From Alkalimarinus alittae (GTDB lineage Bacteria; Pseudomonadota; Gammaproteobacteria; Pseudomonadales; Oleiphilaceae), in the NCBI RefSeq assembly GCF_026016465.1, contig NZ_CP100390.1, positions 1 through 64,000 of the forward strand: a DNA stretch of 64,000 bases. Reading direction: 5' to 3'. Of this stretch, positions 1-64,000 are shown in pieces. How positions within the stretch are numbered: position 1 is the stretch's first letter; each line of letters opens with the position of its first letter. Position numbers and translations under genes: made by a program. The notes under the pieces are model-generated. The model was given only the letters and a program-made list of their open reading frames with translations, did no database searches and had not been told where the DNA came from.

Positions 1-1604
1 ATCAACCCATTACATCACCTTCTGCAAATGTAGAAATGATGGAAAGCCCAACAGTCGTTTCAGAAAATACGACTTCTAATTCCTCTGACACCGAATTTAC
101 AGCGCCTGAAGAACAAACTTCAGCCGAAACGGGTCTTAATGCTTCTAAAAACACAGCTGTTAGTCAAAAAATACGTGTAAAAACAGATGTTTTAGATATC
201 GCAATAAACCTAACAGGCGGAAATATATCCGAAGCTCTGTTAACCCAGTATAAAAAAACATTGGGTTCTGATGAAAAATTCGCCTTATTAGAAAACAGCC
301 AAAACCATCAATATACGATTGAAAGTGGTTTATATGGCAAAAATGGGTTTGATTCATCTAAAAACGGTCCGGCACCTGTTTATGAAACAGCCCAAAATCA
401 CTATGAATTAGCAAGTGATCGAAATGAGTTAATTGTTGATCTTAAATACACCAATGCTACGGGTATTGAAATCATCAAGCGCTACCGTTTTGAGCGAGAC
501 AATTATTTAGTAAATGTATCTTATTTGATCAATAACCAGTCAGCAGCATCGTTCAGAACTAATTTTTCAGGCAAAATTATTCGCGATCAAATGGCTGACC
601 CATCACAACAAAACAGTATGGGGATGCAATCTTACATAGGTATGGTTTTATCTAGCCCTAAAGAGCCTTATGAAAAGTTTGATTTCGAAGATATGCGTGA
701 TCAACCTATTAACGCTAAGGCACAAGGCGGTTGGATTGCATTTTTACAGCATTACTTCATGACCGCATGGATTCCTGCTGATAATTTAGAACACACCTAT
801 CAAACAAAAGTTAAAAACGGTCTTTATTTAATGGGTTTTATTAGCCCAGAAGTTATCGTTGATGCAGGCCAACAAGAAACTATTTCTGCCAATGTTTATA
901 TTGGTCCTAAGATTGTTAAAAATCTTGAAGAAGTAGCGCCTAACTTAGACTTAACCGTTGATTACGGGTTCTTGTTCTTTATTGCATATCCACTGTATTT
1001 ACTACTCGATTTCTTACACGGTATTGTTGGAAACTGGGGGATCGCAATCATTTTGGTAACGGTTATTGTTAAAGCAGCATTCTTTAAACTGTCTGCTGCC
1101 AGTTATCGTTCTATGGCCAATATGCGACGTGTTGCACCTAAACTTGCGCAGCTAAAAGAACAGTACGGTGACGATCGACAAAAAATGTCTCAAGGTATGA
1201 TGGAACTATACAAAAAGGAAAAAATTAATCCTTTAGGTGGTTGCTTACCTGTATTAGTTCAAATGCCTGTGTTCATCGCACTCTATTGGGTATTACTTGA
1301 AAGTGTTGAATTACGCCATGCACCTTTCTTCTTCTGGATTCATGACTTATCGATTAAAGATCCATACTTCATCTTACCTATCATCATGGGTGCGAGTATG
1401 TTTATTCAGATGTCATTGAACCCTGCGCCACCTGATCCTGTTCAAGCTAAAGTTATGAAGCTAATGCCAATTATGTTTACGGTATTCTTCTTATGGTTCC
1501 CGGCAGGTCTAGTACTATACTGGGTCGTTAACAACGTACTCTCTATTGCACAGCAATGGGTCATTACCCGAAATATAGAGAATGCAGCCGCAGAAAAAGG
1601 CTAA
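1..1604 (+). CDS. yidC: Membrane protein insertase YidC (5' end outside window)
   Basis: YidC inserts and folds inner-membrane proteins, alone or with SecYEG. The reading frame is open from base 3, with no stop before the first ATG at 36. The N-terminal membrane anchor is missing, so the gene begins before the window. What is present is the periplasmic P1 beta-domain (about the first 300 residues) followed by the conserved C-terminal membrane core. That core includes the cytoplasmic hairpin (MRRVAPKLAQLKEQYG), the INPLGGCLPVLVQMP segment and the final helix WVVNNVLSIAQQW. Its position directly before mnmE is the classical rpmH-rnpA-yidC-mnmE arrangement near the origin. A good terminator follows the stop codon. 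Identity is secure; only the true start is unknown. Confidence 0.97.
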   Translation, partial: QPITSPSANVEMMESPTVVSENTTSNSSDTEFTAPEEQTSAETGLNASKNTAVSQKIRVKTDVLDIAINLTGGNISEALLTQYKKTLGSDEKFALLENSQNHQYTIESGLYGKNGFDSSKNGPAPVYETAQNHYELASDRNELIVDLKYTNATGIEIIKRYRFERDNYLVNVSYLINNQSAASFRTNFSGKIIRDQMADPSQQNSMGMQSYIGMVLSSPKEPYEKFDFEDMRDQPINAKAQGGWIAFLQHYFMTAWIPADNLEHTYQTKVKNGLYLMGFISPEVIVDAGQQETISANVYIGPKIVKNLEEVAPNLDLTVDYGFLFFIAYPLYLLLDFLHGIVGNWGIAIILVTVIVKAAFFKLSAASYRSMANMRRVAPKLAQLKEQYGDDRQKMSQGMMELYKKEKINPLGGCLPVLVQMPVFIALYWVLLESVELRHAPFFFWIHDLSIKDPYFILPIIMGASMFIQMSLNPAPPDPVQAKVMKLMPIMFTVFFLWFPAGLVLYWVVNNVLSIAQQWVITRNIENAAAEKG

Positions 1605-1624
1605 ACTAGCATTCTGAATTTAAT

Positions 1625-1656
1625 AAAGGCTCCTTTTCAGGGGCCTTTATTGTTTT
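1625..1656 (+). terminator. Rho-independent terminator after yidC
   Basis: AAAGGCTCC (1625-1633) pairs with GGGGCCTTT (1640-1648), with one G-T pair and a 6-nt loop. A T-rich tail (ATTGTTTT) follows. Confidence 0.85.
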
Positions 1657-1700
1657 ATTGACATAATTTTAAGCACACACAAAATTGGAAAGGCTGAATA

Positions 1701-3083
1701 ATGACGACGTCTGATTTTTCATCACTTGAACAGGATACTATTGTCGCGTTGGCCACTGCGCCAGGTAGAGCTGGTGTGGGGATTATCAGAGTCTCTGGCG
1801 CTAAATCTACATTAATAGCTGAACGTATTTTAGGGTTTCAACCGAAACCTCGATTTGCTCATTATGGCCCCTTTTTAACATCAAACGGAGAACAGATTGA
1901 TCAGGGCATAGCACTTTATTTCCCAAACCCAAATTCGTTTACTGGTGAAGATGTACTTGAGCTACAAGGACATGGCGGCCCAGTCATTATGGATATGCTT
2001 TTACAAGCAACGCTATCTTTAGGGGCAAGAATAGCAAGACCTGGTGAGTTTTCGGAACGTGCTTTTTTAAACGATAAACTCGATTTAGTTCAGGCAGAAG
2101 CTATTGCAGATTTAATTGATAGTGCTTCTGAACAAGCTGCGAAATGTGCACTTCGATCGCTTCAAGGTGCATTTTCTAATGAAATTCAGATACTCGTTGA
2201 GCAATTAATAGCACTAAGAATTTATGTTGAAGCCGCCATCGATTTCCCTGAAGAAGAAATTGATTTCTTAGGGGATGGTAAAGTAGCTAATGATTTACAA
2301 CAAATTATTGACCAACTTCACTCAGTCAGAGCACGAGCAAACCAAGGTACTCTAATACGCGAAGGAATGAACGTGGTTATCGCAGGTCGCCCAAATGCGG
2401 GTAAGTCGAGTTTGCTTAACTCGCTCGCGGGGAGAGAAGCGGCTATTGTAACCTCAATTGAAGGAACCACGCGCGATGTTCTAAAAGAACATATCCACAT
2501 TGATGGAATGCCGTTGCATATTATCGATACTGCTGGATTACGCGAAAGTGATGATGAGGTTGAGCGAATAGGTATCGACCGAGCATGGAAAGAAATTGAG
2601 CAAGCCGATAGAATTTTATTAATGGTTGATGGTACAACCACAGATGCGACTGACCCAGACGTTATCTGGCCTGATTTTGTTCACAAGTTACCTGATATGA
2701 GCAAAATATCAGTGATTAGAAACAAAATAGATCAAACAGACGAGACGCCAGCATTATTGGCCGAGCGTCTTTATCCTGTGATCAATATATCTGCTAAAGA
2801 AAATCAAGGAATAGACCTTCTTAAAGAACACCTTAAAGAGTGTATGGGTTACAACTCAACTATGGAAGGCGGATTTACGGCCAGAAGACGCCACTTAGAT
2901 GCTCTAGATGTCGCAGAGCAAGCGTTATACACGGGTCAAAACCAATTACAGTCATTAGGTGCAGGAGAGTTATTGGCTGAAGATCTTAGAGCCGCTCAAG
3001 ACTCGCTGGGTGAAATTACAGGTCAGGTAACACCTGATGATTTACTCGGGCGTATATTTTCTAGTTTTTGTATTGGTAAGTAG
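1701..3083 (+). CDS. mnmE: tRNA modification GTPase MnmE
   Basis: With MnmG, MnmE installs the (carboxymethyl)aminomethyl group at C5 of wobble uridine 34 in several tRNAs. It has the N-terminal folate-binding domain, a helical domain interrupted by a Ras-like G domain, and the C-terminal FCIGK motif with catalytic Cys457. The P-loop GRPNAGKSS is at 229-237, and the G3 DTAGLRES and G4 NKID motifs are visible. The length of 460 residues is normal. The start has an AAAGG ribosome site 9 bases upstream. Its partner mnmG lies 3.3 kb downstream, separated by two unrelated genes and the candidate origin rather than adjacent. Confidence 0.98.
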
Positions 3084-3159
3084 ATCAGGTTTGTTATTAA
3101 TCCTGCTCTATACTTAAAAGCATAACTTGATAATATAGTTATCAATGAGTAGCTGTTAT

Positions 3160-3188
3160 AAATACATAGATATAAAATCTATGTATTT
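3160..3188. repeat. Perfect 12-bp AT-rich inverted repeat
   Basis: AAATACATAGAT (3160-3171) and ATCTATGTATTT (3177-3188) form a perfect stem with a 5-nt loop. It sits immediately before the mnmE terminator. Function unknown; it could be an mRNA 3'-end stabiliser or a protein-binding palindrome. Confidence 0.6.
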
Positions 3189-3193
3189 TAAAG

Positions 3194-3222
3194 AAAACCC
3201 GCTAATCTAAAGCGGGTTTTTT
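3194..3222 (+). terminator. Rho-independent terminator after mnmE
   Basis: AAAACCCGCT (3194-3203) and AGCGGGTTTT (3211-3220) form a perfect 10-bp stem with a 7-nt loop, running into a T tract. Confidence 0.92.
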
Positions 3223-3265
3223 ATTTGTATATCAGCATTATAAAAAATAATAAGGAATTAGCTGT

Positions 3266-4051
3266 ATGTCTCACGAACCAACGATTTTATATGATGATTT
3301 TGATCATCGTTGTTTTTTATTTGATCAGTTGGTAACTGGGGAAGGGGTTGAATCAAACCAGTTTTTAATACTTCACGAAGGTAAAGCTGTTTTATTAGAT
3401 CCCGGTGGCGATTTAACATTTGAGGCATTAAGCGAGGGTATATCAGAATACTGTAACATATCTGAGTTAGATTTCATTTTTGCCTCCCATCAAGACCCCG
3501 ATATTATTTCATCCCTTGATCAATGGTTATTGAGTACTAATTGTAAGGTTGTCACATCGCGATTGTGGGCTAGGTTTTTACCTCATTTAGTTAATAATTC
3601 AGTTCGCGAAACCATTAAAAGTGATGTGTTTGATCGTATCATTGCTGTACCTGATGAAGGCATAAATGTGCCCGTAGGTGATACGGTTATTCAGTGTCTA
3701 CCTGCTCACTTTCTTCACTCTGTGGGTAATTTACATTTTTATGATCCTATATCAAAAATACTTTTTTCAGGTGACTTAGGCGGGTCATTTGGAGCGGGAA
3801 GCGGACCTGTTTCCAATTTCTCTGAGCATATTCCACATATGGCTGGTTTTCATCGTCGTTATATGACGGGCAATAAAGTGTGTAAGCTTTGGGCTAAAAT
3901 GGTTAGAACTTTGGATGTTGAAATGATTGTGCCGCAACATGGCCGGTATTTTAACGATAAGACTGTTATTAATGAATTTTTAGACTGGATATCAGATCTT
4001 CAATGCGGCACAGACTTATTAACAGAAGAAGATTTCAGGATACCTGAATAA
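3266..4051 (+). CDS. Metallo-beta-lactamase-fold protein of the flavodiiron/ODP type
   Basis: This 261-residue soluble protein resembles the diiron beta-lactamase-fold domain of flavodiiron proteins, found here as a stand-alone oxygen-binding (ODP-like) domain without flavodoxin or rubredoxin modules. Likely metal ligands are H75, D77 and D79 (motif HQDPD), a histidine around 148-151, D170 in LFSGDLGG, and H225 in VPQHGRYF. The canonical HxExDH motif is altered: the second acid is Asp and the final His is Ile. Family members reduce O2 or NO, or sense oxygen. Without a redox partner here, sensing is as plausible as catalysis. It stands alone between the mnmE terminator and the next gene. Confidence 0.6.
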   Translation: MSHEPTILYDDFDHRCFLFDQLVTGEGVESNQFLILHEGKAVLLDPGGDLTFEALSEGISEYCNISELDFIFASHQDPDIISSLDQWLLSTNCKVVTSRLWARFLPHLVNNSVRETIKSDVFDRIIAVPDEGINVPVGDTVIQCLPAHFLHSVGNLHFYDPISKILFSGDLGGSFGAGSGPVSNFSEHIPHMAGFHRRYMTGNKVCKLWAKMVRTLDVEMIVPQHGRYFNDKTVINEFLDWISDLQCGTDLLTEEDFRIPE

Positions 4052-4126
4052 ATACCTGCCGGTTCTAAGGTAATAAAAATTAAACAACACATTCAGTTAT
4101 TACAATCGATCGCATGGAAAACGAGT

Positions 4127-6010
4127 ATGGAAGAACATAATCAATCAAGCCTTCTTAAATCCAAACGCTTTTTGCCGTTTTTCTGTACGCAATTTTTAGG
4201 TGCTTTTAACGATAATATCTTTAAGAATACACTAATGTTATTGATTGCGTTCTCTGCAACGACAGCGCTGGGAATGGAATCAAATGTAGTGATGAACTTA
4301 GCCGCAGGCTTGTTTATTTTGCCATTTTTTCTTTTTTCGGCTATTGCAGGGCAGGTCGCCGATAAATATGAAAAATCATCCATTATTAGAAAAGTTAAGC
4401 TAGCAGAAATTGTAATTATGCTGTTAGCAGCGGTGTGCTTTATCACCGAATCTTATAGTTTATTGTTATTGCTACTTTTTGTGATGGGCACCCAATCAAC
4501 ATTTTTTGGCCCTGTAAAATATGCAATATTACCTCAACACTTGAGAAATGATGAGTTAGTGGGGGGGAATGCTCTGGTCGAGATGGGCACCTTTGTGGCA
4601 ATTCTATTAGGGACCATTGGTGCAGGTATCTTGATGGGCTTTGAAGGCACCAAAGAACTAACGGCTTGTGCTGTCATAGTGGTTGCTATTACAGGCTATC
4701 TGGCAAGTAGGAAAATACCGGTTGCAGAATCGGCTGATCCAACCTTGAAGCTAGATTTTAATATCTTTCGTATGACAGGGCAGGTATTAAAATATGCGAG
4801 AGAAGATAGGGCTGTCTTTTTGTCGATAATGGCTATTTCTTGGTTCTGGTTTTTAGGCGCATCATACCTTACTCAATTTCCAAACTTTGCAAAAACGGTT
4901 CTGCAAGGTGATTCATCCGTTGTTACTATGTTATTAGCACTATTCTCTATCGGAATTGGTGTGGGGTCGATGTTGTGTGAGCGTCTATCAGGTCACAAAG
5001 TAGAAATTGGTATTGTGCCTATTGGCTCATTGGGGCTAACACTTTTTGGCATTGATCTATATTGCTCAATACCATCATATTATGTTGATGAGCCATTAAC
5101 CTGGTTAGAGTTTATAGCCCATTCAGATAATCTACGTGTGCTGATCGATTTAATCGGTATTGGTATCTTTGGTGGTTTTTTTATTGTGCCTTTGTATGCC
5201 TATATTCAGAAAAATTCAAAACCTGAGCAACGAGCACAAATAATAGCCGCTAATAATATTATGAATGCCTTGTTTATGGTGGCGAGTGCAATTGCAGGAA
5301 TTCTGCTATTAGGTGTACTTGATTTAAGCATTCCCGAGTTCTTTTTAGTCATCGCTCTGATGAACCTGGTGATCGCCGTCTATGTTTATTCACAAGTAAC
5401 GGAATTTGCGTTTCGCTTTGTGGTTTGGATACTTTCGCACTCGATGTATCGGGTAACGCATAAAAACCTAGATGTAATACCAGATGAAGGCCCTGCAGTT
5501 ATTGTGTGTAACCATGTCAGTTTTGTTGATGCGTTACTTATTGCGGGTGCAGTACGGCGGCCAATTCGGTTTGTGATGGATTATCAAATATTCAAATCCC
5601 CATTATTAGGGCCTATCTTTCGCTTGGCAAAAGCGATACCAATTGCGCCTCGTCATAAAGATGAGCAGGTTTATCTACAAGCATTTGAAACAATTTCCAA
5701 TGAGCTTGAAAACGGTCAACTGGTTTGTATCTTCCCTGAGGGTAAGCTAACTAAAACAGGTGAGATGAATGAGTTTCGTGGCGGGGTAGAAATAATACTA
5801 GAGCGTAATTCTGTAGAGGTGGTGACCCTCGCGTTGCAGGGGTTATGGGGAAGCTTTTTTAGTCATAAAGACGGACCTGCCTTTGCAAACCTACCTAAGC
5901 GATTTTGGTCAAAAGTTAATATTGTTGGTGGGCGCAAGTGGACGGCTGAAGAAGCAACCGCGGCGGCTTTAGAAGCAAACGTTAAAGAGTTGCGTGGGGA
6001 TAACCCTTAA
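4127..6010 (+). CDS. LplT-like MFS transporter fused to PlsC acyltransferase
   Basis: Residues 1 to about 410 form a 12-helix major facilitator domain of the lysophospholipid transporter (LplT) type. Residues from about 435 form a PlsC-type glycerolipid acyltransferase. The acyltransferase has block I NHVSFVD at 462-468 (the HX4D catalytic pair, H463 and D468) and block III FPEG at 536-539. LplT normally flips lysophospholipids inward for re-acylation by Aas. Many bacteria carry an LplT-PlsC-AMP-ligase triple fusion, but the acyl-ACP synthetase part is absent here. The likely role is retrieval and re-acylation of lysophospholipids, using acyl donors made elsewhere. An ATG at 4114 is out of frame, so 4127 is the start. 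Confidence 0.8.
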   Translation: MEEHNQSSLLKSKRFLPFFCTQFLGAFNDNIFKNTLMLLIAFSATTALGMESNVVMNLAAGLFILPFFLFSAIAGQVADKYEKSSIIRKVKLAEIVIMLLAAVCFITESYSLLLLLLFVMGTQSTFFGPVKYAILPQHLRNDELVGGNALVEMGTFVAILLGTIGAGILMGFEGTKELTACAVIVVAITGYLASRKIPVAESADPTLKLDFNIFRMTGQVLKYAREDRAVFLSIMAISWFWFLGASYLTQFPNFAKTVLQGDSSVVTMLLALFSIGIGVGSMLCERLSGHKVEIGIVPIGSLGLTLFGIDLYCSIPSYYVDEPLTWLEFIAHSDNLRVLIDLIGIGIFGGFFIVPLYAYIQKNSKPEQRAQIIAANNIMNALFMVASAIAGILLLGVLDLSIPEFFLVIALMNLVIAVYVYSQVTEFAFRFVVWILSHSMYRVTHKNLDVIPDEGPAVIVCNHVSFVDALLIAGAVRRPIRFVMDYQIFKSPLLGPIFRLAKAIPIAPRHKDEQVYLQAFETISNELENGQLVCIFPEGKLTKTGEMNEFRGGVEIILERNSVEVVTLALQGLWGSFFSHKDGPAFANLPKRFWSKVNIVGGRKWTAEEATAAALEANVKELRGDNP

Positions 6011-6427
6011 TTCAACCCGACTGGGATAATTTAAATACTGTGAATAAGTAGAAAAATGGTTATTTTTTCTACTTATTCTGTGGATAAGTTTTTTGCTATA
6101 CATTTGATAAAATAACAAAAAAATAAAAAAATACTTACTTATTAATTGGTTATAATTGTTTTTAGTTGAAAGAATAGAAAATAACCATGTGGATAACTGT
6201 ATTAATAACTTTTATTAACTTACGCTCATAAGCTATTGAAAATAATTGAAATTAGGTTGTTTACTCTAATTTTTAATCTCTATTGATTATCTTATTTAAA
6301 AATTACCCTTTTTGATTAAAAATTACACAGTTTATGCTGAAACCCTTTGGGTTTAATATTATACTACGCGGCTGTTTTAAAAGGCTGGCATGATTGTAGC
6401 CCGCTTAATGTTTAATGAGGTAAGACT
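6011..6427. other. Candidate chromosomal origin region (oriC), AT-rich
   Basis: This 417-bp gene-free stretch is very AT-rich and lies directly before mnmG (gidA), the gene that flanks oriC in enterics and vibrios. It holds two perfect DnaA boxes in the TGTGGATAA orientation (6079-6087 and 6188-6196) and one single-mismatch box TGTGAATAA (6039-6047), all in the same direction. On the mnmG side is an unwinding-element-like tract with an 11-mer TTAAAAATTAC repeated at 6296-6306 and 6316-6326. I see no GATC sites, so SeqA/Dam control as in E. coli is not indicated. In related genomes the origin can instead lie next to dnaA, which is outside the window, so this remains a candidate. Confidence 0.5.
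6042..6078. repeat. Perfect 15-bp inverted repeat beside DnaA boxes
   Basis: GAATAAGTAGAAAAA (6042-6056) and TTTTTCTACTTATTC (6064-6078) form a perfect stem with a 7-nt loop. The left arm overlaps the DnaA box at 6039-6047 and the right arm abuts the perfect box at 6079-6087. It could also act as a weak terminator for the upstream gene. Confidence 0.7.
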
Positions 6428-8314
6428 GTGGATTTTCCAAAACGTTTTGATGTTATTGTTATTGGCGGCGGGCACGCAGGTACAGAGGCCGCGCTAGCGG
6501 CTGCACGAATGGGTAGTCAGACATTATTGTTAACTCATAACATCGAAACACTCGGTCAGATGTCTTGTAATCCGGCTATAGGTGGAATCGGAAAAAGCCA
6601 TTTGGTCAAAGAAATTGATGCCTTAGGTGGTGCCATGGCATTGGCAACTGACAAGGGCGGTATTCAGTTCCGCGTTCTTAACTCACGTAAAGGGCCAGCC
6701 GTTAGAGCGACACGAGCTCAAGCCGATCGAATTTTATATAAAGCGGCGGTTCGCTCAATACTTGAAAATCAACCTAACCTCGAGATCTTTCAACAGTCAG
6801 CAGATGACTTAATTGTTGAGGGAGATCAGGTAAAAGGTGTGGTTACCAATATGGGTGTTCGTTTTCATGCAAATAGCGTGGTGTTAACGGCTGGCACATT
6901 CTTAGGTGGCCGAATTCACGTAGGCTTAGAAAACCATTCTGGTGGTCGTGCAGGAGATCCACCTTCTATAGCGTTGGCTAACCGACTTAGAGAACTGCCT
7001 TTTAGGGTAGGTCGTTTAAAAACAGGCACCCCCCCACGTATCGACGCACGGTCTGTTGATTTTTCTGTGATGGCTGAACAGCCAGGCGACATGCCAACGC
7101 CTGTAATGTCGTATATGGGCAGCCTGAGCGATCATCCAGAGCAAATCAGTTGCTATGTGACTCATACCAATGAACGAACTCATGACATTATACGTGCGGG
7201 TTTTGACCGTTCACCGATGTTTAGCGGTGTAATAGAAGGTATTGGGCCACGTTACTGCCCTTCAATTGAAGATAAAGTAAACCGCTTTGCAGATAAAAAC
7301 TCACATCAGATATTTGTTGAGCCCGAAGGGTTAACTACACATGAGTTATATCCCAACGGTATATCCACCAGTTTGCCGTTTGATGTGCAGTTAGAGCTTG
7401 TGCGTTCAATGAAAGGGTTTGAAAACGCGCATATTACACGCCCGGGTTATGCCATTGAATACGATTACTTTAACCCGCAAGACCTTAAGCATTCACTTGA
7501 AACCAAGTTTATCAACAACTTGTTTTTTGCAGGCCAGATTAACGGCACTACCGGTTATGAAGAAGCCGGTGCGCAAGGGCTTTTGGCCGGTATTAACGCA
7601 TCATTAAAAGCAAAAGACCAAGAGGCTTGGTATCCAAGACGTGATGAAGCCTATATTGGCGTATTGGTTGATGATCTTATTACCTTAGGAACCACTGAAC
7701 CTTATCGCATGTTTACCAGCCGTGCAGAATACCGTTTGATACTAAGAGAAGATAACGCTGATTTGCGATTAACTGAAAAAGGGCGAGAGCTTGGGTTGGT
7801 TGATGACAAGCGTTGGGCTGCATTTTCTAAAAAGAAAGAATCCATTGAAGCTGAAAGAACGCGATTAAACAAAACGTGGATTCAGCCAACCTCAGAACAG
7901 GCTAAAATTGCGAATAAATATCTTGAGCATCCGCTCAACAGAGAATACAGTTTATCTGACTTATTAAAGCGTCCTGAGATTGATTACTCTAAAATTGCAG
8001 AAATTGGTAGTCAGGCCATTGATGATGATAGCGTAGCAGAGCAGATTGAAATTCAGGTTAAGTATGAAGGCTACATTACTCGCCAGCAGGAAGAAATTGA
8101 GCGTTTAAAGCGGCACGAAAATACCATACTCCCCATCGACTTTGACTACGATAATGTTCCAGGTTTATCTAACGAATTGACCTCAAAGCTAAAAGATGTG
8201 CGTCCAGAGACGATTGCTCAAGCGTCTCGCATACCGGGCGTCACGCCTGCGGCTATTTCGCTGTTAATTATTTATCTTAAAAAACGTTCTATGATGAGAA
8301 AAGAAATTGCGTAA
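6428..8314 (+). CDS. mnmG: tRNA uridine-5-carboxymethylaminomethyl synthesis enzyme MnmG (GidA)
   Basis: FAD-dependent partner of MnmE in wobble-uridine modification. The FAD-binding Rossmann motif [10 protein letters not shown] is at the N-terminus, followed by the family signature with the [11 protein letters not shown] segment. The conserved [19 protein letters not shown] block and the C-terminal helical domain for MnmE/tRNA binding are present. At 628 residues it is full length. The start is GTG, supported by GAGG seven bases upstream. It overlaps rsmG by 8 bases, and the two form an operon with parA and parB. A small hairpin (AAACCC/GGGTTT, 6340-6354) lies in its leader. Confidence 0.98.
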
Positions 8315-9005
8315 CCGGAACAGTTCAAAGCAAACAAGCAGCCATAAAGGACGTTCAGCTAATCATTCTTTTGATCGTGATGTCTTCAGACCTCGTTTAG
8401 TTGAGGGTGCTGAGCAATTAGGTGTTCAGTTGACCGACACTCAGACCTCTGCATTATTATGTTATTTAGAGTTACTGAATAAGTGGAATAAAGCCTACAA
8501 CTTGACGGCTGTTCGAAACCCGGAAGAGATGCTTTATCGTCATTTGTTAGACTCATTGAGTGTTGTATCGTGGGTTAAAGGTGAACGTATTATTGATGTA
8601 GGCACCGGGCCAGGCTTGCCAGGCATTCCTCTTGCTATTCTATTCCCATCAACTGATTTTACGCTGCTGGACAGTAACGGTAAAAAAACGCGTTTTCTGA
8701 CTCAGTGTAAATTAGAGATGGGGTTGGATAATATTACGGTTATTCATGGGCGCGTTGAAGACTTCCAGCCAGAAGCATTATTTGATCAGGTCATCTCAAG
8801 AGCCTTTAGTGCGATTGAAAATATGGTGAACTGGTGCGGTCATCTTGTAGATAGCAAAGGTAAGTTTTTAGCAATGAAAGGGCTGTTTCCTAAAGAGGAG
8901 CTGACTAGCCTGCCAGAAGGTTTTACCGTAGAAGAAAGCCATGAACTTGATGTACCGGGTTGCGATGGCGAGCGACATCTTATTATCATTCGTAAAAACG
9001 GATAG
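8307..9005 (+). CDS. rsmG: 16S rRNA (guanine527-N7)-methyltransferase RsmG (GidB)
   Basis: RsmG methylates N7 of G527 in 16S rRNA using S-adenosylmethionine. The family signature [16 protein letters not shown] is followed by the SAM-binding loop [15 protein letters not shown]. The only start in this frame that keeps the whole conserved N-terminus is TTG at 8307, which overlaps the mnmG stop by 8 bases and implies translational coupling. The resulting 232-residue protein has about 20 extra residues, basic and serine-rich, compared with Pseudomonas homologues. The stop is followed by 25 bases and then parA. Confidence 0.95.
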
Positions 9006-9030
9006 GTTATCACTTAAAGGAGAGTCCGGT

Positions 9031-9828
9031 ATGGCACGAATATTTGCCGTTACCAATCAGAAGGGTGGAGTAGGTAAAACAACAACCTGCGTTAATCTGT
9101 CTGCGTCACTAGCAGCGACAAAGCGGAAGATACTAATGGTCGATCTCGACCCTCAGGGTAATGCAACCATGGGGAGCGGTATCGATAAAAACGAAGTTGA
9201 AAGATCTGTTTATGATGTGCTGACTAAAAAAGCGACAATAGAAGATGTTATCGTTAGATCAGAAGCGGCTGGCTTTGACGTACTTCCTGCTAATGGCGAT
9301 GTAACCGCTGCAGAAGTTGAACTACTGAATGAAATCGGGCGTGAACATCGATTACGTTTGGCATTAAATAAAGTCAGAGACAACTATGACTTTATTTTGA
9401 TTGACTGCCCACCTTCTCTCAATATGCTCACAGTTAATGCGTTATCTGCGTCTGACAGTGTGATTATTCCTATGCAGTGTGAGTATTATGCCCTTGAAGG
9501 GTTAGCGGCCTTAATGAATACCATTGAGCAAATCAGGGAAACCATTAACCCTTCGCTTGAAATAGAGGGTATATTACGCACCATGTACGACCCTCGAAAT
9601 AGCCTGACTCGTGACGTTTCTTCACAGCTACATGAATACTTCGGGGATCAGGTTTATGGTTCTGTCATCCCGAGGAATATTCGTTTGGCAGAAGCGCCTA
9701 GCTATGGTCTTCCGGCGTTAAAGTACGATAAAGGGTCTAAAGGAGCGTTATCTTACCTAGCGCTTGCTGGAGAAGTGGTTCGAAAAACAAAAGCAAAGGC
9801 CAAGGAAAAAGCAGACGCTTTGGTTTAG
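9031..9828 (+). CDS. parA: Chromosome partitioning ATPase ParA (Soj)
   Basis: Walker-type ATPase that positions the ParB-bound origin on the nucleoid. With the start at ATG 9031 the protein begins MARIFAVTNQKGGVGKTTT, with the deviant Walker A motif at residues 11-18 and Walker B ILIDCPPS further on. An upstream in-frame start at 8941 lies inside rsmG. The AAAGGAGAG ribosome site directly before 9031 decides for the shorter 265-residue form, which is normal for chromosomal Soj. It is followed by parB after 28 bases and belongs to the mnmG-rsmG-parA-parB unit typical of origin-proximal DNA. Confidence 0.96.
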   Translation: MARIFAVTNQKGGVGKTTTCVNLSASLAATKRKILMVDLDPQGNATMGSGIDKNEVERSVYDVLTKKATIEDVIVRSEAAGFDVLPANGDVTAAEVELLNEIGREHRLRLALNKVRDNYDFILIDCPPSLNMLTVNALSASDSVIIPMQCEYYALEGLAALMNTIEQIRETINPSLEIEGILRTMYDPRNSLTRDVSSQLHEYFGDQVYGSVIPRNIRLAEAPSYGLPALKYDKGSKGALSYLALAGEVVRKTKAKAKEKADALV

Positions 9829-9856
9829 TCATTTTTAATAGCGATTAAGGTTGATC

Positions 9857-10723
9857 ATGGTAGCAAAAAAACGAGGTTTAGGAGAGCGCGGCTTAGGTGC
9901 TCTATTAGCAGGCTCTAAAGTTAAGCTCCAAACTGAGAACACTCAGGATGGCGAGCTACGAGAGTTACCCGTTGATTTGATACAGCGTGGTGTTTATCAA
10001 CCTCGACGTGATATGGACCCTGAAGCACTAGAAGAGTTGGCTGACTCGATTCGCCAACAAGGTGTGATGCAGCCCATTATTGTTCGCCCCATTGCTGAAA
10101 ATCGCTATGAAATAATTGCAGGGGAGAGGCGCTGGCGTGCAACACAGATTGCGGGTTTAGATCGAGTTCCTGCCATTATTCGTGATGTTGCTGATGATGC
10201 TGCCGTCGCCATGGCTCTAATTGAAAACATCCAACGCGAAAACCTTAATGCGATGGAAGAGGCAATGGCGCTACAACGCCTGCAAGATGAGTTTGAATTA
10301 ACACAGCAAGAAGTCGCTCATGCAGTGGGCAAGTCGCGATCTACTGTTACTAACTTGCTGCGCTTGATTGGGCTTTCTCATGACGTTAAAGTTATGCTCG
10401 AGCACGGTGACCTAGAAATGGGCCATGGTAGAGCAATGCTGTCGTTATCGCCTGAATTACAACTCCAAGCCGCAAATCAGGTGGTTGCGAAATCATTGTC
10501 GGTTAGACAAACAGAAGCATTGGTGAGAAAACTTCAAGAAGAGAAAGATCACCCCAAAGAAACTAAAAAAGTAGACCCTGATATTCGACGCCTACAACAA
10601 GACCTGTCTGAAAGAATTGGTGCTAAAGTAGCCATCAATCATAATGCTAAAGGTAAAGGAAAGTTAGTTATCGAATACAGCAGTGTTGATGAGTTGGACG
10701 GAATTCTAAATCACATTAAGTGA
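9857..10723 (+). CDS. parB: Chromosome partitioning protein ParB (Spo0J)
   Basis: DNA-binding CTPase that loads at parS and partners ParA. The N-terminal basic KKRGLGERGLGALLAG is the ParA-stimulating peptide. The ParB/Srx domain follows with GERRWRATQIAG and ENIQREN, then the helix-turn-helix region (LTQQEVAHAVGKSRSTVTNLLRL) and the C-terminal dimer domain. ATG 9857 with TAAGG at 9846-9850 is preferred over TTG 9851, giving 288 residues. I did not find a clear parS palindrome (TGTTNCACGTGAAACA type) in the window by eye. Confidence 0.96.
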   Translation: MVAKKRGLGERGLGALLAGSKVKLQTENTQDGELRELPVDLIQRGVYQPRRDMDPEALEELADSIRQQGVMQPIIVRPIAENRYEIIAGERRWRATQIAGLDRVPAIIRDVADDAAVAMALIENIQRENLNAMEEAMALQRLQDEFELTQQEVAHAVGKSRSTVTNLLRLIGLSHDVKVMLEHGDLEMGHGRAMLSLSPELQLQAANQVVAKSLSVRQTEALVRKLQEEKDHPKETKKVDPDIRRLQQDLSERIGAKVAINHNAKGKGKLVIEYSSVDELDGILNHIK

Positions 10724-11127
10724 TATCGATCAAAAATACCTCATAAGTTACAAAACGCCTACATTTTGATAGTTTTGATTTAAACAAGCGTTTTAAACGC
10801 TTGTTACACTACATGTAGTTGAATCTGTAATTGCACCATACAAGTCCCATTTTGATTATTTTATATACAGTCCAATTAGTTTAAAAAATAAACAAATATT
10901 TGCATTAAAACCACGATAAACCATCCTTTTAAGTTGAATGCTGAGGCGTTAATCAATATAATTTGCCTCGCCTGAGGTGGCGGCTATCAATAACACCATG
11001 TTTGGCAAGGTTATTAAGTGAAATCGCGCAATGCTGGAAATCTGTAGAACGTTAAACTCTATATTTTGGGTAAAGCAACTACGGTCGTTTTCTTTAACGA
11101 GAATGCATTTGAATATTGTGAGAGTGC
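10724..11127 (+). promoter_or_regulatory. Leader/promoter region of the ATP synthase operon
   Basis: This 404-bp gene-free region holds the palindrome at 10783-10805 and a strong sigma70-like promoter: TTGAAT (10934-10939), a 17-bp spacer, and TATAAT (10957-10962). That leaves a leader of about 160 bases before atpI. No open frame in the interval looks like a gene. Confidence 0.7.
10783..10805. repeat. 23-bp near-perfect palindrome after parB
   Basis: AACAAGCGTTT (10783-10793) and AAACGCTTGTT (10795-10805) are exact inverted copies around a single T. As RNA it would form an 8-bp stem with a TTTTAAA loop, but the tail lacks a T run. It is either a weak parB terminator or a protein-binding site upstream of the atp promoter. 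Confidence 0.65.
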
Positions 11128-11529
11128 ATGAGCGGTAAAAAAACAGTTTCCGGAATTAAGCGACCGGCAATTTATCGATTAATTGGGGTTCAGTTGGGAG
11201 CTACCCTGATAATAAGTATCGGTTTTTTGCTAAAAGATCAGGTAGCAGCATATTCAGCATTGCTGGGTGGGCTAATTTTTACACTGCCTAATATCTATTT
11301 TGCTTATAAAGCCTTTGCATACACTGGTGCCAGAGCCGCGCGTCAGATAGTTAACTCCTTTTATAAGGGTGAATCAGTGAAATTGGCGCTGACTGCAGTT
11401 TTATTTACTGTGGTATTTGTGTCGGTAAAACCGTTAAACGTTTTAGCACTGTTTGTAACCTTTATTATTGTATTAACGACGAATTGGCTGACTCCGCTTT
11501 TGTTGAGTCATCAGCCACAGCGGAAATAG
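11128..11529 (+). CDS. atpI: ATP synthase subunit I
   Basis: Small four-helix membrane protein of 133 residues at the head of the atp operon. AtpI assists assembly of the c-ring and is not part of the finished enzyme. The sequence shows hydrophobic segments at about 17-40, 44-62, 88-105 and 108-125, with the GLIFTLPNIYFAYKAF region typical of the proteobacterial family. It is followed 16 bases later by atpB. Sequence conservation is low in this family, so position contributes much to the call. Confidence 0.9.
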   Translation: MSGKKTVSGIKRPAIYRLIGVQLGATLIISIGFLLKDQVAAYSALLGGLIFTLPNIYFAYKAFAYTGARAARQIVNSFYKGESVKLALTAVLFTVVFVSVKPLNVLALFVTFIIVLTTNWLTPLLLSHQPQRK

Positions 11530-11536
11530 AGTTTGA

Positions 11537-12376
<840 letters not shown>

Positions 12377-12432
12377 AGGTCTATTTGTAAGAAATAGTGT
12401 GTAATAGATAGTTAGTACTAGTTTCAACCTTA

Positions 12433-12734
<302 letters not shown>

Positions 12735-12792
12735 GTCGCTGTTTTAAGTTTTTAACTTTAGGTTTACTTAATAACAAGCGAGAGGTGTTGAC

Positions 12793-13263
12793 GTGAACAT
12801 TAACTTGACAATGATTGGTCAAGCCATCGCATTCTTCATATTCGTCGTATTTTGTATGAAATACGTGTGGCCTCCTGTAATAGCAGCGCTACAAGAAAGA
12901 CAGAAGAAAATTGCGGATGGTTTAGATGCTGCAGATCGTGCATCACGTGATCTTGATTTAGCCCAAAATAAGGCGAAGCAAGAGCTACGTGAAGCTAAGT
13001 TGCAAGCAGCAGAGCTAATCGAGCAAGCAAACAAGCGTTCTACCCAAATCGTCGAGGAAGCTAAAGAGCAAGCTCGTGAAGAAGGTAATCGTTTGGTTGT
13101 AGCAGCGAAAGCTGAAATTGAACAAGAAAGCAATCGGGCGAAAGAAGTACTACGTGCTGAAGTCGCTGCCATTGCTGTAGCGGGTGCCGAGAAAATTCTG
13201 CAAACCTCTATTGATTCTAACGTTCATAGCGACTTGCTTAATAAGCTTGCCGCTGAGCTATAA
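12793..13263 (+). CDS. atpF: F0 ATP synthase subunit b
   Basis: Peripheral-stalk subunit of 156 residues. An N-terminal membrane helix (about 5-26, [20 protein letters not shown]) is followed by a long, charged, alanine-rich coiled coil that dimerises and binds delta. The start is GTG at 12793, preceded by AGAGGTG. The length matches E. coli AtpF exactly, and the conserved VWPPV after the helix is present. Confidence 0.97.
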
Positions 13264-13275
13264 GAGAGGTTTGTT

Positions 13276-13812
13276 ATGGCAGAGTTAACAACGGTAGCCC
13301 GGCCATACGCAAAAGCGGCTTATGCCGCTGCGCAGAGCCAGAATACATTAGCAGACTGGTCTGCAATGTTGGGCTTTAGTGCTGCGGTAGCCGCTGATCA
13401 GAACATGAAGACTGTTTTAGACCATCCTTCACTTACCAGTGAAAAGAAGGCTGAAACATTCATAAGTGTTTGTGATGGCAAATTGTCAGAACAAGGCCAG
13501 AACTTTATTTCAGTTCTCGCCGAAAATAAGCGTCTGACTCTGCTACCAGAGATTGCTGCCTTATTTGAACTTTTTAAAGCTCAACAGGAACGATCTGTTG
13601 ACGTTGAAGTTGAAAGTGCATTCGAATTGAGTGCAGAGCAGCAAGAGCAACTGGCACAGGCATTAACTAAAAAACTAGATCGTAAAGTAAATGTCAGCTC
13701 AACCACTAACCCAGCATTGTTGGGTGGTGTGATTATGAGAGCTGAAGATCTAGTTATCGACGGTTCTGTTCGTGGAAAACTTGCGAAATTGGCCGAGGCA
13801 ATTAATTCCTAG
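13276..13812 (+). CDS. atpH: F1 ATP synthase subunit delta
   Basis: This 178-residue stalk subunit connects subunit b to the top of the alpha3beta3 ring. It has the conserved N-terminal [12 protein letters not shown] and C-terminal [28 protein letters not shown] signatures. It lies 12 bases after atpF with an AGAGG ribosome site in the gap. Confidence 0.97.
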
Positions 13813-13853
13813 GCGACGTTTAGGTTTAAGGACTCTTTTTTGAGGACATTTGC

Positions 13854-15398
13854 ATGCAGCAATTAAATCCTGCTGAGATTAGCGAAATCATCAAGAAGCG
13901 CATTGAGAAACTCGATGTTACTTCTGAAGCCCGTAATGAGGGCACCATCGTCAGTGTTTCTGATGGTATCGTTCTAGTCCATGGTCTTGCCGACGTAATG
14001 TACGGTGAGATGGTTGAATTTGAAAACGGTGTTTACGGTATGGCGCTTAACTTAGAGCGTGATTCTGTAGGTATCGTAGTATTGGGTGATTACAATGGCT
14101 TGGCCGAAGGTCAAAAAGCTAAATGTACTGGCCGAATTCTTGAAGTACCTGTTGGTGAAGGCCTTTTAGGTCGTGTTGTTGATACGCTAGGTAATCCTAT
14201 CGATGGAAAAGGTCCTATCGAGACGACTCTAACTGATGCAATTGAAAAAGTTGCACCAGGCGTAATCGAACGTCAATCAGTTGATGAGCCAGTTCAAATC
14301 GGTCTAAAAGCGATCGATGCGATGGTTCCAATCGGTCGCGGTCAGCGTGAGTTGATCATCGGTGACCGTCAGATCGGTAAGACTGCAATTGCAATCGATG
14401 CGATCATCAACCAGAAAAACACCGGCATTAAGTGTGTTTATGTAGCGATTGGTCAGAAGCAATCTTCTATCGCTGCCGTTGTGCGTAAGCTCGAAGAGCA
14501 CGGTGCAATGGATCACACTATCGTTGTAGCCGCTGGTGCGGCAGATCCTGCAGCAATGCAGTTCTTAGCACCATATGCCGGTTGTACAATGGGTGAATAC
14601 TTCCGTGATCGTGGTGAAGACGCTTTGATCGTATTTGATGACTTGACCAAGCAAGCTTGGGCATACCGTCAAATCTCTCTATTGCTACGTCGTCCACCAG
14701 GTCGTGAAGCATATCCAGGTGACGTTTTCTACTTGCACTCACGTTTACTAGAGCGTGCATCACGCGTAAACGCTGACTATGTAGAGAAGTTCACCAACGG
14801 TGAAGTTAAAGGCAAAACTGGTTCTTTGACTGCACTTCCAATTATCGAGACTCAAGCGGGTGACGTATCTGCATTCGTACCTACTAACGTAATCTCGATT
14901 ACCGATGGTCAGATCTTCCTAGAATCGAGTCTGTTTAACGCCGGCATACGTCCGTCGATGAACGCAGGTATTTCGGTTTCTCGTGTAGGTGGTGCCGCTC
15001 AGACTAAAGTCATCAAGAAATTAGGTGGTGGTATTCGTCTGGCATTGGCTCAGTACCGTGAATTGGCAGCTTTTGCTCAGTTCGCTTCTGACCTCGATGA
15101 AGCTACTCGTAAGCAATTGGAGCACGGTCAACGTGTAACAGAGCTTATGAAGCAGAAGCAGTATAGCCCAATGAGTGTCGCTGAAATGGCGGTTTCTCTT
15201 TATGCTGCTAACGAAGGCTTCCTTGACGATGTAGAAGTGAAGAAAGTGGTAGATTTTGAGAACTCTTTGATCTCTTACATGAACGCTGAACAAGCGGACT
15301 TGTTGGCTAAGATCAACGAAAAAGGCGATTACAACAACGAAATCGCTGATGGTCTTAAAGCTGCCATTGAGAAATTTAAAGCTACTCAGACTTGGTAA
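13854..15398 (+). CDS. atpA: F1 ATP synthase subunit alpha
   Basis: Non-catalytic nucleotide-binding subunit of the F1 hexamer, with 514 residues. The P-loop GDRQIGKTA, the family signature around [17 protein letters not shown], the alpha-specific N-terminus [15 protein letters not shown] and the C-terminal helical domain are all present. Codon use is visibly more biased here than in the accessory genes, as expected for a highly expressed gene. Confidence 0.99.
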
Positions 15399-15470
15399 TT
15401 GCGAATAGCCTGTTGTTAGATTAATTAATTAGCTTGATAGCAGGCATCGTCAATCCATTAGGGTAAATAT

Positions 15471-16331
15471 ATGGCCGTCGGAAAAGAAATACGCAATCAG
15501 ATTACAAGTATTCAGAGCACGCAGAAAATTACCAGCGCTATGCAAATGGTTGCTGCTAGTAAGATGCGTAGAGCTCAGGAACGTATGAGCCTAGGTCGAC
15601 CTTACGCGGATAGAATTAGAAACGTAATTGGTCACCTTGCAAATGCGAACCCAGAATACAACCACTTGTATCTGCAAGAGCGCGAAGTTAAGCGTGTTGG
15701 CTATATTGTTGTTTCAACCGATCGTGGATTATGTGGTGGCTTGAACAGTAACCTGTTCAAGAAAACCGTATTAGACATGAAAGAGTGGAATAGCAAGGGT
15801 GTTGAAATTGACATCTGTGCCATTGGGCAAAAAGCGGTTTCATTGTTTAAAAGTTATGGCGGTAACGTTATAGCTGCTCTATCTCACTTAGGTGACCAAC
15901 CATCAGCGAGTAAGTTGATCGGTTCAGTTAAAGTGATGTTAGATGCATACGATGAAGGTAAGATCGATCGTTTATACGTCGTTCATAACCGTTTTGTAAA
16001 CACCATGACACAAGAGCCAACTGTATCTCAGCTTCTGCCTTTGCAAGCTGCAGAGGAAAATGAGTTCAAGCACCACTGGGATTACTTATACGAGCCAGAT
16101 GCCAAACAGTTATTGGATGGTCTTCTAACTCGCTTTATAGAATCTCAGGTGTATCAGGGTGTGGTTGAAAACGCAGCATGTGAGCAAGCCGCTCGTATGA
16201 TCGCGATGAAGAGCGCAACTGATAACGCAGGTGACATGATAAACGAACTGCAGCTAGTGTATAACAAGGCACGCCAAGCAGCGATCACTCAGGAATTGTC
16301 TGAGATTGTTAGCGGTGCAGCAGCAGTATAA
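15471..16331 (+). CDS. atpG: F1 ATP synthase subunit gamma
   Basis: Central rotor shaft of F1, 286 residues. N-terminal coiled-coil segment [32 protein letters not shown] and the C-terminal helix [31 protein letters not shown] are diagnostic, and the Rossmann-like middle domain includes [11 protein letters not shown]. Start ATG 15471. The length is typical of the gammaproteobacterial form. Confidence 0.98.
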
Positions 16332-16349
16332 GTGGCAGTACGAATTTAG

Positions 16350-17747
<1,398 letters not shown>

Positions 17748-17807
17748 TTATCCTTACCCCCTACCTCTGTTCTTAAATGAATAAGGGGTATGGGGTAAAA
17801 AGGATAA
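17748..17807 (+). promoter_or_regulatory. Long intercistronic hairpin between atpD and atpC
   Basis: TTATCCTT (17748-17755) pairs with AAGGATAA (17800-17807), and ACCCC (17756-17760) pairs with GGGGT (17792-17796). A further imperfect helix forms inside from 17762 to 17790. It fills the 77-base gap without a T run. It probably sets the lower expression of subunit epsilon or stabilises the upstream message. Confidence 0.65.
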
Positions 17808-17824
17808 GAGTAGAGGCATAGCAT

Positions 17825-18247
17825 ATGGGTATTTCCGTGCATTGCGATATTGTAAGTGCTGAAGAAGAGATTTTTTCTGGACGTGTAGAGATGGTAATCG
17901 CTGCAGGTTTTGAAGGTGATTTAGGTATAGCACCTGGTCACGCACCTCTTCTTTCTGCTTTGAAACCTGGCCCGATCCGTGTGATCAAGCAAGGTGGAGA
18001 AGAGGAGGTCTTCTATGTATCCGGCGGATATCTGGAAGTTCAGCCAAATGTCGTGACTATACTGTCTGACAGTGCGCAACGTGCGGCTGATATGGATGAA
18101 GCAGCAGCTCTTGAAGCAAAGCAAGATGCCGAAAAGGCTCTAGCTAATCAAAGTGGTGATTTCGATTATTCGAAAGCAGCCGCTCAGCTTGCAGAAGCAG
18201 CAGCAAGACTCCGTACCATTCAGCAATTGCGTAGTAAATTACGTTAA
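17825..18247 (+). CDS. atpC: F1 ATP synthase subunit epsilon
   Basis: Rotor subunit that couples and inhibits F1, 140 residues. It has the N-terminal beta-sandwich with the conserved [23 protein letters not shown] stretch and [11 protein letters not shown], then the two-helix C-terminal domain ending [12 protein letters not shown]. Last gene of the atp operon; a clear terminator follows 45 bases later. Confidence 0.97.
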
Positions 18248-18291
18248 TAATACGGTATTCATTACCTGACGATTAAATTGTAATTGATCTC

Positions 18292-18321
18292 AAAAGAGGT
18301 GACTTTATAGTCACCTTTTTT
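18292..18321 (+). terminator. Rho-independent terminator of the atp operon
   Basis: AAAAGAGGTGACT (18292-18304) pairs with AGTCACCTTTTTT (18309-18321), with one G-T pair and a TTAT loop. It ends in six T. Confidence 0.92.
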
Positions 18322-18502
18322 GGTTTGAACGAATCAAAATGAGAAGAGATACAGGATTTTACAACCTTTCACATAAATTCCCCTCAGACGAGCCCAACTT
18401 TCGGTTTATATTAAACACTGGGGTACGATAAATAGTCTGCTATAACGTATAATGCCCTTATTTATAATTAGTCGCCAATTAACACAGTAAGGAAACGTCT
18501 TA

Positions 18503-19876
18503 ATGAGTGTTCATGTAGTTATTCTTGCAGCCGGTCAAGGCTCGCGCATGAAATCGAATCTTCCAAAAGTATTACATCCACTGGCGGGTAAATCATTACT
18601 GCATCATGTCGTTGAAAATGCAGACCAGTTAGGTGCTGAAGGCACTCATATTGTTATTGGTCATGGCGCTGAATTAGTACGACAATCATTTGAAAGCATT
18701 ACAACGTCTAACCCCATTCACTGGTCTACTCAAGAGCAGCAATTAGGCACAGGACACGCTGTTGCGCAAGCATTACCCCATGTGCCTGATGATGTAACCG
18801 TATTGATCTTATACGGTGATGTACCGCTTACTAATACCGAAACACTCTCTGCACTATTGAGCCATGTAAGCGAAAAAAGTATTGCTCTGCTGACAGTCAA
18901 TCTCGATGACCCATCAGGTTATGGCCGAATAGTCAGAGACTCTTCTGGTTTTGTTCAGGCGATTGTCGAGCAAAAAGATGCCACGTCCGAGCAGTTAGCT
19001 ATTGGAGAAATAAATACCGGTATATTGGCAGCTCCCGCGTCTAAACTTAAAGAGTGGCTACCCAAGCTATCGAACTCAAATGCACAGGGCGAATATTATC
19101 TAACCGATATTATTGCGATGGCAGTTGCCGATAAAATGGAAGTGGCGGTAGCTAACCCTGCTTGTGAAGAAGAAGTTCAAGGGATCAATAATCGTGTTCA
19201 ACTAGCCACTCTAGAGCGATGGTATCAAGCCAGACAAGCCGAAAGATTAATGACTGAGGGTGCAACGGTAATTGATCCAGCGAGATTAGACGTTAGAGGT
19301 CAAGTAACGACTGGAAAAGATGTCTTTATAGATGTAAATGTTATTCTAGAAGGTAATGTTGAGTTAGCAGAAGGCGTTGTTATTGGCCCTAACTGCATTA
19401 TCAAAAACGCTAAAATCGGTAAGAACACCACCATTCATGCAAACTCTATTGTCGAAGATAGTGTAGTTGGTGAAAGTGCCAATGTAGGGCCGTTTGCTCG
19501 CTTACGCCCTGGAACACAATTAGCTAATAACACTAAAGTCGGTAATTTTGTTGAAACCAAAAAAGCCATTGTGGGTGAAGGCAGTAAAATTAATCACCTT
19601 AGTTATGTGGGTGATGCGGTACTCGGCACGAATGTTAACGTCGGAGCAGGTACCATTACCTGTAACTACGACGGTGTGAATAAGTTCAAAACAGAAATTG
19701 GTGACGATGTATTTGTTGGTTCGAACAGTTCACTGGTAGCACCTGTTAAAATAGGCAAAAAAGCCACCATTGGTGCAGGCTCAACCGTCACCAAAGAAGT
19801 CAATGCAGACCAATTAGCGGTCGCTCGTGGTAAACAACGCAACATGGATAATTGGCAGCGCCCAGTAAAAAAATAG
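18503..19876 (+). CDS. glmU: Bifunctional N-acetylglucosamine-1-phosphate uridyltransferase / glucosamine-1-phosphate acetyltransferase GlmU
   Basis: Makes UDP-GlcNAc for peptidoglycan and lipopolysaccharide. The N-terminal pyrophosphorylase domain has the nucleotide-binding [11 protein letters not shown] and the YGDVPL motif. From about residue 250 a left-handed beta-helix of hexapeptide repeats forms the acetyltransferase, with conserved [18 protein letters not shown] and [10 protein letters not shown]. The length of 457 is normal. A TATAAT-like -10 (18448-18453) lies upstream, but no convincing -35. Confidence 0.98.
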
Positions 19877-19890
19877 CAAAAACGGTATTG

Positions 19891-19936
19891 GTAGGCGCGC
19901 CACTTTGGCGCGATGATCGCGGCTAACAGCCGCGCC
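19891..19936. repeat. REPIN-like pair of palindromes between glmU and glmS
   Basis: Two GC-rich hairpins in tandem: CGCGCCA/TGGCGCG (19896-19902 and 19906-19912) and CGCGGCT/AGCCGCG (19918-19924 and 19928-19934). The outer ends GTAGGCGCG and CGCGCCTA are inverted copies of each other, the layout of paired REP sequences. A related single copy lies at 60651-60680. Confidence 0.7.
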
Positions 19937-19986
19937 TAAATGAATTTGATATTAACTATCAGACACAACGTGATAGGAATAAAAGC

Positions 19987-21819
19987 ATGTGTGGAATCGT
20001 AGGTGCAGTGGCACAAAGGGATGTAGCAGAAATTCTAGTAGAAGGACTGAGAAGGCTTGAATATAGAGGCTATGATTCAGCTGGAGTTGCGCTGCTGACA
20101 AAAGAGGGCGATTTCAGCCGTGTAAGACGTGTTGGTAAAGTGAAGGCGCTGGCCGATGCACTGGAAGAGAACCCTTGTGCAGGTGGAACCGGAATTGCAC
20201 ATACCCGTTGGGCTACTCATGGTGAGCCTAATGAGTTAAATGCACATCCTCATACATCGGGTGATCGTATCGCCGTTGTACATAACGGTATTATTGAAAA
20301 TCACCACGCATTGCGCGAAATGTTAACTAAGCAAGGATATGAATTCACTTCTGATACCGATACTGAAGTTATAGTTCACCTTGTACACTTTGAGTTGACT
20401 AGGCACGATACGCTGTTAGCTGCATTCCAAGCCACCATTAAACAGCTTGAAGGTGCTTATGGTGCCGTAGTGATGGATAAGACTGATCCTGATCGTCTAA
20501 TTGCAGCACGCTCAGGTAGCCCATTGGTTATTGGTTATGGCATCGGTGAAAACTTTTTAGCTTCAGATCAGTTAGCACTATTACCGGTTACGCGTAACTT
20601 CTCATTCCTTGAAGAAGGCGATATAGCAGAGCTGACACGTCAGCGTGTAACGATTTACGATACTAACGGCAAGCAGGTCGAGCGACAGATAAAAGAATCT
20701 GATATCACTCATGATGCTGGAGACAAAGGGCCGTTCAAACACTATATGCTCAAAGAAATATACGAGCAGCCTATCGCTATCAAAAACACCCTAAATGATC
20801 GAATTGTTGCGGGTAAGATTTCAGCAGAAACTTTTGGTACCAATGCAGAGGATATCCTAAAAGATATCAAGCATGTTCAGATTATTGCTTGTGGTACTAG
20901 CTACAACGCAGGTATGACGGCTCGCTATTGGTTTGAAGAGGTGGCCGGCATTTCGTGTAATGTAGAAATTGCCTCTGAGTTTCGCTATCGGAAGGCAGTC
21001 GTTCACCCAAATTCCTTATTAGTGACCATCTCTCAGTCAGGTGAAACTGCAGATACGCTCGCTGCATTAAGACTTGCTAAAGAAATTGGTTTCAAATCAA
21101 GCCTAACGATTTGTAACGTACCAGGTTCATCTATGGTGCGTGAGTCAGATTTGGCCTATATGATGAATGCAGGTGCTGAAATAGGCGTAGCTTCAACAAA
21201 GGCATTTACCGTTCAACTAACTGGTTTATTATTGCTGGTAGCGGCCATCGGAAAGTACAACGATATGGATTCGGAGACCGAAGCCACTATTGTTAAAGCA
21301 TTACTTTCTTTACCGGCTAAAATCGAACAAGCACTGGATATGAATGATGAAATCAAGCTATTGGCAGAAGATTTCGCTGATAAGCAACATAGCTTGTTCT
21401 TAGGTCGAGGTGATCAGTATCCTATCGCAATGGAAGGGGCGCTTAAACTTAAAGAGATTTCCTATATTCACGCAGAAGCGTATGCTGCCGGAGAACTCAA
21501 ACATGGCCCGCTAGCGCTTATTGATGCACATATGCCAGTAATTGTTGTTGCCCCTAACAATGAACTACTTGAAAAACTGCACTCCAACGTAGAAGAAGTC
21601 AGAGCACGTGGCGGCTTGATGTACGTCTTTGCAGATACCGGCGCACAGTTTAAAAGTGATGAGACCATGAAGGTATTAGACGTACCTCAGTGCGATAAAA
21701 TCATAGCACCGATATTGTACACAGTGCCACTTCAGCTACTTAGCTATCATGTTGCTTTGATTAAAGGTACAGATGTTGATCAGCCTAGAAATCTAGCAAA
21801 ATCAGTAACGGTAGAGTAG
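19987..21819 (+). CDS. glmS: Glutamine--fructose-6-phosphate aminotransferase GlmS
   Basis: First step of hexosamine synthesis, forming glucosamine-6-phosphate from fructose-6-phosphate and glutamine. Cys2 after Met1 (MCGIVGAVA) is the N-terminal nucleophile of the glutaminase domain, with the conserved [17 protein letters not shown]. Two SIS domains follow ([23 protein letters not shown]). The C-terminal LAKSVTVE is canonical. At 610 residues it is full length. It follows glmU after a REPIN-bearing gap. The glmU-glmS pair is common in gammaproteobacteria. I see no glmS ribozyme. Confidence 0.98.
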
Positions 21820-21862
21820 GTAAGTACTTACCTATTATATTTATTAGCTCATTTTATACACC

Positions 21863-21924
21863 CACTGTCATTCCCGCGAAGGCGGGAATGACAGTGCTGT
21901 TTATATCGCCTTCGTGGAATGACG
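21863..21924. repeat. Dispersed CCCGC-GAAG-GCGGG palindrome after glmS
   Basis: CACTGTCATTCCCGC (21863-21877) and GCGGGAATGACAGTG (21882-21896) form a perfect 15-bp stem around GAAG. A degenerate half-copy in the opposite sense (CGCCTTCGTGGAATGAC) follows at 21908-21924. The same motif recurs at 36846-36975. Without a T run it may still act as a convergent-gene barrier. Confidence 0.75.
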
Positions 21925-21934
21925 GGCGGGTTGT

Positions 21935-22564
21935 TTACATAGTGTTATGTAGCAAAGCTTCACGCCTCTCAGCTAAAGCCTGACGGATAATTTGCAAAGA
22001 TGAACTGAAGAATAATGTGGCCATAAAAAATGCCACGATTAGATCAGGCCAACCTGATTGCGTCGCCCAAACGCCACTCGCTGCGAGGATGACGGCGACA
22101 TTGCCGATGGCATCATTTCGACTGCATAACCAAACTGATCTCACATTTGCATCCCCGTCCTTATATGAGATAAGCAATATGACGCTCAGTATGTTAACGC
22201 CTAACGCTGCAGCGGCCACCCAGCTCATAGTGACGGGTTCTGGGCTGTGAACACCTGTCATTTGGTATATCGTTGAGAGTAATACCCAAGCACCTATAAA
22301 ACTCAGGCTTAGACCTTTACCGATAGCAACCGTAGTGCGCATACGTATAGACTTGCCGATGACCCATAGACTTAACGCATAGGTCACCGAGTCAGCTAAA
22401 AAGTCTAGCGCGTCCGCCTGTAAGGCTTGCGATTGAGCAAACAACCCTGCAGTCATTTCCACCCCAAACATTATTGCATTTAACGCGATGACCACCCATA
22501 AAACGCGTTTATAGCGGACGGATACACCTTCGAACTTTTTTTCTGAACAGCAGTGAGACCCCAT
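21935..22564 (-). CDS. CDF-type cation efflux transporter, short form
   Basis: This 209-residue membrane protein has about six helices and resembles the membrane half of cation diffusion facilitators (Zn/Cd/Pb efflux), without the cytoplasmic C-terminal domain. The metal-site helix carries DALDFLADS. The partner helix reads CSRNDAIGN, where larger CDFs have HxxxD, so the metal site is atypical. MGSHCC at the N-terminus is a possible soft-metal ligand. It is divergent from a MerR-family gene and has a MerR-type promoter, which supports metal-induced export. The exact metal cannot be read from the sequence. Confidence 0.8.
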   Translation of the reverse strand: MGSHCCSEKKFEGVSVRYKRVLWVVIALNAIMFGVEMTAGLFAQSQALQADALDFLADSVTYALSLWVIGKSIRMRTTVAIGKGLSLSFIGAWVLLSTIYQMTGVHSPEPVTMSWVAAAALGVNILSVILLISYKDGDANVRSVWLCSRNDAIGNVAVILAASGVWATQSGWPDLIVAFFMATLFFSSSLQIIRQALAERREALLHNTM

Positions 22565-22595
22565 CTTTTTTCTCCCTTTCTAATGTAATAACGCT

Positions 22596-22626
22596 AGTCT
22601 ACAATCTCTAGTAACTAGAGGTTCAA
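22596..22626 (-). promoter_or_regulatory. MerR-type promoter/operator of the cation efflux gene
   Basis: Read on the minus strand: -35 TTGAAC (22626-22621), a 19-bp spacer, and -10 TAGACT (22601-22596). The overlong spacer is filled by the perfect palindrome CTCTAGT-A-ACTAGAG (22606-22620). This is the canonical architecture of promoters untwisted by metal-bound MerR/ZntR/CadR proteins. Confidence 0.9.
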
Positions 22627-22643
22627 GGGATAAATGATAAGAA

Positions 22644-23060
22644 ATGAAAAATTTTCCTATAGGTAAGTTGTCTGAGATAACAGGATGTAAAATTCCGACG
22701 ATTCGATATTACGAAGATGAAGGATTGCTTCAACGCCCATATCGCACTGAAGGAAACCAAAGACGCTACAACTCAGAGCATTTAAAAAGGCTGAAATTCA
22801 TAATGCACTCAAAAGGTCTTGGGTTTACTTTGGGTGAGGTTCGCGAGTTGATTGGTTTATCGAAAAATGAACCTGTAGGTCATGAAGCAGATTTAATCGT
22901 CGAAAAACATCTTCAATCGGTAGAGCTGAAAATTGCGAGATTACAGTCTTTGAGTAAAGAACTGAAGAATATGCTGGATGCATGCTCAGAAGGCGAAACA
23001 GATGGCTGTATGGTGTTAGAGGCTATTTTTGATCATTCACTATGTCAAAATGAGCATTAA
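22644..23060 (+). CDS. MerR-family metal-responsive regulator (CadR/PbrR/ZntR-like)
   Basis: This 138-residue protein has an N-terminal winged helix (FPIGKLSEITGCKIPTIRYYEDEGLL), a dimerising helix, and a C-terminal metal loop with C114, C122 and C134 plus H131 and H138. The ACSEG...GCMVLE loop is that of Zn/Cd/Pb sensors. The cysteine normally near residue 79, donated by the other subunit, is absent; the stretch reads PVGH with H80. It is divergent from the CDF transporter and should activate it at the 19-bp-spacer promoter between them. Metal specificity is inference. Confidence 0.9.
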   Translation: MKNFPIGKLSEITGCKIPTIRYYEDEGLLQRPYRTEGNQRRYNSEHLKRLKFIMHSKGLGFTLGEVRELIGLSKNEPVGHEADLIVEKHLQSVELKIARLQSLSKELKNMLDACSEGETDGCMVLEAIFDHSLCQNEH

Positions 23061-23200
23061 ATCGGCCTATTATAAGGAGATACGATATCACGTCATTTTG
23101 AGAGTAGTAGATATGTATAAAAGGTTATTTTTGCTGGGAACTGTGGGGGGGAGTCGCGATCAGGGAATGACGGCTGGGGCGGTAGTCGATTGCTCAATGT

Positions 23201-23226
23201 AAGGGCAGACTTATGTGTCTGCCCTT
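23201..23226. terminator. Hairpin between merR-type gene and usp gene
   Basis: AAGGGCAGAC (23201-23210) and GTCTGCCCTT (23217-23226) form a perfect 10-bp stem with a 6-nt loop between convergent genes. T runs on both sides are weak, so termination is likely but not certain. Confidence 0.6.
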
Positions 23227-23233
23227 AAATAGC

Positions 23234-24085
23234 CTAACGTAAAACAACCAAAGGTAAATGAACCTTCTCTATCATTTTAAGCGTATTACTACCCAAAAAT
23301 GCTTGAGCGATTTTAGAGCGAGAGAAAGCCCCCATCACTAGCATTTCTACATTGTTGTCAGTTTTGTAGTCCATTAACGAATTGAAGATATTACCTTCTA
23401 AATAGCTAGATTTAACCTCAAAACCACTTTCTACCAGCATTGCTTCAGTGCGCTTAAATTTATCTACTAAGTCTTTTTGACTGTTTTTAACAGTTACTAG
23501 GTGGCAGGTTAGATTATGCAGCAAGCCTCCCTCGATAATCCGCTTAACCGCCTTATCAGCGGTCTCGCGTCCGTCATATGCTAGCATAAAGCTCTTTGGC
23601 TCTTTAAAATCCTTATTAGCTATCAGAATAGGGGTATGAACTTGTCTAATGACTTGTTCTATATGAGAGCCAACCGCTTTAAAATCTTGCCCATGGCTTT
23701 CTCCTGAGCGACCAATCACCACAAAGCGCGCATCAGACTCAAGGTCACATATGGCTTCTACAATATCACTATGCCGTTGTGTCTTCTCAACTTCGTTACA
23801 ACCGTTCTGTTTAGCTAATTCACAAGCGTGAGCGAGTAGCTCTTTACCGACTTCTAACGCTAACTTGCTTCTTTGCTGATCAAGTGATGACATTTCTTTT
23901 AATAAGGACGAGCGTGCACCCAAGCCGATAGCACCGCTCAAATCTTCCACGTCAGCGGTGTTTTTCTTTTCAATGGCATGCAAAAACAAAATAGGCTTTT
24001 TAAGTTTCTTTGCAGCCCAGATACCGGCATTACAAACCGCATCTGAATAAGCTGAGCCATCCACACATGTTATGATTTTATTCAT
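23234..24085 (-). CDS. Tandem universal stress protein (two UspA domains)
   Basis: A 283-residue cytoplasmic protein with two Usp domains in tandem: MNKIITCVDGSAYSDA at the start and FMLAYDGRETADKAVKRI near residue 165. The nucleotide-binding tails VIGRSGESHG and VMGAFSRSKIAQAFLGSNT are both present. The start chosen is the methionine of MNKIITC, preceded by GGAGATAA. A longer in-frame form would run into the upstream gene. It begins 10 bases after the SulP stop, so the two form an operon. Usp proteins next to SulP carriers are frequent and probably tune transport or energy stress response. Confidence 0.88.
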   Translation of the reverse strand: MNKIITCVDGSAYSDAVCNAGIWAAKKLKKPILFLHAIEKKNTADVEDLSGAIGLGARSSLLKEMSSLDQQRSKLALEVGKELLAHACELAKQNGCNEVEKTQRHSDIVEAICDLESDARFVVIGRSGESHGQDFKAVGSHIEQVIRQVHTPILIANKDFKEPKSFMLAYDGRETADKAVKRIIEGGLLHNLTCHLVTVKNSQKDLVDKFKRTEAMLVESGFEVKSSYLEGNIFNSLMDYKTDNNVEMLVMGAFSRSKIAQAFLGSNTLKMIEKVHLPLVVLR

Positions 24086-24095
24086 TATTATCTCC

Positions 24096-25583
24096 TTAGT
24101 GTCCGGCCATAAGCTTTTCAACTTCTTTAGGGTCGTTGTGGGCGCCAAATTTGTCAACAATTGTCTCTGTCGCTTGAGACATGCCGATGACTTCTACTTC
24201 AGCCCCTTCTCGCCTAAATTTAATCACGACCTTATCTAAAGATGATACTGCAGTAATATCCCAGAAATGAGCATGAGTAAGATCAATAATGACTTTATCT
24301 ACTACTTCTTTAAAGTCGAAGGACTCAATAAACTGCTCAGATGATGCAAAGAATACCTGCCCAGATACTTGGTAGGTGCGAACATCATCATTCGATTGCG
24401 CTGATTTAACCACCATAAACCGGCCAATCTTGTTGGCAAAGAATAACGTTGCTAACAGCACGCCCACTAACACACCTAGTGCTAAGTTGTGGGTTGCTAC
24501 AACGACGATGACGGTCGAGATCATAACGATATTGGTAGATATAGGGTGTTTCTTCAAGTCTGTAATAGAACTCCAAGAGAAGGTTCCGATAGAAACCATG
24601 ATCATCACCGCGACGAGTGCGGCCATTGGTATTTGCTTTATCCATTCATCTAAGAAAACAACCATGATGATGAGTAAGGTACCCGCAGTGAAGGTCGACA
24701 GTCTTCCTCTACCGCCAGACTTCACATTGATGATTGACTGACCAATCATCGCACAACCTGCCATACCACCCATGAGGCCTGCACCAATGTTCGCTACGCC
24801 CTGACCCTTACACTCTTTATTTTTATCACTTTTCGTGTCTGTTAAGTCATCAACGATGGTTGCCGTCATCATGGACTCGAGTAAGCCAACAACAGCAAGG
24901 CCGATGGAATAAGGTAGAATTATCAATAAAGTATCTAGATTTAGAGGAACATCAGGCCATAAAAATATAGGTAAAGTATCAGGTAGTTCCCCCATATCGC
25001 CAACTGTACGAATATCGAGCCCCATAAAGATAGCCACCCCAGTCAACACTACGATACATACTAAAGGTGATGGGACTGACTTTCCGATGCCTGGAAGGTA
25101 AGGGAATAGATAAATAATACCCAGTCCAGCTGCTGTCATGGCATATACATGCCATGTGACGTTGGTGAGCTCGGGTAATTGAGCCATAAAGATAAGGATG
25201 GCCAGCGCATTGACAAACCCTGTTACGACAGAGCGAGAAACAAAGCGCATTAAACCGCCTAGCTTTAAGTAGCCTGCAATAATTTGGATAAGACCTGTTA
25301 ACAGTGTTGCAGCAAGCAGGTATTCTAGTCCGTGGTCTTTTACCAACGTGACCATGAGTAGGGCCATTGCGCCCGTTGCTGCAGAAATCATCCCTGGTCG
25401 GCCACCGACGATCGAAATGATGACCGCAATGCAGAATGAGGAGTACAGACCTACTTTAGGGTCGACCCCTGCAATAATAGAAAATGCGATAGCTTCAGGA
25501 ATCAAAGCCAGTGCAACAACCGTCCCTGCCAGTAAGTCTCCCCGTATATTAGAGAGCCAATCGAGTTTAATTTTTTCAAGCAT
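24096..25583 (-). CDS. SulP-family anion transporter with STAS domain
   Basis: This 495-residue inner-membrane protein has about 10-12 helices of the SulP fold (start GDLLAGTVVALALIPEAIAFSIIAGVDPKVGLYSSF) and a C-terminal STAS domain from about residue 390. Family members carry sulfate, bicarbonate, chloride or dicarboxylates. The short form with a Usp partner resembles the group that includes bicarbonate transporters, but the substrate cannot be settled here. It is the first gene of a two-gene minus-strand operon with the usp gene. Confidence 0.88.
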   Translation of the reverse strand: MLEKIKLDWLSNIRGDLLAGTVVALALIPEAIAFSIIAGVDPKVGLYSSFCIAVIISIVGGRPGMISAATGAMALLMVTLVKDHGLEYLLAATLLTGLIQIIAGYLKLGGLMRFVSRSVVTGFVNALAILIFMAQLPELTNVTWHVYAMTAAGLGIIYLFPYLPGIGKSVPSPLVCIVVLTGVAIFMGLDIRTVGDMGELPDTLPIFLWPDVPLNLDTLLIILPYSIGLAVVGLLESMMTATIVDDLTDTKSDKNKECKGQGVANIGAGLMGGMAGCAMIGQSIINVKSGGRGRLSTFTAGTLLIIMVVFLDEWIKQIPMAALVAVMIMVSIGTFSWSSITDLKKHPISTNIVMISTVIVVVATHNLALGVLVGVLLATLFFANKIGRFMVVKSAQSNDDVRTYQVSGQVFFASSEQFIESFDFKEVVDKVIIDLTHAHFWDITAVSSLDKVVIKFRREGAEVEVIGMSQATETIVDKFGAHNDPKEVEKLMAGH

Positions 25584-25910
25584 AGAAAACCTTGTGATGT
25601 ATTTAGAAGCGACGCAATATTAATCTGGGACTAGAAGTAGCTCTAGTCTCTCAGCTATAGAAATAGGTAGTTATCTATAAACCATAGATAGCATTTTTGT
25701 ACTTTCTATCGTTTTAGTCTAACGGTGTCACGCGAAGACTGGTGACTTTTGAGGGGAGCGCTATGGCGGCGTAATAAGCAAAGCGCTTTACCTTATATCA
25801 AAATTAAAAAATCAGTGCGGGATTTTATAATAAATTAAGGCATAAGAAAATAAGAACGTGGTTAAGCGGGATGACTTTTCTGGCACTTTTCATCCCGCAA
25901 ATACTCTATT
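25584..25910. other. Intergenic region upstream of the SulP operon
   Basis: No gene is visible in 327 bp. It contains a short AT hairpin TATCTAT/ATAGATA (25672-25678 and 25684-25690) and the palindrome AAAGCGCTTT near 25782. Near the end of the DUF3592 gene a hairpin GCGGGATGA/TCATCCCGC (25866-25874 and 25890-25898) may terminate the minus-strand transcript. Confidence 0.4.
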
Positions 25911-26609
25911 TTAAGCGGCGACCTCAGGTAAAAACGACGTATCAACATAATACTTTTTAGGGTTATGTCTATCGATTAATACCGTTATTTTATCGTCTTT
26001 AATATGCTTGCTGGGGTCAAACCACATGTTCTCACTTTTAAATATATGCAGCTTGGCGTTTTCTGGGTTGGTCCATTGAGTATGGATTTGATAAGGACTG
26101 CTCCCATTAACGACTAATGATTCATTGACTTCGACACTTTGAAACGTGGTTTCGATAGGAGTACCGTTGGCTTTTAAGTGACGTATTCTCTTTTTGTTTG
26201 CGCGGCCAACGAGAGTAATACCTAACCCTACAGCAAAGAAAGTAGTACCTAAAAAGCCCATGATCATACAAAGACCCCATAGCGAGAAAAAGCTGTTTAT
26301 CTTTGCGTCGTTGGGTGTTTCGGGTTGATAGAGTACCTCAACGCTTTCATTAATATTGTAGCTAGCAGGGTTGCTGCCGCTAGACGAGGTGAATACGATT
26401 TCTTGGTCATTCTGTGTGTGGAAAACAACAACCGGAGCATAAGTAGTACCGTTGTTTGAACGTGAACTGACGAGGTCTATAACCGTCCCGTTTGTAATAT
26501 GGGCTGTTGCTAAAAATGATTGGGTGTTTTGGTAAACCAAGAACGTGCCTATTAGCATCGCCAGACCGATTAATCCAAACGTGTTCTTTACGATAGAGAT
26601 AGTTTTCAT
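25911..26609 (-). CDS. DUF3592-type membrane protein
   Basis: This 232-residue protein has two hydrophobic helices (about 9-28 and 108-135). Each is followed by an extracytoplasmic or cytoplasmic beta-rich segment typical of DUF3592. The first has VIDLVSSRSNNGTTYAPVVVF and VEVLYQPETPNDAKINSFFSLWG. The second repeats the pattern with VLIDRHNPKKYYVD. Function of the family is unknown. It follows a small membrane protein on the same strand. Confidence 0.7.
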   Translation of the reverse strand: MKTISIVKNTFGLIGLAMLIGTFLVYQNTQSFLATAHITNGTVIDLVSSRSNNGTTYAPVVVFHTQNDQEIVFTSSSGSNPASYNINESVEVLYQPETPNDAKINSFFSLWGLCMIMGFLGTTFFAVGLGITLVGRANKKRIRHLKANGTPIETTFQSVEVNESLVVNGSSPYQIHTQWTNPENAKLHIFKSENMWFDPSKHIKDDKITVLIDRHNPKKYYVDTSFLPEVAA

Positions 26610-26679
26610 TTTAATTCCTTTTGTCGTATAACTTGTGTAGCAGAGCTATTCGGGCTTCATGCCCATTTGTGGTTATTTA

Positions 26680-26925
26680 TTACTTAACAGAACCGGTTGT
26701 TTTGCCTTCTAGTTTATTGACGTTTCGTTTGAGTTGCATGTTTTTAAACCAAAGGACTAATATCGTCATGCCAAGCATCACCTGTAAGACTAAGTCAAAG
26801 ATGACGTGCCATACAAACCATACAGATATCACAGCGATAAGACCTGACATATAAAATATTTTGTCAAAGCTTAAAAAGGGAGAGATTTTGGGCGAGCGGG
26901 ATAAGGTTACTTCTTTGCTATTCAT
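26680..26925 (-). CDS. Small two-helix membrane protein, unknown
   Basis: This 81-residue protein has two hydrophobic segments (around 22-45 and 46-62) and a basic C-terminus (KNMQLKRNVNKLEGK). The start chosen (MNSKEV) has AAGGA just upstream on the minus strand; a longer form from 26949 lacks one. I do not recognise the family. It lies between the desaturase and the DUF3592 gene, all on the minus strand, and may be cotranscribed with one of them. Confidence 0.55.
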   Translation of the reverse strand: MNSKEVTLSRSPKISPFLSFDKIFYMSGLIAVISVWFVWHVIFDLVLQVMLGMTILVLWFKNMQLKRNVNKLEGKTTGSVK

Positions 26926-27015
26926 AACATCCTTGTTGAAAATATGCATTTAGGTCAAATTTGGAGCGGCAGTATATCAAAGTCGCTATAAAGTGAATAC
27001 TGCCGACGCGCCTAT

Positions 27016-28134
27016 TTAGGCGTATTGAGTGACTAAGCTATTCCACCTTTCACGTTGCTCTTGAAGATTTGATTTAAGTTCTTTGTATTGCTTCATCGCC
27101 TCTGACTTATCACAAGCTTCAATTAAGTGGTTTTTTTGCAACTCTAGCCATGCTTTTTTTGCCTCATAAGCTTGGTTAATGTGCTCAACTAAATGTTCAT
27201 ACTCCGCATGAAGTATCGCGCTTATTTCGTCGGCATTGGGCAGCGCGCTTAACCGCTCATTGGCTTTTTGTAACAGCATATGAGCTTTTGCTTTTTCAAT
27301 TCGGTCATTACCGCAGGTTCTTAGGTTTTGTGCTAACCCTACTTTATTTAAGCTCCAAATAAGCCATTTAGTGGGGTCAAATTGCCACCAGCGAATGCCG
27401 TTACGATAATCAAATTGAAAGCTATGATGGTAGTTGTGATAACCCTCACCAAAGGTGAAATAGGCAATTAGTGCATTGTCTTTAGCAGTATTTTTATCAC
27501 TGTAAGGCTGACGCCCCCATAGGTGCGCTAGCGAGTTGATAAAGAATGTCACATGATGCGAAATAACCAAGCGAAGCACACCCACCGTTAACAACATACC
27601 CCATACATCCCCGTGCCAGAAACCAATAGCTAAAGGGATACCGAAGTTTGTGAGAGCCGCAAGCAGGAGGTAGTACTTGTGCTGCCATATGACAACAGGG
27701 TCACGCTTTAAATCAGCAACGTTAGAGTAATCGTCGTAGCGCTCGCGCTGGTACTCTCTTAGCATCCAGCCGATATGTGAATACCAGAATCCTTTTTTGG
27801 CGGAATAGGGGTCTTTTTCGTTGTTATCAACATAGCGGTGGTGTATGCGATGATCAGACGACCAATGCAACGCGCTATTCTGAAGTGCAAAAGCACCCCC
27901 TATGGCATAAAGAACACGAATAACGATATTAGCTTCGTAAGCATGATGCGACCAAAGACGGTGATAGCCGGCTGTAATAGACATGCCGCAGTAACCAATG
28001 CAAAGTACAGTGGCTAGCAAATGATAGCCATCATAACCATGAACGACCCCATACCAAGGCACACCGACTAACGCGACTAGCCCTGTGATTGAAAATATAA
28101 GTACATTGATCCAAATGATATTGGGTTTTTTCAT
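27016..28134 (-). CDS. Delta-9 type acyl-CoA/acyl-lipid desaturase
   Basis: Membrane-bound diiron fatty acid desaturase of about 372 residues, introducing a cis double bond using O2. The three histidine boxes are present: HRLWSH (58-63), HRIHH (95-99) and the C-terminal EGYHNYHHSFQFDYRNG. Two pairs of membrane helices lie around them. A charged, helical C-terminal tail of about 90 residues, probably coiled-coil, extends beyond the catalytic core. I prefer ATG at 28134 with GGA upstream over TTG at 28149. In an alkane degrader it would adjust membrane fluidity. Confidence 0.92.
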   Translation of the reverse strand: MKKPNIIWINVLIFSITGLVALVGVPWYGVVHGYDGYHLLATVLCIGYCGMSITAGYHRLWSHHAYEANIVIRVLYAIGGAFALQNSALHWSSDHRIHHRYVDNNEKDPYSAKKGFWYSHIGWMLREYQRERYDDYSNVADLKRDPVVIWQHKYYLLLAALTNFGIPLAIGFWHGDVWGMLLTVGVLRLVISHHVTFFINSLAHLWGRQPYSDKNTAKDNALIAYFTFGEGYHNYHHSFQFDYRNGIRWWQFDPTKWLIWSLNKVGLAQNLRTCGNDRIEKAKAHMLLQKANERLSALPNADEISAILHAEYEHLVEHINQAYEAKKAWLELQKNHLIEACDKSEAMKQYKELKSNLQEQRERWNSLVTQYA

Positions 28135-28328
28135 AACGTATTCCGACAAACAGTTTGAGCAGTATTAATTGATATTTTTTGGAATTATAGCAGGTATTGG
28201 ATTAGTTTAGAGTGACTCAGCTTACAAATGTACTCATTTTTTTATGAGGTTCATAAAACGTTAAAGCGAACCTATCAACAAGATAACGTTTAGTTATCGC
28301 AAGGCTATAAACGGGTATAGCTATACTT

Positions 28329-28354
28329 AAAAGGGGGCTTTATGGCCCCTTTTT
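28329..28354 (-). terminator. Terminator of mltF
   Basis: AAAAGGGGGC (28329-28338) pairs with GCCCCTTTTT (28345-28354) with one G-T pair and a 6-nt loop. Read on the minus strand it ends in CCCCCTTTT; it overlaps the mltF stop region. Confidence 0.75.
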
Positions 28355-29837
28355 ATTGCATAGACGCTGTAGACATCGCTTTTTCTTGTAACGCTTCTTC
28401 TTTTATTTTCTTTTCTAGAATATCTCGGTAATGACGAATTCTTTTAACATATTCAACAGGTTCCGACCCTCTTGCATACCCGTAGCGTAGTCTTGAGTAA
28501 TACTCTTTTTTTGCAAGTAGTGGCAACACGTCTTGCATATCGTGCCAGTTATTAGGGTCTTTACCGAGTTTAGTCGCAAGGTTTCGTGCATCGTAGAGGT
28601 GCCCCATACCGACATTATAAGCGGCTAATGCAAACCAAATACGGCTGTGTTCTGGTATTCCATCAGGAAGACGCCCCATTAGTGAGGACATATAGCGAGC
28701 GCCGCCGTCGATACTTTGCTTTACGTCTAGCCTACTCTTAACGCCTACACGCTTAGCTGTAGGTAAGGTTAGCATCATCATTCCTCTAACGCCTGTAGGG
28801 CTTTTAGCCTTAGGGTTCCAGTGAGACTCCTGATAGGACTGTGCGGCAAGTAATAACCAATCTAAGTTGTACTTTTCAGCGGCTTGCTCGAAATATGTCT
28901 TAAATTTTGGCAGCTTTGAATCAATTCTTCGGTGGAAGGCTCTGATATCTACATAATCAAAGATAGGCACATATTGATAGTAATGCTGGTTTAGAGAGGC
29001 CAGCAAACCAAGTGCTCTATACTGCGTGAACCAATCATCAATCACTTGTTTTAGAGCGGTAGATTTTTTGTTTAAAGTCCAAGCGAGCGGTTGGCTTTCT
29101 GTAATGGATAGCCCTGTTTTAATATTAGGAAAGTACCGTTGATTGAGTTTAACAATATTAGAGTCACTGACTACACACTCGATAAGGCCGTCAGCTACAT
29201 CATGTATTAGCTCTTCGGTGGAGGCTGATGCATGTTCAGTCCATGAGATCGCGGGTGTGTCTTGGGCGAGTTCCTTTAACCTTTCAACGTAGCTACTCTT
29301 TGCTATGACATGTATATTGCGACCTGCCAGGTCACTAATGTTTCTCGGTGCACCTTTATCGCGATTACAGATAACTTGTTGTTTTATATTATGGTAAGAG
29401 GGGCCAAAGAGGAAAGATTGCTGCCTTGTGCCCGTTTTTGTGATGCCTGCAGCGGCTAAATCAACCACTTCGGCGTTCACAGCGTCTAGTATGTCTGCAA
29501 TATTGTCGTAGACGACTATTTCTAAGTCGACCCCTAAATAGTCTGCGAAGTCTTTAGCCAAATCATATTCAAATCCTTTAGCGCCCAATGGGCCATGATA
29601 GTAGGTTGTAGGTGCATTCCGAGTGGCGACTCTTAACGTGCCTCTTTTTATAATAGAGTTAACTAGAACAACGGGGCGGGGGATACCTGTTTCATCCGGC
29701 TCTTGTGGGTAAAGGGAGGACTTACCGTCTAAGGATGTGTTTAGGTTAAAGGTATTTGTTTTTACTAAGAGCAAAGCTGACAGAAGAGATATTACTAGAA
29801 TGCTAAATATTATTTTGCTTTTAAGTTGAATCACCAC
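28353..29837 (-). CDS. mltF: Membrane-bound lytic murein transglycosylase F
   Basis: Peptidoglycan-cleaving enzyme of 494 residues. An N-terminal hydrophobic segment (about 7-26) exports it. There follows a periplasmic solute-binding (SBP_bac_3) domain beginning RGTLRVATRNAPTTYY, and then a C-terminal SLT domain with catalytic Glu in QESHWNPKAKSPTGVRGMMM and the downstream AAYNVGMGHL. No lipobox cysteine is visible. Two GTG codons start the frame at 29837; GAGGAG lies about 10 bases upstream. It is divergent from a small lipoprotein gene across a TyrR-box-like site. Confidence 0.93.
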   Translation of the reverse strand: MVIQLKSKIIFSILVISLLSALLLVKTNTFNLNTSLDGKSSLYPQEPDETGIPRPVVLVNSIIKRGTLRVATRNAPTTYYHGPLGAKGFEYDLAKDFADYLGVDLEIVVYDNIADILDAVNAEVVDLAAAGITKTGTRQQSFLFGPSYHNIKQQVICNRDKGAPRNISDLAGRNIHVIAKSSYVERLKELAQDTPAISWTEHASASTEELIHDVADGLIECVVSDSNIVKLNQRYFPNIKTGLSITESQPLAWTLNKKSTALKQVIDDWFTQYRALGLLASLNQHYYQYVPIFDYVDIRAFHRRIDSKLPKFKTYFEQAAEKYNLDWLLLAAQSYQESHWNPKAKSPTGVRGMMMLTLPTAKRVGVKSRLDVKQSIDGGARYMSSLMGRLPDGIPEHSRIWFALAAYNVGMGHLYDARNLATKLGKDPNNWHDMQDVLPLLAKKEYYSRLRYGYARGSEPVEYVKRIRHYRDILEKKIKEEALQEKAMSTASMQ

Positions 29838-29898
29838 TAATCACTCACTCCTCTTTTTCTTTAGAATACCTCAATTATTAAGCTTAGCCCAAGATGAC

Positions 29899-29922
29899 AA
29901 ATGTAAACTTTGGTTTACATTT
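29899..29922. promoter_or_regulatory. Perfect TGTAAA-N6-TTTACA palindrome between mltF and a lipoprotein gene
   Basis: AAATGTAAAC (29899-29908) and GTTTACATTT (29913-29922) form a perfect 10-bp dyad around TTTG. The core TGTAAA-N6-TTTACA at 29902-29919 equals the consensus TyrR/PhhR box. It lies about 70 bp from each divergent start codon. It could instead be a site for another regulator of similar specificity. Confidence 0.6.
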
Positions 29923-29983
29923 AAACGCGCAAGTTATTAAAATGGCTCGATTCAAACCACTAATACGCTATTTGAGACATTAT

Positions 29984-30283
29984 ATGAATAAGACACTCCT
30001 TTTATTAGCCTTTATTTCGTTAACGGGTTGCCAAACATCAGGGCAGCTAACCAGTATGGCTGCGAATGGTATTTCAGCATCTTGTGATCAAATTCAAGGT
30101 GCTTTTTCGGCGTATGATGCTGACAGAGCATCGGTCGATACACTCACAAACCTCGGTAAAATGATAAATGTAGAGTATGGAGAGCTAGCGGGTTCTGCTG
30201 TAAAAGTGTCTGACTCGTATTATCAAAATGTTAAAGATGCGACTAATATTGCGCTAAGCATTAAAGGTTGCCCTCAGGTATAA
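29984..30283 (+). CDS. Small lipoprotein, unknown function
   Basis: With the start at ATG 29984 the protein has 99 residues and begins with a lipoprotein signal, MNKTLLLLAFISLTGC, whose lipobox LTGC gives Cys16 as the lipidated residue. The mature part is helical and small-residue rich with two further cysteines (SCDQ and KGCPQV) that could form a disulfide. I do not recognise the family. The longer frame from 29894 lacks a ribosome site and would bury the signal sequence. An inverted repeat with a long loop follows the stop (30298-30337). Confidence 0.7.
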   Translation: MNKTLLLLAFISLTGCQTSGQLTSMAANGISASCDQIQGAFSAYDADRASVDTLTNLGKMINVEYGELAGSAVKVSDSYYQNVKDATNIALSIKGCPQV

Positions 30284-30405
30284 GCGTTAGTCTATTTACT
30301 CACTCTGTTCCTGTCCTTTTTAATGAATAGAGTGAGTCTGTCATATACCTAGCTCTAATTAACTTATAAATAGTATGAGTTGGTTTTGAGCATAGAGTCC
30401 AGCTT

Positions 30406-31179
30406 ATGAGTAGCGATACACGCACGAATACTACTGATAGCCCCCTATCGTCTCCGGATGTTTACTGTCCTGTCTTGATGATAGCCTCTCCCGGCCCTGG
30501 TCATGGTAAAACAATGTTGTCAGCATTGGTTGCTCGATTACATCTTAATAAGGGCCGCAAAGTACAGGTGTTTAAGGCAGGCTCTGATTTAAGCGATCAT
30601 ACCGTTCTTGAATGCGCATCTGGCCAGAAGGTACTGAGTATCGACTTATTGACGATGAGTGAGTTAGCTATTAAGCGTGTGCTGTATCATGCCGCTTATG
30701 AGAGCGATCTGATTATTATTGAATGCGCTAAGGGGTTGTTTGATGGGCAAGCCAGAGGCTCACATGCTGATTTAGCAAGGCTTCTTGGCGTCCCTATTGT
30801 GGTGGTGATTGACGCTCAAGGTATTAACCAAACATTTGGTGCTATTGCACATGGCATGCAAAGTTTTCAGCCAGACCTTCCTTTTGGGGGGGTTATTGCC
30901 AATGGCATGAGTAATGTCGATCATTTTCAACGAATCAAACAAGGAACACCTGCTCGGGTTCCCCTTATTGCGGGTATCCCCAGAGATAAGAAATTGGCAC
31001 TGCCTGCTCGCTACTTAGCGTCGATTCAACCCAGAGATTGTCATGATCTTGACCGATGGCTAGAGGAGGCCATTGACACACTGATAAGTAGTCGTTTCAC
31101 CGCAGGTATCGAACGACTGCCTGAAGCCATTTGTTTTTCGTTGCCTAGGTCGACTCAATTTGGCTGCAGGGACTTTTAG
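30406..31179 (+). CDS. Stand-alone CbiA/CobB-type P-loop domain (cobyrinate amidase-like)
   Basis: This 257-residue protein matches the N-terminal ATP-binding half of cobyrinic acid a,c-diamide synthase. It has Walker A SPGPGHGKT, then FKAGSDLSDH in place of the usual FKxGPDYID, and the segment ECAKGLFDG. The sequence continues to the LPARYL helix and then stops where the glutamine amidotransferase domain should begin. No frame after the stop encodes that domain. It is therefore either a truncated remnant or a separate DRTGG/dethiobiotin-synthase-like ATPase. No other cobalamin gene is nearby, and the next two genes downstream are broken, which favours decay. Confidence 0.6.
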   Translation: MSSDTRTNTTDSPLSSPDVYCPVLMIASPGPGHGKTMLSALVARLHLNKGRKVQVFKAGSDLSDHTVLECASGQKVLSIDLLTMSELAIKRVLYHAAYESDLIIIECAKGLFDGQARGSHADLARLLGVPIVVVIDAQGINQTFGAIAHGMQSFQPDLPFGGVIANGMSNVDHFQRIKQGTPARVPLIAGIPRDKKLALPARYLASIQPRDCHDLDRWLEEAIDTLISSRFTAGIERLPEAICFSLPRSTQFGCRDF

Positions 31180-31275
31180 CTGAAAAAACACCTATATTAA
31201 TAGCTTGCTAAAAATGACCACTCCGTCAACAATAAGTGACAATTCTCATTAAAATAAAAAATAAGGGGATCGAGT

Positions 31276-31990
31276 GTGTTGCTAATGACGGGCTTTAGTC
31301 TGGGCTGTATAGCTATTACATTTTTGATTGTCACCCGTGATTTTGGTCATCTTCCAGTTGCTAGAGTGTTTCTTGCGCTTTTGATCGCCGCAAGTGCTTT
31401 TTTACTTAACAATGTTGTTTCTCAAGACTGGAAGTGGCTGACAGCAGATGTTATGACGATGTTGCCGGCCCTGTTCTGGTTGCTTTGCCAACTAGCGTTT
31501 GCTCGGCGTCCGCATTTGCTCTCTATTTTGGGGGGGGTTGGCGCTTTATAGTTTTATACTTCCTGCTATTACTCGGCCTTTTGGGGCTAGCGACCCTTTA
31601 TTAGGTGGACTTCATTATTGGGGGTGGAAGCTCCCTACGTATATTGAATATCTGATTATTTTACATGGAATGTGGGTGGTTATTGCCAATTGGTCAGATG
31701 ATTTGATTGAGTCAAGAAGAAAGCTGCGAGGAGCGTTACTAGCGATTGTAGGTGTTGCTGCATTGTGGATAACAATATCGCTAAATACCGGTTACGGCTC
31801 TATTTTGTGTTTGCCTGTCGTGGTGGGTGTGGCAGCCTTGATTGTTGCGAGTCTTTTACTGAAAGGGCGAACAGGTGTGCTGCTGGGACCCTCGAAAGCG
31901 GTGGAGGTAATTGATGTAGGTTACCGAACACTAAGCTCGTTTAATCGGGCGTTTAAAGAAATTTTAGAGCAAACCCCAACCACTTTATAG
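31276..31990 (+). pseudogene. Broken AraC-family regulator with N-terminal membrane domain
   Basis: Two overlapping frames (31276-31551 and 31499-31990) make one protein if a single G is removed from the G8 run at 31530-31537; the joined reading is then LLSILGGLALYSFILPAI. The product has about seven hydrophobic helices and ends GYRTLSSFNRAFKEILEQTPTTL, the very C-terminal part of an AraC HTH domain. The first helix-turn-helix and most of the DNA-binding domain are missing between LLLKGRTGVLLG and the GYRTLSS segment. It is thus both frameshifted and internally deleted, and cannot bind DNA normally. Confidence 0.8.
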
Positions 31991-32215
31991 ACAGAGCAAT
32001 CTAGTCAGTGAGCCGCTAAAATGTGATTGAGTTCACTGTACGATCCGGTAAAAATTTTGGCTAGAACCACTGCTTAATTTCAATATTATTGATTTTTATT
32101 TTATTACTTTTCAATCTTTTAGAAGAATTTTCCAGTGCTATTTTACGTATTGCTTAGTGTGGTTTTAAAAAATGCTTAGCGATATTTCAGTTCTGTACAT
32201 CGCCTTACATTGAGC

Positions 32216-32488
32216 CTTCTCCTGAGTTGTTTTTTACTGTGTCGCACTGTCTCTACTTGTCATGCTGTTGTGCCTTTACTACAAGGTGCAGATGATACCC
32301 GTGGCGCTATTTTTAAGCCGATAGGGCCAAAAGCGCGATTCTTAAATATGGATGACGATTATGGCGACACCATTGCTAATCAGCGTCATCGTATGCCTGA
32401 GCTAGGACGAAGTACGGTGCATACAGAAGGTGTATCTTTGCTGCAAGCTTGGATTAACAACTTGCCGGCGGCAAGCTACACACCTTAA
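32216..32488 (+). pseudogene. C-terminal fragment of a cytochrome-like secreted protein
   Basis: A short open frame encodes a C-terminus of the type that closes some diheme cytochrome/beta-helix proteins: MDDDYGDTIANQRHRMPELGRSTV followed by HTEGVSLLQAWINNLP. No heme CxxCH motif or signal peptide precedes it. The upstream residues look like random translation. It is most likely the surviving tail of a larger gene. Family assignment is from memory of this tail pattern only. Confidence 0.4.
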
Positions 32489-32546
32489 TCGATAGAAAGC
32501 ATAAAAACACTAGACGCTGACATTTGGCAGCTATTATGATGGCGTC

Positions 32547-33749
32547 ATGCAAAAGACCTTCGGCCAACTCAATCAACTACTCATTAACTATGCCGATATC
32601 TGGCGTGTATCGCCTTTTTCTACCCCAAAGCCGCTCTGGCTAGATCAATATCCCGCACTTCAAGAATGGCTACTAACGTTAACTGAAGATGAGGTAGACC
32701 GCCTACAAGGTGATGATAGTTTGCTCTGTCAGCAAATAGCCCCTTACTTTCCGGTTGCTCAAGACATACGCTCGTTAATACAGTTTCCTTTTTGTGAGAG
32801 TAAAAAATCAATAGCAAGATCTTACGCCTGGCAGCGAGATGTCCCCGGTAGAAAGGCTGAGCAAATCGAAGCGTTTGCGGCTGCGACAGGTGAGGTCTCA
32901 AACCCGTTAATTGAGTGGTGCTCGGGTAAGTTGCATTTAGGGCGTTATTTGGCAGAGCAGTTTAATGTACCTGTATTGGGGTTAGAGATTAATAACAGCT
33001 TAGTGCAGCAGGCCAACCAGCTGGCACAACGCATGAATAGTGACGCCAGAGTAGAGCAGTGCGATGTATTAAGTGAGGGTGCGGTGAGCCGATTGAATGA
33101 TCAGCACCACGCCATCGCATTACATGCCTGTGGCGGGTTGCATGTTAGTTTATTAGAGGGGTGTGTTGAGCAGCGCGTGAAGCGCATCACCTTTGCACCT
33201 TGCTGTTATCATCGTTTTAATCAGCGCGCAATTTATCAACCGATGTCAGTAATCGCTAAAAATAGCGCGTTAACACTTGATGGTGATGACTTGCGAAGTG
33301 CCGTAAGGCAGAGCAACACCGCTGCCGAGCGAGAGCGAGTGAAAAGAAAAAAACTACAGCGCTGGCGGTTGGGGTTTGACTTATTACAGCGGGACGTTAG
33401 AGCTGTTGACGAATACCTGCCGGTTCCGTCGTTGTCGGTGAAACTATTGGATGGGACGTTTCGTGATTTTTGCCTGCATGTGGCTGATATAAAAGGGCTA
33501 ACGATTTCAAAGGATCTCGATTTTGAAGAGTATGAGGTAAGCGGCGAAAAGCGCTTTTATGAATACTCTCGATATGAGCTAGTTCGAATGACCTTTCGAC
33601 GAGCACTTGAATGCTGGTTGGTGCTAGACCGAGTGATGTATTTGGAAGAGCATGGGTATCGTTGTTCTATTTCTCAATTTTGCGATGCAGCGTTAACGCC
33701 TCGAAACGTGCTTATTGATGCTTTTCGACATGGCGAGAATAAGCACTAG
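32547..33749 (+). CDS. SAM-dependent methyltransferase, Methyltransf_32-like
   Basis: This 400-residue protein has a central methyltransferase core. LIEWCSGKLHLGRYLAEQF is the SAM loop, VLGLEIN the acidic strand end, and AIALHACGGLHVSLL and FAPCCYHRF are the conserved downstream motifs. The same WCxGKGHLGR / HACGDLH / PCCYH pattern occurs in METTL25/RRNAD1-like and GSTCD-related proteins. Helical N- and C-terminal extensions surround it. The substrate is unknown, with RNA or protein both possible. It is flanked on the left by decayed genes and on the right by the flotillin cluster. Confidence 0.75.
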   Translation: MQKTFGQLNQLLINYADIWRVSPFSTPKPLWLDQYPALQEWLLTLTEDEVDRLQGDDSLLCQQIAPYFPVAQDIRSLIQFPFCESKKSIARSYAWQRDVPGRKAEQIEAFAAATGEVSNPLIEWCSGKLHLGRYLAEQFNVPVLGLEINNSLVQQANQLAQRMNSDARVEQCDVLSEGAVSRLNDQHHAIALHACGGLHVSLLEGCVEQRVKRITFAPCCYHRFNQRAIYQPMSVIAKNSALTLDGDDLRSAVRQSNTAAERERVKRKKLQRWRLGFDLLQRDVRAVDEYLPVPSLSVKLLDGTFRDFCLHVADIKGLTISKDLDFEEYEVSGEKRFYEYSRYELVRMTFRRALECWLVLDRVMYLEEHGYRCSISQFCDAALTPRNVLIDAFRHGENKH

Positions 33750-33958
33750 ACGCCATTATTGCTCGGCAAGATAAAAAGCCGCTAGGCCATTAAAGTCTTG
33801 AAAAGGGTAGCCGCTCGTCACTCCGGTTTAAAATTAAAAAAATGCGTACGGGAGCTAATTTTTGGATCGTTTAAAGAGAAAGAGTAACTAAATGCTGTTA
33901 ATATGAGTACTCGCGATTGAGCTAAGTGTTGATCAGAAAAGATACAGGGAGGTAATGG

Positions 33959-34645
33959 ATGTTTGCGATATTATTAAGCGATAAAATGGACCCGTTCTAC
34001 CAGAACATTGCGTCTTTCCCCACCGCTTTTTTTACCTTCTTTTTAGTGATCTGTTTGCTCTACTGGCTAGTTGCCGTACTCGGGTTAATTGATCTTGATG
34101 TCTTAGATTTCGATATTCCCGACCCTGACGGCCAGTTAGGGGTTAATCAAACAGATTTAAGCACGCCCGATATGTTAGCAGGCCTAATGCTGAAATTAGG
34201 GCTTTACGGTGTGCCGGTGACGATCATCGTTTCATTTATTGCTTTGTTTGGTTGGTTTACGTGCTACTTTGTTGTTCATTTTCTTTTTGGGTTTATACCA
34301 GATGGTTTTTTGCGTTACTTAGCTGGACTGCCCGTTTTACTAGTAACGCTCTATTTCTCGACGATGCTGACAGCTTACACAATTAGACCCATTCGCCCGC
34401 TGTTTAAAAAAGCGAGTCAGAATACGGTGACAGAAGTACTAGGACGAACCGCCATTGTGCGTACATCTAAAGTAAATAATAGTTTTGGCGAAGTGTTCCT
34501 TGCAGATGGTGGCGCAGGGCTCATATTGAAGGCGCGATCGACTGGCGATGAAGTATTCAACAAAGGTGATCGAGTGGTGTTATTGGAATACATGGAGGTA
34601 GAAAATGTTTATCGTGTTATATCAGAAAAGGAATTTTTGAATTGA
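33959..34645 (+). CDS. YqiJ-like OB-fold inner-membrane protein
   Basis: This 228-residue protein has three or four membrane helices (about 20-42, 80-108, 112-135) followed by a C-terminal soluble beta-barrel of the OB/NfeD type (VTEVLGRTAIVRTSKVNNSFGEVFL to VVLLEYMEVENVYRVI). This is the layout of E. coli YqiJ, which is encoded with the flotillin YqiK and belongs to the NfeD-like partners of SPFH proteins. AGGGAGG at 33946-33952 supports ATG 33959. It opens the flotillin-ATPase-rhomboid-nuclease cluster. Confidence 0.82.
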   Translation: MFAILLSDKMDPFYQNIASFPTAFFTFFLVICLLYWLVAVLGLIDLDVLDFDIPDPDGQLGVNQTDLSTPDMLAGLMLKLGLYGVPVTIIVSFIALFGWFTCYFVVHFLFGFIPDGFLRYLAGLPVLLVTLYFSTMLTAYTIRPIRPLFKKASQNTVTEVLGRTAIVRTSKVNNSFGEVFLADGGAGLILKARSTGDEVFNKGDRVVLLEYMEVENVYRVISEKEFLN

Positions 34646-34664
34646 ACCGTGCTTGCTCTAAATT

Positions 34665-34700
34665 CGCCAAAGGGGTCACCTCCGCTTTGGCGAGGATGAC
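34665..34700. repeat. Variant dispersed palindrome between yqiJ-like and yqiK-like genes
   Basis: CGCCAAAG (34665-34672) and CTTTGGCG (34685-34692) flank a 12-nt loop and are followed by AGGATGAC. This is a divergent relative of the CCCGC-GAAG-GCGGG elements, which also end in GATGAC/AATGAC. Confidence 0.5.
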
Positions 34701-34790
34701 AACTCAGTGTAAGCACAGATTATTACTAAACTAGATTCAATTTTATTAATGAGCGTCACACAAAATTTTAAAGAAAATGGAGTAATTTAA

Positions 34791-36803
34791 ATGGCAGATT
34801 TGTCTGTATTAATGCCTATCGCTGTAGGTATAGGTATATTTTTCGCAATATTAATGGGACTTGCCGCTTTATTTAAAGCCTTCTATATCAAGGTTGCCCA
34901 GGGAACGGCGTTGATTGTTAACGATATGAGCTCTAAGCCTAAAGTGCATTTTACCGGCGCATTGGTTTATCCCATCATTTACAAAAAAGAGATGATGAAA
35001 ATCTCGTTAATCACCCTAGAGGTTGATCGCCGAGGTAAAGATGGACTGATTTGCTTAGACAATATGCGAGCCGATATCACGGTTGCGTTTTATTTGCGGG
35101 TTAATGAAACCGCCGACGATGTATTGCGCGTCGCCAAGTCCATTGGTGCTGATCGCGCATCTGATAAAGATGCCGTATATGAACTGTTTGCAGCCAAGTT
35201 CTCAGAAGCACTAAAAACAGTCGGTAAGCAGATCGAGTTTGTTCAGTTATTTGAAAACCGTCTGCAGTTTCGTGAAAAAATTATTGAAGTGATTGGCGAT
35301 GACCTGAATGGCTATGTACTAGAAGATGTGGCGATTGATTATCTAGAGCAGACGCCAAAAAGTGCGCTAGACCCTAGTAATATTCTTGATTCAGAAGGTA
35401 TTAAAAAGATTACCCAGCTGACCGCTAACCAGAATGTAATCACAAACGACCTAGAGCAAAACGAAGCGCTCGCTATTAAGAAAAAGAATGTTGAAACCCG
35501 CGAAGCGATGCTTGAATTAGAGCGCCAACAAGCGGATGCAGAAGCGAAGCAAGAGCGTGAAGTGGCTACGATTAGAGCGCGTGAAGAAGCCGAAACACTT
35601 AAAGTTCAAGAAGAAGAACGTAAGAAGTATGAAGCGACCCGTATTCAGGTCGAGCAAGACTTAGCCGTTCAAACTGAAAATCAGCAACGCGAAATAGAAG
35701 TGGCTGAACAGAACCGTCAGCGTGCAGTGGCTATTGAGCAAGAGAAAGTGACTCGCGCAAGAGATTTAGAAATCGTCTCTCGTGAACGTGAAGTTGAGCT
35801 ACAGAAAATTGAAGCTGAAAAAGCAGTAGAAGTTGAGAAAAAAGAAATCGCTAACGTGATTCGAGAGCGTGTCGTTGTTGATAAAACGGTGGCTATTGAA
35901 GAAGAGCGTATTAAAGAAGTACGTGAAGTCTCTGAAGCAGATCGAGCTAAGCAAGTACAGGTCTTAGCCGCAGAAGCACAGGCTGATGAAGAGAAAGTGA
36001 AACAGGTTAAAGCAGCAGAAGCAGAAGATCTTTCAGCGAAGCACAAAGCCTCTGAAATTACGATTATGGCACAGGCAAACCTTGAAGCATCAGCTAAAGA
36101 AGCTGACGCCAAGAAAAAGCTTGCGGAAGGTATACAAGCAGAAGAAGCCGCAAGCGGTTTAGCAGAAGCCAAAGTACAAGAAGCTAAAGCGGATGCACTT
36201 GAAAAAGAAGGCCTCGCAGAAGCGAACGTGGTTGCTGCAAGAGGCGAAGCAGAAGGTAAAGCGCTACGCGATAAAGGCTTGGCCGATGCAGAAGTGGTTG
36301 CCGCTAAGGGAGAGGCAGAAAGTAAAGCACTACGCGATACCGGCTTAGCCGACGCAGAAGTGATTGCCGCGAAAGGTAGCTCAGAAGCGAAAGCACAGAA
36401 AGAAGTGGGTATGGCGGGTGCAGACGTAACCCGTGAGCAATTTAAAGCAGAGGCTGATGGACTGGTTGAGAAGTTCGATGCAATGGGCTCAATGAGTGAT
36501 AAAGCACGTGATCACGAAGAGTTCCGTATGAGCCTTGAAACCGCCTTCAAAGAAGCGATTGCTTCTATCGAAGCAGGTAAAGAGATTGCTAAAGACAACG
36601 CAGATGTACTGTCTACCGCACTACAGAAAGCCAAAATCGATATTGTGGGCGGCGAAGAGCACTTCTTTGATACGTTTGCCAAGTCATTGTCATTAGGTAA
36701 GGCGATTGATGGCTTATCTACCAAGAGCAGCACGGTTAGTGCACTACTGGCGAAAGTAATGGATGGTCAGGGAAAGGGCTCAACGGTGGAAGAAGAGCGC
36801 TAG
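34791..36803 (+). CDS. YqiK-like flotillin (SPFH-domain protein) with tandem repeats
   Basis: This 670-residue protein has an N-terminal membrane helix (about 8-30), then an SPFH/band-7 domain to about residue 190 (RADITVAFYLRVNETADDVLRVAKSIG). A very long Glu/Ala-rich coiled coil makes up most of the rest. Residues of the form GLAxAxVVAAxGEAExKALRDx repeat three times in tandem, encoded by 66-bp units at 36210-36275, 36276-36341 and 36342-36407. Flotillins scaffold ordered membrane domains. It follows the YqiJ-like gene and precedes the giant ATPase, from which it is separated by 204 bp of dispersed repeats. Confidence 0.9.
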   Translation: MADLSVLMPIAVGIGIFFAILMGLAALFKAFYIKVAQGTALIVNDMSSKPKVHFTGALVYPIIYKKEMMKISLITLEVDRRGKDGLICLDNMRADITVAFYLRVNETADDVLRVAKSIGADRASDKDAVYELFAAKFSEALKTVGKQIEFVQLFENRLQFREKIIEVIGDDLNGYVLEDVAIDYLEQTPKSALDPSNILDSEGIKKITQLTANQNVITNDLEQNEALAIKKKNVETREAMLELERQQADAEAKQEREVATIRAREEAETLKVQEEERKKYEATRIQVEQDLAVQTENQQREIEVAEQNRQRAVAIEQEKVTRARDLEIVSREREVELQKIEAEKAVEVEKKEIANVIRERVVVDKTVAIEEERIKEVREVSEADRAKQVQVLAAEAQADEEKVKQVKAAEAEDLSAKHKASEITIMAQANLEASAKEADAKKKLAEGIQAEEAASGLAEAKVQEAKADALEKEGLAEANVVAARGEAEGKALRDKGLADAEVVAAKGEAESKALRDTGLADAEVIAAKGSSEAKAQKEVGMAGADVTREQFKAEADGLVEKFDAMGSMSDKARDHEEFRMSLETAFKEAIASIEAGKEIAKDNADVLSTALQKAKIDIVGGEEHFFDTFAKSLSLGKAIDGLSTKSSTVSALLAKVMDGQGKGSTVEEER

Positions 36804-36845
36804 TCTAAGATCTGGATAGATATTGTCTAGAATTACATTCTTGGT

Positions 36846-36975
36846 GTCACCCCCGCGAAGGCGGGGATCCATCGTTTTTTGAGAGCGGATTGTAAATGTT
36901 GTCTATGTCATCCTCGCGCAGGCGGGGGCCATCGCTCTTCATTATATGGATTCCCGCCGTTGCGGGAATGACTCA
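36846..36975. repeat. Three copies of the dispersed CCCGC-type palindrome
   Basis: Between the flotillin and ATPase genes lie three related hairpins: CCCCGC-GAAG-GCGGGG (36851-36866), a degenerate GTCATCCTCGC-GCAG-GCGGGGG copy (about 36907-36928), and ATTCCCGC-CGTT-GCGGGAAT (36950-36969) followed by GACTC. They share flanks with the copy after glmS. They may attenuate or stabilise the polycistronic message. Confidence 0.75.
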
Positions 36976-37007
36976 GAGGTTATGGTCATATGTAAAAGGA
37001 TCGAAAG

Positions 37008-40000
37008 ATGGCACAGCAGAACCAGTCTACCGGCGATAGCAATGTCGAAAACGCAGTGGCCGCCGGTGGTGCTTATGAGGTCATTCGTAAGCGTCTTTCT
37101 GAGCAAGGCAAAACGCTCAATCAACTCACCCGTCATTTAAACGAATCCAGACTCGAAGAGTTTGGCAGCTCAGACATGAGTGTGGTGTCACGGGTACGAG
37201 TGAGAACAGAAAATAACAGTGTTGCCCGCGATATGGTGCAGGTCGGTGACTACCTGTTGTTTGGGTATAATGTTTTTTTGGGGCTTAAAAAAGAGACCAA
37301 AATTGAAGATGTATTTTCGCTTTTTCGCCTTAAAAATGAAGGCGATCACTACGACCTTGAACCCGCAGACGACGAACCTAGTTTTTTAACACAAGCCTCG
37401 TTTGTTAGTGACTTTGACGAACTCTACCGCTATTACAAGCATACTCGGCTCGTAGAGCTGAGTGTGAAAAATGGCAAACTATTGGCAGGTTTTCAGATTG
37501 GTGAACGGTTAGAAGATCTTCGCGTTTTCCGCTGGTCTGTGTCTGCAGACGGTAAAGATGTTCAGTACATTGATAGCCGTGGTGAGCGGGATATTCAGCT
37601 ACCCCCTGCTTACGACTTTGAGTGGACGGGCACCACTCGTGAAGACTCGGTTAATGGCCGTCATCCTCATATTAATATTCTGGATAAAGTATTTGTTGAG
37701 ACTGTAGGCGGTGATTTAACCGTTAAGATTGAAAACAATACTGAAGACGGTTTAGGTATCTATCGCGAGCCTGTCGAAGACGATACCCAATCTATTGATG
37801 ATGCAGACTATTTTTATGCCGAACTGGGCGGTTTAATTCTGCTCAAAATAAAGCCCTATCGTGAAGAAACTTGGCGTCATCTTATTTTTAATACGATGAC
37901 AGAAGAAGTGCTTCGAATTGATGCGATTGGTCAGTCTTGTGTTCAGTTGCCCGAAGATCACGGCGTGATATTCCCTGGCGGCTATTATTTGCAGACCGGC
38001 GAATATAAAACCTTTGAGCAAGATAGCGTTAATAGCGAAAGCGGTGGTTTAAAGTTTAAGCAAATGATTCGCTCGCCCAATGGCGAAGATGTGCTGTATG
38101 TCTTCTATGAACCAGAAGAGGGCGTGGTTGGTTTATTTGCCTATAACCTCATTAGTAAAGAACTACAGAACCCTATATATGGGCACGGTTATGCGCTTTC
38201 AGACGCGGGTAAGCTGGTGGTGTTTTCTGCTGAAAGTGAGCCTACGCGCATTCATCCTATGCAGATTTGGCAGACTCCGTTTGTGAGTCAGGAGTTTGCT
38301 AGCAAAGCGGAAGTCAGTCAGTCGTTTTTTGGCCGTATTGGCAATGCAGCCTTGGTGCGAGGTGTGTCTGACCTGTATAGCGTTTGCCGTTTAATCGACA
38401 ATCAATCGGTTTCTTCAAAAGTGTATGAAGAGCTCAGCAAAACCGCTGCTAAGATCTTTGATGCTCATTATTGGATAGCAGACTATAACGCAGCAGAGCA
38501 ACCCTCTGTTGAGTCAATACTCAAAGAAATCACCCAAACATCAGAGTTGGTGATTGATGAGTTTGAAAAAGTAGAAAGTATTCGTCGGCAGTCACAGCAA
38601 TCCATGACCGAAGCCGAAGCTGCACAAAATGATATTTTACTCTCCATTCGCCCTGAAAACTGGGAGATAGCAGAAGAGTATGTTCAAGCGCTTGATCGTT
38701 TACGTCATCAACGCGGCCACCTAGCGACCATTAAAGAACTTCGTTACATTGACCTTGAGCGCATTGCCGCCTTGGACGAACAACTGGTTGAGGCGCAGGC
38801 TCAATTAAGCGAGCAGACGGTTACGTTTCTGTCGAATGAGGAAGCATTAACCCCTTATTTGGCAAAAATAGATGAGCTGAACAAAGAGGTTGATGAAGCT
38901 GAAACCATCGCCTCATTAACACCACTAATCGAAACGATAGAGTCAACGGCGTCTGGGTTAGATCTATTATCTGAACTGATGGCTAGCCTTAAAGTGGATG
39001 ATGCAACGGTTCGCACGCGCATCATTGATTCCATTTCAGAAGTCTACTCAAAGCTTAATCAAAGCAAAGCCACGGCGCGCCATAAGCAGAAGAACTTAGG
39101 TTCAGAAGAGGCTATTGCTCAGTTTGGCGCTCAGTTTAAGTTGTTTTCTCAAAGCATCACTAATGCATTGGGCATGGCGAACACACCTGAGCGTTGCGAT
39201 GAACAGCTATCGCGCTTGTTGGTTCAGTTAGAAGAACTTGAAAGCCAGTTTAGCGAATATGACCAGTTCCTCTCGGATATTATGGCTAAGCGAGAGGAAA
39301 TTTATGAGTCGTTTGAGTCACATAAGCAGCAACTATTGGATGAACGACAGCGTAAAGCCCAGTCAGTCACCGATGCTGCAGACCGAATCTTAGCAAGTAT
39401 TGAACGCCGTTCGCTAAAATTTACCGAAGCGGATGAGCTGAACACTTATTTTGCGTCTGATGCGTTGGTGCTTAAAACCAGAGAAATGGTCGAGCGACTG
39501 CGAGCGCTAGATAGTGCGGTTAAAGCAGACGATGTAGAGTCGCGTTTTAAATCCATCAAAGAGCAAGCGCTACGTTCACTCAGAGATAAGACCGATATTT
39601 ACGAAGAAGGCGGTAAGGTCATTAAGCTGGGCCCACGCCATAAGTTTAGCGTGAATACCCAAGCGCTTGATCTCACCATCTTGCCTCGTAATGGCGAATT
39701 GAATGTTCACCTGACGGGGACCGACTTTTTTGAACCGCTGACGCGCCCAGAGTTACTCAAGCTACGCCCTTATTGGGATATGACTCAAGAGTCTGAAACA
39801 CCTTCGGTTTACCGAGCTGAATATTTAGCCTCGCTCATGCTGCAAGCTGCTGATAAAGACGCGCATGAACTGAGTCATGACCTTTTGCGTGAGGCCTTGT
39901 TAGATCAAGATCAATTACTTAAATTGGTCAGAGATTTTGCTACGCCACGCTATAAAGAAGGCTATCAAAAAGGGATTCATGATCATGATGCAGTATTGCT

Positions 40001-42380
40001 TCTACAGCAGCTGATACCGGCGATGGACAGTGCAGACTTGTTAAAGTTTGACCCGCTATGCCGAGCTTTAGCGCAAGTTTTTTGGGCGAATACCATTCAT
40101 GCAGGGCGAGAAGATCAGTCGGTGTTGCTTGCTATAAAAGCAAAGGCCGAAACATGGCATGAGCGGGCACAGTCTGCTGCGAATATGCTGACCATTTTTA
40201 ATAATCAGCGCGCCACTCAGCTGTTGATTGAAGAGGCCGCGCAATCTATTCGCTTGTTTATTGAACTGTATCCTATCGACGTTACTGAGCGTGATATTGA
40301 CCGAGCGGCGGAATACCTTGTCGCAGAGCTAAGTCGTGAACGTGTCGATTTTATATCCAGTAAGTATGCTCAATTACTGGTAGATGAGCTTAAACGTACC
40401 TTAGATGATACGTCGTGGCGCAAGTACCAGTCGACACTCGAAAAACTTAAAGGGCAGGTAGCCGAGCGCTGGAATTTGAGTGCGTCATGGCTGATTGCAT
40501 TGGTAGAAGGTAAGCAACTCGATCATTTAGTGCGTTATATCCCTGAAGCCATTGCCTTGGTGAATGCTGATGGGCGGTTAGAACGTCGGCCTACCGAAGT
40601 GGATGTTGAACTAACGGTTTCGGGGTTATTAGGCGATCACCCTCGGATTCAAAACCAGCAGCTCTCGTTTGCTTTAGATGAGTTTTTCCAACGACTCGAT
40701 GATCATCAACAACGAGTGGTGAAAGGCTATCATGATTATTTAGCGCTGCGTCAGTCGATTATCGATGAAGAACGCGATGCGTTAAGGCTAGAAACGTTTA
40801 AGCCAAAGCCATTAAGCTCTTTTGTGCGTAATCGATTGATTAATGAATCTTATTTGCCGCTTATTGGTGATAACTTAGCGAAGCAGATGGGCACCATCGG
40901 GGAGAATAAACGTTCTGATCTGATGGGATTATTAATGATGATCTCGCCACCGGGCTACGGTAAAACCACCTTAATGGAATACGTCGCTAGCCGACTGGGT
41001 TTGATATTCATGAAGATCAACTGCCCGTCACTGGGCCATGATGTTCTGTCGTTAGACCCTGAGCAAGCTCCTAATGCCACAGCTCGGCAAGAGCTAGAGA
41101 AACTGAATCTAGGCCTAGAAATGGGTAATAACGTGATGCTCTATCTAGATGATATTCAGCATACTCACCCTGAGTTTCTGCAGAAGTTTATCTCTCTTTG
41201 TGATGGTACTCGTCGTATTGAAGGTATCTGGAAAGGCCAGACTAAAACGTACGACATGCGCGGCAAGAAGTTTTGCGTGGTGATGGCGGGTAACCCGTAT
41301 ACTGAATCAGGCGAAGCGTTTAAGGTGCCAGACATGTTGGCTAACCGAGCAGATATTTATAACCTCGGTGATATCTTAGGCGGTATGGATGAGCAGTTTG
41401 CATTGAGTTATATCGAAAACAGCTTAACGTCTAACCCGGTACTCGCGCCGTTGGCAACGCGGGACATGGACGATACTTATAAACTGGTGAAATTGGCGCA
41501 GGGCGAAAGCATCGCCACCACCGATTTGAAGCATCAATATAGCGGTGCTGAAGTGAATGAAATCACCGGCGTATTGAAAAAACTGTTTACGATTCAAGAG
41601 ATTATTCTCAAGATCAATCAGCAATATATTGCATCGGCCGCCCAAGATGATACCTACCGCACCGAACCTTCATTCAAGCTCCAAGGTAGCTATCGGAACA
41701 TGAACAAGATGGCTGAAAAAGTTTCATCTGTCATGAACCAAGATGAACTGATGCAGATGATTTCTGATCACTACTTAGGAGAGTCTCAACTGCTGACCAG
41801 TGGCGCTGAAGAGAACCTGCTTAAACTGGCTGAGCTTCGGGGCAATATGACCGATGAAGAGCGACAGCGCTGGGCACAAATCAAGAAAGACTTCTTACGC
41901 AACAAAGCCATGGGCGGGGATGATGCCGATGTAGGCGGAAAAGTGATTGCTCAACTGGTGGACTTGGTCGATGGCGTTAAGCAACTAGGCCATGCGGCAG
42001 AAAGTGTTGTGGCTAGTAATGAGTTGAGTGCAGGAGATGATTCGGGTGAAGCCGCTGCGAGTCAACAACTTGATGTGATTAACAGCTCGTTGAATCGCAT
42101 AGGTGATGTTTTGTCCGAAGGCTATAAGGCGATACAGAACCAAAAGCCGGAGGCAGAAAAGGTACAGCCAGCCCCTAACGTTGAAGTGATAAACCAGCCA
42201 GTTCCGGGTCTGGATAAAGTGCTGCATGTACTGGCTAACACAATGGAAAATAGCATCTTTCCATTAGTCAGAGCCATGGATAAGAAGATTGATATTGATC
42301 TTCGAACCCATGACAAAATGGCTGAAATATCTACTCAACTCAGACAGCTAGAATCAGAACTAAAGGGCTCAAACGAGTGA
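37008..42380 (+). CDS. Giant AAA+ ATPase of the DUF3686 / 'DNA repair ATPase' type
   Basis: This 1790-residue protein has an N-terminal beta-rich region (to about 440, with repeated propeller-like strands), a long helical and coiled-coil middle (about 470-880), a further helical segment, and a C-terminal AAA+ module. Walker A PPGYGKTT is at 1314-1321 and Walker B VMLYLDD ends with D1381-D1382. A sensor-1-like MAGNPY and an arginine-finger-like LANRADI follow. The C-terminus is acidic and helical. Homologues are labelled DNA repair ATPase, but I know of no firm functional proof. The rhomboid start GTG overlaps its stop. Neighbours suggest a membrane-linked machine that remodels or delivers substrates. 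Confidence 0.8.
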   Translation: MAQQNQSTGDSNVENAVAAGGAYEVIRKRLSEQGKTLNQLTRHLNESRLEEFGSSDMSVVSRVRVRTENNSVARDMVQVGDYLLFGYNVFLGLKKETKIEDVFSLFRLKNEGDHYDLEPADDEPSFLTQASFVSDFDELYRYYKHTRLVELSVKNGKLLAGFQIGERLEDLRVFRWSVSADGKDVQYIDSRGERDIQLPPAYDFEWTGTTREDSVNGRHPHINILDKVFVETVGGDLTVKIENNTEDGLGIYREPVEDDTQSIDDADYFYAELGGLILLKIKPYREETWRHLIFNTMTEEVLRIDAIGQSCVQLPEDHGVIFPGGYYLQTGEYKTFEQDSVNSESGGLKFKQMIRSPNGEDVLYVFYEPEEGVVGLFAYNLISKELQNPIYGHGYALSDAGKLVVFSAESEPTRIHPMQIWQTPFVSQEFASKAEVSQSFFGRIGNAALVRGVSDLYSVCRLIDNQSVSSKVYEELSKTAAKIFDAHYWIADYNAAEQPSVESILKEITQTSELVIDEFEKVESIRRQSQQSMTEAEAAQNDILLSIRPENWEIAEEYVQALDRLRHQRGHLATIKELRYIDLERIAALDEQLVEAQAQLSEQTVTFLSNEEALTPYLAKIDELNKEVDEAETIASLTPLIETIESTASGLDLLSELMASLKVDDATVRTRIIDSISEVYSKLNQSKATARHKQKNLGSEEAIAQFGAQFKLFSQSITNALGMANTPERCDEQLSRLLVQLEELESQFSEYDQFLSDIMAKREEIYESFESHKQQLLDERQRKAQSVTDAADRILASIERRSLKFTEADELNTYFASDALVLKTREMVERLRALDSAVKADDVESRFKSIKEQALRSLRDKTDIYEEGGKVIKLGPRHKFSVNTQALDLTILPRNGELNVHLTGTDFFEPLTRPELLKLRPYWDMTQESETPSVYRAEYLASLMLQAADKDAHELSHDLLREALLDQDQLLKLVRDFATPRYKEGYQKGIHDHDAVLLLQQLIPAMDSADLLKFDPLCRALAQVFWANTIHAGREDQSVLLAIKAKAETWHERAQSAANMLTIFNNQRATQLLIEEAAQSIRLFIELYPIDVTERDIDRAAEYLVAELSRERVDFISSKYAQLLVDELKRTLDDTSWRKYQSTLEKLKGQVAERWNLSASWLIALVEGKQLDHLVRYIPEAIALVNADGRLERRPTEVDVELTVSGLLGDHPRIQNQQLSFALDEFFQRLDDHQQRVVKGYHDYLALRQSIIDEERDALRLETFKPKPLSSFVRNRLINESYLPLIGDNLAKQMGTIGENKRSDLMGLLMMISPPGYGKTTLMEYVASRLGLIFMKINCPSLGHDVLSLDPEQAPNATARQELEKLNLGLEMGNNVMLYLDDIQHTHPEFLQKFISLCDGTRRIEGIWKGQTKTYDMRGKKFCVVMAGNPYTESGEAFKVPDMLANRADIYNLGDILGGMDEQFALSYIENSLTSNPVLAPLATRDMDDTYKLVKLAQGESIATTDLKHQYSGAEVNEITGVLKKLFTIQEIILKINQQYIASAAQDDTYRTEPSFKLQGSYRNMNKMAEKVSSVMNQDELMQMISDHYLGESQLLTSGAEENLLKLAELRGNMTDEERQRWAQIKKDFLRNKAMGGDDADVGGKVIAQLVDLVDGVKQLGHAAESVVASNELSAGDDSGEAAASQQLDVINSSLNRIGDVLSEGYKAIQNQKPEAEKVQPAPNVEVINQPVPGLDKVLHVLANTMENSIFPLVRAMDKKIDIDLRTHDKMAEISTQLRQLESELKGSNE

Positions 42381-42952
42381 TTAATGCTTTTTGGAAGCGG
42401 TTTAAGATTGTATTAACCGTCTGTGCTGCAATGAGTGTAGTGCACCTGGTTAATATGGCGTTAGGTGGGCAATTGAATCAATTTGGGATACTCCCTCGTG
42501 ATCCCAATAGCCTACCTTACATCTATAGCTCGCCACTGCTACACGGTAATTTAAGTCACCTGATTAATAATTTAATCGGGCTGGCGATATTCAGTTGGCT
42601 TTGTTTACTGAGAACCGTGCGGCTCTATGTCTGGAGCAGTCTGTTTATTATCACTCTAACCGGTATTCTGGTTTGGCTGTTCGGTCGTCATGCTATGCAT
42701 ATCGGTGCCAGTGGTTGGGTCTTTGGACTATGGAGTTTGAGTATCGCGCTCGCCTGTTTTGATCGACGCCCCCTTAATATATTAATCGCCCTTGTAGTGG
42801 TGTTTTTATATGGCGGCATGATATATGGCGTACTCCCGCAAGATGCCTCGATTTCGTTTGAAGCCCACTTTTTTGGGGCTATATCGGGGGTGTTGGCCGC
42901 ATGGCTGTCTACCTGGAAGGTTTTTAAGAGAAATAAAGTTAGAAGGAAGTAA
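42377..42952 (+). CDS. Rhomboid-family intramembrane serine protease
   Basis: This 191-residue protein has six membrane helices. Catalytic Ser112 sits in GASG (110-113) and the partner histidine is H164 in FEAHFFGAISG. The conserved HGNLSHLINN at 56-65 supplies the oxyanion-hole residues. It starts with GTG inside the ATPase stop (4-base overlap), so it is translationally coupled. Rhomboids cut membrane-spanning substrates. Here the likely targets would be proteins of the same cluster or recruited membrane proteins, which is inference. Confidence 0.92.
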   Translation: MINAFWKRFKIVLTVCAAMSVVHLVNMALGGQLNQFGILPRDPNSLPYIYSSPLLHGNLSHLINNLIGLAIFSWLCLLRTVRLYVWSSLFIITLTGILVWLFGRHAMHIGASGWVFGLWSLSIALACFDRRPLNILIALVVVFLYGGMIYGVLPQDASISFEAHFFGAISGVLAAWLSTWKVFKRNKVRRK

Positions 42953-42955
42953 AAA

Positions 42956-43657
42956 ATGAGACTAAAGGAACTAGAAACTCAGCTACGAGAAACGTTGGAC
43001 GATATTAAATTATGTAATGATGAAAAGGTCGAGTTAAGAGCCTTAGCGCCTTCTTTGTCAAAGGATGAGCGTCGTTTTCTCAGAAACAAAGGCTTTGATT
43101 GGGTGCGGGAATGCATTGATCAAGACCCAAGCCAAACCTTTAAAGTGATTAAGTGGTTGGAGCAGGTGGTTAAAACGCTGGATAGCGGTGCGGTTGAAAA
43201 TACCGTTGAAAGCTCAGCTCACTTTAGCCCAGGCGATGAGTGCCGTCGTAAGATTATCGACTTGTGTCATCAGGCTAAACAGTCGATTGATATCTGCGTC
43301 TTTACCATATCAGATGACACCCTGAGTGAAGCAATTTATAAGGCGCATAAACGGGGTATTGAGGTCAGAATTATTACTGACAATGACAAATCTAACGATT
43401 TAGGCAGTGATGTGGATGATTTAGCCGCTAAAGGTGTGAGTCTTAGAATGGATCGAAGTCCAAACCATATGCATCATAAGTTTGCAGTGTTTGATCATTC
43501 AATTTTGCTCAATGGCAGCTTCAACTGGACTCGCAGTGCGTCTCGCTATAATGAGGAGAACATCGTGATCAGCGGTGAAGTTGCCATTGTTGATGAGTTC
43601 CAGCGTAAGTTTGAGGCGCTTTGGTCGCTCTTTGGTAGATCGTCAGCTAGTGTTTGA
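42956..43657 (+). CDS. Phospholipase D-like (single-HKD) putative nuclease
   Basis: This 233-residue protein has a helical N-terminus (to about 85) and one PLD domain. The HKD motif is H173-x-K175-x4-D180, followed by GSFNWTRSASRYNEEN with the conserved Asn and Glu. Single-HKD proteins of this size, such as Nuc and mitochondrial PLD6-like enzymes, act as dimers and cut nucleic acids or phospholipids. No signal peptide is seen. AAGGAAG precedes ATG 42956, three bases after the rhomboid stop. Its end overlaps the convergent amidohydrolase gene by 11 bases. Confidence 0.85.
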   Translation: MRLKELETQLRETLDDIKLCNDEKVELRALAPSLSKDERRFLRNKGFDWVRECIDQDPSQTFKVIKWLEQVVKTLDSGAVENTVESSAHFSPGDECRRKIIDLCHQAKQSIDICVFTISDDTLSEAIYKAHKRGIEVRIITDNDKSNDLGSDVDDLAAKGVSLRMDRSPNHMHHKFAVFDHSILLNGSFNWTRSASRYNEENIVISGEVAIVDEFQRKFEALWSLFGRSSASV

Positions 43658-45104
43658 CGATGTTTGAGTCTCGCTCCAAGACCTTACCGCCTGTAATGAC
43701 CATAGAGATCTTCCGGGTGTTGTTAATATCTTCCCGGAAGTCGCCATCTAGTATGAGTAAGTCTGCTTTAGCCCCTTCTGCTATATAGCCTAAGCCCTGC
43801 GTAAGGTTTAACTCCTCAAGGTATCGGCCAGACAAGTAAGTGGCCGCCGCAATGGCTTCAGCGGGCGTAAAACCACACCGTTCAACCAGCATTTGTAATT
43901 CATCATGCAGTGATGAGCCAGCCACGTTCGCCACATTAGGGGAGTCAGACGCGGCCAATATTCGGATACCTGCCGCTTTCATGCGTTTTATGTTCTCAAA
44001 CTTGAGATCCTTAAACACATTGACTTCATGAGCGTAATTCTGAATTTCAGGCTTTTGATCGTCCATGGTTAAGCCAGAAGGGCGATTATTGTAGGACTCC
44101 AATAAATCTACTTCAAGAATCTCTTTATCCATCGTGTTAAACGTGAGTTCATCCTGAAAAATACGGTCCATCTGGCTGAATACGACCAGTGTTGGTGCAA
44201 TCGTAACGTTGGCGGCTTTCATTCTTGCTATGGTTTGATCAGAAATACTGGATCGGTAAACACCGTGTACAAAGTAGTCAACGCCAGCGTCCATTCCGGT
44301 AATCAGGTCGGCCTCAGAGCCAATATGCGCGCCCACCTTGAGCCCTAACTTCTTAGAATGCTCAACCGCAACGGCGGCCTCTTCTACGGAAAGCGATGGA
44401 ATGCCTAAAGGTATTTGATCGATTACAATCTTAGTCATCGATGAGCCCTTCGATTTATATTCATCGATGTACGCTACGATATCTTCCGCATCATCTACAG
44501 ACCCTACGATTTGGCTAATAGCAAAGCTTGATGCCGGCCAGGGAAATGACTCCTTCATCATATAAGACGGGTGTCCATTACGCTTACTGATCATGGGACC
44601 GGCATAAAAAATGCGTGGGTTAACACGGTCTTCTTCAGTGACACGTTCGACTGTTTTCTGGATATCATTAATCGGGGCGCCCATATCAAAAACAGTCGTG
44701 ACGCCTGAATATAGAAATGCAGACAAATTACGATCCACTAAGGTGTTATCAGGTACTCTCATTTTCCATGTAGGGGTTCCCGGGCCATGCGTATGTACAT
44801 GCATATCAATAAGCCCAGGGATAATCATTTTGCCTTTAGCATCAATGATTTCAGCACCTTCTAAAATGATTTCTTGGTCGCTAACTCGTTCGATGCTGCC
44901 ATTACGAATAAGAATGCTCTGGTTTACACGTACAGGTTCATCAGGGTGGCCGCTGAACAGATCTGCATTTTGTATAATAATCGCTGAAGTGTTTTCACTC
45001 TTGATAGCAAGAGGTGGGGCAGTTGAAAATAGAGAGCAACTGCTAATAATAAAGGCGCTTAATACAACCAAGCAAATATTGCTTAACGTTGATAAGTGGT
45101 GCAT
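43647..45104 (-). CDS. Lipoprotein amidohydrolase (imidazolonepropionase-like)
   Basis: This 485-residue metal-dependent hydrolase belongs to the amidohydrolase superfamily. The N-terminus has a lipoprotein signal ending in the lipobox ISSC, so it is probably anchored in the envelope. Metal ligands appear in IDMHVHTHGPG (HxH), KVGAHIGSEA, VHGVYRS and the Asp of LAASDSPN. The C-terminal beta-sandwich strand AKADLLILDGDFREDI is typical. Related enzymes act on cyclic amides, dipeptides (prolidase-like) or organophosphates; the substrate is not deducible. It is convergent with the PLD gene and divergent from a nitrilase-family gene. Confidence 0.88.
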   Translation of the reverse strand: MHHLSTLSNICLVVLSAFIISSCSLFSTAPPLAIKSENTSAIIIQNADLFSGHPDEPVRVNQSILIRNGSIERVSDQEIILEGAEIIDAKGKMIIPGLIDMHVHTHGPGTPTWKMRVPDNTLVDRNLSAFLYSGVTTVFDMGAPINDIQKTVERVTEEDRVNPRIFYAGPMISKRNGHPSYMMKESFPWPASSFAISQIVGSVDDAEDIVAYIDEYKSKGSSMTKIVIDQIPLGIPSLSVEEAAVAVEHSKKLGLKVGAHIGSEADLITGMDAGVDYFVHGVYRSSISDQTIARMKAANVTIAPTLVVFSQMDRIFQDELTFNTMDKEILEVDLLESYNNRPSGLTMDDQKPEIQNYAHEVNVFKDLKFENIKRMKAAGIRILAASDSPNVANVAGSSLHDELQMLVERCGFTPAEAIAAATYLSGRYLEELNLTQGLGYIAEGAKADLLILDGDFREDINNTRKISMVITGGKVLERDSNIVKH

Positions 45105-45263
45105 GGGTGGCGTCCTATTGTCACTAATGAATAAAAAGTAGTGGTGAGGTTAATGCAACTGTGGTTAATTAAGCAAAGTGTTTTTATTGATTGTGGTACG
45201 TATGTATCATATTTAGTGCGGGCATAGCGAGGGGTTAAGCATCTTTGATGTTGGAGAATAGAT

Positions 45264-46274
45264 TTGACTGAGTCCACTGAATTAAAGCAAAAAAAGATAA
45301 TCGCAGCGGCTATTCAACTAGAGGCCACCACTGGCGACGTGAGTATTAACCTAGAGCGAGCGGAGTCTTTGTCTCTTGAGGCGATCTCAAAAGGGGCGAG
45401 GGTAATTGCACTGCCTGAGTTTTTTACTGCTAGAGTCGCTTTTAAAGAAGACGCATATAACGCAGTTTTGCCGCCGGACAATGAGGCCGTTAATCTTCTC
45501 AAATCTATCGCCGCCCGTCATGACTGTTGGATTGGCGGCTCTATGTTGATTGCGGACGGGGGTGAGGTGTATAACCGGTACCACTTTGTTGAGCCCGACG
45601 GCACGACGCATCACCATGATAAAGACCTTCCGACGATGTGGGAAAGGGCATTTTATGCCCCGGGCAATGATGATGGTGTTTTTAATACCCCATTAGGTGG
45701 TGTTGGCGCAGCCGTTTGTTGGGAGCTTATACGCACACAAACCCTGCGCCGCCTTATTGGCAAAATAGACATTGCGATGACCGGTTCTCATTGGTGGACA
45801 ATGCCTAATAATTGGGGAGAATTTACTAACCAAGCATTTGCAGCGATTGCTCAATACAACCGTTATTTGTCTGAAAACGCCCCAGGAGAACTAGCAAGAC
45901 GTTTAGGAGTACCAGTATTACATGCCTCCCATTGTGGTCAATTTAGTACTGACTTTATGCTGATGCCTGGTGTATCAAAAACACTGCCTTACAATACGGA
46001 GTTTGTCGGTGGCACCCAAATTGTTGACGGTTATGGTCATGTCTTGGCTTATCGTCAGGCACAAGAAGGCCCAGGCATCGTGATGGCAGAGATATCCCCC
46101 GGAGCCATTGAACCTCGCCAAGAAACGCATCGCAATTTTTGGTTACCAGGTATGCCGCTAGCGATGAAGCTTTACTGGCACCAGCAAAACGTCTGTGGAA
46201 AATCTTACTACCGAAAGAAAGGTAGGCAGATGGGGATTGAAAATGCGAGGCGAATTATTAAAGAGAGTGTTTAA
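45264..46274 (+). CDS. Carbon-nitrogen hydrolase (nitrilase/amidase superfamily)
   Basis: This 336-residue protein carries the catalytic triad Glu52 (LPEFFTARV), Lys120 (HHHDKDLPT) and Cys152 (GAAVCWELIR). Members hydrolyse amides, nitriles or carbamoyl groups. The start is TTG at 45264, supported by TTGGAG seven bases upstream; no ATG fits. It is divergent from the amidohydrolase, and the two may process the same class of amide compounds, but that is a guess from position. Confidence 0.87.
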   Translation: MTESTELKQKKIIAAAIQLEATTGDVSINLERAESLSLEAISKGARVIALPEFFTARVAFKEDAYNAVLPPDNEAVNLLKSIAARHDCWIGGSMLIADGGEVYNRYHFVEPDGTTHHHDKDLPTMWERAFYAPGNDDGVFNTPLGGVGAAVCWELIRTQTLRRLIGKIDIAMTGSHWWTMPNNWGEFTNQAFAAIAQYNRYLSENAPGELARRLGVPVLHASHCGQFSTDFMLMPGVSKTLPYNTEFVGGTQIVDGYGHVLAYRQAQEGPGIVMAEISPGAIEPRQETHRNFWLPGMPLAMKLYWHQQNVCGKSYYRKKGRQMGIENARRIIKESV

Positions 46275-46512
46275 TTTATTAGCGTTTCTTTATGGCTTAA
46301 AGCGGTTAAATATGGGTGGCTTTACTGAGCGTTTGTCGTTATTGCTTGTACCGTTAATACGTTAAGCACTCAACAGTTATAACTGATCTTTTCCTCGATA
46401 ATGTCGTATATAGACACTATACTCGAACTGATATACGGTAGCCTTCTATATCAGGAGTATGGTTTCTTTTAGTTACCAATCCACCGTGTTAAATATAAAA
46501 AGCACCGTTATT
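46275..46512. other. Intergenic region before the CheB-CheR remnant
   Basis: No gene seen. A loose dyad CGTATAT (46405-46411) and ATATACG (46431-46437) lies within a promoter-like AT-rich stretch that presumably once served the chemotaxis chimera. Confidence 0.35.
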
Positions 46513-47176
46513 ATGAAGCAAACCCAGCCCGATTCTGAAGCCTCCAATTCTCTAACACCCGCTGACTGAACCTTCGGCTATGTCTAACGATGGTCGCTGG
46601 TTTGCTGTACGCACGATGCCTTATCGAACGCAAGACAACCGTATTGATGGGGTGGTGATTGTTTTTTCTGATATCACCGTTGCCAAAAATGCATCAGATG
46701 AGTTATTCGACTCACGTCAAATTTTACTTAAAATTATTGACAGTATTCCCCAGCGTGTTTATTGGAAGGGGCGAGATTCCGTTTATCTAGGTTGTAACCA
46801 AGCGTTCGCGAAAGATTGCGGTTATGAAGGTGTTGACGATTTAATCGGTAAAACGGATGATCAAATGGCCTTGCCAAATCACTATACCGCAGATGATTGC
46901 TTGGTGATGGAGAGTGGCAGGAGTATGCTTAAGTTAGAAGAAGCATTAGCTGATTCAGAAGGTACGCGAATCTGGCTGAACTCGAATAAAGTGCCATTAA
47001 TGGATAAGACAGGTCGCGTGGCAGGGATGCTGGGAACCTACGAAGATATATCAGAGCGAAAGCGACTGGAAGAGAATGCTCGAGTGTTGGGATTATCTTC
47101 ATTACAAGAGCGGTTTGATACACAGTCAGAGCAGTTGCAGCAAGCGAAAGGTAAGTTACAAGAAAAGAACGGCTAA
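46513..47176 (+). pseudogene. Remnant of a CheB-CheR-PAS chimera (large internal deletion)
   Basis: An 18-codon frame at 46513-46569 encodes a plausible N-terminal leader (MKQTQPDSEASNSLTPAD) and stops. Eleven bases later, in another frame, begins SNDGRWFAVRTMPYRTQDNR followed by IDGVVIVFSDIT, the end of the PAS region that closes CheB-CheR fusions. A second PAS domain follows (QILLKIIDSIPQRVYWKGRD to GTYEDISERKRLEEN). The CheB methylesterase, CheR methyltransferase and coiled-coil parts are missing. The 198-residue second part could still be translated from ATG 46580. The next gene is the usual PAS-protein neighbour of such chimeras. Confidence 0.65.
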
Positions 47177-47198
47177 AAACAATAAAAAGGAAGAGGGT

Positions 47199-49445
47199 AT
47201 GAGTAAGCTACCACGGCACCCCACTCAAATTACCGGCTCGCTACTTCAAAAGGCTGAAGACCGCCTGCGTAATCAAGAAGCTGAAGATACTCTTTCTGAA
47301 TTGAGCGCCATCGCTGATGCTCGTCTTTTACATGAACTACAAGTACACCAAGTAGAACTGGAGTTACAAAACGAAGAGCTACTTGCCGCCCGAACTGCCG
47401 CCGAAAAAGCTGCTGCTGATTATGCTGATCTTTATGACTTTGCGCCCGTGGGCTATATCAGCCTAAACCAAGACGGAAATATTACCCGAGCAAATCTTGC
47501 AGGTGCGAGCCTTCTAGGCTGTGAACGTAGTCAATTGCAAGGTAAGTACTTGAGAGCGTTTGTTACTGAGGCGTCAATACCTGAATTTAACACCTTCTTT
47601 TTGAACGTTTTTTCTGAAGATATACACCCCGGTTGTGAAATTATAATACGGGTTAATAACCAGTTATTAAATGTCCACTTAGATGCGTGCCCTAGTCGTG
47701 ATGGGTTGGAATGCCTTGTTGTTTTGAGGGACACTACGGAACTTAAGCAAGCACAAGCAAAGCTTCAACTCGCTGCCAGCGTTTTCTCCCATGCTCGTGA
47801 TGGAATTATTATTACCGATGCTAATGGGTGCATCGTTAAAGTTAATGACAGCTTTACGCGCATTACTGGCTATAGCCAAGAAGAAGTGCTGGGTAAGAAC
47901 CCTAGAATTTTGCAGTCTGATCGTCAGACCCCACTGTTCTATTCAAGACTGTGGAAGGCATTATTGAATGAAGGCCACTGGTCTGGTGAAATCTGGAATC
48001 GTCACAAGAACGGTACACTCTTTGCCGAGATGATCACAATAAGCGCTGTGTGTGACTTAAAAGGTAAGACATTACAATATGTTGCCCTGTTCACTGATAT
48101 AACGTCCATGAAAGTGCACCAGAAACAGCTCGAGCATATGGCTAATTACGATGTTTTAACTCAGCTTCCTAATCGTATGTTGTTTGCGGATCGATTAAAA
48201 CATGCGATGCAGCAGTGCAGTCGGCGCGACCAAATGTTAGCCGTCGCATTTCTTGACCTTGATGGGTTTAAAAAAATTAATGATAAGTATGATCACAGCG
48301 TAGGTGATGATTTCTTGATCACGATCTCTCAGCGTTTGAGCGAAGCGTTACGTGAAGGTGACACTTTGGCCCGTATTGGGGGCGATGAGTTCGTGGCTGT
48401 ATTGGTGGATCTTGAAGAGCGAAATGATTGCATACCTGTATTGGATAGGTTGTTACAGGCTGCATCCAAACCGGTGACTCATGGTAAAGAAACAATGCAG
48501 GTATCTGCAAGCATTGGTGTCACCATGTACCCTCAAAACGGCTCAGATTCAGATCAGTTACTGCGTCAGGCTGATCAAGCCATGTATCTAGCTAAAGATG
48601 AGGGCAGGAACCGTTATCAGTTCTTTGATATACACTCGGCAGCCGCCGTTAGAAACCTTAATCAACGCATACAGCATATACAACTCGGCATCGACCGTGG
48701 CGAGTTTGTATTACTTTATCAACCCAAAATAAATATGAAGACTGGCTTAGTGGTGGGTGTCGAAGCGTTGATACGCTGGAAGCACCCAGAGCGCGGTTTA
48801 TTAGGGCCAGATCTATTTTTGCCGTCTATAGAGGGGCACCCCATTAGTATAGATTTGGGTGAATGGGTTATAGAGACAGCTTTAAAGCAGACCAGCGAAT
48901 GGCACTCTGAGGGGCTGAACCTACCGGTGAGCGTTAATGTAGGTGCTTTTCAATTGCAAGATCATAACTTTTTAGCTCGATTAACCGAGATGCTTAAAGC
49001 TTACCCCGAAGAGCCTCGGGGTCAGCTAGAGTTGGAAATATTAGAGACAAGCGCACTAGAAGATGTTACTCAGGTGAGTACGCTGATGGAGGCCTGTAAA
49101 GATTTGGGGGTTGATTTTGCACTTGACGACTTTGGTACTGGATATTCCTCACTGACCTACCTTAAGCACTTGCCCGCGGCATCCATTAAAATTGATAGAA
49201 GCTTTGTTCGTGATATGCTAACAGACTCTGATGACTTAGCGATCGTGCAGGGTGTTATTGGTCTTGCTGACGTGTTTCGTCGCCAAGTAATTGCAGAAGG
49301 TGTTGAGACTAAAGCTCATAGTACTATGTTAATGGCGATGGGCTGCGAATTGGCGCAAGGCTATGGTATTGCATGGCCTATGCGAGCAGCTAACATCCCA
49401 GGCTGGGTAACTAAATGGGAGGCCAATGCGACCTGGGCAGTCTAA
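47199..49445 (+). CDS. PAS-PAS-GGDEF-EAL cyclic-di-GMP signalling protein
   Basis: This 748-residue cytoplasmic protein has an N-terminal coiled coil (LLHELQVHQVELELQNEEL), two PAS domains (about 85-205 and 205-325), a GGDEF domain with intact GGDEF and an inhibitory RxxD site five residues before it, and an EAL domain. The EAL domain has EALIRW, LEILETSALED, DDFGTGYSSL, IKIDRSF and EGVET. Both catalytic modules look complete, so it can in principle make and degrade c-di-GMP. ATG 47199 with GGAAGAGGG is preferred over a start at 47076 inside the remnant. It probably lost its CheB-CheR partner upstream. Confidence 0.92.
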   Translation: MSKLPRHPTQITGSLLQKAEDRLRNQEAEDTLSELSAIADARLLHELQVHQVELELQNEELLAARTAAEKAAADYADLYDFAPVGYISLNQDGNITRANLAGASLLGCERSQLQGKYLRAFVTEASIPEFNTFFLNVFSEDIHPGCEIIIRVNNQLLNVHLDACPSRDGLECLVVLRDTTELKQAQAKLQLAASVFSHARDGIIITDANGCIVKVNDSFTRITGYSQEEVLGKNPRILQSDRQTPLFYSRLWKALLNEGHWSGEIWNRHKNGTLFAEMITISAVCDLKGKTLQYVALFTDITSMKVHQKQLEHMANYDVLTQLPNRMLFADRLKHAMQQCSRRDQMLAVAFLDLDGFKKINDKYDHSVGDDFLITISQRLSEALREGDTLARIGGDEFVAVLVDLEERNDCIPVLDRLLQAASKPVTHGKETMQVSASIGVTMYPQNGSDSDQLLRQADQAMYLAKDEGRNRYQFFDIHSAAAVRNLNQRIQHIQLGIDRGEFVLLYQPKINMKTGLVVGVEALIRWKHPERGLLGPDLFLPSIEGHPISIDLGEWVIETALKQTSEWHSEGLNLPVSVNVGAFQLQDHNFLARLTEMLKAYPEEPRGQLELEILETSALEDVTQVSTLMEACKDLGVDFALDDFGTGYSSLTYLKHLPAASIKIDRSFVRDMLTDSDDLAIVQGVIGLADVFRRQVIAEGVETKAHSTMLMAMGCELAQGYGIAWPMRAANIPGWVTKWEANATWAV

Positions 49446-49517
49446 AAAATGGGCTGCTAAGATTATTAACTTAAGATATAGTCATATTTGTCTTTTACTT
49501 GCATCCAAACTCCAATA

Positions 49518-50789
49518 ATGATGAACAGCAACCCTGAAGCACTAAGTCCATTTTTAGGCCTCGGCATCTCTTTGTTATTAGGGCTGCTGGTCGGCATCCA
49601 ACGTGGTTGGATAAGTCGAAATAAGGCTTCCGGTGAACGTATTGCCGGCATCCGTACACATGCCTTAATTGGCCTTTTGGGTGGCCTCTGTGGCCTATTA
49701 TCCACTATCTTTAGTGAGCTAATTCTAGGGCTTACGTTTCTGTCGCTCTCTATTGTTGTGACTGCCGCGTATATTAATAGCCAGCGTTCAAATGCCGATA
49801 ATAGCATTACAGGCTTGATTGGAATTCTATTAACCTTTGTGTTTGGTGCGCTGGTGCTGTTAGGCCAACCTATAGTTGCAGCCTCTGCTGCGGTGGTTAC
49901 GGTCTTTATACTCGATAATAAAACTGAGATTCACGGTGCGCTCAAAAAGCTCGAAGACCATGAGCTTGATGCAGGGTTACGCTTACTGCTTATATCGGTA
50001 GTAATGCTGCCATTGTTGCCTAATCAGGGTTATGGCCCCTGGGATGCTATTAACCCCTATGAGCTTTGGTGGATGGTCGTATTAATCGCGACTATATCAT
50101 TTGTGGGCTACTTCTCTATGAAGATTGGCGGGCCAGAAAAAGGCATTATGTTTACCAGTTTCTTTGCGGGGCTAAGCGCCTCAACGGCACTGACATTACA
50201 TTTTTCAAAGCTCTCAAAAGATCAGCCGTCACTTAGCCCGTTATTGGCTAGCGGTATATTAGCTGCTTGCGGTACGATGTTTCCTCGAATATTGTTAGTG
50301 GCCGGTGTGATCAATCGAGATTTATTGGTAGACCTATGGCTACCGATTATCGTGATGATGATGTGCTGCTATGTACCCGCCATTATCATCTGGCAACGAA
50401 ACCGAGGCGTTAAGTTTGAACATCCCAGTGCTAAACAGAACCCCTTAGAGCTAAGTGCGGCATTTATATTTGGCTTAGTATTGCTCGTGATTATGCTGCT
50501 CTCACACGCTCTGCAAGAATGGTTTGGCGACCTTGGCGTTCTGCTGTTGTCTGTCGCCTCAGGTATTACCGATGTAGATGCTATTACACTAACCTTAAGT
50601 CGTGACACCGCTAATCAGCTATCCGTATCTACTGCTGTCGCCGGTATCACGCTTGCGGCAGCGGTGAATAGCTTAGTAAAGGGGGGCATGGCGGCGGCGA
50701 TTGGACACCGCTCATTGGCCATTAGAGTGATGCTACCCATGTTTACGGCCGTGGTTTTGGGGCTGTTAACTGCCTATTTAATCAAGTAG
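49518..50789 (+). CDS. MgtC/SapB and DUF4010 membrane protein
   Basis: An inner-membrane protein of about 423 residues with roughly a dozen helices. The first 140 residues match MgtC/SapB (LGISLLLGLLVGIQRGW...RIAGIRTHALIGLLGG), and the rest matches DUF4010 (MFTSFFAGLSASTALTLHFSKLS, VASGITDVDAITLTLSR). Function is unknown; MgtC relatives affect Mg2+ homeostasis and ATPase activity. The in-frame TTG at 49488 is possible, but the MgtC core begins after ATG 49518. No clear ribosome site precedes either. Confidence 0.85.
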   Translation: MMNSNPEALSPFLGLGISLLLGLLVGIQRGWISRNKASGERIAGIRTHALIGLLGGLCGLLSTIFSELILGLTFLSLSIVVTAAYINSQRSNADNSITGLIGILLTFVFGALVLLGQPIVAASAAVVTVFILDNKTEIHGALKKLEDHELDAGLRLLLISVVMLPLLPNQGYGPWDAINPYELWWMVVLIATISFVGYFSMKIGGPEKGIMFTSFFAGLSASTALTLHFSKLSKDQPSLSPLLASGILAACGTMFPRILLVAGVINRDLLVDLWLPIIVMMMCCYVPAIIIWQRNRGVKFEHPSAKQNPLELSAAFIFGLVLLVIMLLSHALQEWFGDLGVLLLSVASGITDVDAITLTLSRDTANQLSVSTAVAGITLAAAVNSLVKGGMAAAIGHRSLAIRVMLPMFTAVVLGLLTAYLIK

Positions 50790-50842
50790 TAAGCACTTTA
50801 CAAGCATTCAATGTTTTAAGATTGCATCAGCTATTGGCAAAA

Positions 50843-50860
50843 ACCTAACTTTAGTTAGGT
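50843..50860. promoter_or_regulatory. 18-bp perfect palindrome upstream of alkB (candidate activator site)
   Basis: ACCTAACT (50843-50850), TT, AGTTAGGT (50853-50860): a perfect dyad about 75 bp before the alkB start, in the gap after the MgtC-type gene. Position suits an activator such as the MalT-like regulator encoded at the end of this cluster. The same sequence as RNA could also end the upstream transcript, but no T run follows. Confidence 0.55.
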
Positions 50861-50935
50861 CTCAACCCTACCTCGCCTTTGTCATACTCATTATCAGACC
50901 TATCGTTATTTCGATTATTACCAGTAAGGGAGAAT

Positions 50936-52165
50936 ATGATGAGTAGTGCCGTGACGCCAAACCCCGCAGATTTGATGGGGTCGGGTAATGAACAACACGT
51001 AACAGAAGAAGAACGTAAGTGGGCGGTCGCTAAGCGATATTGGTATCTTATTACCTTGATCGTACCGGTTCTTTTGATTTTTTCTGGTGTAATGGCGATC
51101 GAAACCCAATCAGGTCAGTGGTTGTGGTTGTTGGTGACCGTGTTCTTTATTGTTATTCCTATTGTTGATTTTATTTGTGGCTCTGACTCGTTTAACCCGT
51201 CAGAAGAAGAACAAGCCGTGCTAAAAGATGACCGTTTTTATGTGAAGATCCTTTATGCTGCTACCGCTCTACAGTGGGCAGGATTAGTGTCTATGACGTG
51301 TGTCGTTACACAAGGTGATTTCTCTTGGTTTAATATTCTAGGTGCTATTCTAAGTGTTGGCGCGATGCATGCGGTTGGCCTGACTATGAGCCACGAGCTA
51401 GGCCATAAAATGAATGATAAAAACCAGGTGCTGGCGGCTAAAATCTGTTCAGCTTGTTGCGGTTATGCCCACTTTAATATTGAGCATAATAAAGGGCACC
51501 ATAAAGATGTAGCGACACCTGAAGACCCCGCTTCTTCGCGTATGGGCGAATCACTCTATCAGTTTGCGTTGCGTGAGTTGCCGGGTGCTGCACGACGAGG
51601 CTGGAACCTTGAAGCCAGTCGATTGAATCGTCAAAAGCGAAGCGTGTTTTCAATCCATAATGAATTATTGCAAAGCTTGGCCGTTACGGTGGTTGCTTAC
51701 GGTATCATGACGTTTCTGTTTGGTTGGATGGCGCTTCCGTTTTTATTGATTAGCGCGGCTTACGGTTGGTTTCAGTTAACCATGGCAAACTATATAGAAC
51801 ACTATGGCTTACTACGCCAGACGTTAGAAAATGGGCGCTTTGAGCGCTGCCAGCCTCATCATTCATGGAATAACAATTTTAAAGCCTCTAACTTGTTAAC
51901 CCTGCACTTACAGCGTCATTCTGACCACCACGCACATCCGACTCGCCCTTATCAGTTATTACGTGACTACCAAGATGCACCTGAGTTGCCTCATGGCTAC
52001 CCCGGAATGATGGGAATGGCGCTGATTCCTCCTGCATGGCGGATGATTATGGATCATCGCGTTGTCGAATGGGCGGGTGGTGATATGGAGAAGGTGAATA
52101 TTGATCCTGCTCAGCGAGAAGAAATCTTCAGCAAGTTCCATAACCCGAAACTCGCGACGGCATAA
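50936..52165 (+). CDS. alkB: Alkane 1-monooxygenase AlkB
   Basis: Integral-membrane diiron enzyme that hydroxylates the terminal carbon of medium-chain n-alkanes with O2 and rubredoxin. The 409-residue protein has six membrane helices. It carries the diagnostic motifs HELGHK (153-158), EHNKGHHK (183-190), NYIEHYG (285-291) and LQRHSDHHA (325-333). Start ATG 50936 (or 50939) follows AAGGGAGA; the frame from 50879 has no ribosome site. It heads an operon with two rubredoxins, a rubredoxin reductase and an AlkS-type regulator. Confidence 0.97.
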   Translation: MMSSAVTPNPADLMGSGNEQHVTEEERKWAVAKRYWYLITLIVPVLLIFSGVMAIETQSGQWLWLLVTVFFIVIPIVDFICGSDSFNPSEEEQAVLKDDRFYVKILYAATALQWAGLVSMTCVVTQGDFSWFNILGAILSVGAMHAVGLTMSHELGHKMNDKNQVLAAKICSACCGYAHFNIEHNKGHHKDVATPEDPASSRMGESLYQFALRELPGAARRGWNLEASRLNRQKRSVFSIHNELLQSLAVTVVAYGIMTFLFGWMALPFLLISAAYGWFQLTMANYIEHYGLLRQTLENGRFERCQPHHSWNNNFKASNLLTLHLQRHSDHHAHPTRPYQLLRDYQDAPELPHGYPGMMGMALIPPAWRMIMDHRVVEWAGGDMEKVNIDPAQREEIFSKFHNPKLATA

Positions 52166-52176
52166 GGAGAAGCATC

Positions 52177-52350
52177 ATGGCAACGTATCAGTGTCCAGAC
52201 TGTGGATATGTCTACGACGAGAAAGTGGGTTGTGAGCACGAGGGGTATCCGGCGGGTACTCAGTGGGAGGATATCCCCGAAGAGTTTCCCTGCCCTGATT
52301 GCTTTGTTCGTGAGAAGCCAGACTTTGAAATGTTAGAAGGCGGTAAATAG
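52177..52350 (+). CDS. Rubredoxin, AlkG1/AlkF type
   Basis: A 57-residue iron protein. Two CPDC knuckles at 6-9 and 39-42 bind one Fe(SCys)4 centre. The second knuckle is CPDCFVREKPDF, with Phe in place of Gly and the arginine typical of the AlkG1 (AlkF-like) class. Proteins of that class in other alkane degraders cannot themselves pass electrons to the hydroxylase. TAAGGAGA lies 12 bases upstream. It sits 11 bases after alkB and one base before the second rubredoxin. Confidence 0.93.
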   Translation: MATYQCPDCGYVYDEKVGCEHEGYPAGTQWEDIPEEFPCPDCFVREKPDFEMLEGGK

Positions 52351-52351
52351 C

Positions 52352-52519
52352 ATGAGTTATCAAAAATACTGCTGCGTAACCTGTGATTTGGTGTATGACG
52401 AAGCAGCCGGTTGGCCTGATGAAGGATTCCCCGCGGGGACAAAGTGGGAAGAAATTCCCGATGATTGGACTTGTCCGGAGTGCTCGGCGTCCAAGTCAGA
52501 CTTTTACTTAGTCACTTAA
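52352..52519 (+). CDS. Rubredoxin, AlkG2 type (electron donor to AlkB)
   Basis: A 55-residue rubredoxin with CVTC (8-11) and CPEC knuckles and the body LVYDEAAGWPDEGFPAGTKW, followed by EEIPDDWTCPECSASKSDF. It lacks the arginine of the AlkG1 class and so fits the AlkG2 class that donates electrons to AlkB. The Gly after each CxxC is Asp and Ser here, which is unusual. An additional Cys7 precedes the first knuckle. Start ATG 52352 is one base after the preceding stop, so translation is coupled. Confidence 0.92.
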   Translation: MSYQKYCCVTCDLVYDEAAGWPDEGFPAGTKWEEIPDDWTCPECSASKSDFYLVT

Positions 52520-52526
52520 TTCGTGC

Positions 52527-52550
52527 CCCGACCCCCCCCTGTAGGTCGGG
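52527..52550 (+). terminator. GC-rich hairpin after the rubredoxins
   Basis: CCCGACC (52527-52533) and GGTCGGG (52544-52550) enclose a loop that includes part of a C8 run; GTTTC follows. It could attenuate transcription between the rubredoxins and the reductase. Confidence 0.5.
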
Positions 52551-52618
52551 TTTCAACCCAGCACGGAGGTAAAACCAAACGATTACCGGTACACTAGATT
52601 ATAGCTGGAGAGGCTATT

Positions 52619-53839
52619 ATGACCGTTGTTAATAAAAGTATCGTCATCATAGGCGCAGGCCATGCCGGCCTTACCCTGGCAAGAGAAATACGAGCAAACT
52701 GCAACACTACAACAATCACGATCATCAGCCGCGAAGCGATTCGGGGATACTATAAACCGAACTTATCCAAGGCGTTGTCAATGCACAAAGCGCCTGATCA
52801 GCTAGTGATGAAGCAAACTGAAACGATCGCAGAAGAACTCAATGCAACACTGTTAGGCCGGTTTACCGTTATCGAGATTAATTCTGGGCGAAAAGAAGTC
52901 AAAGGGCTGTTAAATGATTCAGAAGAAAGCAGCGTGATGACGATACCTTACGACTCATTAGTGATGGCAACGGGTGCCAGCCCCATCCGGCTGCCTATTG
53001 AGCGAGACTTAACAACACCGTTGTTATCCATCAATAACCTCGAAGACTATGAAACATTTAGATCGCGTATTGAGCAAAAGAAAAAGATACTCATTATAGG
53101 CGCAGGATTTGTGGGCTGCGAGCTCGCCAGTGACCTTATCTCTAGTGGTTATGAAGTCGATATCATAGACCAGTGTGAATGGCCGTTGCAGCGTTCTATG
53201 CCTGAAGTTATGGGCACAGAAATCAAAAAGGCCATGGCGGAGCAGGGCGTAAATTGGCATTTGGGCGTGACCTTATTATCGGTTACGAAAAACGAGCAGG
53301 GAGCCATGTTAGGTAGTTTATCAGATGGCACGACCATTCAAATTGATGAGGTGGTTTCTGCGGTGGGTTTGATACCCAACACCCGCTTAGCACGAGGTGC
53401 AGGCGTAGCGGTGCAACGGGGTATCGAGGTTGATGCCTTCTCACAAACTCATCAGCCCGATGTATATGCCTTGGGTGACTGCGTAGAATACCAAGGGGTT
53501 ACCTTGCCTTTTATTGCGCCCGCGACCCATGCGGCAAAAGCATTGGCAAAAACACTAACCGGCACAAAGACCGCGCTAGCGTTACCTGCATTACCGGTTG
53601 CAGTAAAAATAAGGGCCTGCCCAACGGTGGTGTGCCCACCGCTGATAAAAAAAGGTATATGGCAAGTGCAAGGGGCGGGTATGAATCTAGAGGCGCACTT
53701 TATTAATGAACGCGGTCAGCTGTCAGGTTTTGCGTTAATCGGGCAGTGTATTTCGAAGAAAACCAAGTTGGCGTCGGAGTGCATACCGACATTGACGCCT
53801 ATAGTCGATATCAACGCTTCGCGTGAGGCGGTTGCTTGA
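52619..53839 (+). CDS. Rubredoxin reductase (AlkT/RubB-type, FAD-dependent)
   Basis: NAD(P)H-dependent flavoprotein of 406 residues that reduces rubredoxin. It has the N-terminal FAD-binding motif IVIIGAGHAGLTLA, the internal NAD-binding GAGFVGCELASDL and the FAD-contact motif DVYALGDCVEY. The C-terminal domain is the rubredoxin-reductase type, not the ferredoxin-reductase type. GGAG lies about nine bases before ATG 52619. It supplies electrons to the two rubredoxins upstream. Confidence 0.92.
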   Translation: MTVVNKSIVIIGAGHAGLTLAREIRANCNTTTITIISREAIRGYYKPNLSKALSMHKAPDQLVMKQTETIAEELNATLLGRFTVIEINSGRKEVKGLLNDSEESSVMTIPYDSLVMATGASPIRLPIERDLTTPLLSINNLEDYETFRSRIEQKKKILIIGAGFVGCELASDLISSGYEVDIIDQCEWPLQRSMPEVMGTEIKKAMAEQGVNWHLGVTLLSVTKNEQGAMLGSLSDGTTIQIDEVVSAVGLIPNTRLARGAGVAVQRGIEVDAFSQTHQPDVYALGDCVEYQGVTLPFIAPATHAAKALAKTLTGTKTALALPALPVAVKIRACPTVVCPPLIKKGIWQVQGAGMNLEAHFINERGQLSGFALIGQCISKKTKLASECIPTLTPIVDINASREAVA

Positions 53840-53925
53840 GCAACGTGACCGCAAGGTCGATAGTTTACTCAGCTTGTTGGGTGCGCTAGAGTGAAGTCTA
53901 TCAATTAAACGGGTTATCTTGCGGT

Positions 53926-56613
53926 ATGAATCTGCTAGCGGTGAGCGAAACCGACATTTCTCCTCCTGAGTTCCGAGGCCATTTGGTGAGGGAGGCGTTG
54001 GTTAATCAATTACAACAAACTCCAAAAAAATTAACCTTGATACAGGCCCCGCCTGGTTATGGCAAAACAGGGTTGCTGTGTCAGATTTATCGCGCTCAAT
54101 CGCAGCCTTCTTTGTGGGTCAATATCCGTCAGTCAGATAACGATCCGATTAACCTTATCCAGAAAATAGGCGCTGCTATTGCCGCTCTTAAATCAGGCGA
54201 ATCTTTCAAAAGCAGTCAATATCAATCTGATGGTTTTACACCCCCTTCATTCAACCCTTGGATTTTCTCATTAATTGATGAGTTGAATGAATTTAACACG
54301 CTTGATATTTATTTAAACGATGTTGATTTTCTTCAGGAAGTGTCAGTACTCGATATTCTCAATCGCCTCATTAGAAACACCTCACCCAATGTTCGTTTTT
54401 ATATCACCACGGCTAAAGCTGCTTCGTTTTCGTATGCCCATTTACTGATGGAAAACCAAGTCGCCAGTATTACTCAAGAAGCCTTGAGGTTCGGCAAAGC
54501 AGAGATTGCTCAGGTGTTTAAGTTAGCCGGTGCGACTACTCCTTGTGCGGGCTTATTACAAAAAATGGTCGACTTAACTGAGGGCTGGCCTGCCGCGATA
54601 TATTTTGCAGCAATCAACCTTGAAGCGTCCTCATTGGAATCGTTTTTGGCAGAACTGAGTCATGGTCAGGTGGCCTTTGACCGTTATTTTGTTGAGCGTG
54701 TATTTGAGCGGCAGTCGTTTGGTGTTCAAAAGCTGATGCTAAAGCTGGCGATGCTTGATCGATTTAATATCGAAATTTGTCAGCTTTTAAGCGAAGGTGA
54801 CGATGAGACTCAGCAGCTCATTTCTTATATCAAAAACAACACGTTTATATCACCTATTGATGCATCCGGTACTTGGTTTCGGTTTCATCAGCTGTTCAAT
54901 ATCTTTCTTCGTAAACGCTGCCAGTTTGATCTTACTGCTAACGAACAAAATCAAGCACGCTTGAAAGCGGCGCATTGGTTTAAAGAGCTTAACAATGAGG
55001 AAGAAGCCATTGGCTTAGCCTTGCAGGCGAAAGCCTATAATCAGGCGGCGCTATGGATGGAAGAGGCATTCCCCACGGTGGTGGTGAGATATGCCAAGCA
55101 TGTGACCTATTTGGATTGGTTCAAAGCGTTGCCAGAAGACGTGGTTAACCAGCATCCAAGAGTACGCATTGGCTATATCTGGTCGCTCAGTGCGGGCCGT
55201 CAGTTTCTTGCGGCAATTGAGCAGATGTCGCTATTAGGCAGAAACAAACAGTCTTATTCTGCCCGTGTTCAGAAAGAAATTACCCGTGTGGTGGCGCTAG
55301 CAAACTGCGCCGCTAAAGCTTTAAAAGATGAGGTAAAGACGGTTGCCACTGAAGTCACCCAGTGGCTCAGTGAGTGGAATGATGACTCACACTATAAGAA
55401 TATTAACGACTATCACTACGAGCTGGGTATTGCCTGGTTAGTAAAGGGGTTTAGTGAAAAGTGTAACTCTGACTTTATTCAGGCGAGGAGTGCGCTTAAT
55501 CATGCTATGGAGCACTTTCAAGCCTACGGCAGTTACTATGGCCAGTGTTGGGCGCGCTCGTTATCGGCCATCACCTATGCGAAACAAGGGTTTCATCATG
55601 AGGCCTTAAAAGAAGCTAAAGAAGGCTACGAACAGGCGCAAAAACAACTGGGCGATAAGTCTCACCCAGGCTATGGATTGGCGGCACTGATGGCGGCCAT
55701 TAACTATGAATATGACGAGTTGGAATTAGCCGATAAGTATCTGGACGGGGCGCTGGAGTATCTAAAAGAGCAAAGCTCAACCGATATGCTGATTGCCGCT
55801 TATGAAACCAAAACGCGCTTGTTTATGAATGATGGGGCGGTTGAAGAGGGCATCGGTTTTTTAAAAGATGGTATCAAATGGGCTGAAAGTCAGTCACTAA
55901 AGCGACTCTATCTTAGACTGGCAGATGAGTTAGTGGTGTGGTTGTTACGTCATCATAGAGTGGCAGAGGCGGAGCAATACTCAAGCCATTATGATCTTAT
56001 TTTGGGGGATGCGGCAGGATTTCAGCTAGACCGGTTAGAACATAAAATCGCCGCGCGCAGTATTGTTTATAGGATGCTTGATAAGCAGGAATATGAAGGC
56101 GCTTTGATGGTTCTTAAGCAACTGATAGATCGCGCTGAGCAATTTGGCCATTTAAGGCGCTTGGCGGAATGGTTAAAGCTTGAGGCGATAACCTATTGGT
56201 TAGCAGGCGAAAAAGACCCCTCTAAGCAAGCCATAACAAAAGCATTAGGCATTGCCAGTGCCCAAAACTATTACCGACTTTTCTTAGATGACGTGGCGCT
56301 ACTATCCCCAATACTGAAGTACGCAGAGGCAGGCGCAAAAGGGTCAAGCCATCACGCTTTTTTACAAGCATTACTCAATAAAATAACCCCAGAAGAAGAG
56401 GGGGTTGTTAGCAATAGCGTTGATGCGCTTACCGTAAAAGAAACCGCCATCATTAAAAAGCTAGAGCAGGGTTCAGCAAATAAAGATATTGCGGCTGAGT
56501 TGTATATTTCTGAAGGTACCCTTAAATGGCACCTTCATAATATCTATTCCAAACTGCAGGTGAAAAACAGAAGCTCTGCTGTGTTGGTCGCGCGTGAGCA
56601 GGGCTATTTGTGA
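53926..56613 (+). CDS. alkS: MalT-like LuxR-family activator, AlkS-type
   Basis: An 895-residue ATP-dependent transcription activator. Its N-terminal STAND NTPase has Walker A PPGYGKT (42-48). A long helical TPR-like sensor domain (about 330-800) is followed by a C-terminal LuxR helix-turn-helix (LTVKETAIIKKLEQGSANKDIAAELYISEGTLKWH). This is the layout of AlkS/AlmR regulators that sense alkanes. It lies downstream of and codirectional with the alk genes, a less common position than divergent. The symbol reflects family and context; direct regulation of alkB is inferred. Confidence 0.87.
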   Translation: MNLLAVSETDISPPEFRGHLVREALVNQLQQTPKKLTLIQAPPGYGKTGLLCQIYRAQSQPSLWVNIRQSDNDPINLIQKIGAAIAALKSGESFKSSQYQSDGFTPPSFNPWIFSLIDELNEFNTLDIYLNDVDFLQEVSVLDILNRLIRNTSPNVRFYITTAKAASFSYAHLLMENQVASITQEALRFGKAEIAQVFKLAGATTPCAGLLQKMVDLTEGWPAAIYFAAINLEASSLESFLAELSHGQVAFDRYFVERVFERQSFGVQKLMLKLAMLDRFNIEICQLLSEGDDETQQLISYIKNNTFISPIDASGTWFRFHQLFNIFLRKRCQFDLTANEQNQARLKAAHWFKELNNEEEAIGLALQAKAYNQAALWMEEAFPTVVVRYAKHVTYLDWFKALPEDVVNQHPRVRIGYIWSLSAGRQFLAAIEQMSLLGRNKQSYSARVQKEITRVVALANCAAKALKDEVKTVATEVTQWLSEWNDDSHYKNINDYHYELGIAWLVKGFSEKCNSDFIQARSALNHAMEHFQAYGSYYGQCWARSLSAITYAKQGFHHEALKEAKEGYEQAQKQLGDKSHPGYGLAALMAAINYEYDELELADKYLDGALEYLKEQSSTDMLIAAYETKTRLFMNDGAVEEGIGFLKDGIKWAESQSLKRLYLRLADELVVWLLRHHRVAEAEQYSSHYDLILGDAAGFQLDRLEHKIAARSIVYRMLDKQEYEGALMVLKQLIDRAEQFGHLRRLAEWLKLEAITYWLAGEKDPSKQAITKALGIASAQNYYRLFLDDVALLSPILKYAEAGAKGSSHHAFLQALLNKITPEEEGVVSNSVDALTVKETAIIKKLEQGSANKDIAAELYISEGTLKWHLHNIYSKLQVKNRSSAVLVAREQGYL

Positions 56614-56614
56614 T

Positions 56615-56815
56615 TTAAATATCTTCCCAGAACTCTTTAAGGGCGGCTTCAAGCTGCCTTTTTTCGTAATGTTGCTCAATGCCTCGACGAGCAGCTAATT
56701 TTCGCTGGGCTTTATTCTTTTCTTTAACGTTTGATTCGTGTTTGTTTAGATCCATAAAAATATTAACCAAATCGACTTGAACCGGTTCAACGACTGAGTT
56801 GTTGTGGTTTGGCAT
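56615..56815 (-). CDS. Small basic protein, PA3496-like
   Basis: A 66-residue protein with the pattern KAQRKLAARRGIEQHYEKRQL followed by EAALKEFWEDI. This resembles the PA3496 family annotated as putative envelope integrity proteins. GGAG precedes its ATG on the minus strand, and the stop almost touches the alkS stop (convergent). Assignment rests on the ARRxIE...E.L......W pattern only. Confidence 0.6.
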   Translation of the reverse strand: MPNHNNSVVEPVQVDLVNIFMDLNKHESNVKEKNKAQRKLAARRGIEQHYEKRQLEAALKEFWEDI

Positions 56816-56927
56816 GATTTGCTCTCCTAAAGAATTCGCTAAACATTTTAATGTCGTGCTTAAATCTAAAGGGGAAGTATGAAAATTAAATGACAGAATT
56901 CTTACGTTAGTGTGAAGCTTTTAAAAG

Positions 56928-56966
56928 AACAAAGGCCGCGAGGCATTGCCCTACGCGGCCTTTGTT
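56928..56966 (-). terminator. Terminator of the minus-strand stress gene
   Basis: AACAAAGGCCGCG (56928-56940) and CGCGGCCTTTGTT (56954-56966) form a perfect 13-bp stem with a 13-nt loop. It follows the gene ending at 56993. Confidence 0.8.
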
Positions 56967-56992
56967 ACTCGAGAATAGCGTTACAGAGAGCT

Positions 56993-57283
56993 CTAATCTT
57001 TAAACTTTCCGCTAGCCTCTTTAACAGAAGACTTTAAGGTATTCCAAGCGGAATCTACGCCGTCTTTGATTGAATCCCAGGCATCCTCTCCTTTATCGGC
57101 TAGTTGCGACAACCGTGCTTTACCTTCGTCGATCTTGCCTTCTAATGTGCTAATCTGCTTATTAATTTTCAGTTGAGTATCTGCACTGGACCCTGAAGCT
57201 TTGGCTTTAAGCTTATCTAATTCAGCTTTCCACTCATCTAAGTGGGCGCGCATTTTTTGTTGGTATAAATCTTTATCACTCAT
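56993..57283 (-). CDS. Coiled-coil stress protein, sll1863-like
   Basis: A 96-residue, charged, all-helical protein without membrane segments. A coiled coil (about 10-70) with heptad-like Leu/Ile spacing is followed by GEDAWDSIKDGVDSAWNTLK, a pattern seen in sll1863-family stress-response proteins. AGGA lies before ATG. It has its own terminator and lies after the DUF2789 gene on the same strand, separated by 31 bases. Confidence 0.65.
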   Translation of the reverse strand: MSDKDLYQQKMRAHLDEWKAELDKLKAKASGSSADTQLKINKQISTLEGKIDEGKARLSQLADKGEDAWDSIKDGVDSAWNTLKSSVKEASGKFKD

Positions 57284-57314
57284 CTTGAGTCCTTTTGCTG
57301 ATGCTATGATTAAT

Positions 57315-57548
57315 TTAATGACGCAAAAGCGCGTCTAAGTGATCGACCATTTCTGTCCAATCTGAGTCATCCTGAAAAGCCTCTTCTATAAATTTCGCTT
57401 GTGCAGGCGTCCAAAAAGGAGCTTTGTCTAGGTGAACCTTCTTGTCCAAACCTTGGTGCTGGCGAACAAACTTTTCAATTGAAGCATCATCGTCAGGTAA
57501 GCCTAGCTGTGAAAATAGGCTATTCATCGTATGAAATGAAGTATCCAT
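57315..57548 (-). CDS. DUF2789 protein
   Basis: A 77-residue soluble protein beginning MDTSFHTMNSLFSQLGLPDDD and including FVRQHQGL and APFWTPAQAKFIEEA, all hallmarks of DUF2789. GAGG precedes the start. Function of the family is unknown. It is probably cotranscribed with the coiled-coil stress gene that follows. Confidence 0.85.
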   Translation of the reverse strand: MDTSFHTMNSLFSQLGLPDDDASIEKFVRQHQGLDKKVHLDKAPFWTPAQAKFIEEAFQDDSDWTEMVDHLDALLRH

Positions 57549-57758
57549 ATAGACCTCTATGAGCGTTAAATGTAGGTTATAGCTAGCGCTTTTGAAGAAA
57601 CTGACAGGCTATTCGTGCCATTAAGCTTGCTTATCATCTTGCAGCGACCATACTCCTTTGTATCAACAGAGAAGAGCTATGCTGACTGTGTGACTTAGCA
57701 TGAAATTTACTTTCTTCCTGTACTTATATAGAACATTTTTAGAAAAAGGAGAACTGTT

Positions 57759-58232
57759 ATGATTAAAAATGGCGATAAACTCCCTGAAGTAAATTTTCAG
57801 CTATTAACTAAAGACGGTATGCAAAACCCCACAACCAGTGACTTGTTTGCAGGTAAAAAGGTGGTTTTGTTTGCAGTACCGGGTGCATTTACACCCACTT
57901 GTTCAGAGGCTCATTTGCCTGGCTATGTGGTGAATGCTGATAAGCTCAAAGAAAAAGGGGTCGATAGTATTATCTGCTTGGCCGTTAATGACGCCTTTGT
58001 AATGGGCGCGTGGGGCAAGGCGCAAAATGCCGAAGAACTTATTATGCTGGCAGATGGGGATGGGGCTTTTACTAAGTCCATTGGGCTAGAGATGGATACA
58101 GGCACATTTGGTGGCACTCGATCTCAGCGTTATTCAATGCTGGTTGATGATGGTGTCGTTAAACAACTTAATGTGGAACAACCGAAACAGTTTGAAGTCA
58201 GCAAAGCAGAAGTCATGCTGGGTTGGTTGTAA
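57759..58232 (+). CDS. Peroxiredoxin, Prx5 family
   Basis: A 157-residue thiol peroxidase reducing H2O2 and organic peroxides. The peroxidatic Cys48 lies in PGAFTPTC (41-48) and the family motif SEAHLPGY follows. No second resolving cysteine with a glutaredoxin domain is fused, so it is the single-domain type. The start has AAAGGAGAA just before ATG 57759. It would protect against peroxide from aerobic alkane oxidation. Confidence 0.95.
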   Translation: MIKNGDKLPEVNFQLLTKDGMQNPTTSDLFAGKKVVLFAVPGAFTPTCSEAHLPGYVVNADKLKEKGVDSIICLAVNDAFVMGAWGKAQNAEELIMLADGDGAFTKSIGLEMDTGTFGGTRSQRYSMLVDDGVVKQLNVEQPKQFEVSKAEVMLGWL

Positions 58233-58279
58233 TAGCTGAACGCGCTTGTGGAAGTATGGTTTTTGAGGAGGTATAGCGA

Positions 58280-59653
58280 ATGTCTCAATTTAGAACCGAA
58301 ACCGATAGTATGGGGCCGGTGAAAGTACCCAAACAGGCGCTTTATGGCGCGCAAACGCAGCGTGCTGTTAATAACTTCCCGATTAGCGACCAACCAATGC
58401 CTGCCTGTTTTATCGTTGCGCTGGCACAGATTAAACAGGCGGCGGCTATCAGTAATGGTCAGTTGGGTTTATTAGATAGCGGTATGACTAAAGCGATTAC
58501 CGCTGCCTGTGAAGAGGTTGCGGGCGGCCAACATCTTGATCAGTTTCCTATTGATGTGTTCCAAACGGGGTCAGGCACTAGTACCAATATGAACATGAAT
58601 GAAGTCATTGCGACCTTAGCCAGCGAGCGCTCTGGCCAACCGGTGGGCCCTAATGACCATGTTAATATGGGGCAGAGTAGTAATGATGTAATTCCAACCG
58701 CCATTCATGTCAGCGCTGCCGTAGCTCTAAACCAGCATTTAATCCCCGCGCTTAACCACTTACATCAGTGCTTGATAGATAAAGCTCAATCAGTAGACGA
58801 TTGCGTAAAAACCGGGCGTACCCATTTGATGGATGCTATGCCGGTGCGACTAAGTCAGGAGCTGGGCGGTTGGGCAGAGCAAATATTGAATGCCATCAAC
58901 CGACTAGAAAACCTCAAACCAGAATTACATGCGTTGGCTCAAGGCGGAACTGCCGTCGGCACAGGGGTTAATGCACACCCTGACTTCGCGTCATTATTTG
59001 TTAAAGAACTCAGCCAAATTTGTGGCTTAGCGTTTTCCGTTAGTCCCAACTTTTTCGTCAGCATCAGCAGCCAAGATACGGCAGTGGCTTTATCGGGCCA
59101 GCTTAAAGTTCTGGCCGTAAGTTTGATGAAAATCTCCAATGATTTACGCTGGATGAACTCAGGCCCGTTGGCAGGGCTAGGTGAGATTGAGCTAGAAGCA
59201 CTACAACCGGGTTCATCTATTATGCCCGGCAAGGTTAACCCCGTAATCCCAGAAGCCGTCGCCATGGTCGCCGCGCAAGTAATGGGCAACGATACCACCG
59301 TGACCATTGCTGCGCAGTCAGGTAACTTTCAACTAAATGTGATGCTACCAGTGATCGCTTACAACCTGCTGCAAAGCATTGAACTGTTAGCTAACGCTGC
59401 CCGATTACTGGCTGACAAATCGATAAACTCCTTTACCGTGCGGAAAGACAATTTAGAACAAAATTTGGCACGCAACCCTATTCTAGTCACCGCGCTTAAT
59501 TCAATTATTGGCTACCAAAAAGCCGCCAAAATCGCTAAAAAGGCGTATGCCTCAGGGCAGCCTATTATTGATGTCGCCGAACAAGAAACCGACTTGAGTA
59601 GGGAAGAATTAGAAGGCTTATTAGATCCGATTAAACTGACCAAGGGCGGGTAG
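58280..59653 (+). CDS. fumC: Class II fumarate hydratase FumC
   Basis: Iron-independent fumarase of the citric acid cycle, 457 residues. It has the superfamily signature GSSIMPGKVNP, the substrate-site segments SGTSTNMNMNEV and GRTHLMDAMPV, and FDTMGPV-type N-terminal residues (TDSMGPVKVP). The class fits a tetrameric, oxygen-stable enzyme. GAGGAGG-like sequence (TTGAGGAGG) precedes ATG 58280. It follows the peroxiredoxin by 47 bases and may share its transcript, an oxidative-stress-compatible pair. Confidence 0.97.
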   Translation: MSQFRTETDSMGPVKVPKQALYGAQTQRAVNNFPISDQPMPACFIVALAQIKQAAAISNGQLGLLDSGMTKAITAACEEVAGGQHLDQFPIDVFQTGSGTSTNMNMNEVIATLASERSGQPVGPNDHVNMGQSSNDVIPTAIHVSAAVALNQHLIPALNHLHQCLIDKAQSVDDCVKTGRTHLMDAMPVRLSQELGGWAEQILNAINRLENLKPELHALAQGGTAVGTGVNAHPDFASLFVKELSQICGLAFSVSPNFFVSISSQDTAVALSGQLKVLAVSLMKISNDLRWMNSGPLAGLGEIELEALQPGSSIMPGKVNPVIPEAVAMVAAQVMGNDTTVTIAAQSGNFQLNVMLPVIAYNLLQSIELLANAARLLADKSINSFTVRKDNLEQNLARNPILVTALNSIIGYQKAAKIAKKAYASGQPIIDVAEQETDLSREELEGLLDPIKLTKGG

Positions 59654-59768
59654 CCTTATCGTAGGTAGCCTCTCACTCATGACTTATTTAGGATATGTCG
59701 CGCTTTTTGGGTAAAGATCTAGTTTAATAGCCTCGAATACCTGATTTTTACCAAAAAGGATTTTCACC

Positions 59769-60641
59769 TTGCAACCGCAAACCAAAGGCTTTCTCTTTGC
59801 CACGTTAGGCTCCCTCTCTGCGGCTCTATTTTTTGTACCCTACAAAAAAGCGCTAGAAACCACTGACCCGCAAACCTATTTATTTGCGGTGTATATCATT
59901 GGCTTTTTGTTTAGCCTAGTCGGCAGCGTCGCTAAGAAAAATACGATCAAAATCAATAAAACCACCCTGTGGGGCGCACTACTATTTGCGGTTTTGTCGG
60001 TCGTTGGTAACTATGCAATCGGCCGTTCAATGGAAGGTATTGATCCTTCGATTACAGTACTGATTACCCGCACCCAAGTCATCATGGTGCTGTTTATGGG
60101 CTGGCTGTTTCTCCGTGAAGAAATGGTGAGGTTTTTAATACCCGGTGCATTGACCGCCTTTGCGGGTTTCTTTCTGATGAGCTATAGCGAAGAGGTGTCG
60201 CTGGATGGCGAGTTGGCCTTTTATTTGTGGGCATTGATGGCGGCGTTTTGCTTTGGGGTAAGTCAGGTAATTTTAAAGTCGATTATTCATCAAATAGAGC
60301 CGATTACGCTTAACTTTCTTAGGCTGTTAATGGGTTGTGCCTTTATTGCATTTATTCCAGGTGTAATGGCCGAGATTATAAAGATTGGTGCTGATATTTG
60401 GTGGTATGCAGCGGCATCAGCCTTTTTTGGACCGCTGGTTTCACGCGTCTCTTATATGTACTCTGTGCGTTATATTCCGGTTAGTCAGTCGACATTGTTT
60501 ATTATGCTGAGCCCGGTCTTTACGGCTATTTTGTCGTGGGGATTATTAGGATTATTTCCGACGATTCAGCAGATGATGGGGGGGGCGATTGTGATGTTGG
60601 GGATTGTCATGCCGGTGCTGTATTTATTGAGAAAAAACTAA
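59769..60641 (+). CDS. EamA-family (DMT) transporter
   Basis: A 290-residue protein with ten membrane helices in two EamA halves. The first is GFLFATLGSLSAALFFVPYK onwards; the second begins near LAFYLWALMAAFCFGVSQVIL. The motif SMEGIDPSITVLITRTQVI is typical. Start TTG 59769 is preceded by AAGGA. Such carriers export metabolites or amino acids; the substrate is unknown. A G8 run (60578-60585) lies near the 3' end but the frame is intact. Confidence 0.9.
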   Translation: MQPQTKGFLFATLGSLSAALFFVPYKKALETTDPQTYLFAVYIIGFLFSLVGSVAKKNTIKINKTTLWGALLFAVLSVVGNYAIGRSMEGIDPSITVLITRTQVIMVLFMGWLFLREEMVRFLIPGALTAFAGFFLMSYSEEVSLDGELAFYLWALMAAFCFGVSQVILKSIIHQIEPITLNFLRLLMGCAFIAFIPGVMAEIIKIGADIWWYAAASAFFGPLVSRVSYMYSVRYIPVSQSTLFIMLSPVFTAILSWGLLGLFPTIQQMMGGAIVMLGIVMPVLYLLRKN

Positions 60642-60650
60642 ACATCTAGT

Positions 60651-60680
60651 GTAGGAGCCACTTTGGCGCGATGTTAGTTG
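60651..60680. repeat. Single REP-like palindrome
   Basis: GTAGGAGCCACTTTGGCGCGATG shares GTAGG...CCACTTTGGCGCGATG with the REPIN at 19891-19936. It forms the short hairpin GCCA/TGGC. Confidence 0.6.
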
Positions 60681-60774
60681 TCCTCTTAGTGATGAAGGTG
60701 CATTAAATAGGTGCTTGTTTTGTTGGCTGTTCGGTGCATACTTCTTAATACCTTCATTTTACAGGAATAAGTCT

Positions 60775-62658
60775 GTGCAAGCCGAGCAGGTCGAGATTTC
60801 AAACTTTCTTTCCCAGTATCGTCCGTTCGATGAGTTAACTACCGAAGCGCGTGATGCGTTGGCGCAGTCGATAGAAATTGCTTACTTTCGAGCAGGCACC
60901 GAAATTTTACACTTTCGTGACACGATTGAAGATTTATATATCGTTCGTAGTGGCTCGGTGGAGGTGTTTCGTCGTAACGGAGAGCTACATAACCGTTTGG
61001 ATGAAGGCGGTATTTTTGGGCAGATGGGCTTGTTAATGAACGGCAAGGTGCGTTTTCCGGTAACGGCACTTGATGATACCTTGGTGTACTGCATTCCAGA
61101 TGAAATGTTTAAACATTACTGCGCCGAATATGATGACTTCGCCGATTATTTTGAAGCAGATGATGTTGGCATTTTAAGGAGCACTGTATCTCGCTCTGTA
61201 GAATTGAGTGACCTGACCACGGTGAAAGTAAAGACTATCTTAACAAGGTCGCCTGTGACCGCTTCACCAGACTGGACCGTTCAAGAAGCGGCTAGGCATA
61301 TGGGTGAAGAAGACGTCTCCTTTTTGTTGATCTGCACGACAGACGTTCAGTCGGGCAAAAACGTGCTGAATTTGGTTGGCGTACTAACGGAAGATCATTT
61401 ACGACACAGCATTGTTGCTGAAGGGATGCCGCTCACGACGCTGATCAGCGAAGTCATGTCGACAGACTATAAAGTACTCGACTCTAATGACTACATGTTT
61501 GAAGCCATGCTAATGATGTTGAGGTTTAATCAGAAGCACCTGCCGGTTATGAATCGGCAAGAACCCATTGGTGCGTTGACGCTTTCTGATATTCTTCGGC
61601 ATGAATCCCAAAGCAGCTTACTGTTTGTTAAAGGGATTTTTGCGCAACAGACAGTAAAAGACCTAACTGTTTATGCCAAACAACTACCTGCGGTCTATGT
61701 GCGGATGGTCAATGAAGATGCTAACTCCCATATGATCGGCACTGCGATGGCGGTGATTGGTCGGTCGATTAAGCAGCACTTATTGACGCTGGCAGAAGAA
61801 GTGTTCGGTCCACCGCCTGTACCCTATTGTTTTCTAGCATTAGGCTCGATGGCGAGGGATGAGCAGCTATTGATAACAGACCAAGATAACGCTCTATTGT
61901 TCGATAACGACTATAGAGCGGAAGAGCACGAAGCGTACTTTATCAAGCTAGCTAAGTTCGTCAGTGATGGTTTAGCTGCGTGCGGATACACCTATTGCAC
62001 TGGCGATATTATGGCGACCAACCCTCAGTGGCGTAAAACCTTCACCGAGTGGCAGGAATGCTTTGCAGGTTGGATAGATAACCCTGATCCTCAGGCCTTG
62101 CTTAATTGCAGCATCTTCTTTGATTTGGATGGCGTGTATGGAGAAATAAAACTAGCAGACACCTTAAAGGCATTTGTGGCGCAACACGCAAAAAGTAACC
62201 CCCGTTTTTTAGCCAGTCTTGCACGAACAGCACTTAACAGAACCCCCCCGCTTGGTTTTTTTAAGAATTTTGTAATGGAACCTGATGGACGGCATGGCCA
62301 GTCTATTAATCTTAAACGTCGGGGGACTGCGCCCTTGAGCGACGTAATACGTGTGCATGCTTTGGCAGTAGGATCCAGCTCACAAAACTCCTTTGATCGG
62401 TTGGACGACGTTATAGAAGCAGGGATACTGCCCGACGGGAAAGGGCGAGAGCTGAGTGATGCCCTAGAGTATATTTCTATGGTGCGTATTCGACATCAGG
62501 CACAAGACGTAGAGCAGGGTGAACCCCCCGATAACACCATCAACCCAAAGTATTTATCGACCTTTGAGAAACGAAACCTACGAGAGGCTTTCCAGATTTT
62601 AGACAAGGCCCAGCAGTTTCTAAAATATAGATACACTGCTCAGACCTCTTTAAAGTAA
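60775..62658 (+). CDS. cNMP-binding, CBS and DUF294 nucleotidyltransferase-like protein
   Basis: With GTG at 60775 (AGGA eight bases upstream) the protein has 627 residues. Order of domains: cyclic-nucleotide-binding fold (about 1-130, GSVEVFRRNGELHNRLDEGGIFGQMGLL), a CBS pair (about 150-290), a DUF294 nucleotidyltransferase-like domain (GSMARDEQLLITDQDNALLF, the GS...D.D pattern) and the DUF294 C-terminal helical domain. Such proteins resemble the GlnD nucleotidyltransferase head and are thought to be signalling proteins; the substrate is unknown. The longer frame from 60715 has no ribosome site. The DnaQ-like gene follows 11 bases later. Confidence 0.87.
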   Translation: MQAEQVEISNFLSQYRPFDELTTEARDALAQSIEIAYFRAGTEILHFRDTIEDLYIVRSGSVEVFRRNGELHNRLDEGGIFGQMGLLMNGKVRFPVTALDDTLVYCIPDEMFKHYCAEYDDFADYFEADDVGILRSTVSRSVELSDLTTVKVKTILTRSPVTASPDWTVQEAARHMGEEDVSFLLICTTDVQSGKNVLNLVGVLTEDHLRHSIVAEGMPLTTLISEVMSTDYKVLDSNDYMFEAMLMMLRFNQKHLPVMNRQEPIGALTLSDILRHESQSSLLFVKGIFAQQTVKDLTVYAKQLPAVYVRMVNEDANSHMIGTAMAVIGRSIKQHLLTLAEEVFGPPPVPYCFLALGSMARDEQLLITDQDNALLFDNDYRAEEHEAYFIKLAKFVSDGLAACGYTYCTGDIMATNPQWRKTFTEWQECFAGWIDNPDPQALLNCSIFFDLDGVYGEIKLADTLKAFVAQHAKSNPRFLASLARTALNRTPPLGFFKNFVMEPDGRHGQSINLKRRGTAPLSDVIRVHALAVGSSSQNSFDRLDDVIEAGILPDGKGRELSDALEYISMVRIRHQAQDVEQGEPPDNTINPKYLSTFEKRNLREAFQILDKAQQFLKYRYTAQTSLK

Positions 62659-62669
62659 GGCGATATTGA

Positions 62670-63392
62670 ATGAGTGATTATGAATCCAACGTTCCGTCGC
62701 CATTAGCCTGGCCAAACTATTACGCCGCGCAGTCTAAACGTTGTAAAGATGCACGCCTAAAAGCGTTTTTTGATGCGGGTGTGGTAGACCCCCAAACCCC
62801 GTTGAATGAAGTGCCTTTTTTGGCGATGGACTTCGAAACCACCGGTTTGGACCCCCGTGAGCATGGCATCGTAAGTGTGGGAATGGTGCCGTTCACGTTG
62901 TCACGTATTCGCTGTCGCAACGCTAGCCACTTTATCGTAAAGCCTCGGCAAACACTTTTGCCCAAGTCAGTCACCATTCACGGTATTACCCATTCTGATG
63001 TGAAATCAGCGCCAGACCTTGATGAGGTGCTGCATGACGTTCTGCCGATGTTAGCAAAGCAGGTTGTGGTGGTGCATTACCGGCATATTGAGCGAGATTT
63101 CTTAAACTTAGCCCTGTTGACGCGGATTCAAGAAGAGATGTTCTTCCCTGTGATTGATACCATGCTACTAGAAGAGCAGATACTGCAAAAGCAGCGAAGT
63201 GTTGTTGCCAGTTTACTAGGGCAGCGCTCGACGTTGTCGCTACGCTTACCGGATATACGTGAGCGTTATGGTTTACCCCGTTATAACTTACACCACGCGT
63301 TGACCGACGCTTTAGCAACAGCGGAGCTTCTGCAAGCGCAAATTGCACATCACTTTGATGATAAGACGCCTATATCGCAGCTTTGGTGTTAG
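62670..63392 (+). CDS. DnaQ-like DEDDh 3'-5' exonuclease
   Basis: A 240-residue member of the exonuclease family of Pol III epsilon. Exo I has D54 and E56 (MDFETTGLDP), Exo II lies around VVVHYRHIERDFLNL and Exo III is HHALTDALATAELL. It is commonly paired with the cNMP/CBS/DUF294 gene in gammaproteobacteria, probably cotranscribed here. It lacks the epsilon C-terminal alpha-binding tail, so it is likely a stand-alone nuclease. Confidence 0.9.
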   Translation: MSDYESNVPSPLAWPNYYAAQSKRCKDARLKAFFDAGVVDPQTPLNEVPFLAMDFETTGLDPREHGIVSVGMVPFTLSRIRCRNASHFIVKPRQTLLPKSVTIHGITHSDVKSAPDLDEVLHDVLPMLAKQVVVVHYRHIERDFLNLALLTRIQEEMFFPVIDTMLLEEQILQKQRSVVASLLGQRSTLSLRLPDIRERYGLPRYNLHHALTDALATAELLQAQIAHHFDDKTPISQLWC

Positions 63393-63413
63393 TTTCAGGT
63401 TTATTCAGGCAAT

Positions 63414-63449
63414 AAAAAAGCCCATACGCCGACACGTATGGGCTTTTTT
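63414..63449. terminator. Bidirectional terminator between dnaQ-like and BCCT genes
   Basis: AAAAAAGCCCATACG (63414-63428) and CGTATGGGCTTTTTT (63435-63449) form a perfect 15-bp stem with A and T runs on both sides, serving both convergent genes. Confidence 0.95.
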
Positions 63450-63461
63450 AGGTTCAATGAT

Positions 63462-64000
63462 CTAGCTAGCACGAGGCTCAGTTCTAAGCCCCATCATTAA
63501 GCTAACACACATTAATAACAATACCAGCGTGAAGGGCAGCCCCGTTGAAATAGCGCCTGCTTGTAACGCTTGAATCGCTTCTGTTCCGCCTATCCACAAT
63601 AATGCAGCGGCAATTACACCTTCAATGATCGCCCAAAAAACTCGCTGTGGAACGGGCGCATCAATTTTTCCGCCTGCAGTAATGCTGTCTATTACCAGTG
63701 AGCCAGAATCGGATGACGTGATGAAAAACACCAATACTAATACAATGGCTACCATCGATAGAATGGAGCCGAAAGGTAATTCATCAAACATTTGAAACAT
63801 CGCTAACGGTACTTTGGTTAAGCCTTCTGTACCGAGTGCACCCACACCCTGAATCACCTGATCAATGGCTAAGCCACCATACACAGACATCCAAATAATC
63901 GTTACAGTCGTAGGGATTAACAGCACGGCAATGATAAATTCACGGATGGTGCGGCCTTTAGAGACTCTTGCGATAAACATACCTACGAATGGGGACCATG
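63462..64000 (-). CDS. BCCT-family betaine/choline/carnitine transporter (N-terminal part outside window)
   Basis: Only the C-terminal part is present. The frame stays open to the right edge and reads WSPFVGMFIARVSKGRTIREF, the BCCT signature region around helix 8, followed by FFITSSDSGSLVIDSITAGG and the last helices. BCCT carriers import glycine betaine or related osmolytes with Na+ or H+. The stop is TAG at 63462-63464. The upstream start and substrate-site tryptophan box are outside the window. Confidence 0.93.
   Translation of the reverse strand, partial: WSPFVGMFIARVSKGRTIREFIIAVLLIPTTVTIIWMSVYGGLAIDQVIQGVGALGTEGLTKVPLAMFQMFDELPFGSILSMVAIVLVLVFFITSSDSGSLVIDSITAGGKIDAPVPQRVFWAIIEGVIAAALLWIGGTEAIQALQAGAISTGLPFTLVLLLMCVSLMMGLRTEPRAS

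What the first reader, a model, noticed from the sequence alone, without database searches (positions are those of the whole stretch)
33959..43657. Membrane-microdomain cluster: YqiJ-like, flotillin, giant AAA+ ATPase, rhomboid protease, PLD-like nuclease
Five codirectional genes make a coherent but unfamiliar set. A membrane OB-fold protein and an SPFH scaffold are followed by a 1790-residue AAA+ ATPase. The ATPase overlaps a rhomboid protease by 4 bases, and a single-HKD nuclease starts 3 bases later. ATPase, protease and nuclease together with a membrane platform suggest a system that senses membrane or DNA damage and then cuts protein and nucleic acid. Defence or envelope stress are both possible. 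The yqiJ-yqiK pair is known; the protease-nuclease tail is what I find striking.
Basis: partly seen in the sequence, partly recalled or inferred. Interest (0 to 1): 0.8.

Follow-up and report, generated by a model that had tools for sequence, protein, structure and literature searches.

The report
Membrane-stress operon with built-in protease
A known bacterial membrane-stress gene cluster here also carries, in a recurring arrangement, a protease that cuts inside membranes and an enzyme resembling one on mitochondria, which suggests a bacterial counterpart of the protein clean-up hubs of mitochondria and the endoplasmic reticulum.

Summary
In detail: YqiJ-like membrane protein, flotillin-type SPFH protein, 1790-aa DUF3686/AAA+ ATPase, rhomboid (4-base overlap) and single-HKD PLD (3-base gap), all on the + strand. 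It is not a chance cluster: in 92 loci the two commonest gene clusters within 3 kb downstream of the ATPase are the PLD (37 loci, all co-directional) and the rhomboid (31, all co-directional). The core, and a PLD 'in some Proteobacteria', were published in 2024 (PMC11237479, passages read) as a PspA-linked operon; its main text does not mention a rhomboid, and my searches found none linked to it. The rhomboid Ser-His dyad is invariant in 42 of 42, the PLD motif in 39 of 39. The tail is optional: 6 of 19 systematically drawn loci have the rhomboid, 4 of 19 the PLD. The PLD is nearer to mitochondrial cardiolipin hydrolase/Zucchini than to bacterial Nuc, so 'nuclease' is unproven; yet 8 loci add an SF1 helicase resembling Mokosh defence proteins. 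Best reading: an SPFH-scaffolded membrane-protein quality-control hub that works like (is not a member of) mitochondrial SLP2-PARL-YME1L. No experiment has tested it.

The parts
33959..34645 (+). YqiJ/NfeD-like membrane protein (228 aa), hydrophobic stretches at residues 16-51, 72-114 and 121-142
   Evidence: ORF; relative present in 71 of 72 ATPase loci with enough flank; hydropathy
34791..36803 (+). Flotillin-type SPFH protein (670 aa), one N-terminal hydrophobic stretch, long charged (coiled-coil-like) tail
   Evidence: ORF; tblastn relatives annotated SPFH/flotillin; 71 of 72 loci; hydropathy
37008..42380 (+). Giant ATPase: DUF3686 (aa 37-488), DUF7902 (612-695), C-terminal AAA+ module
   Evidence: Pfam; PF12458; PPGYGKTT and DDIQ invariant in 29 of 29 aligned relatives (Walker A/B names recalled)
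40779..41912 (+). AAA+ stretch modelled (aa 1258-1635)
   Evidence: Model mean pLDDT 80.4; Foldseek: NorQ (MoxR-type) first, then RuvB, spastin, Lon, CbbQ, p97, TM-scores by query 0.27-0.42
42377..42952 (+). Rhomboid intramembrane serine protease, Ser112-His164, overlaps the ATPase stop by 4 bases
   Evidence: Pfam PF01694 65 bits; both residues invariant in 42 of 42; profile aligned to GlpG homologue
42956..43657 (+). Single-HKD PLD-family protein: N-terminal all-helical domain (about aa 1-77) plus PLD domain (100-223)
   Evidence: Pfam PF13091; model pLDDT 83.4; H173, K175, D180 invariant in 39 of 39; nearest solved relatives MitoPLD/Zucchini

Best explanation
A membrane-protein quality-control and envelope-repair hub. 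The flotillin-type SPFH protein with its YqiJ partner forms a scaffold on the inner membrane; PspA (encoded beside it in most relatives, elsewhere in this genome) is recruited there under envelope stress; the giant AAA+ ATPase docks on the platform and pulls apart or dislocates membrane proteins; the rhomboid, whose gene overlaps the ATPase gene, cuts transmembrane segments so that they can be dislocated, or presents them to the ATPase; the PLD-type hydrolase cuts a phosphodiester substrate at the same site, either a membrane lipid such as cardiolipin or a nucleic acid. Shown here: gene content, order, strand, overlap, recurrence, conserved catalytic residues. Inferred: co-transcription, physical association, membrane site of the ATPase, enzyme activities, substrates, order of events.
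For: Conserved core and recurrent tail: of 72 loci with enough flank (of 86), YqiJ 71, SPFH 71, PspA 51, CesT 50, rhomboid 34, PLD 34. All 31 clustered rhomboids and all 37 clustered PLDs are co-directional; 16 of 32 close downstream rhomboids overlap the ATPase by exactly 4 bases. The rhomboid also sits elsewhere in the operon: between PspA and YqiJ (L038, L062) and right after PspA in plasmid pQBR103. Catalytic residues: rhomboid 42 of 42, PLD 39 of 39. On the best ATPase tree (99 rows, fast method) the rhomboid state needs at least 13 changes and the PLD 10. 36 of 41 operon rhomboids form one clade (100/99). How such parts work elsewhere: SPFH protein YdjI localises PspA (PMC8581546, abstract); rhomboid YqgP is protease and adaptor for the AAA protease FtsH (PMC7231995, passages); SLP2-PARL-YME1L hub (PMC12344103, passages); RHBDL4 with erlins and with p97 (PMC12765900, passages).
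Against: The tail is optional (6 of 19 rhomboid, 4 of 19 PLD in systematic draws); one drawn genome (G240) has the ATPase but keeps its rhomboid of this subfamily on another contig. The rhomboid subfamily is common without the operon: 46 of 274 class genomes at 100 bits or more, only 2 of them with the ATPase. A PLD with the same N-terminal domain occurs in a genome in which no ATPase was found (G104, 85% complete). The AAA+ module is not shown to be of the FtsH/YME1L/p97 clade. No fusion between components was found. An SF1 helicase beside the PLD in 8 loci points to nucleic acid. The window lacks an adjacent PspA.
Confidence: 0.5

Rival explanations
1. Anti-phage or mobile-element defence: the membrane platform and ATPase sense infection-linked membrane damage, and the PLD (with a helicase in some genomes) destroys nucleic acid while the rhomboid cuts membrane proteins.
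For: 8 loci (5 Pseudomonas, 3 Motilimonas) carry an SF1 helicase right after the PLD, overlapping by 4 or 1 bases in the five; for the two helicases scanned the best PADLOC match is MkoC of Mokosh (3e-44, 9e-47), and the three PLDs scanned match MkoC, MkoB or DrmC weakly. Patchy distribution: 9 of 56 order genomes, 0 of 3 further genomes of the window's family; presence on pQBR103.
Against: No PADLOC system among 17 window proteins; the helicase clusters in only 8 of 92 loci; PspA and CesT accompany 51 and 50 of 72 loci. Any UPF1-like helicase might match MkoC; no control was run, and the relatives' flanks were not scanned for defence genes.
Confidence: 0.2
2. Tellurite/Ter-type stress module: the operon is a branch of TerB/TelA-type membrane stress networks, with the PLD as its phosphodiesterase and the rhomboid as a side enzyme.
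For: TerB-like small gene in 24 of 72 loci; TelA directly after the PLD in Vibrio campbellii; a TerD gene about 4 kb from the Streptomyces core; the PLD N-terminal domain resembles the TerB-like gene best of six families, but weakly (hhalign probability 25%).
Against: The three TerB-like proteins scanned all score below Pfam's TerB cut-off. I did not search the loci for TerC, TerD or TerZ.
Confidence: 0.15
3. Chance or passenger cluster: rhomboid and PLD are unrelated neighbours carried along by descent.
For: The state is inherited within clades such as Pseudomonas; a single origin of all operon rhomboids is not rejected (AU p 0.106); 22 standalone rhomboids of the subfamily show, by eye, no common neighbour beyond near kin.
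Against: Many changes of state on the best tree (13 and 10) while the two families still rank first and second downstream; full co-directionality; rhomboid in several operon positions.
Confidence: 0.05

Closest known systems
CesT/Tir-PspA + TM-band-7-flotillin + AAA+ ATPase with beta-propeller + YqiJ/YuaF operon (PMC11237479, mSystems 2024)
   Same: Same kind of core genes; that paper also reports a PLD (HKD) hydrolase in some Proteobacteria. That its ATPase is the DUF3686 family is my inference from the description
   Different: Rhomboid has 0 occurrences in its main text (supplements not read); in the window the CesT-PspA pair is not adjacent but at about 1.38 Mb (L136)
Mitochondrial SPY hub (SLP2-PARL-YME1L)
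   Same: SPFH scaffold, rhomboid protease and AAA+ machine
   Different: AAA+ here has no peptidase domain in Pfam and is not shown to be of the FtsH clade; the link here is genomic only
ER erlin-RHBDL4-p97
   Same: SPFH proteins, active rhomboid and AAA+ machine
   Different: Different AAA+ type as far as the model tells; no biochemical data here; no ubiquitin (recalled)
YqgP-FtsH (Bacillus subtilis)
   Same: Bacterial rhomboid coupled to a AAA+ machine in membrane quality control
   Different: FtsH carries its own protease; the paper's main text has no mention of SPFH or flotillin
MitoPLD/Zucchini (PLD6) and Nuc/NucT
   Same: Single-HKD PLD domain; MitoPLD is the nearest solved relative (8.6e-27 against Nuc 3e-12)
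   Different: N-terminal all-helical domain and no hydrophobic stretch; activity untested
Mokosh (MkoA/B/C)
   Same: In 8 relatives a PLD gene lies next to an SF1 helicase gene
   Different: No helicase after the PLD in the window; weak PLD match only

Membership tests
PspA-linked flotillin/AAA+/YqiJ operon (PMC11237479) | Band-7/flotillin protein and YqiJ-type partner | tested here: met
   (by relatives; no own Pfam hit)
PspA-linked flotillin/AAA+/YqiJ operon (PMC11237479) | AAA+ ATPase with N-terminal propeller and coiled coil | tested here: inconclusive
   DUF3686, DUF7902 and AAA found; the propeller and coiled coil were not modelled
PspA-linked flotillin/AAA+/YqiJ operon (PMC11237479) | CesT/Tir-PspA pair in the operon | tested here: not met
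   Not beside the window genes; a DUF2170-PspA pair lies elsewhere in the genome. The paper also describes abbreviated operons without the pair
Active rhomboid protease | Catalytic Ser (GxSG) and His | tested here: met
   Ser112 and His164 in 42 of 42; they align with the Ser and His contexts of a GlpG homologue
Active rhomboid protease | Six transmembrane helices | tested here: inconclusive
   Simple hydropathy shows fewer separate stretches (9-31, 81-107, 125-155); no model was made
Active rhomboid protease | Proteolytic activity | not testable with these tools
   Needs a cleavage assay
Rhombosortase | TIGR03902 cut-off (84 bits) | tested here: not met
   30.8 bits
MitoPLD/PLD6 | Nearest relatives among solved PLDs | tested here: met
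   one standalone PLD stretch as control prefers Nuc
MitoPLD/PLD6 | N-terminal transmembrane anchor (recalled) | tested here: not met
   No hydrophobic stretch
Mokosh | SF1 helicase with the PLD | tested here: not met
   The gene after the PLD in the window is an amidohydrolase on the other strand; the helicase is in 8 of 92 loci
SPY-type hub | AAA+ protease of the FtsH clade | tested here: not met
   Pfam shows no peptidase domain; the one HExxH-like stretch (HELSH) is not conserved in the 6-row alignment; fold matches NorQ best, at low TM
SPY-type hub | Physical complex of SPFH, rhomboid and AAA+ | not testable with these tools
   Needs co-purification

The most novel reading that the evidence does not exclude
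A bacterial operon encodes a complete SPFH-rhomboid-AAA+ membrane proteolysis hub together with a MitoPLD-like cardiolipin hydrolase, a prokaryotic counterpart, possibly even a forerunner in design, of the mitochondrial SLP2-PARL-YME1L hub; and in some lineages the same operon has been wired to a Mokosh-like PLD-helicase pair, joining membrane repair to anti-phage defence.
Probability: 0.2. Interest if true: 0.88.

Novelty: new variant of a known kind. Interest (0 to 1): 0.62.

Why it matters
Rhomboid proteases pervade prokaryotes but their functions there are largely elusive (abstract of PMC7231995, seen; a rhomboid rang in 14 of 14 control genomes). Here one rhomboid clade is genetically tied to an SPFH scaffold, PspA and a AAA+ ATPase. 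That makes the question of what SPFH platforms do for intramembrane proteolysis testable in a tractable bacterium, where in mitochondria and the ER it is studied in complex systems. It also gives the DUF3686 'DNA repair' ATPase, a name that occurs in 0 of the held papers, a concrete membrane hypothesis.

Tried and rejected
Chance cluster: disfavoured. Rhombosortase: below cut-off; a search for GlyGly-CTERM proteins in the genome found none, but its controls were silent too, so it says nothing. Defence island: no PADLOC system among the 17 window proteins given (one search lists 63 mechanical ORFs of 90 aa or more); weak single matches are told above. Phage carriage: no match. Natural fusions between components: none among ORFs of 107 loci; the 903-aa ORF of L150 is an upstream extension of the SPFH frame. 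PLD N-terminal domain as TerB: best of six comparisons but only 25% probability. Independent recruitment of the rhomboid: the tree needs 4 changes (bootstrap 3-4, at least 2 forced by starred branches), but one clade of all 42 operon rhomboids is not rejected (p 0.106), so I do not claim it. Dependence of PLD on rhomboid over 11 independent pairs: on average 4.6 go the same way, 0.0 the other way, 6.4 do not differ; median p 0.0625, suggestive only. Empty-site comparison: three further genomes of the window's family lack the ATPase, but the flanking genes are absent or much diverged there, so no site could be defined. Promoter/terminator scan: no more sites than in shuffles. SPFH against solved structures: no match with a single sequence. 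VIA-align comparison was not available.

Full report
Observation. Pfam names the ATPase (DUF3686, DUF7902, AAA), the rhomboid and the PLD; the first two genes are named from relatives.

Known core. A 2024 study (PMC11237479; [quoted passage not shown] Four of the five genes are thus described there as a set; that its ATPase is the DUF3686 family is my inference. The word rhomboid has 0 occurrences in the main text of that paper, of the SPFH evolution paper PMC2636767 and of the 2026 Pseudomonas SPFH survey PMC13086221. Searches for rhomboid with flotillin, operon and bacteri (2 papers), rhomboid with PspA and phage shock (4 papers) and DUF3686 (none) gave, from their listings, no report of the link. 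The library holds open-access papers only.

Recurrence. Of the 72 with at least 5 kb upstream and 3.5 kb downstream: YqiJ 71, SPFH 71, PspA 51, CesT 50, rhomboid 34, PLD 34, TerB-like 24, zinc-ribbon 16. Of the 78 with at least 2.5 kb downstream, 32 have a co-directional rhomboid there, 34 a PLD, 24 both, 36 neither; 16 of the 32 rhomboids overlap the ATPase by exactly 4 bases. A clustering of every gene within 3 kb downstream, over 317 genes in 92 loci, ranks PLD first (37 loci, 37 co-directional), rhomboid second (31, 31), zinc-ribbon third (14), an SF1 helicase fourth (8) and TerB-like fifth (7). For it I gave 105 loci (86, plus 14 less L144 and L147, whose ATPases repeat L048 and L023, plus 7 plasmid loci); 13 had less than 3 kb downstream.

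Less biased sample. Systematic draws found the ATPase in 7 of 274 class genomes, 9 of 56 order genomes and 8 of 398 phylum genomes: 21 distinct genomes, the window's own included in each draw. Two contigs end just after the ATPase (L152, L153), leaving 19. The rhomboid follows in 6 of 19 (window, L142, L144, L147, L149, L150) and the PLD in 4 of 19 (window, L142, L144, L150). L144 and L147 are also in the 80. One of the 13 without a linked rhomboid, G240, keeps one of the same subfamily on another contig. Of 12 records of the plasmid collection with the ATPase (some are chromosome-sized) I fetched 11: one has a rhomboid (pQBR103, right after PspA), two Vibrionaceae have a PLD directly after the ATPase, and the other eight (two Deinococcus, two Streptomyces, Nonomuraea, Hymenobacter, Halomonas, Proteus) have neither. 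So the core is found in four phyla, and in what I looked at the tail is confined to Gammaproteobacteria in the NCBI sense.

Evolution. On an ATPase tree of 99 rows (fast method, several long branches) the rhomboid state needs at least 13 changes and the PLD 10. 36 of 41 operon rhomboids form one clade (100/99) and five lie elsewhere. With pQBR103 added, one clade for all 42 is not rejected (p 0.106). The wider rhomboid subfamily reaches 100 bits in 46 of 274 class genomes, of which only the window's and G240 have the ATPase; 22 standalone ones fetched show, by eye, no common neighbour beyond near kin. The PLD with its N-terminal domain matched over nearly full length (from model position 4 or earlier) occurs in 2 of 274, the window's genome and G104, in which no ATPase was found. 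The window's genome has three further rhomboids.

Enzymes. Rhomboid H56, H61, N65, S112 and H164 are invariant in 42 of 42; PLD H173, K175, D180, S188 and N190 in 39 of 39 (members were chosen by profile score). The PLD model (pLDDT 83.4) matches mouse MitoPLD/Zucchini first and second and Nuc third. By sequence the window's PLD scores 8.6e-27 against MitoPLD and 3e-12 against Nuc; the profile 3.6e-40 against 4.8e-21. One standalone PLD stretch (143 aa) from the same class prefers Nuc (3.8e-27 against 1.1e-12). The solved entries name that family mitochondrial cardiolipin hydrolase; it is also known as the piRNA nuclease Zucchini (recalled), so this does not decide the substrate. The AAA+ model (pLDDT 80.4) matches NorQ first, then RuvB, spastin, Lon, CbbQ and p97, at TM-scores by query of 0.27-0.42 among the top 50. 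It has two strands before the sensor-1 strand, which I read, from recall, as the pre-sensor-1 hairpin rather than the FtsH/p97 clade.

Result against a purely proteostatic reading. In five Pseudomonas loci an SF1 helicase gene overlaps the PLD gene by 4 or 1 bases, and in three Motilimonas loci it follows after 147-211 bases. For one of each, Pfam sees AAA_11/AAA_12 and PADLOC's best match is MkoC of Mokosh. I ran no control for how any UPF1-like helicase would score. At least in those lineages the PLD may well meet nucleic acid, and a defence role is open.

Mechanism. SPFH scaffolds are tied to PspA (PMC8581546, abstract), to rhomboid plus AAA+ in mitochondria (PMC12344103, passages) and, through erlins, to the rhomboid RHBDL4, which also binds p97, in the ER (PMC12765900, passages); a bacterial rhomboid serves both as protease and as adaptor for a AAA+ protease (PMC7231995, passages). 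Placing the same three kinds of part in one operon, with overlapping genes, makes a membrane-protein quality-control hub the most economical reading. It works like those hubs; it is not shown to be related to them as a complex.

Verdict. Real and recurrent; known at its core; the rhomboid link and the MitoPLD-like character of the PLD appear new within the searches named above.

Noticed in passing
L033 15932-18646, also L035, L036, L037, L091, L044, L055, L093: SF1 helicase (AAA_11/AAA_12 in the two scanned) directly after the PLD, overlapping it by 4 or 1 bases in Pseudomonas; best PADLOC match MkoC of Mokosh. A possible joint of a membrane-stress operon and a defence pair.
   Followed up: partly
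L156 31-13235 (plasmid pQBR103): The yjf-type genes (YjfI, PspA, DUF2491, DUF350, DUF1190, glutathionylspermidine synthase) and the YqiJ-SPFH-ATPase genes are joined in one run, with a rhomboid right after PspA.
   Followed up: partly
L136 6043-7157 (window genome at about 1.38 Mb): The window's genome keeps a DUF2170-PspA pair in another place, beside a gene whose protein bears a potassium-channel-like motif (motif recalled).
   Followed up: partly
L048 15973-16509, L142 14223-14765 and 12 further loci: A zinc-ribbon (TFIIB-type) protein of about 180 aa recurs downstream of the ATPase, in L048 and L142 between rhomboid and PLD; the window has none there.
   Followed up: partly
L160 13572-14630: TelA-type toxic anion resistance gene directly after the PLD in Vibrio campbellii.
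   Followed up: no
L013 5917-11010: The ATPase gene of this relative holds a stop codon and appears as two open frames; left as it is.
   Followed up: no
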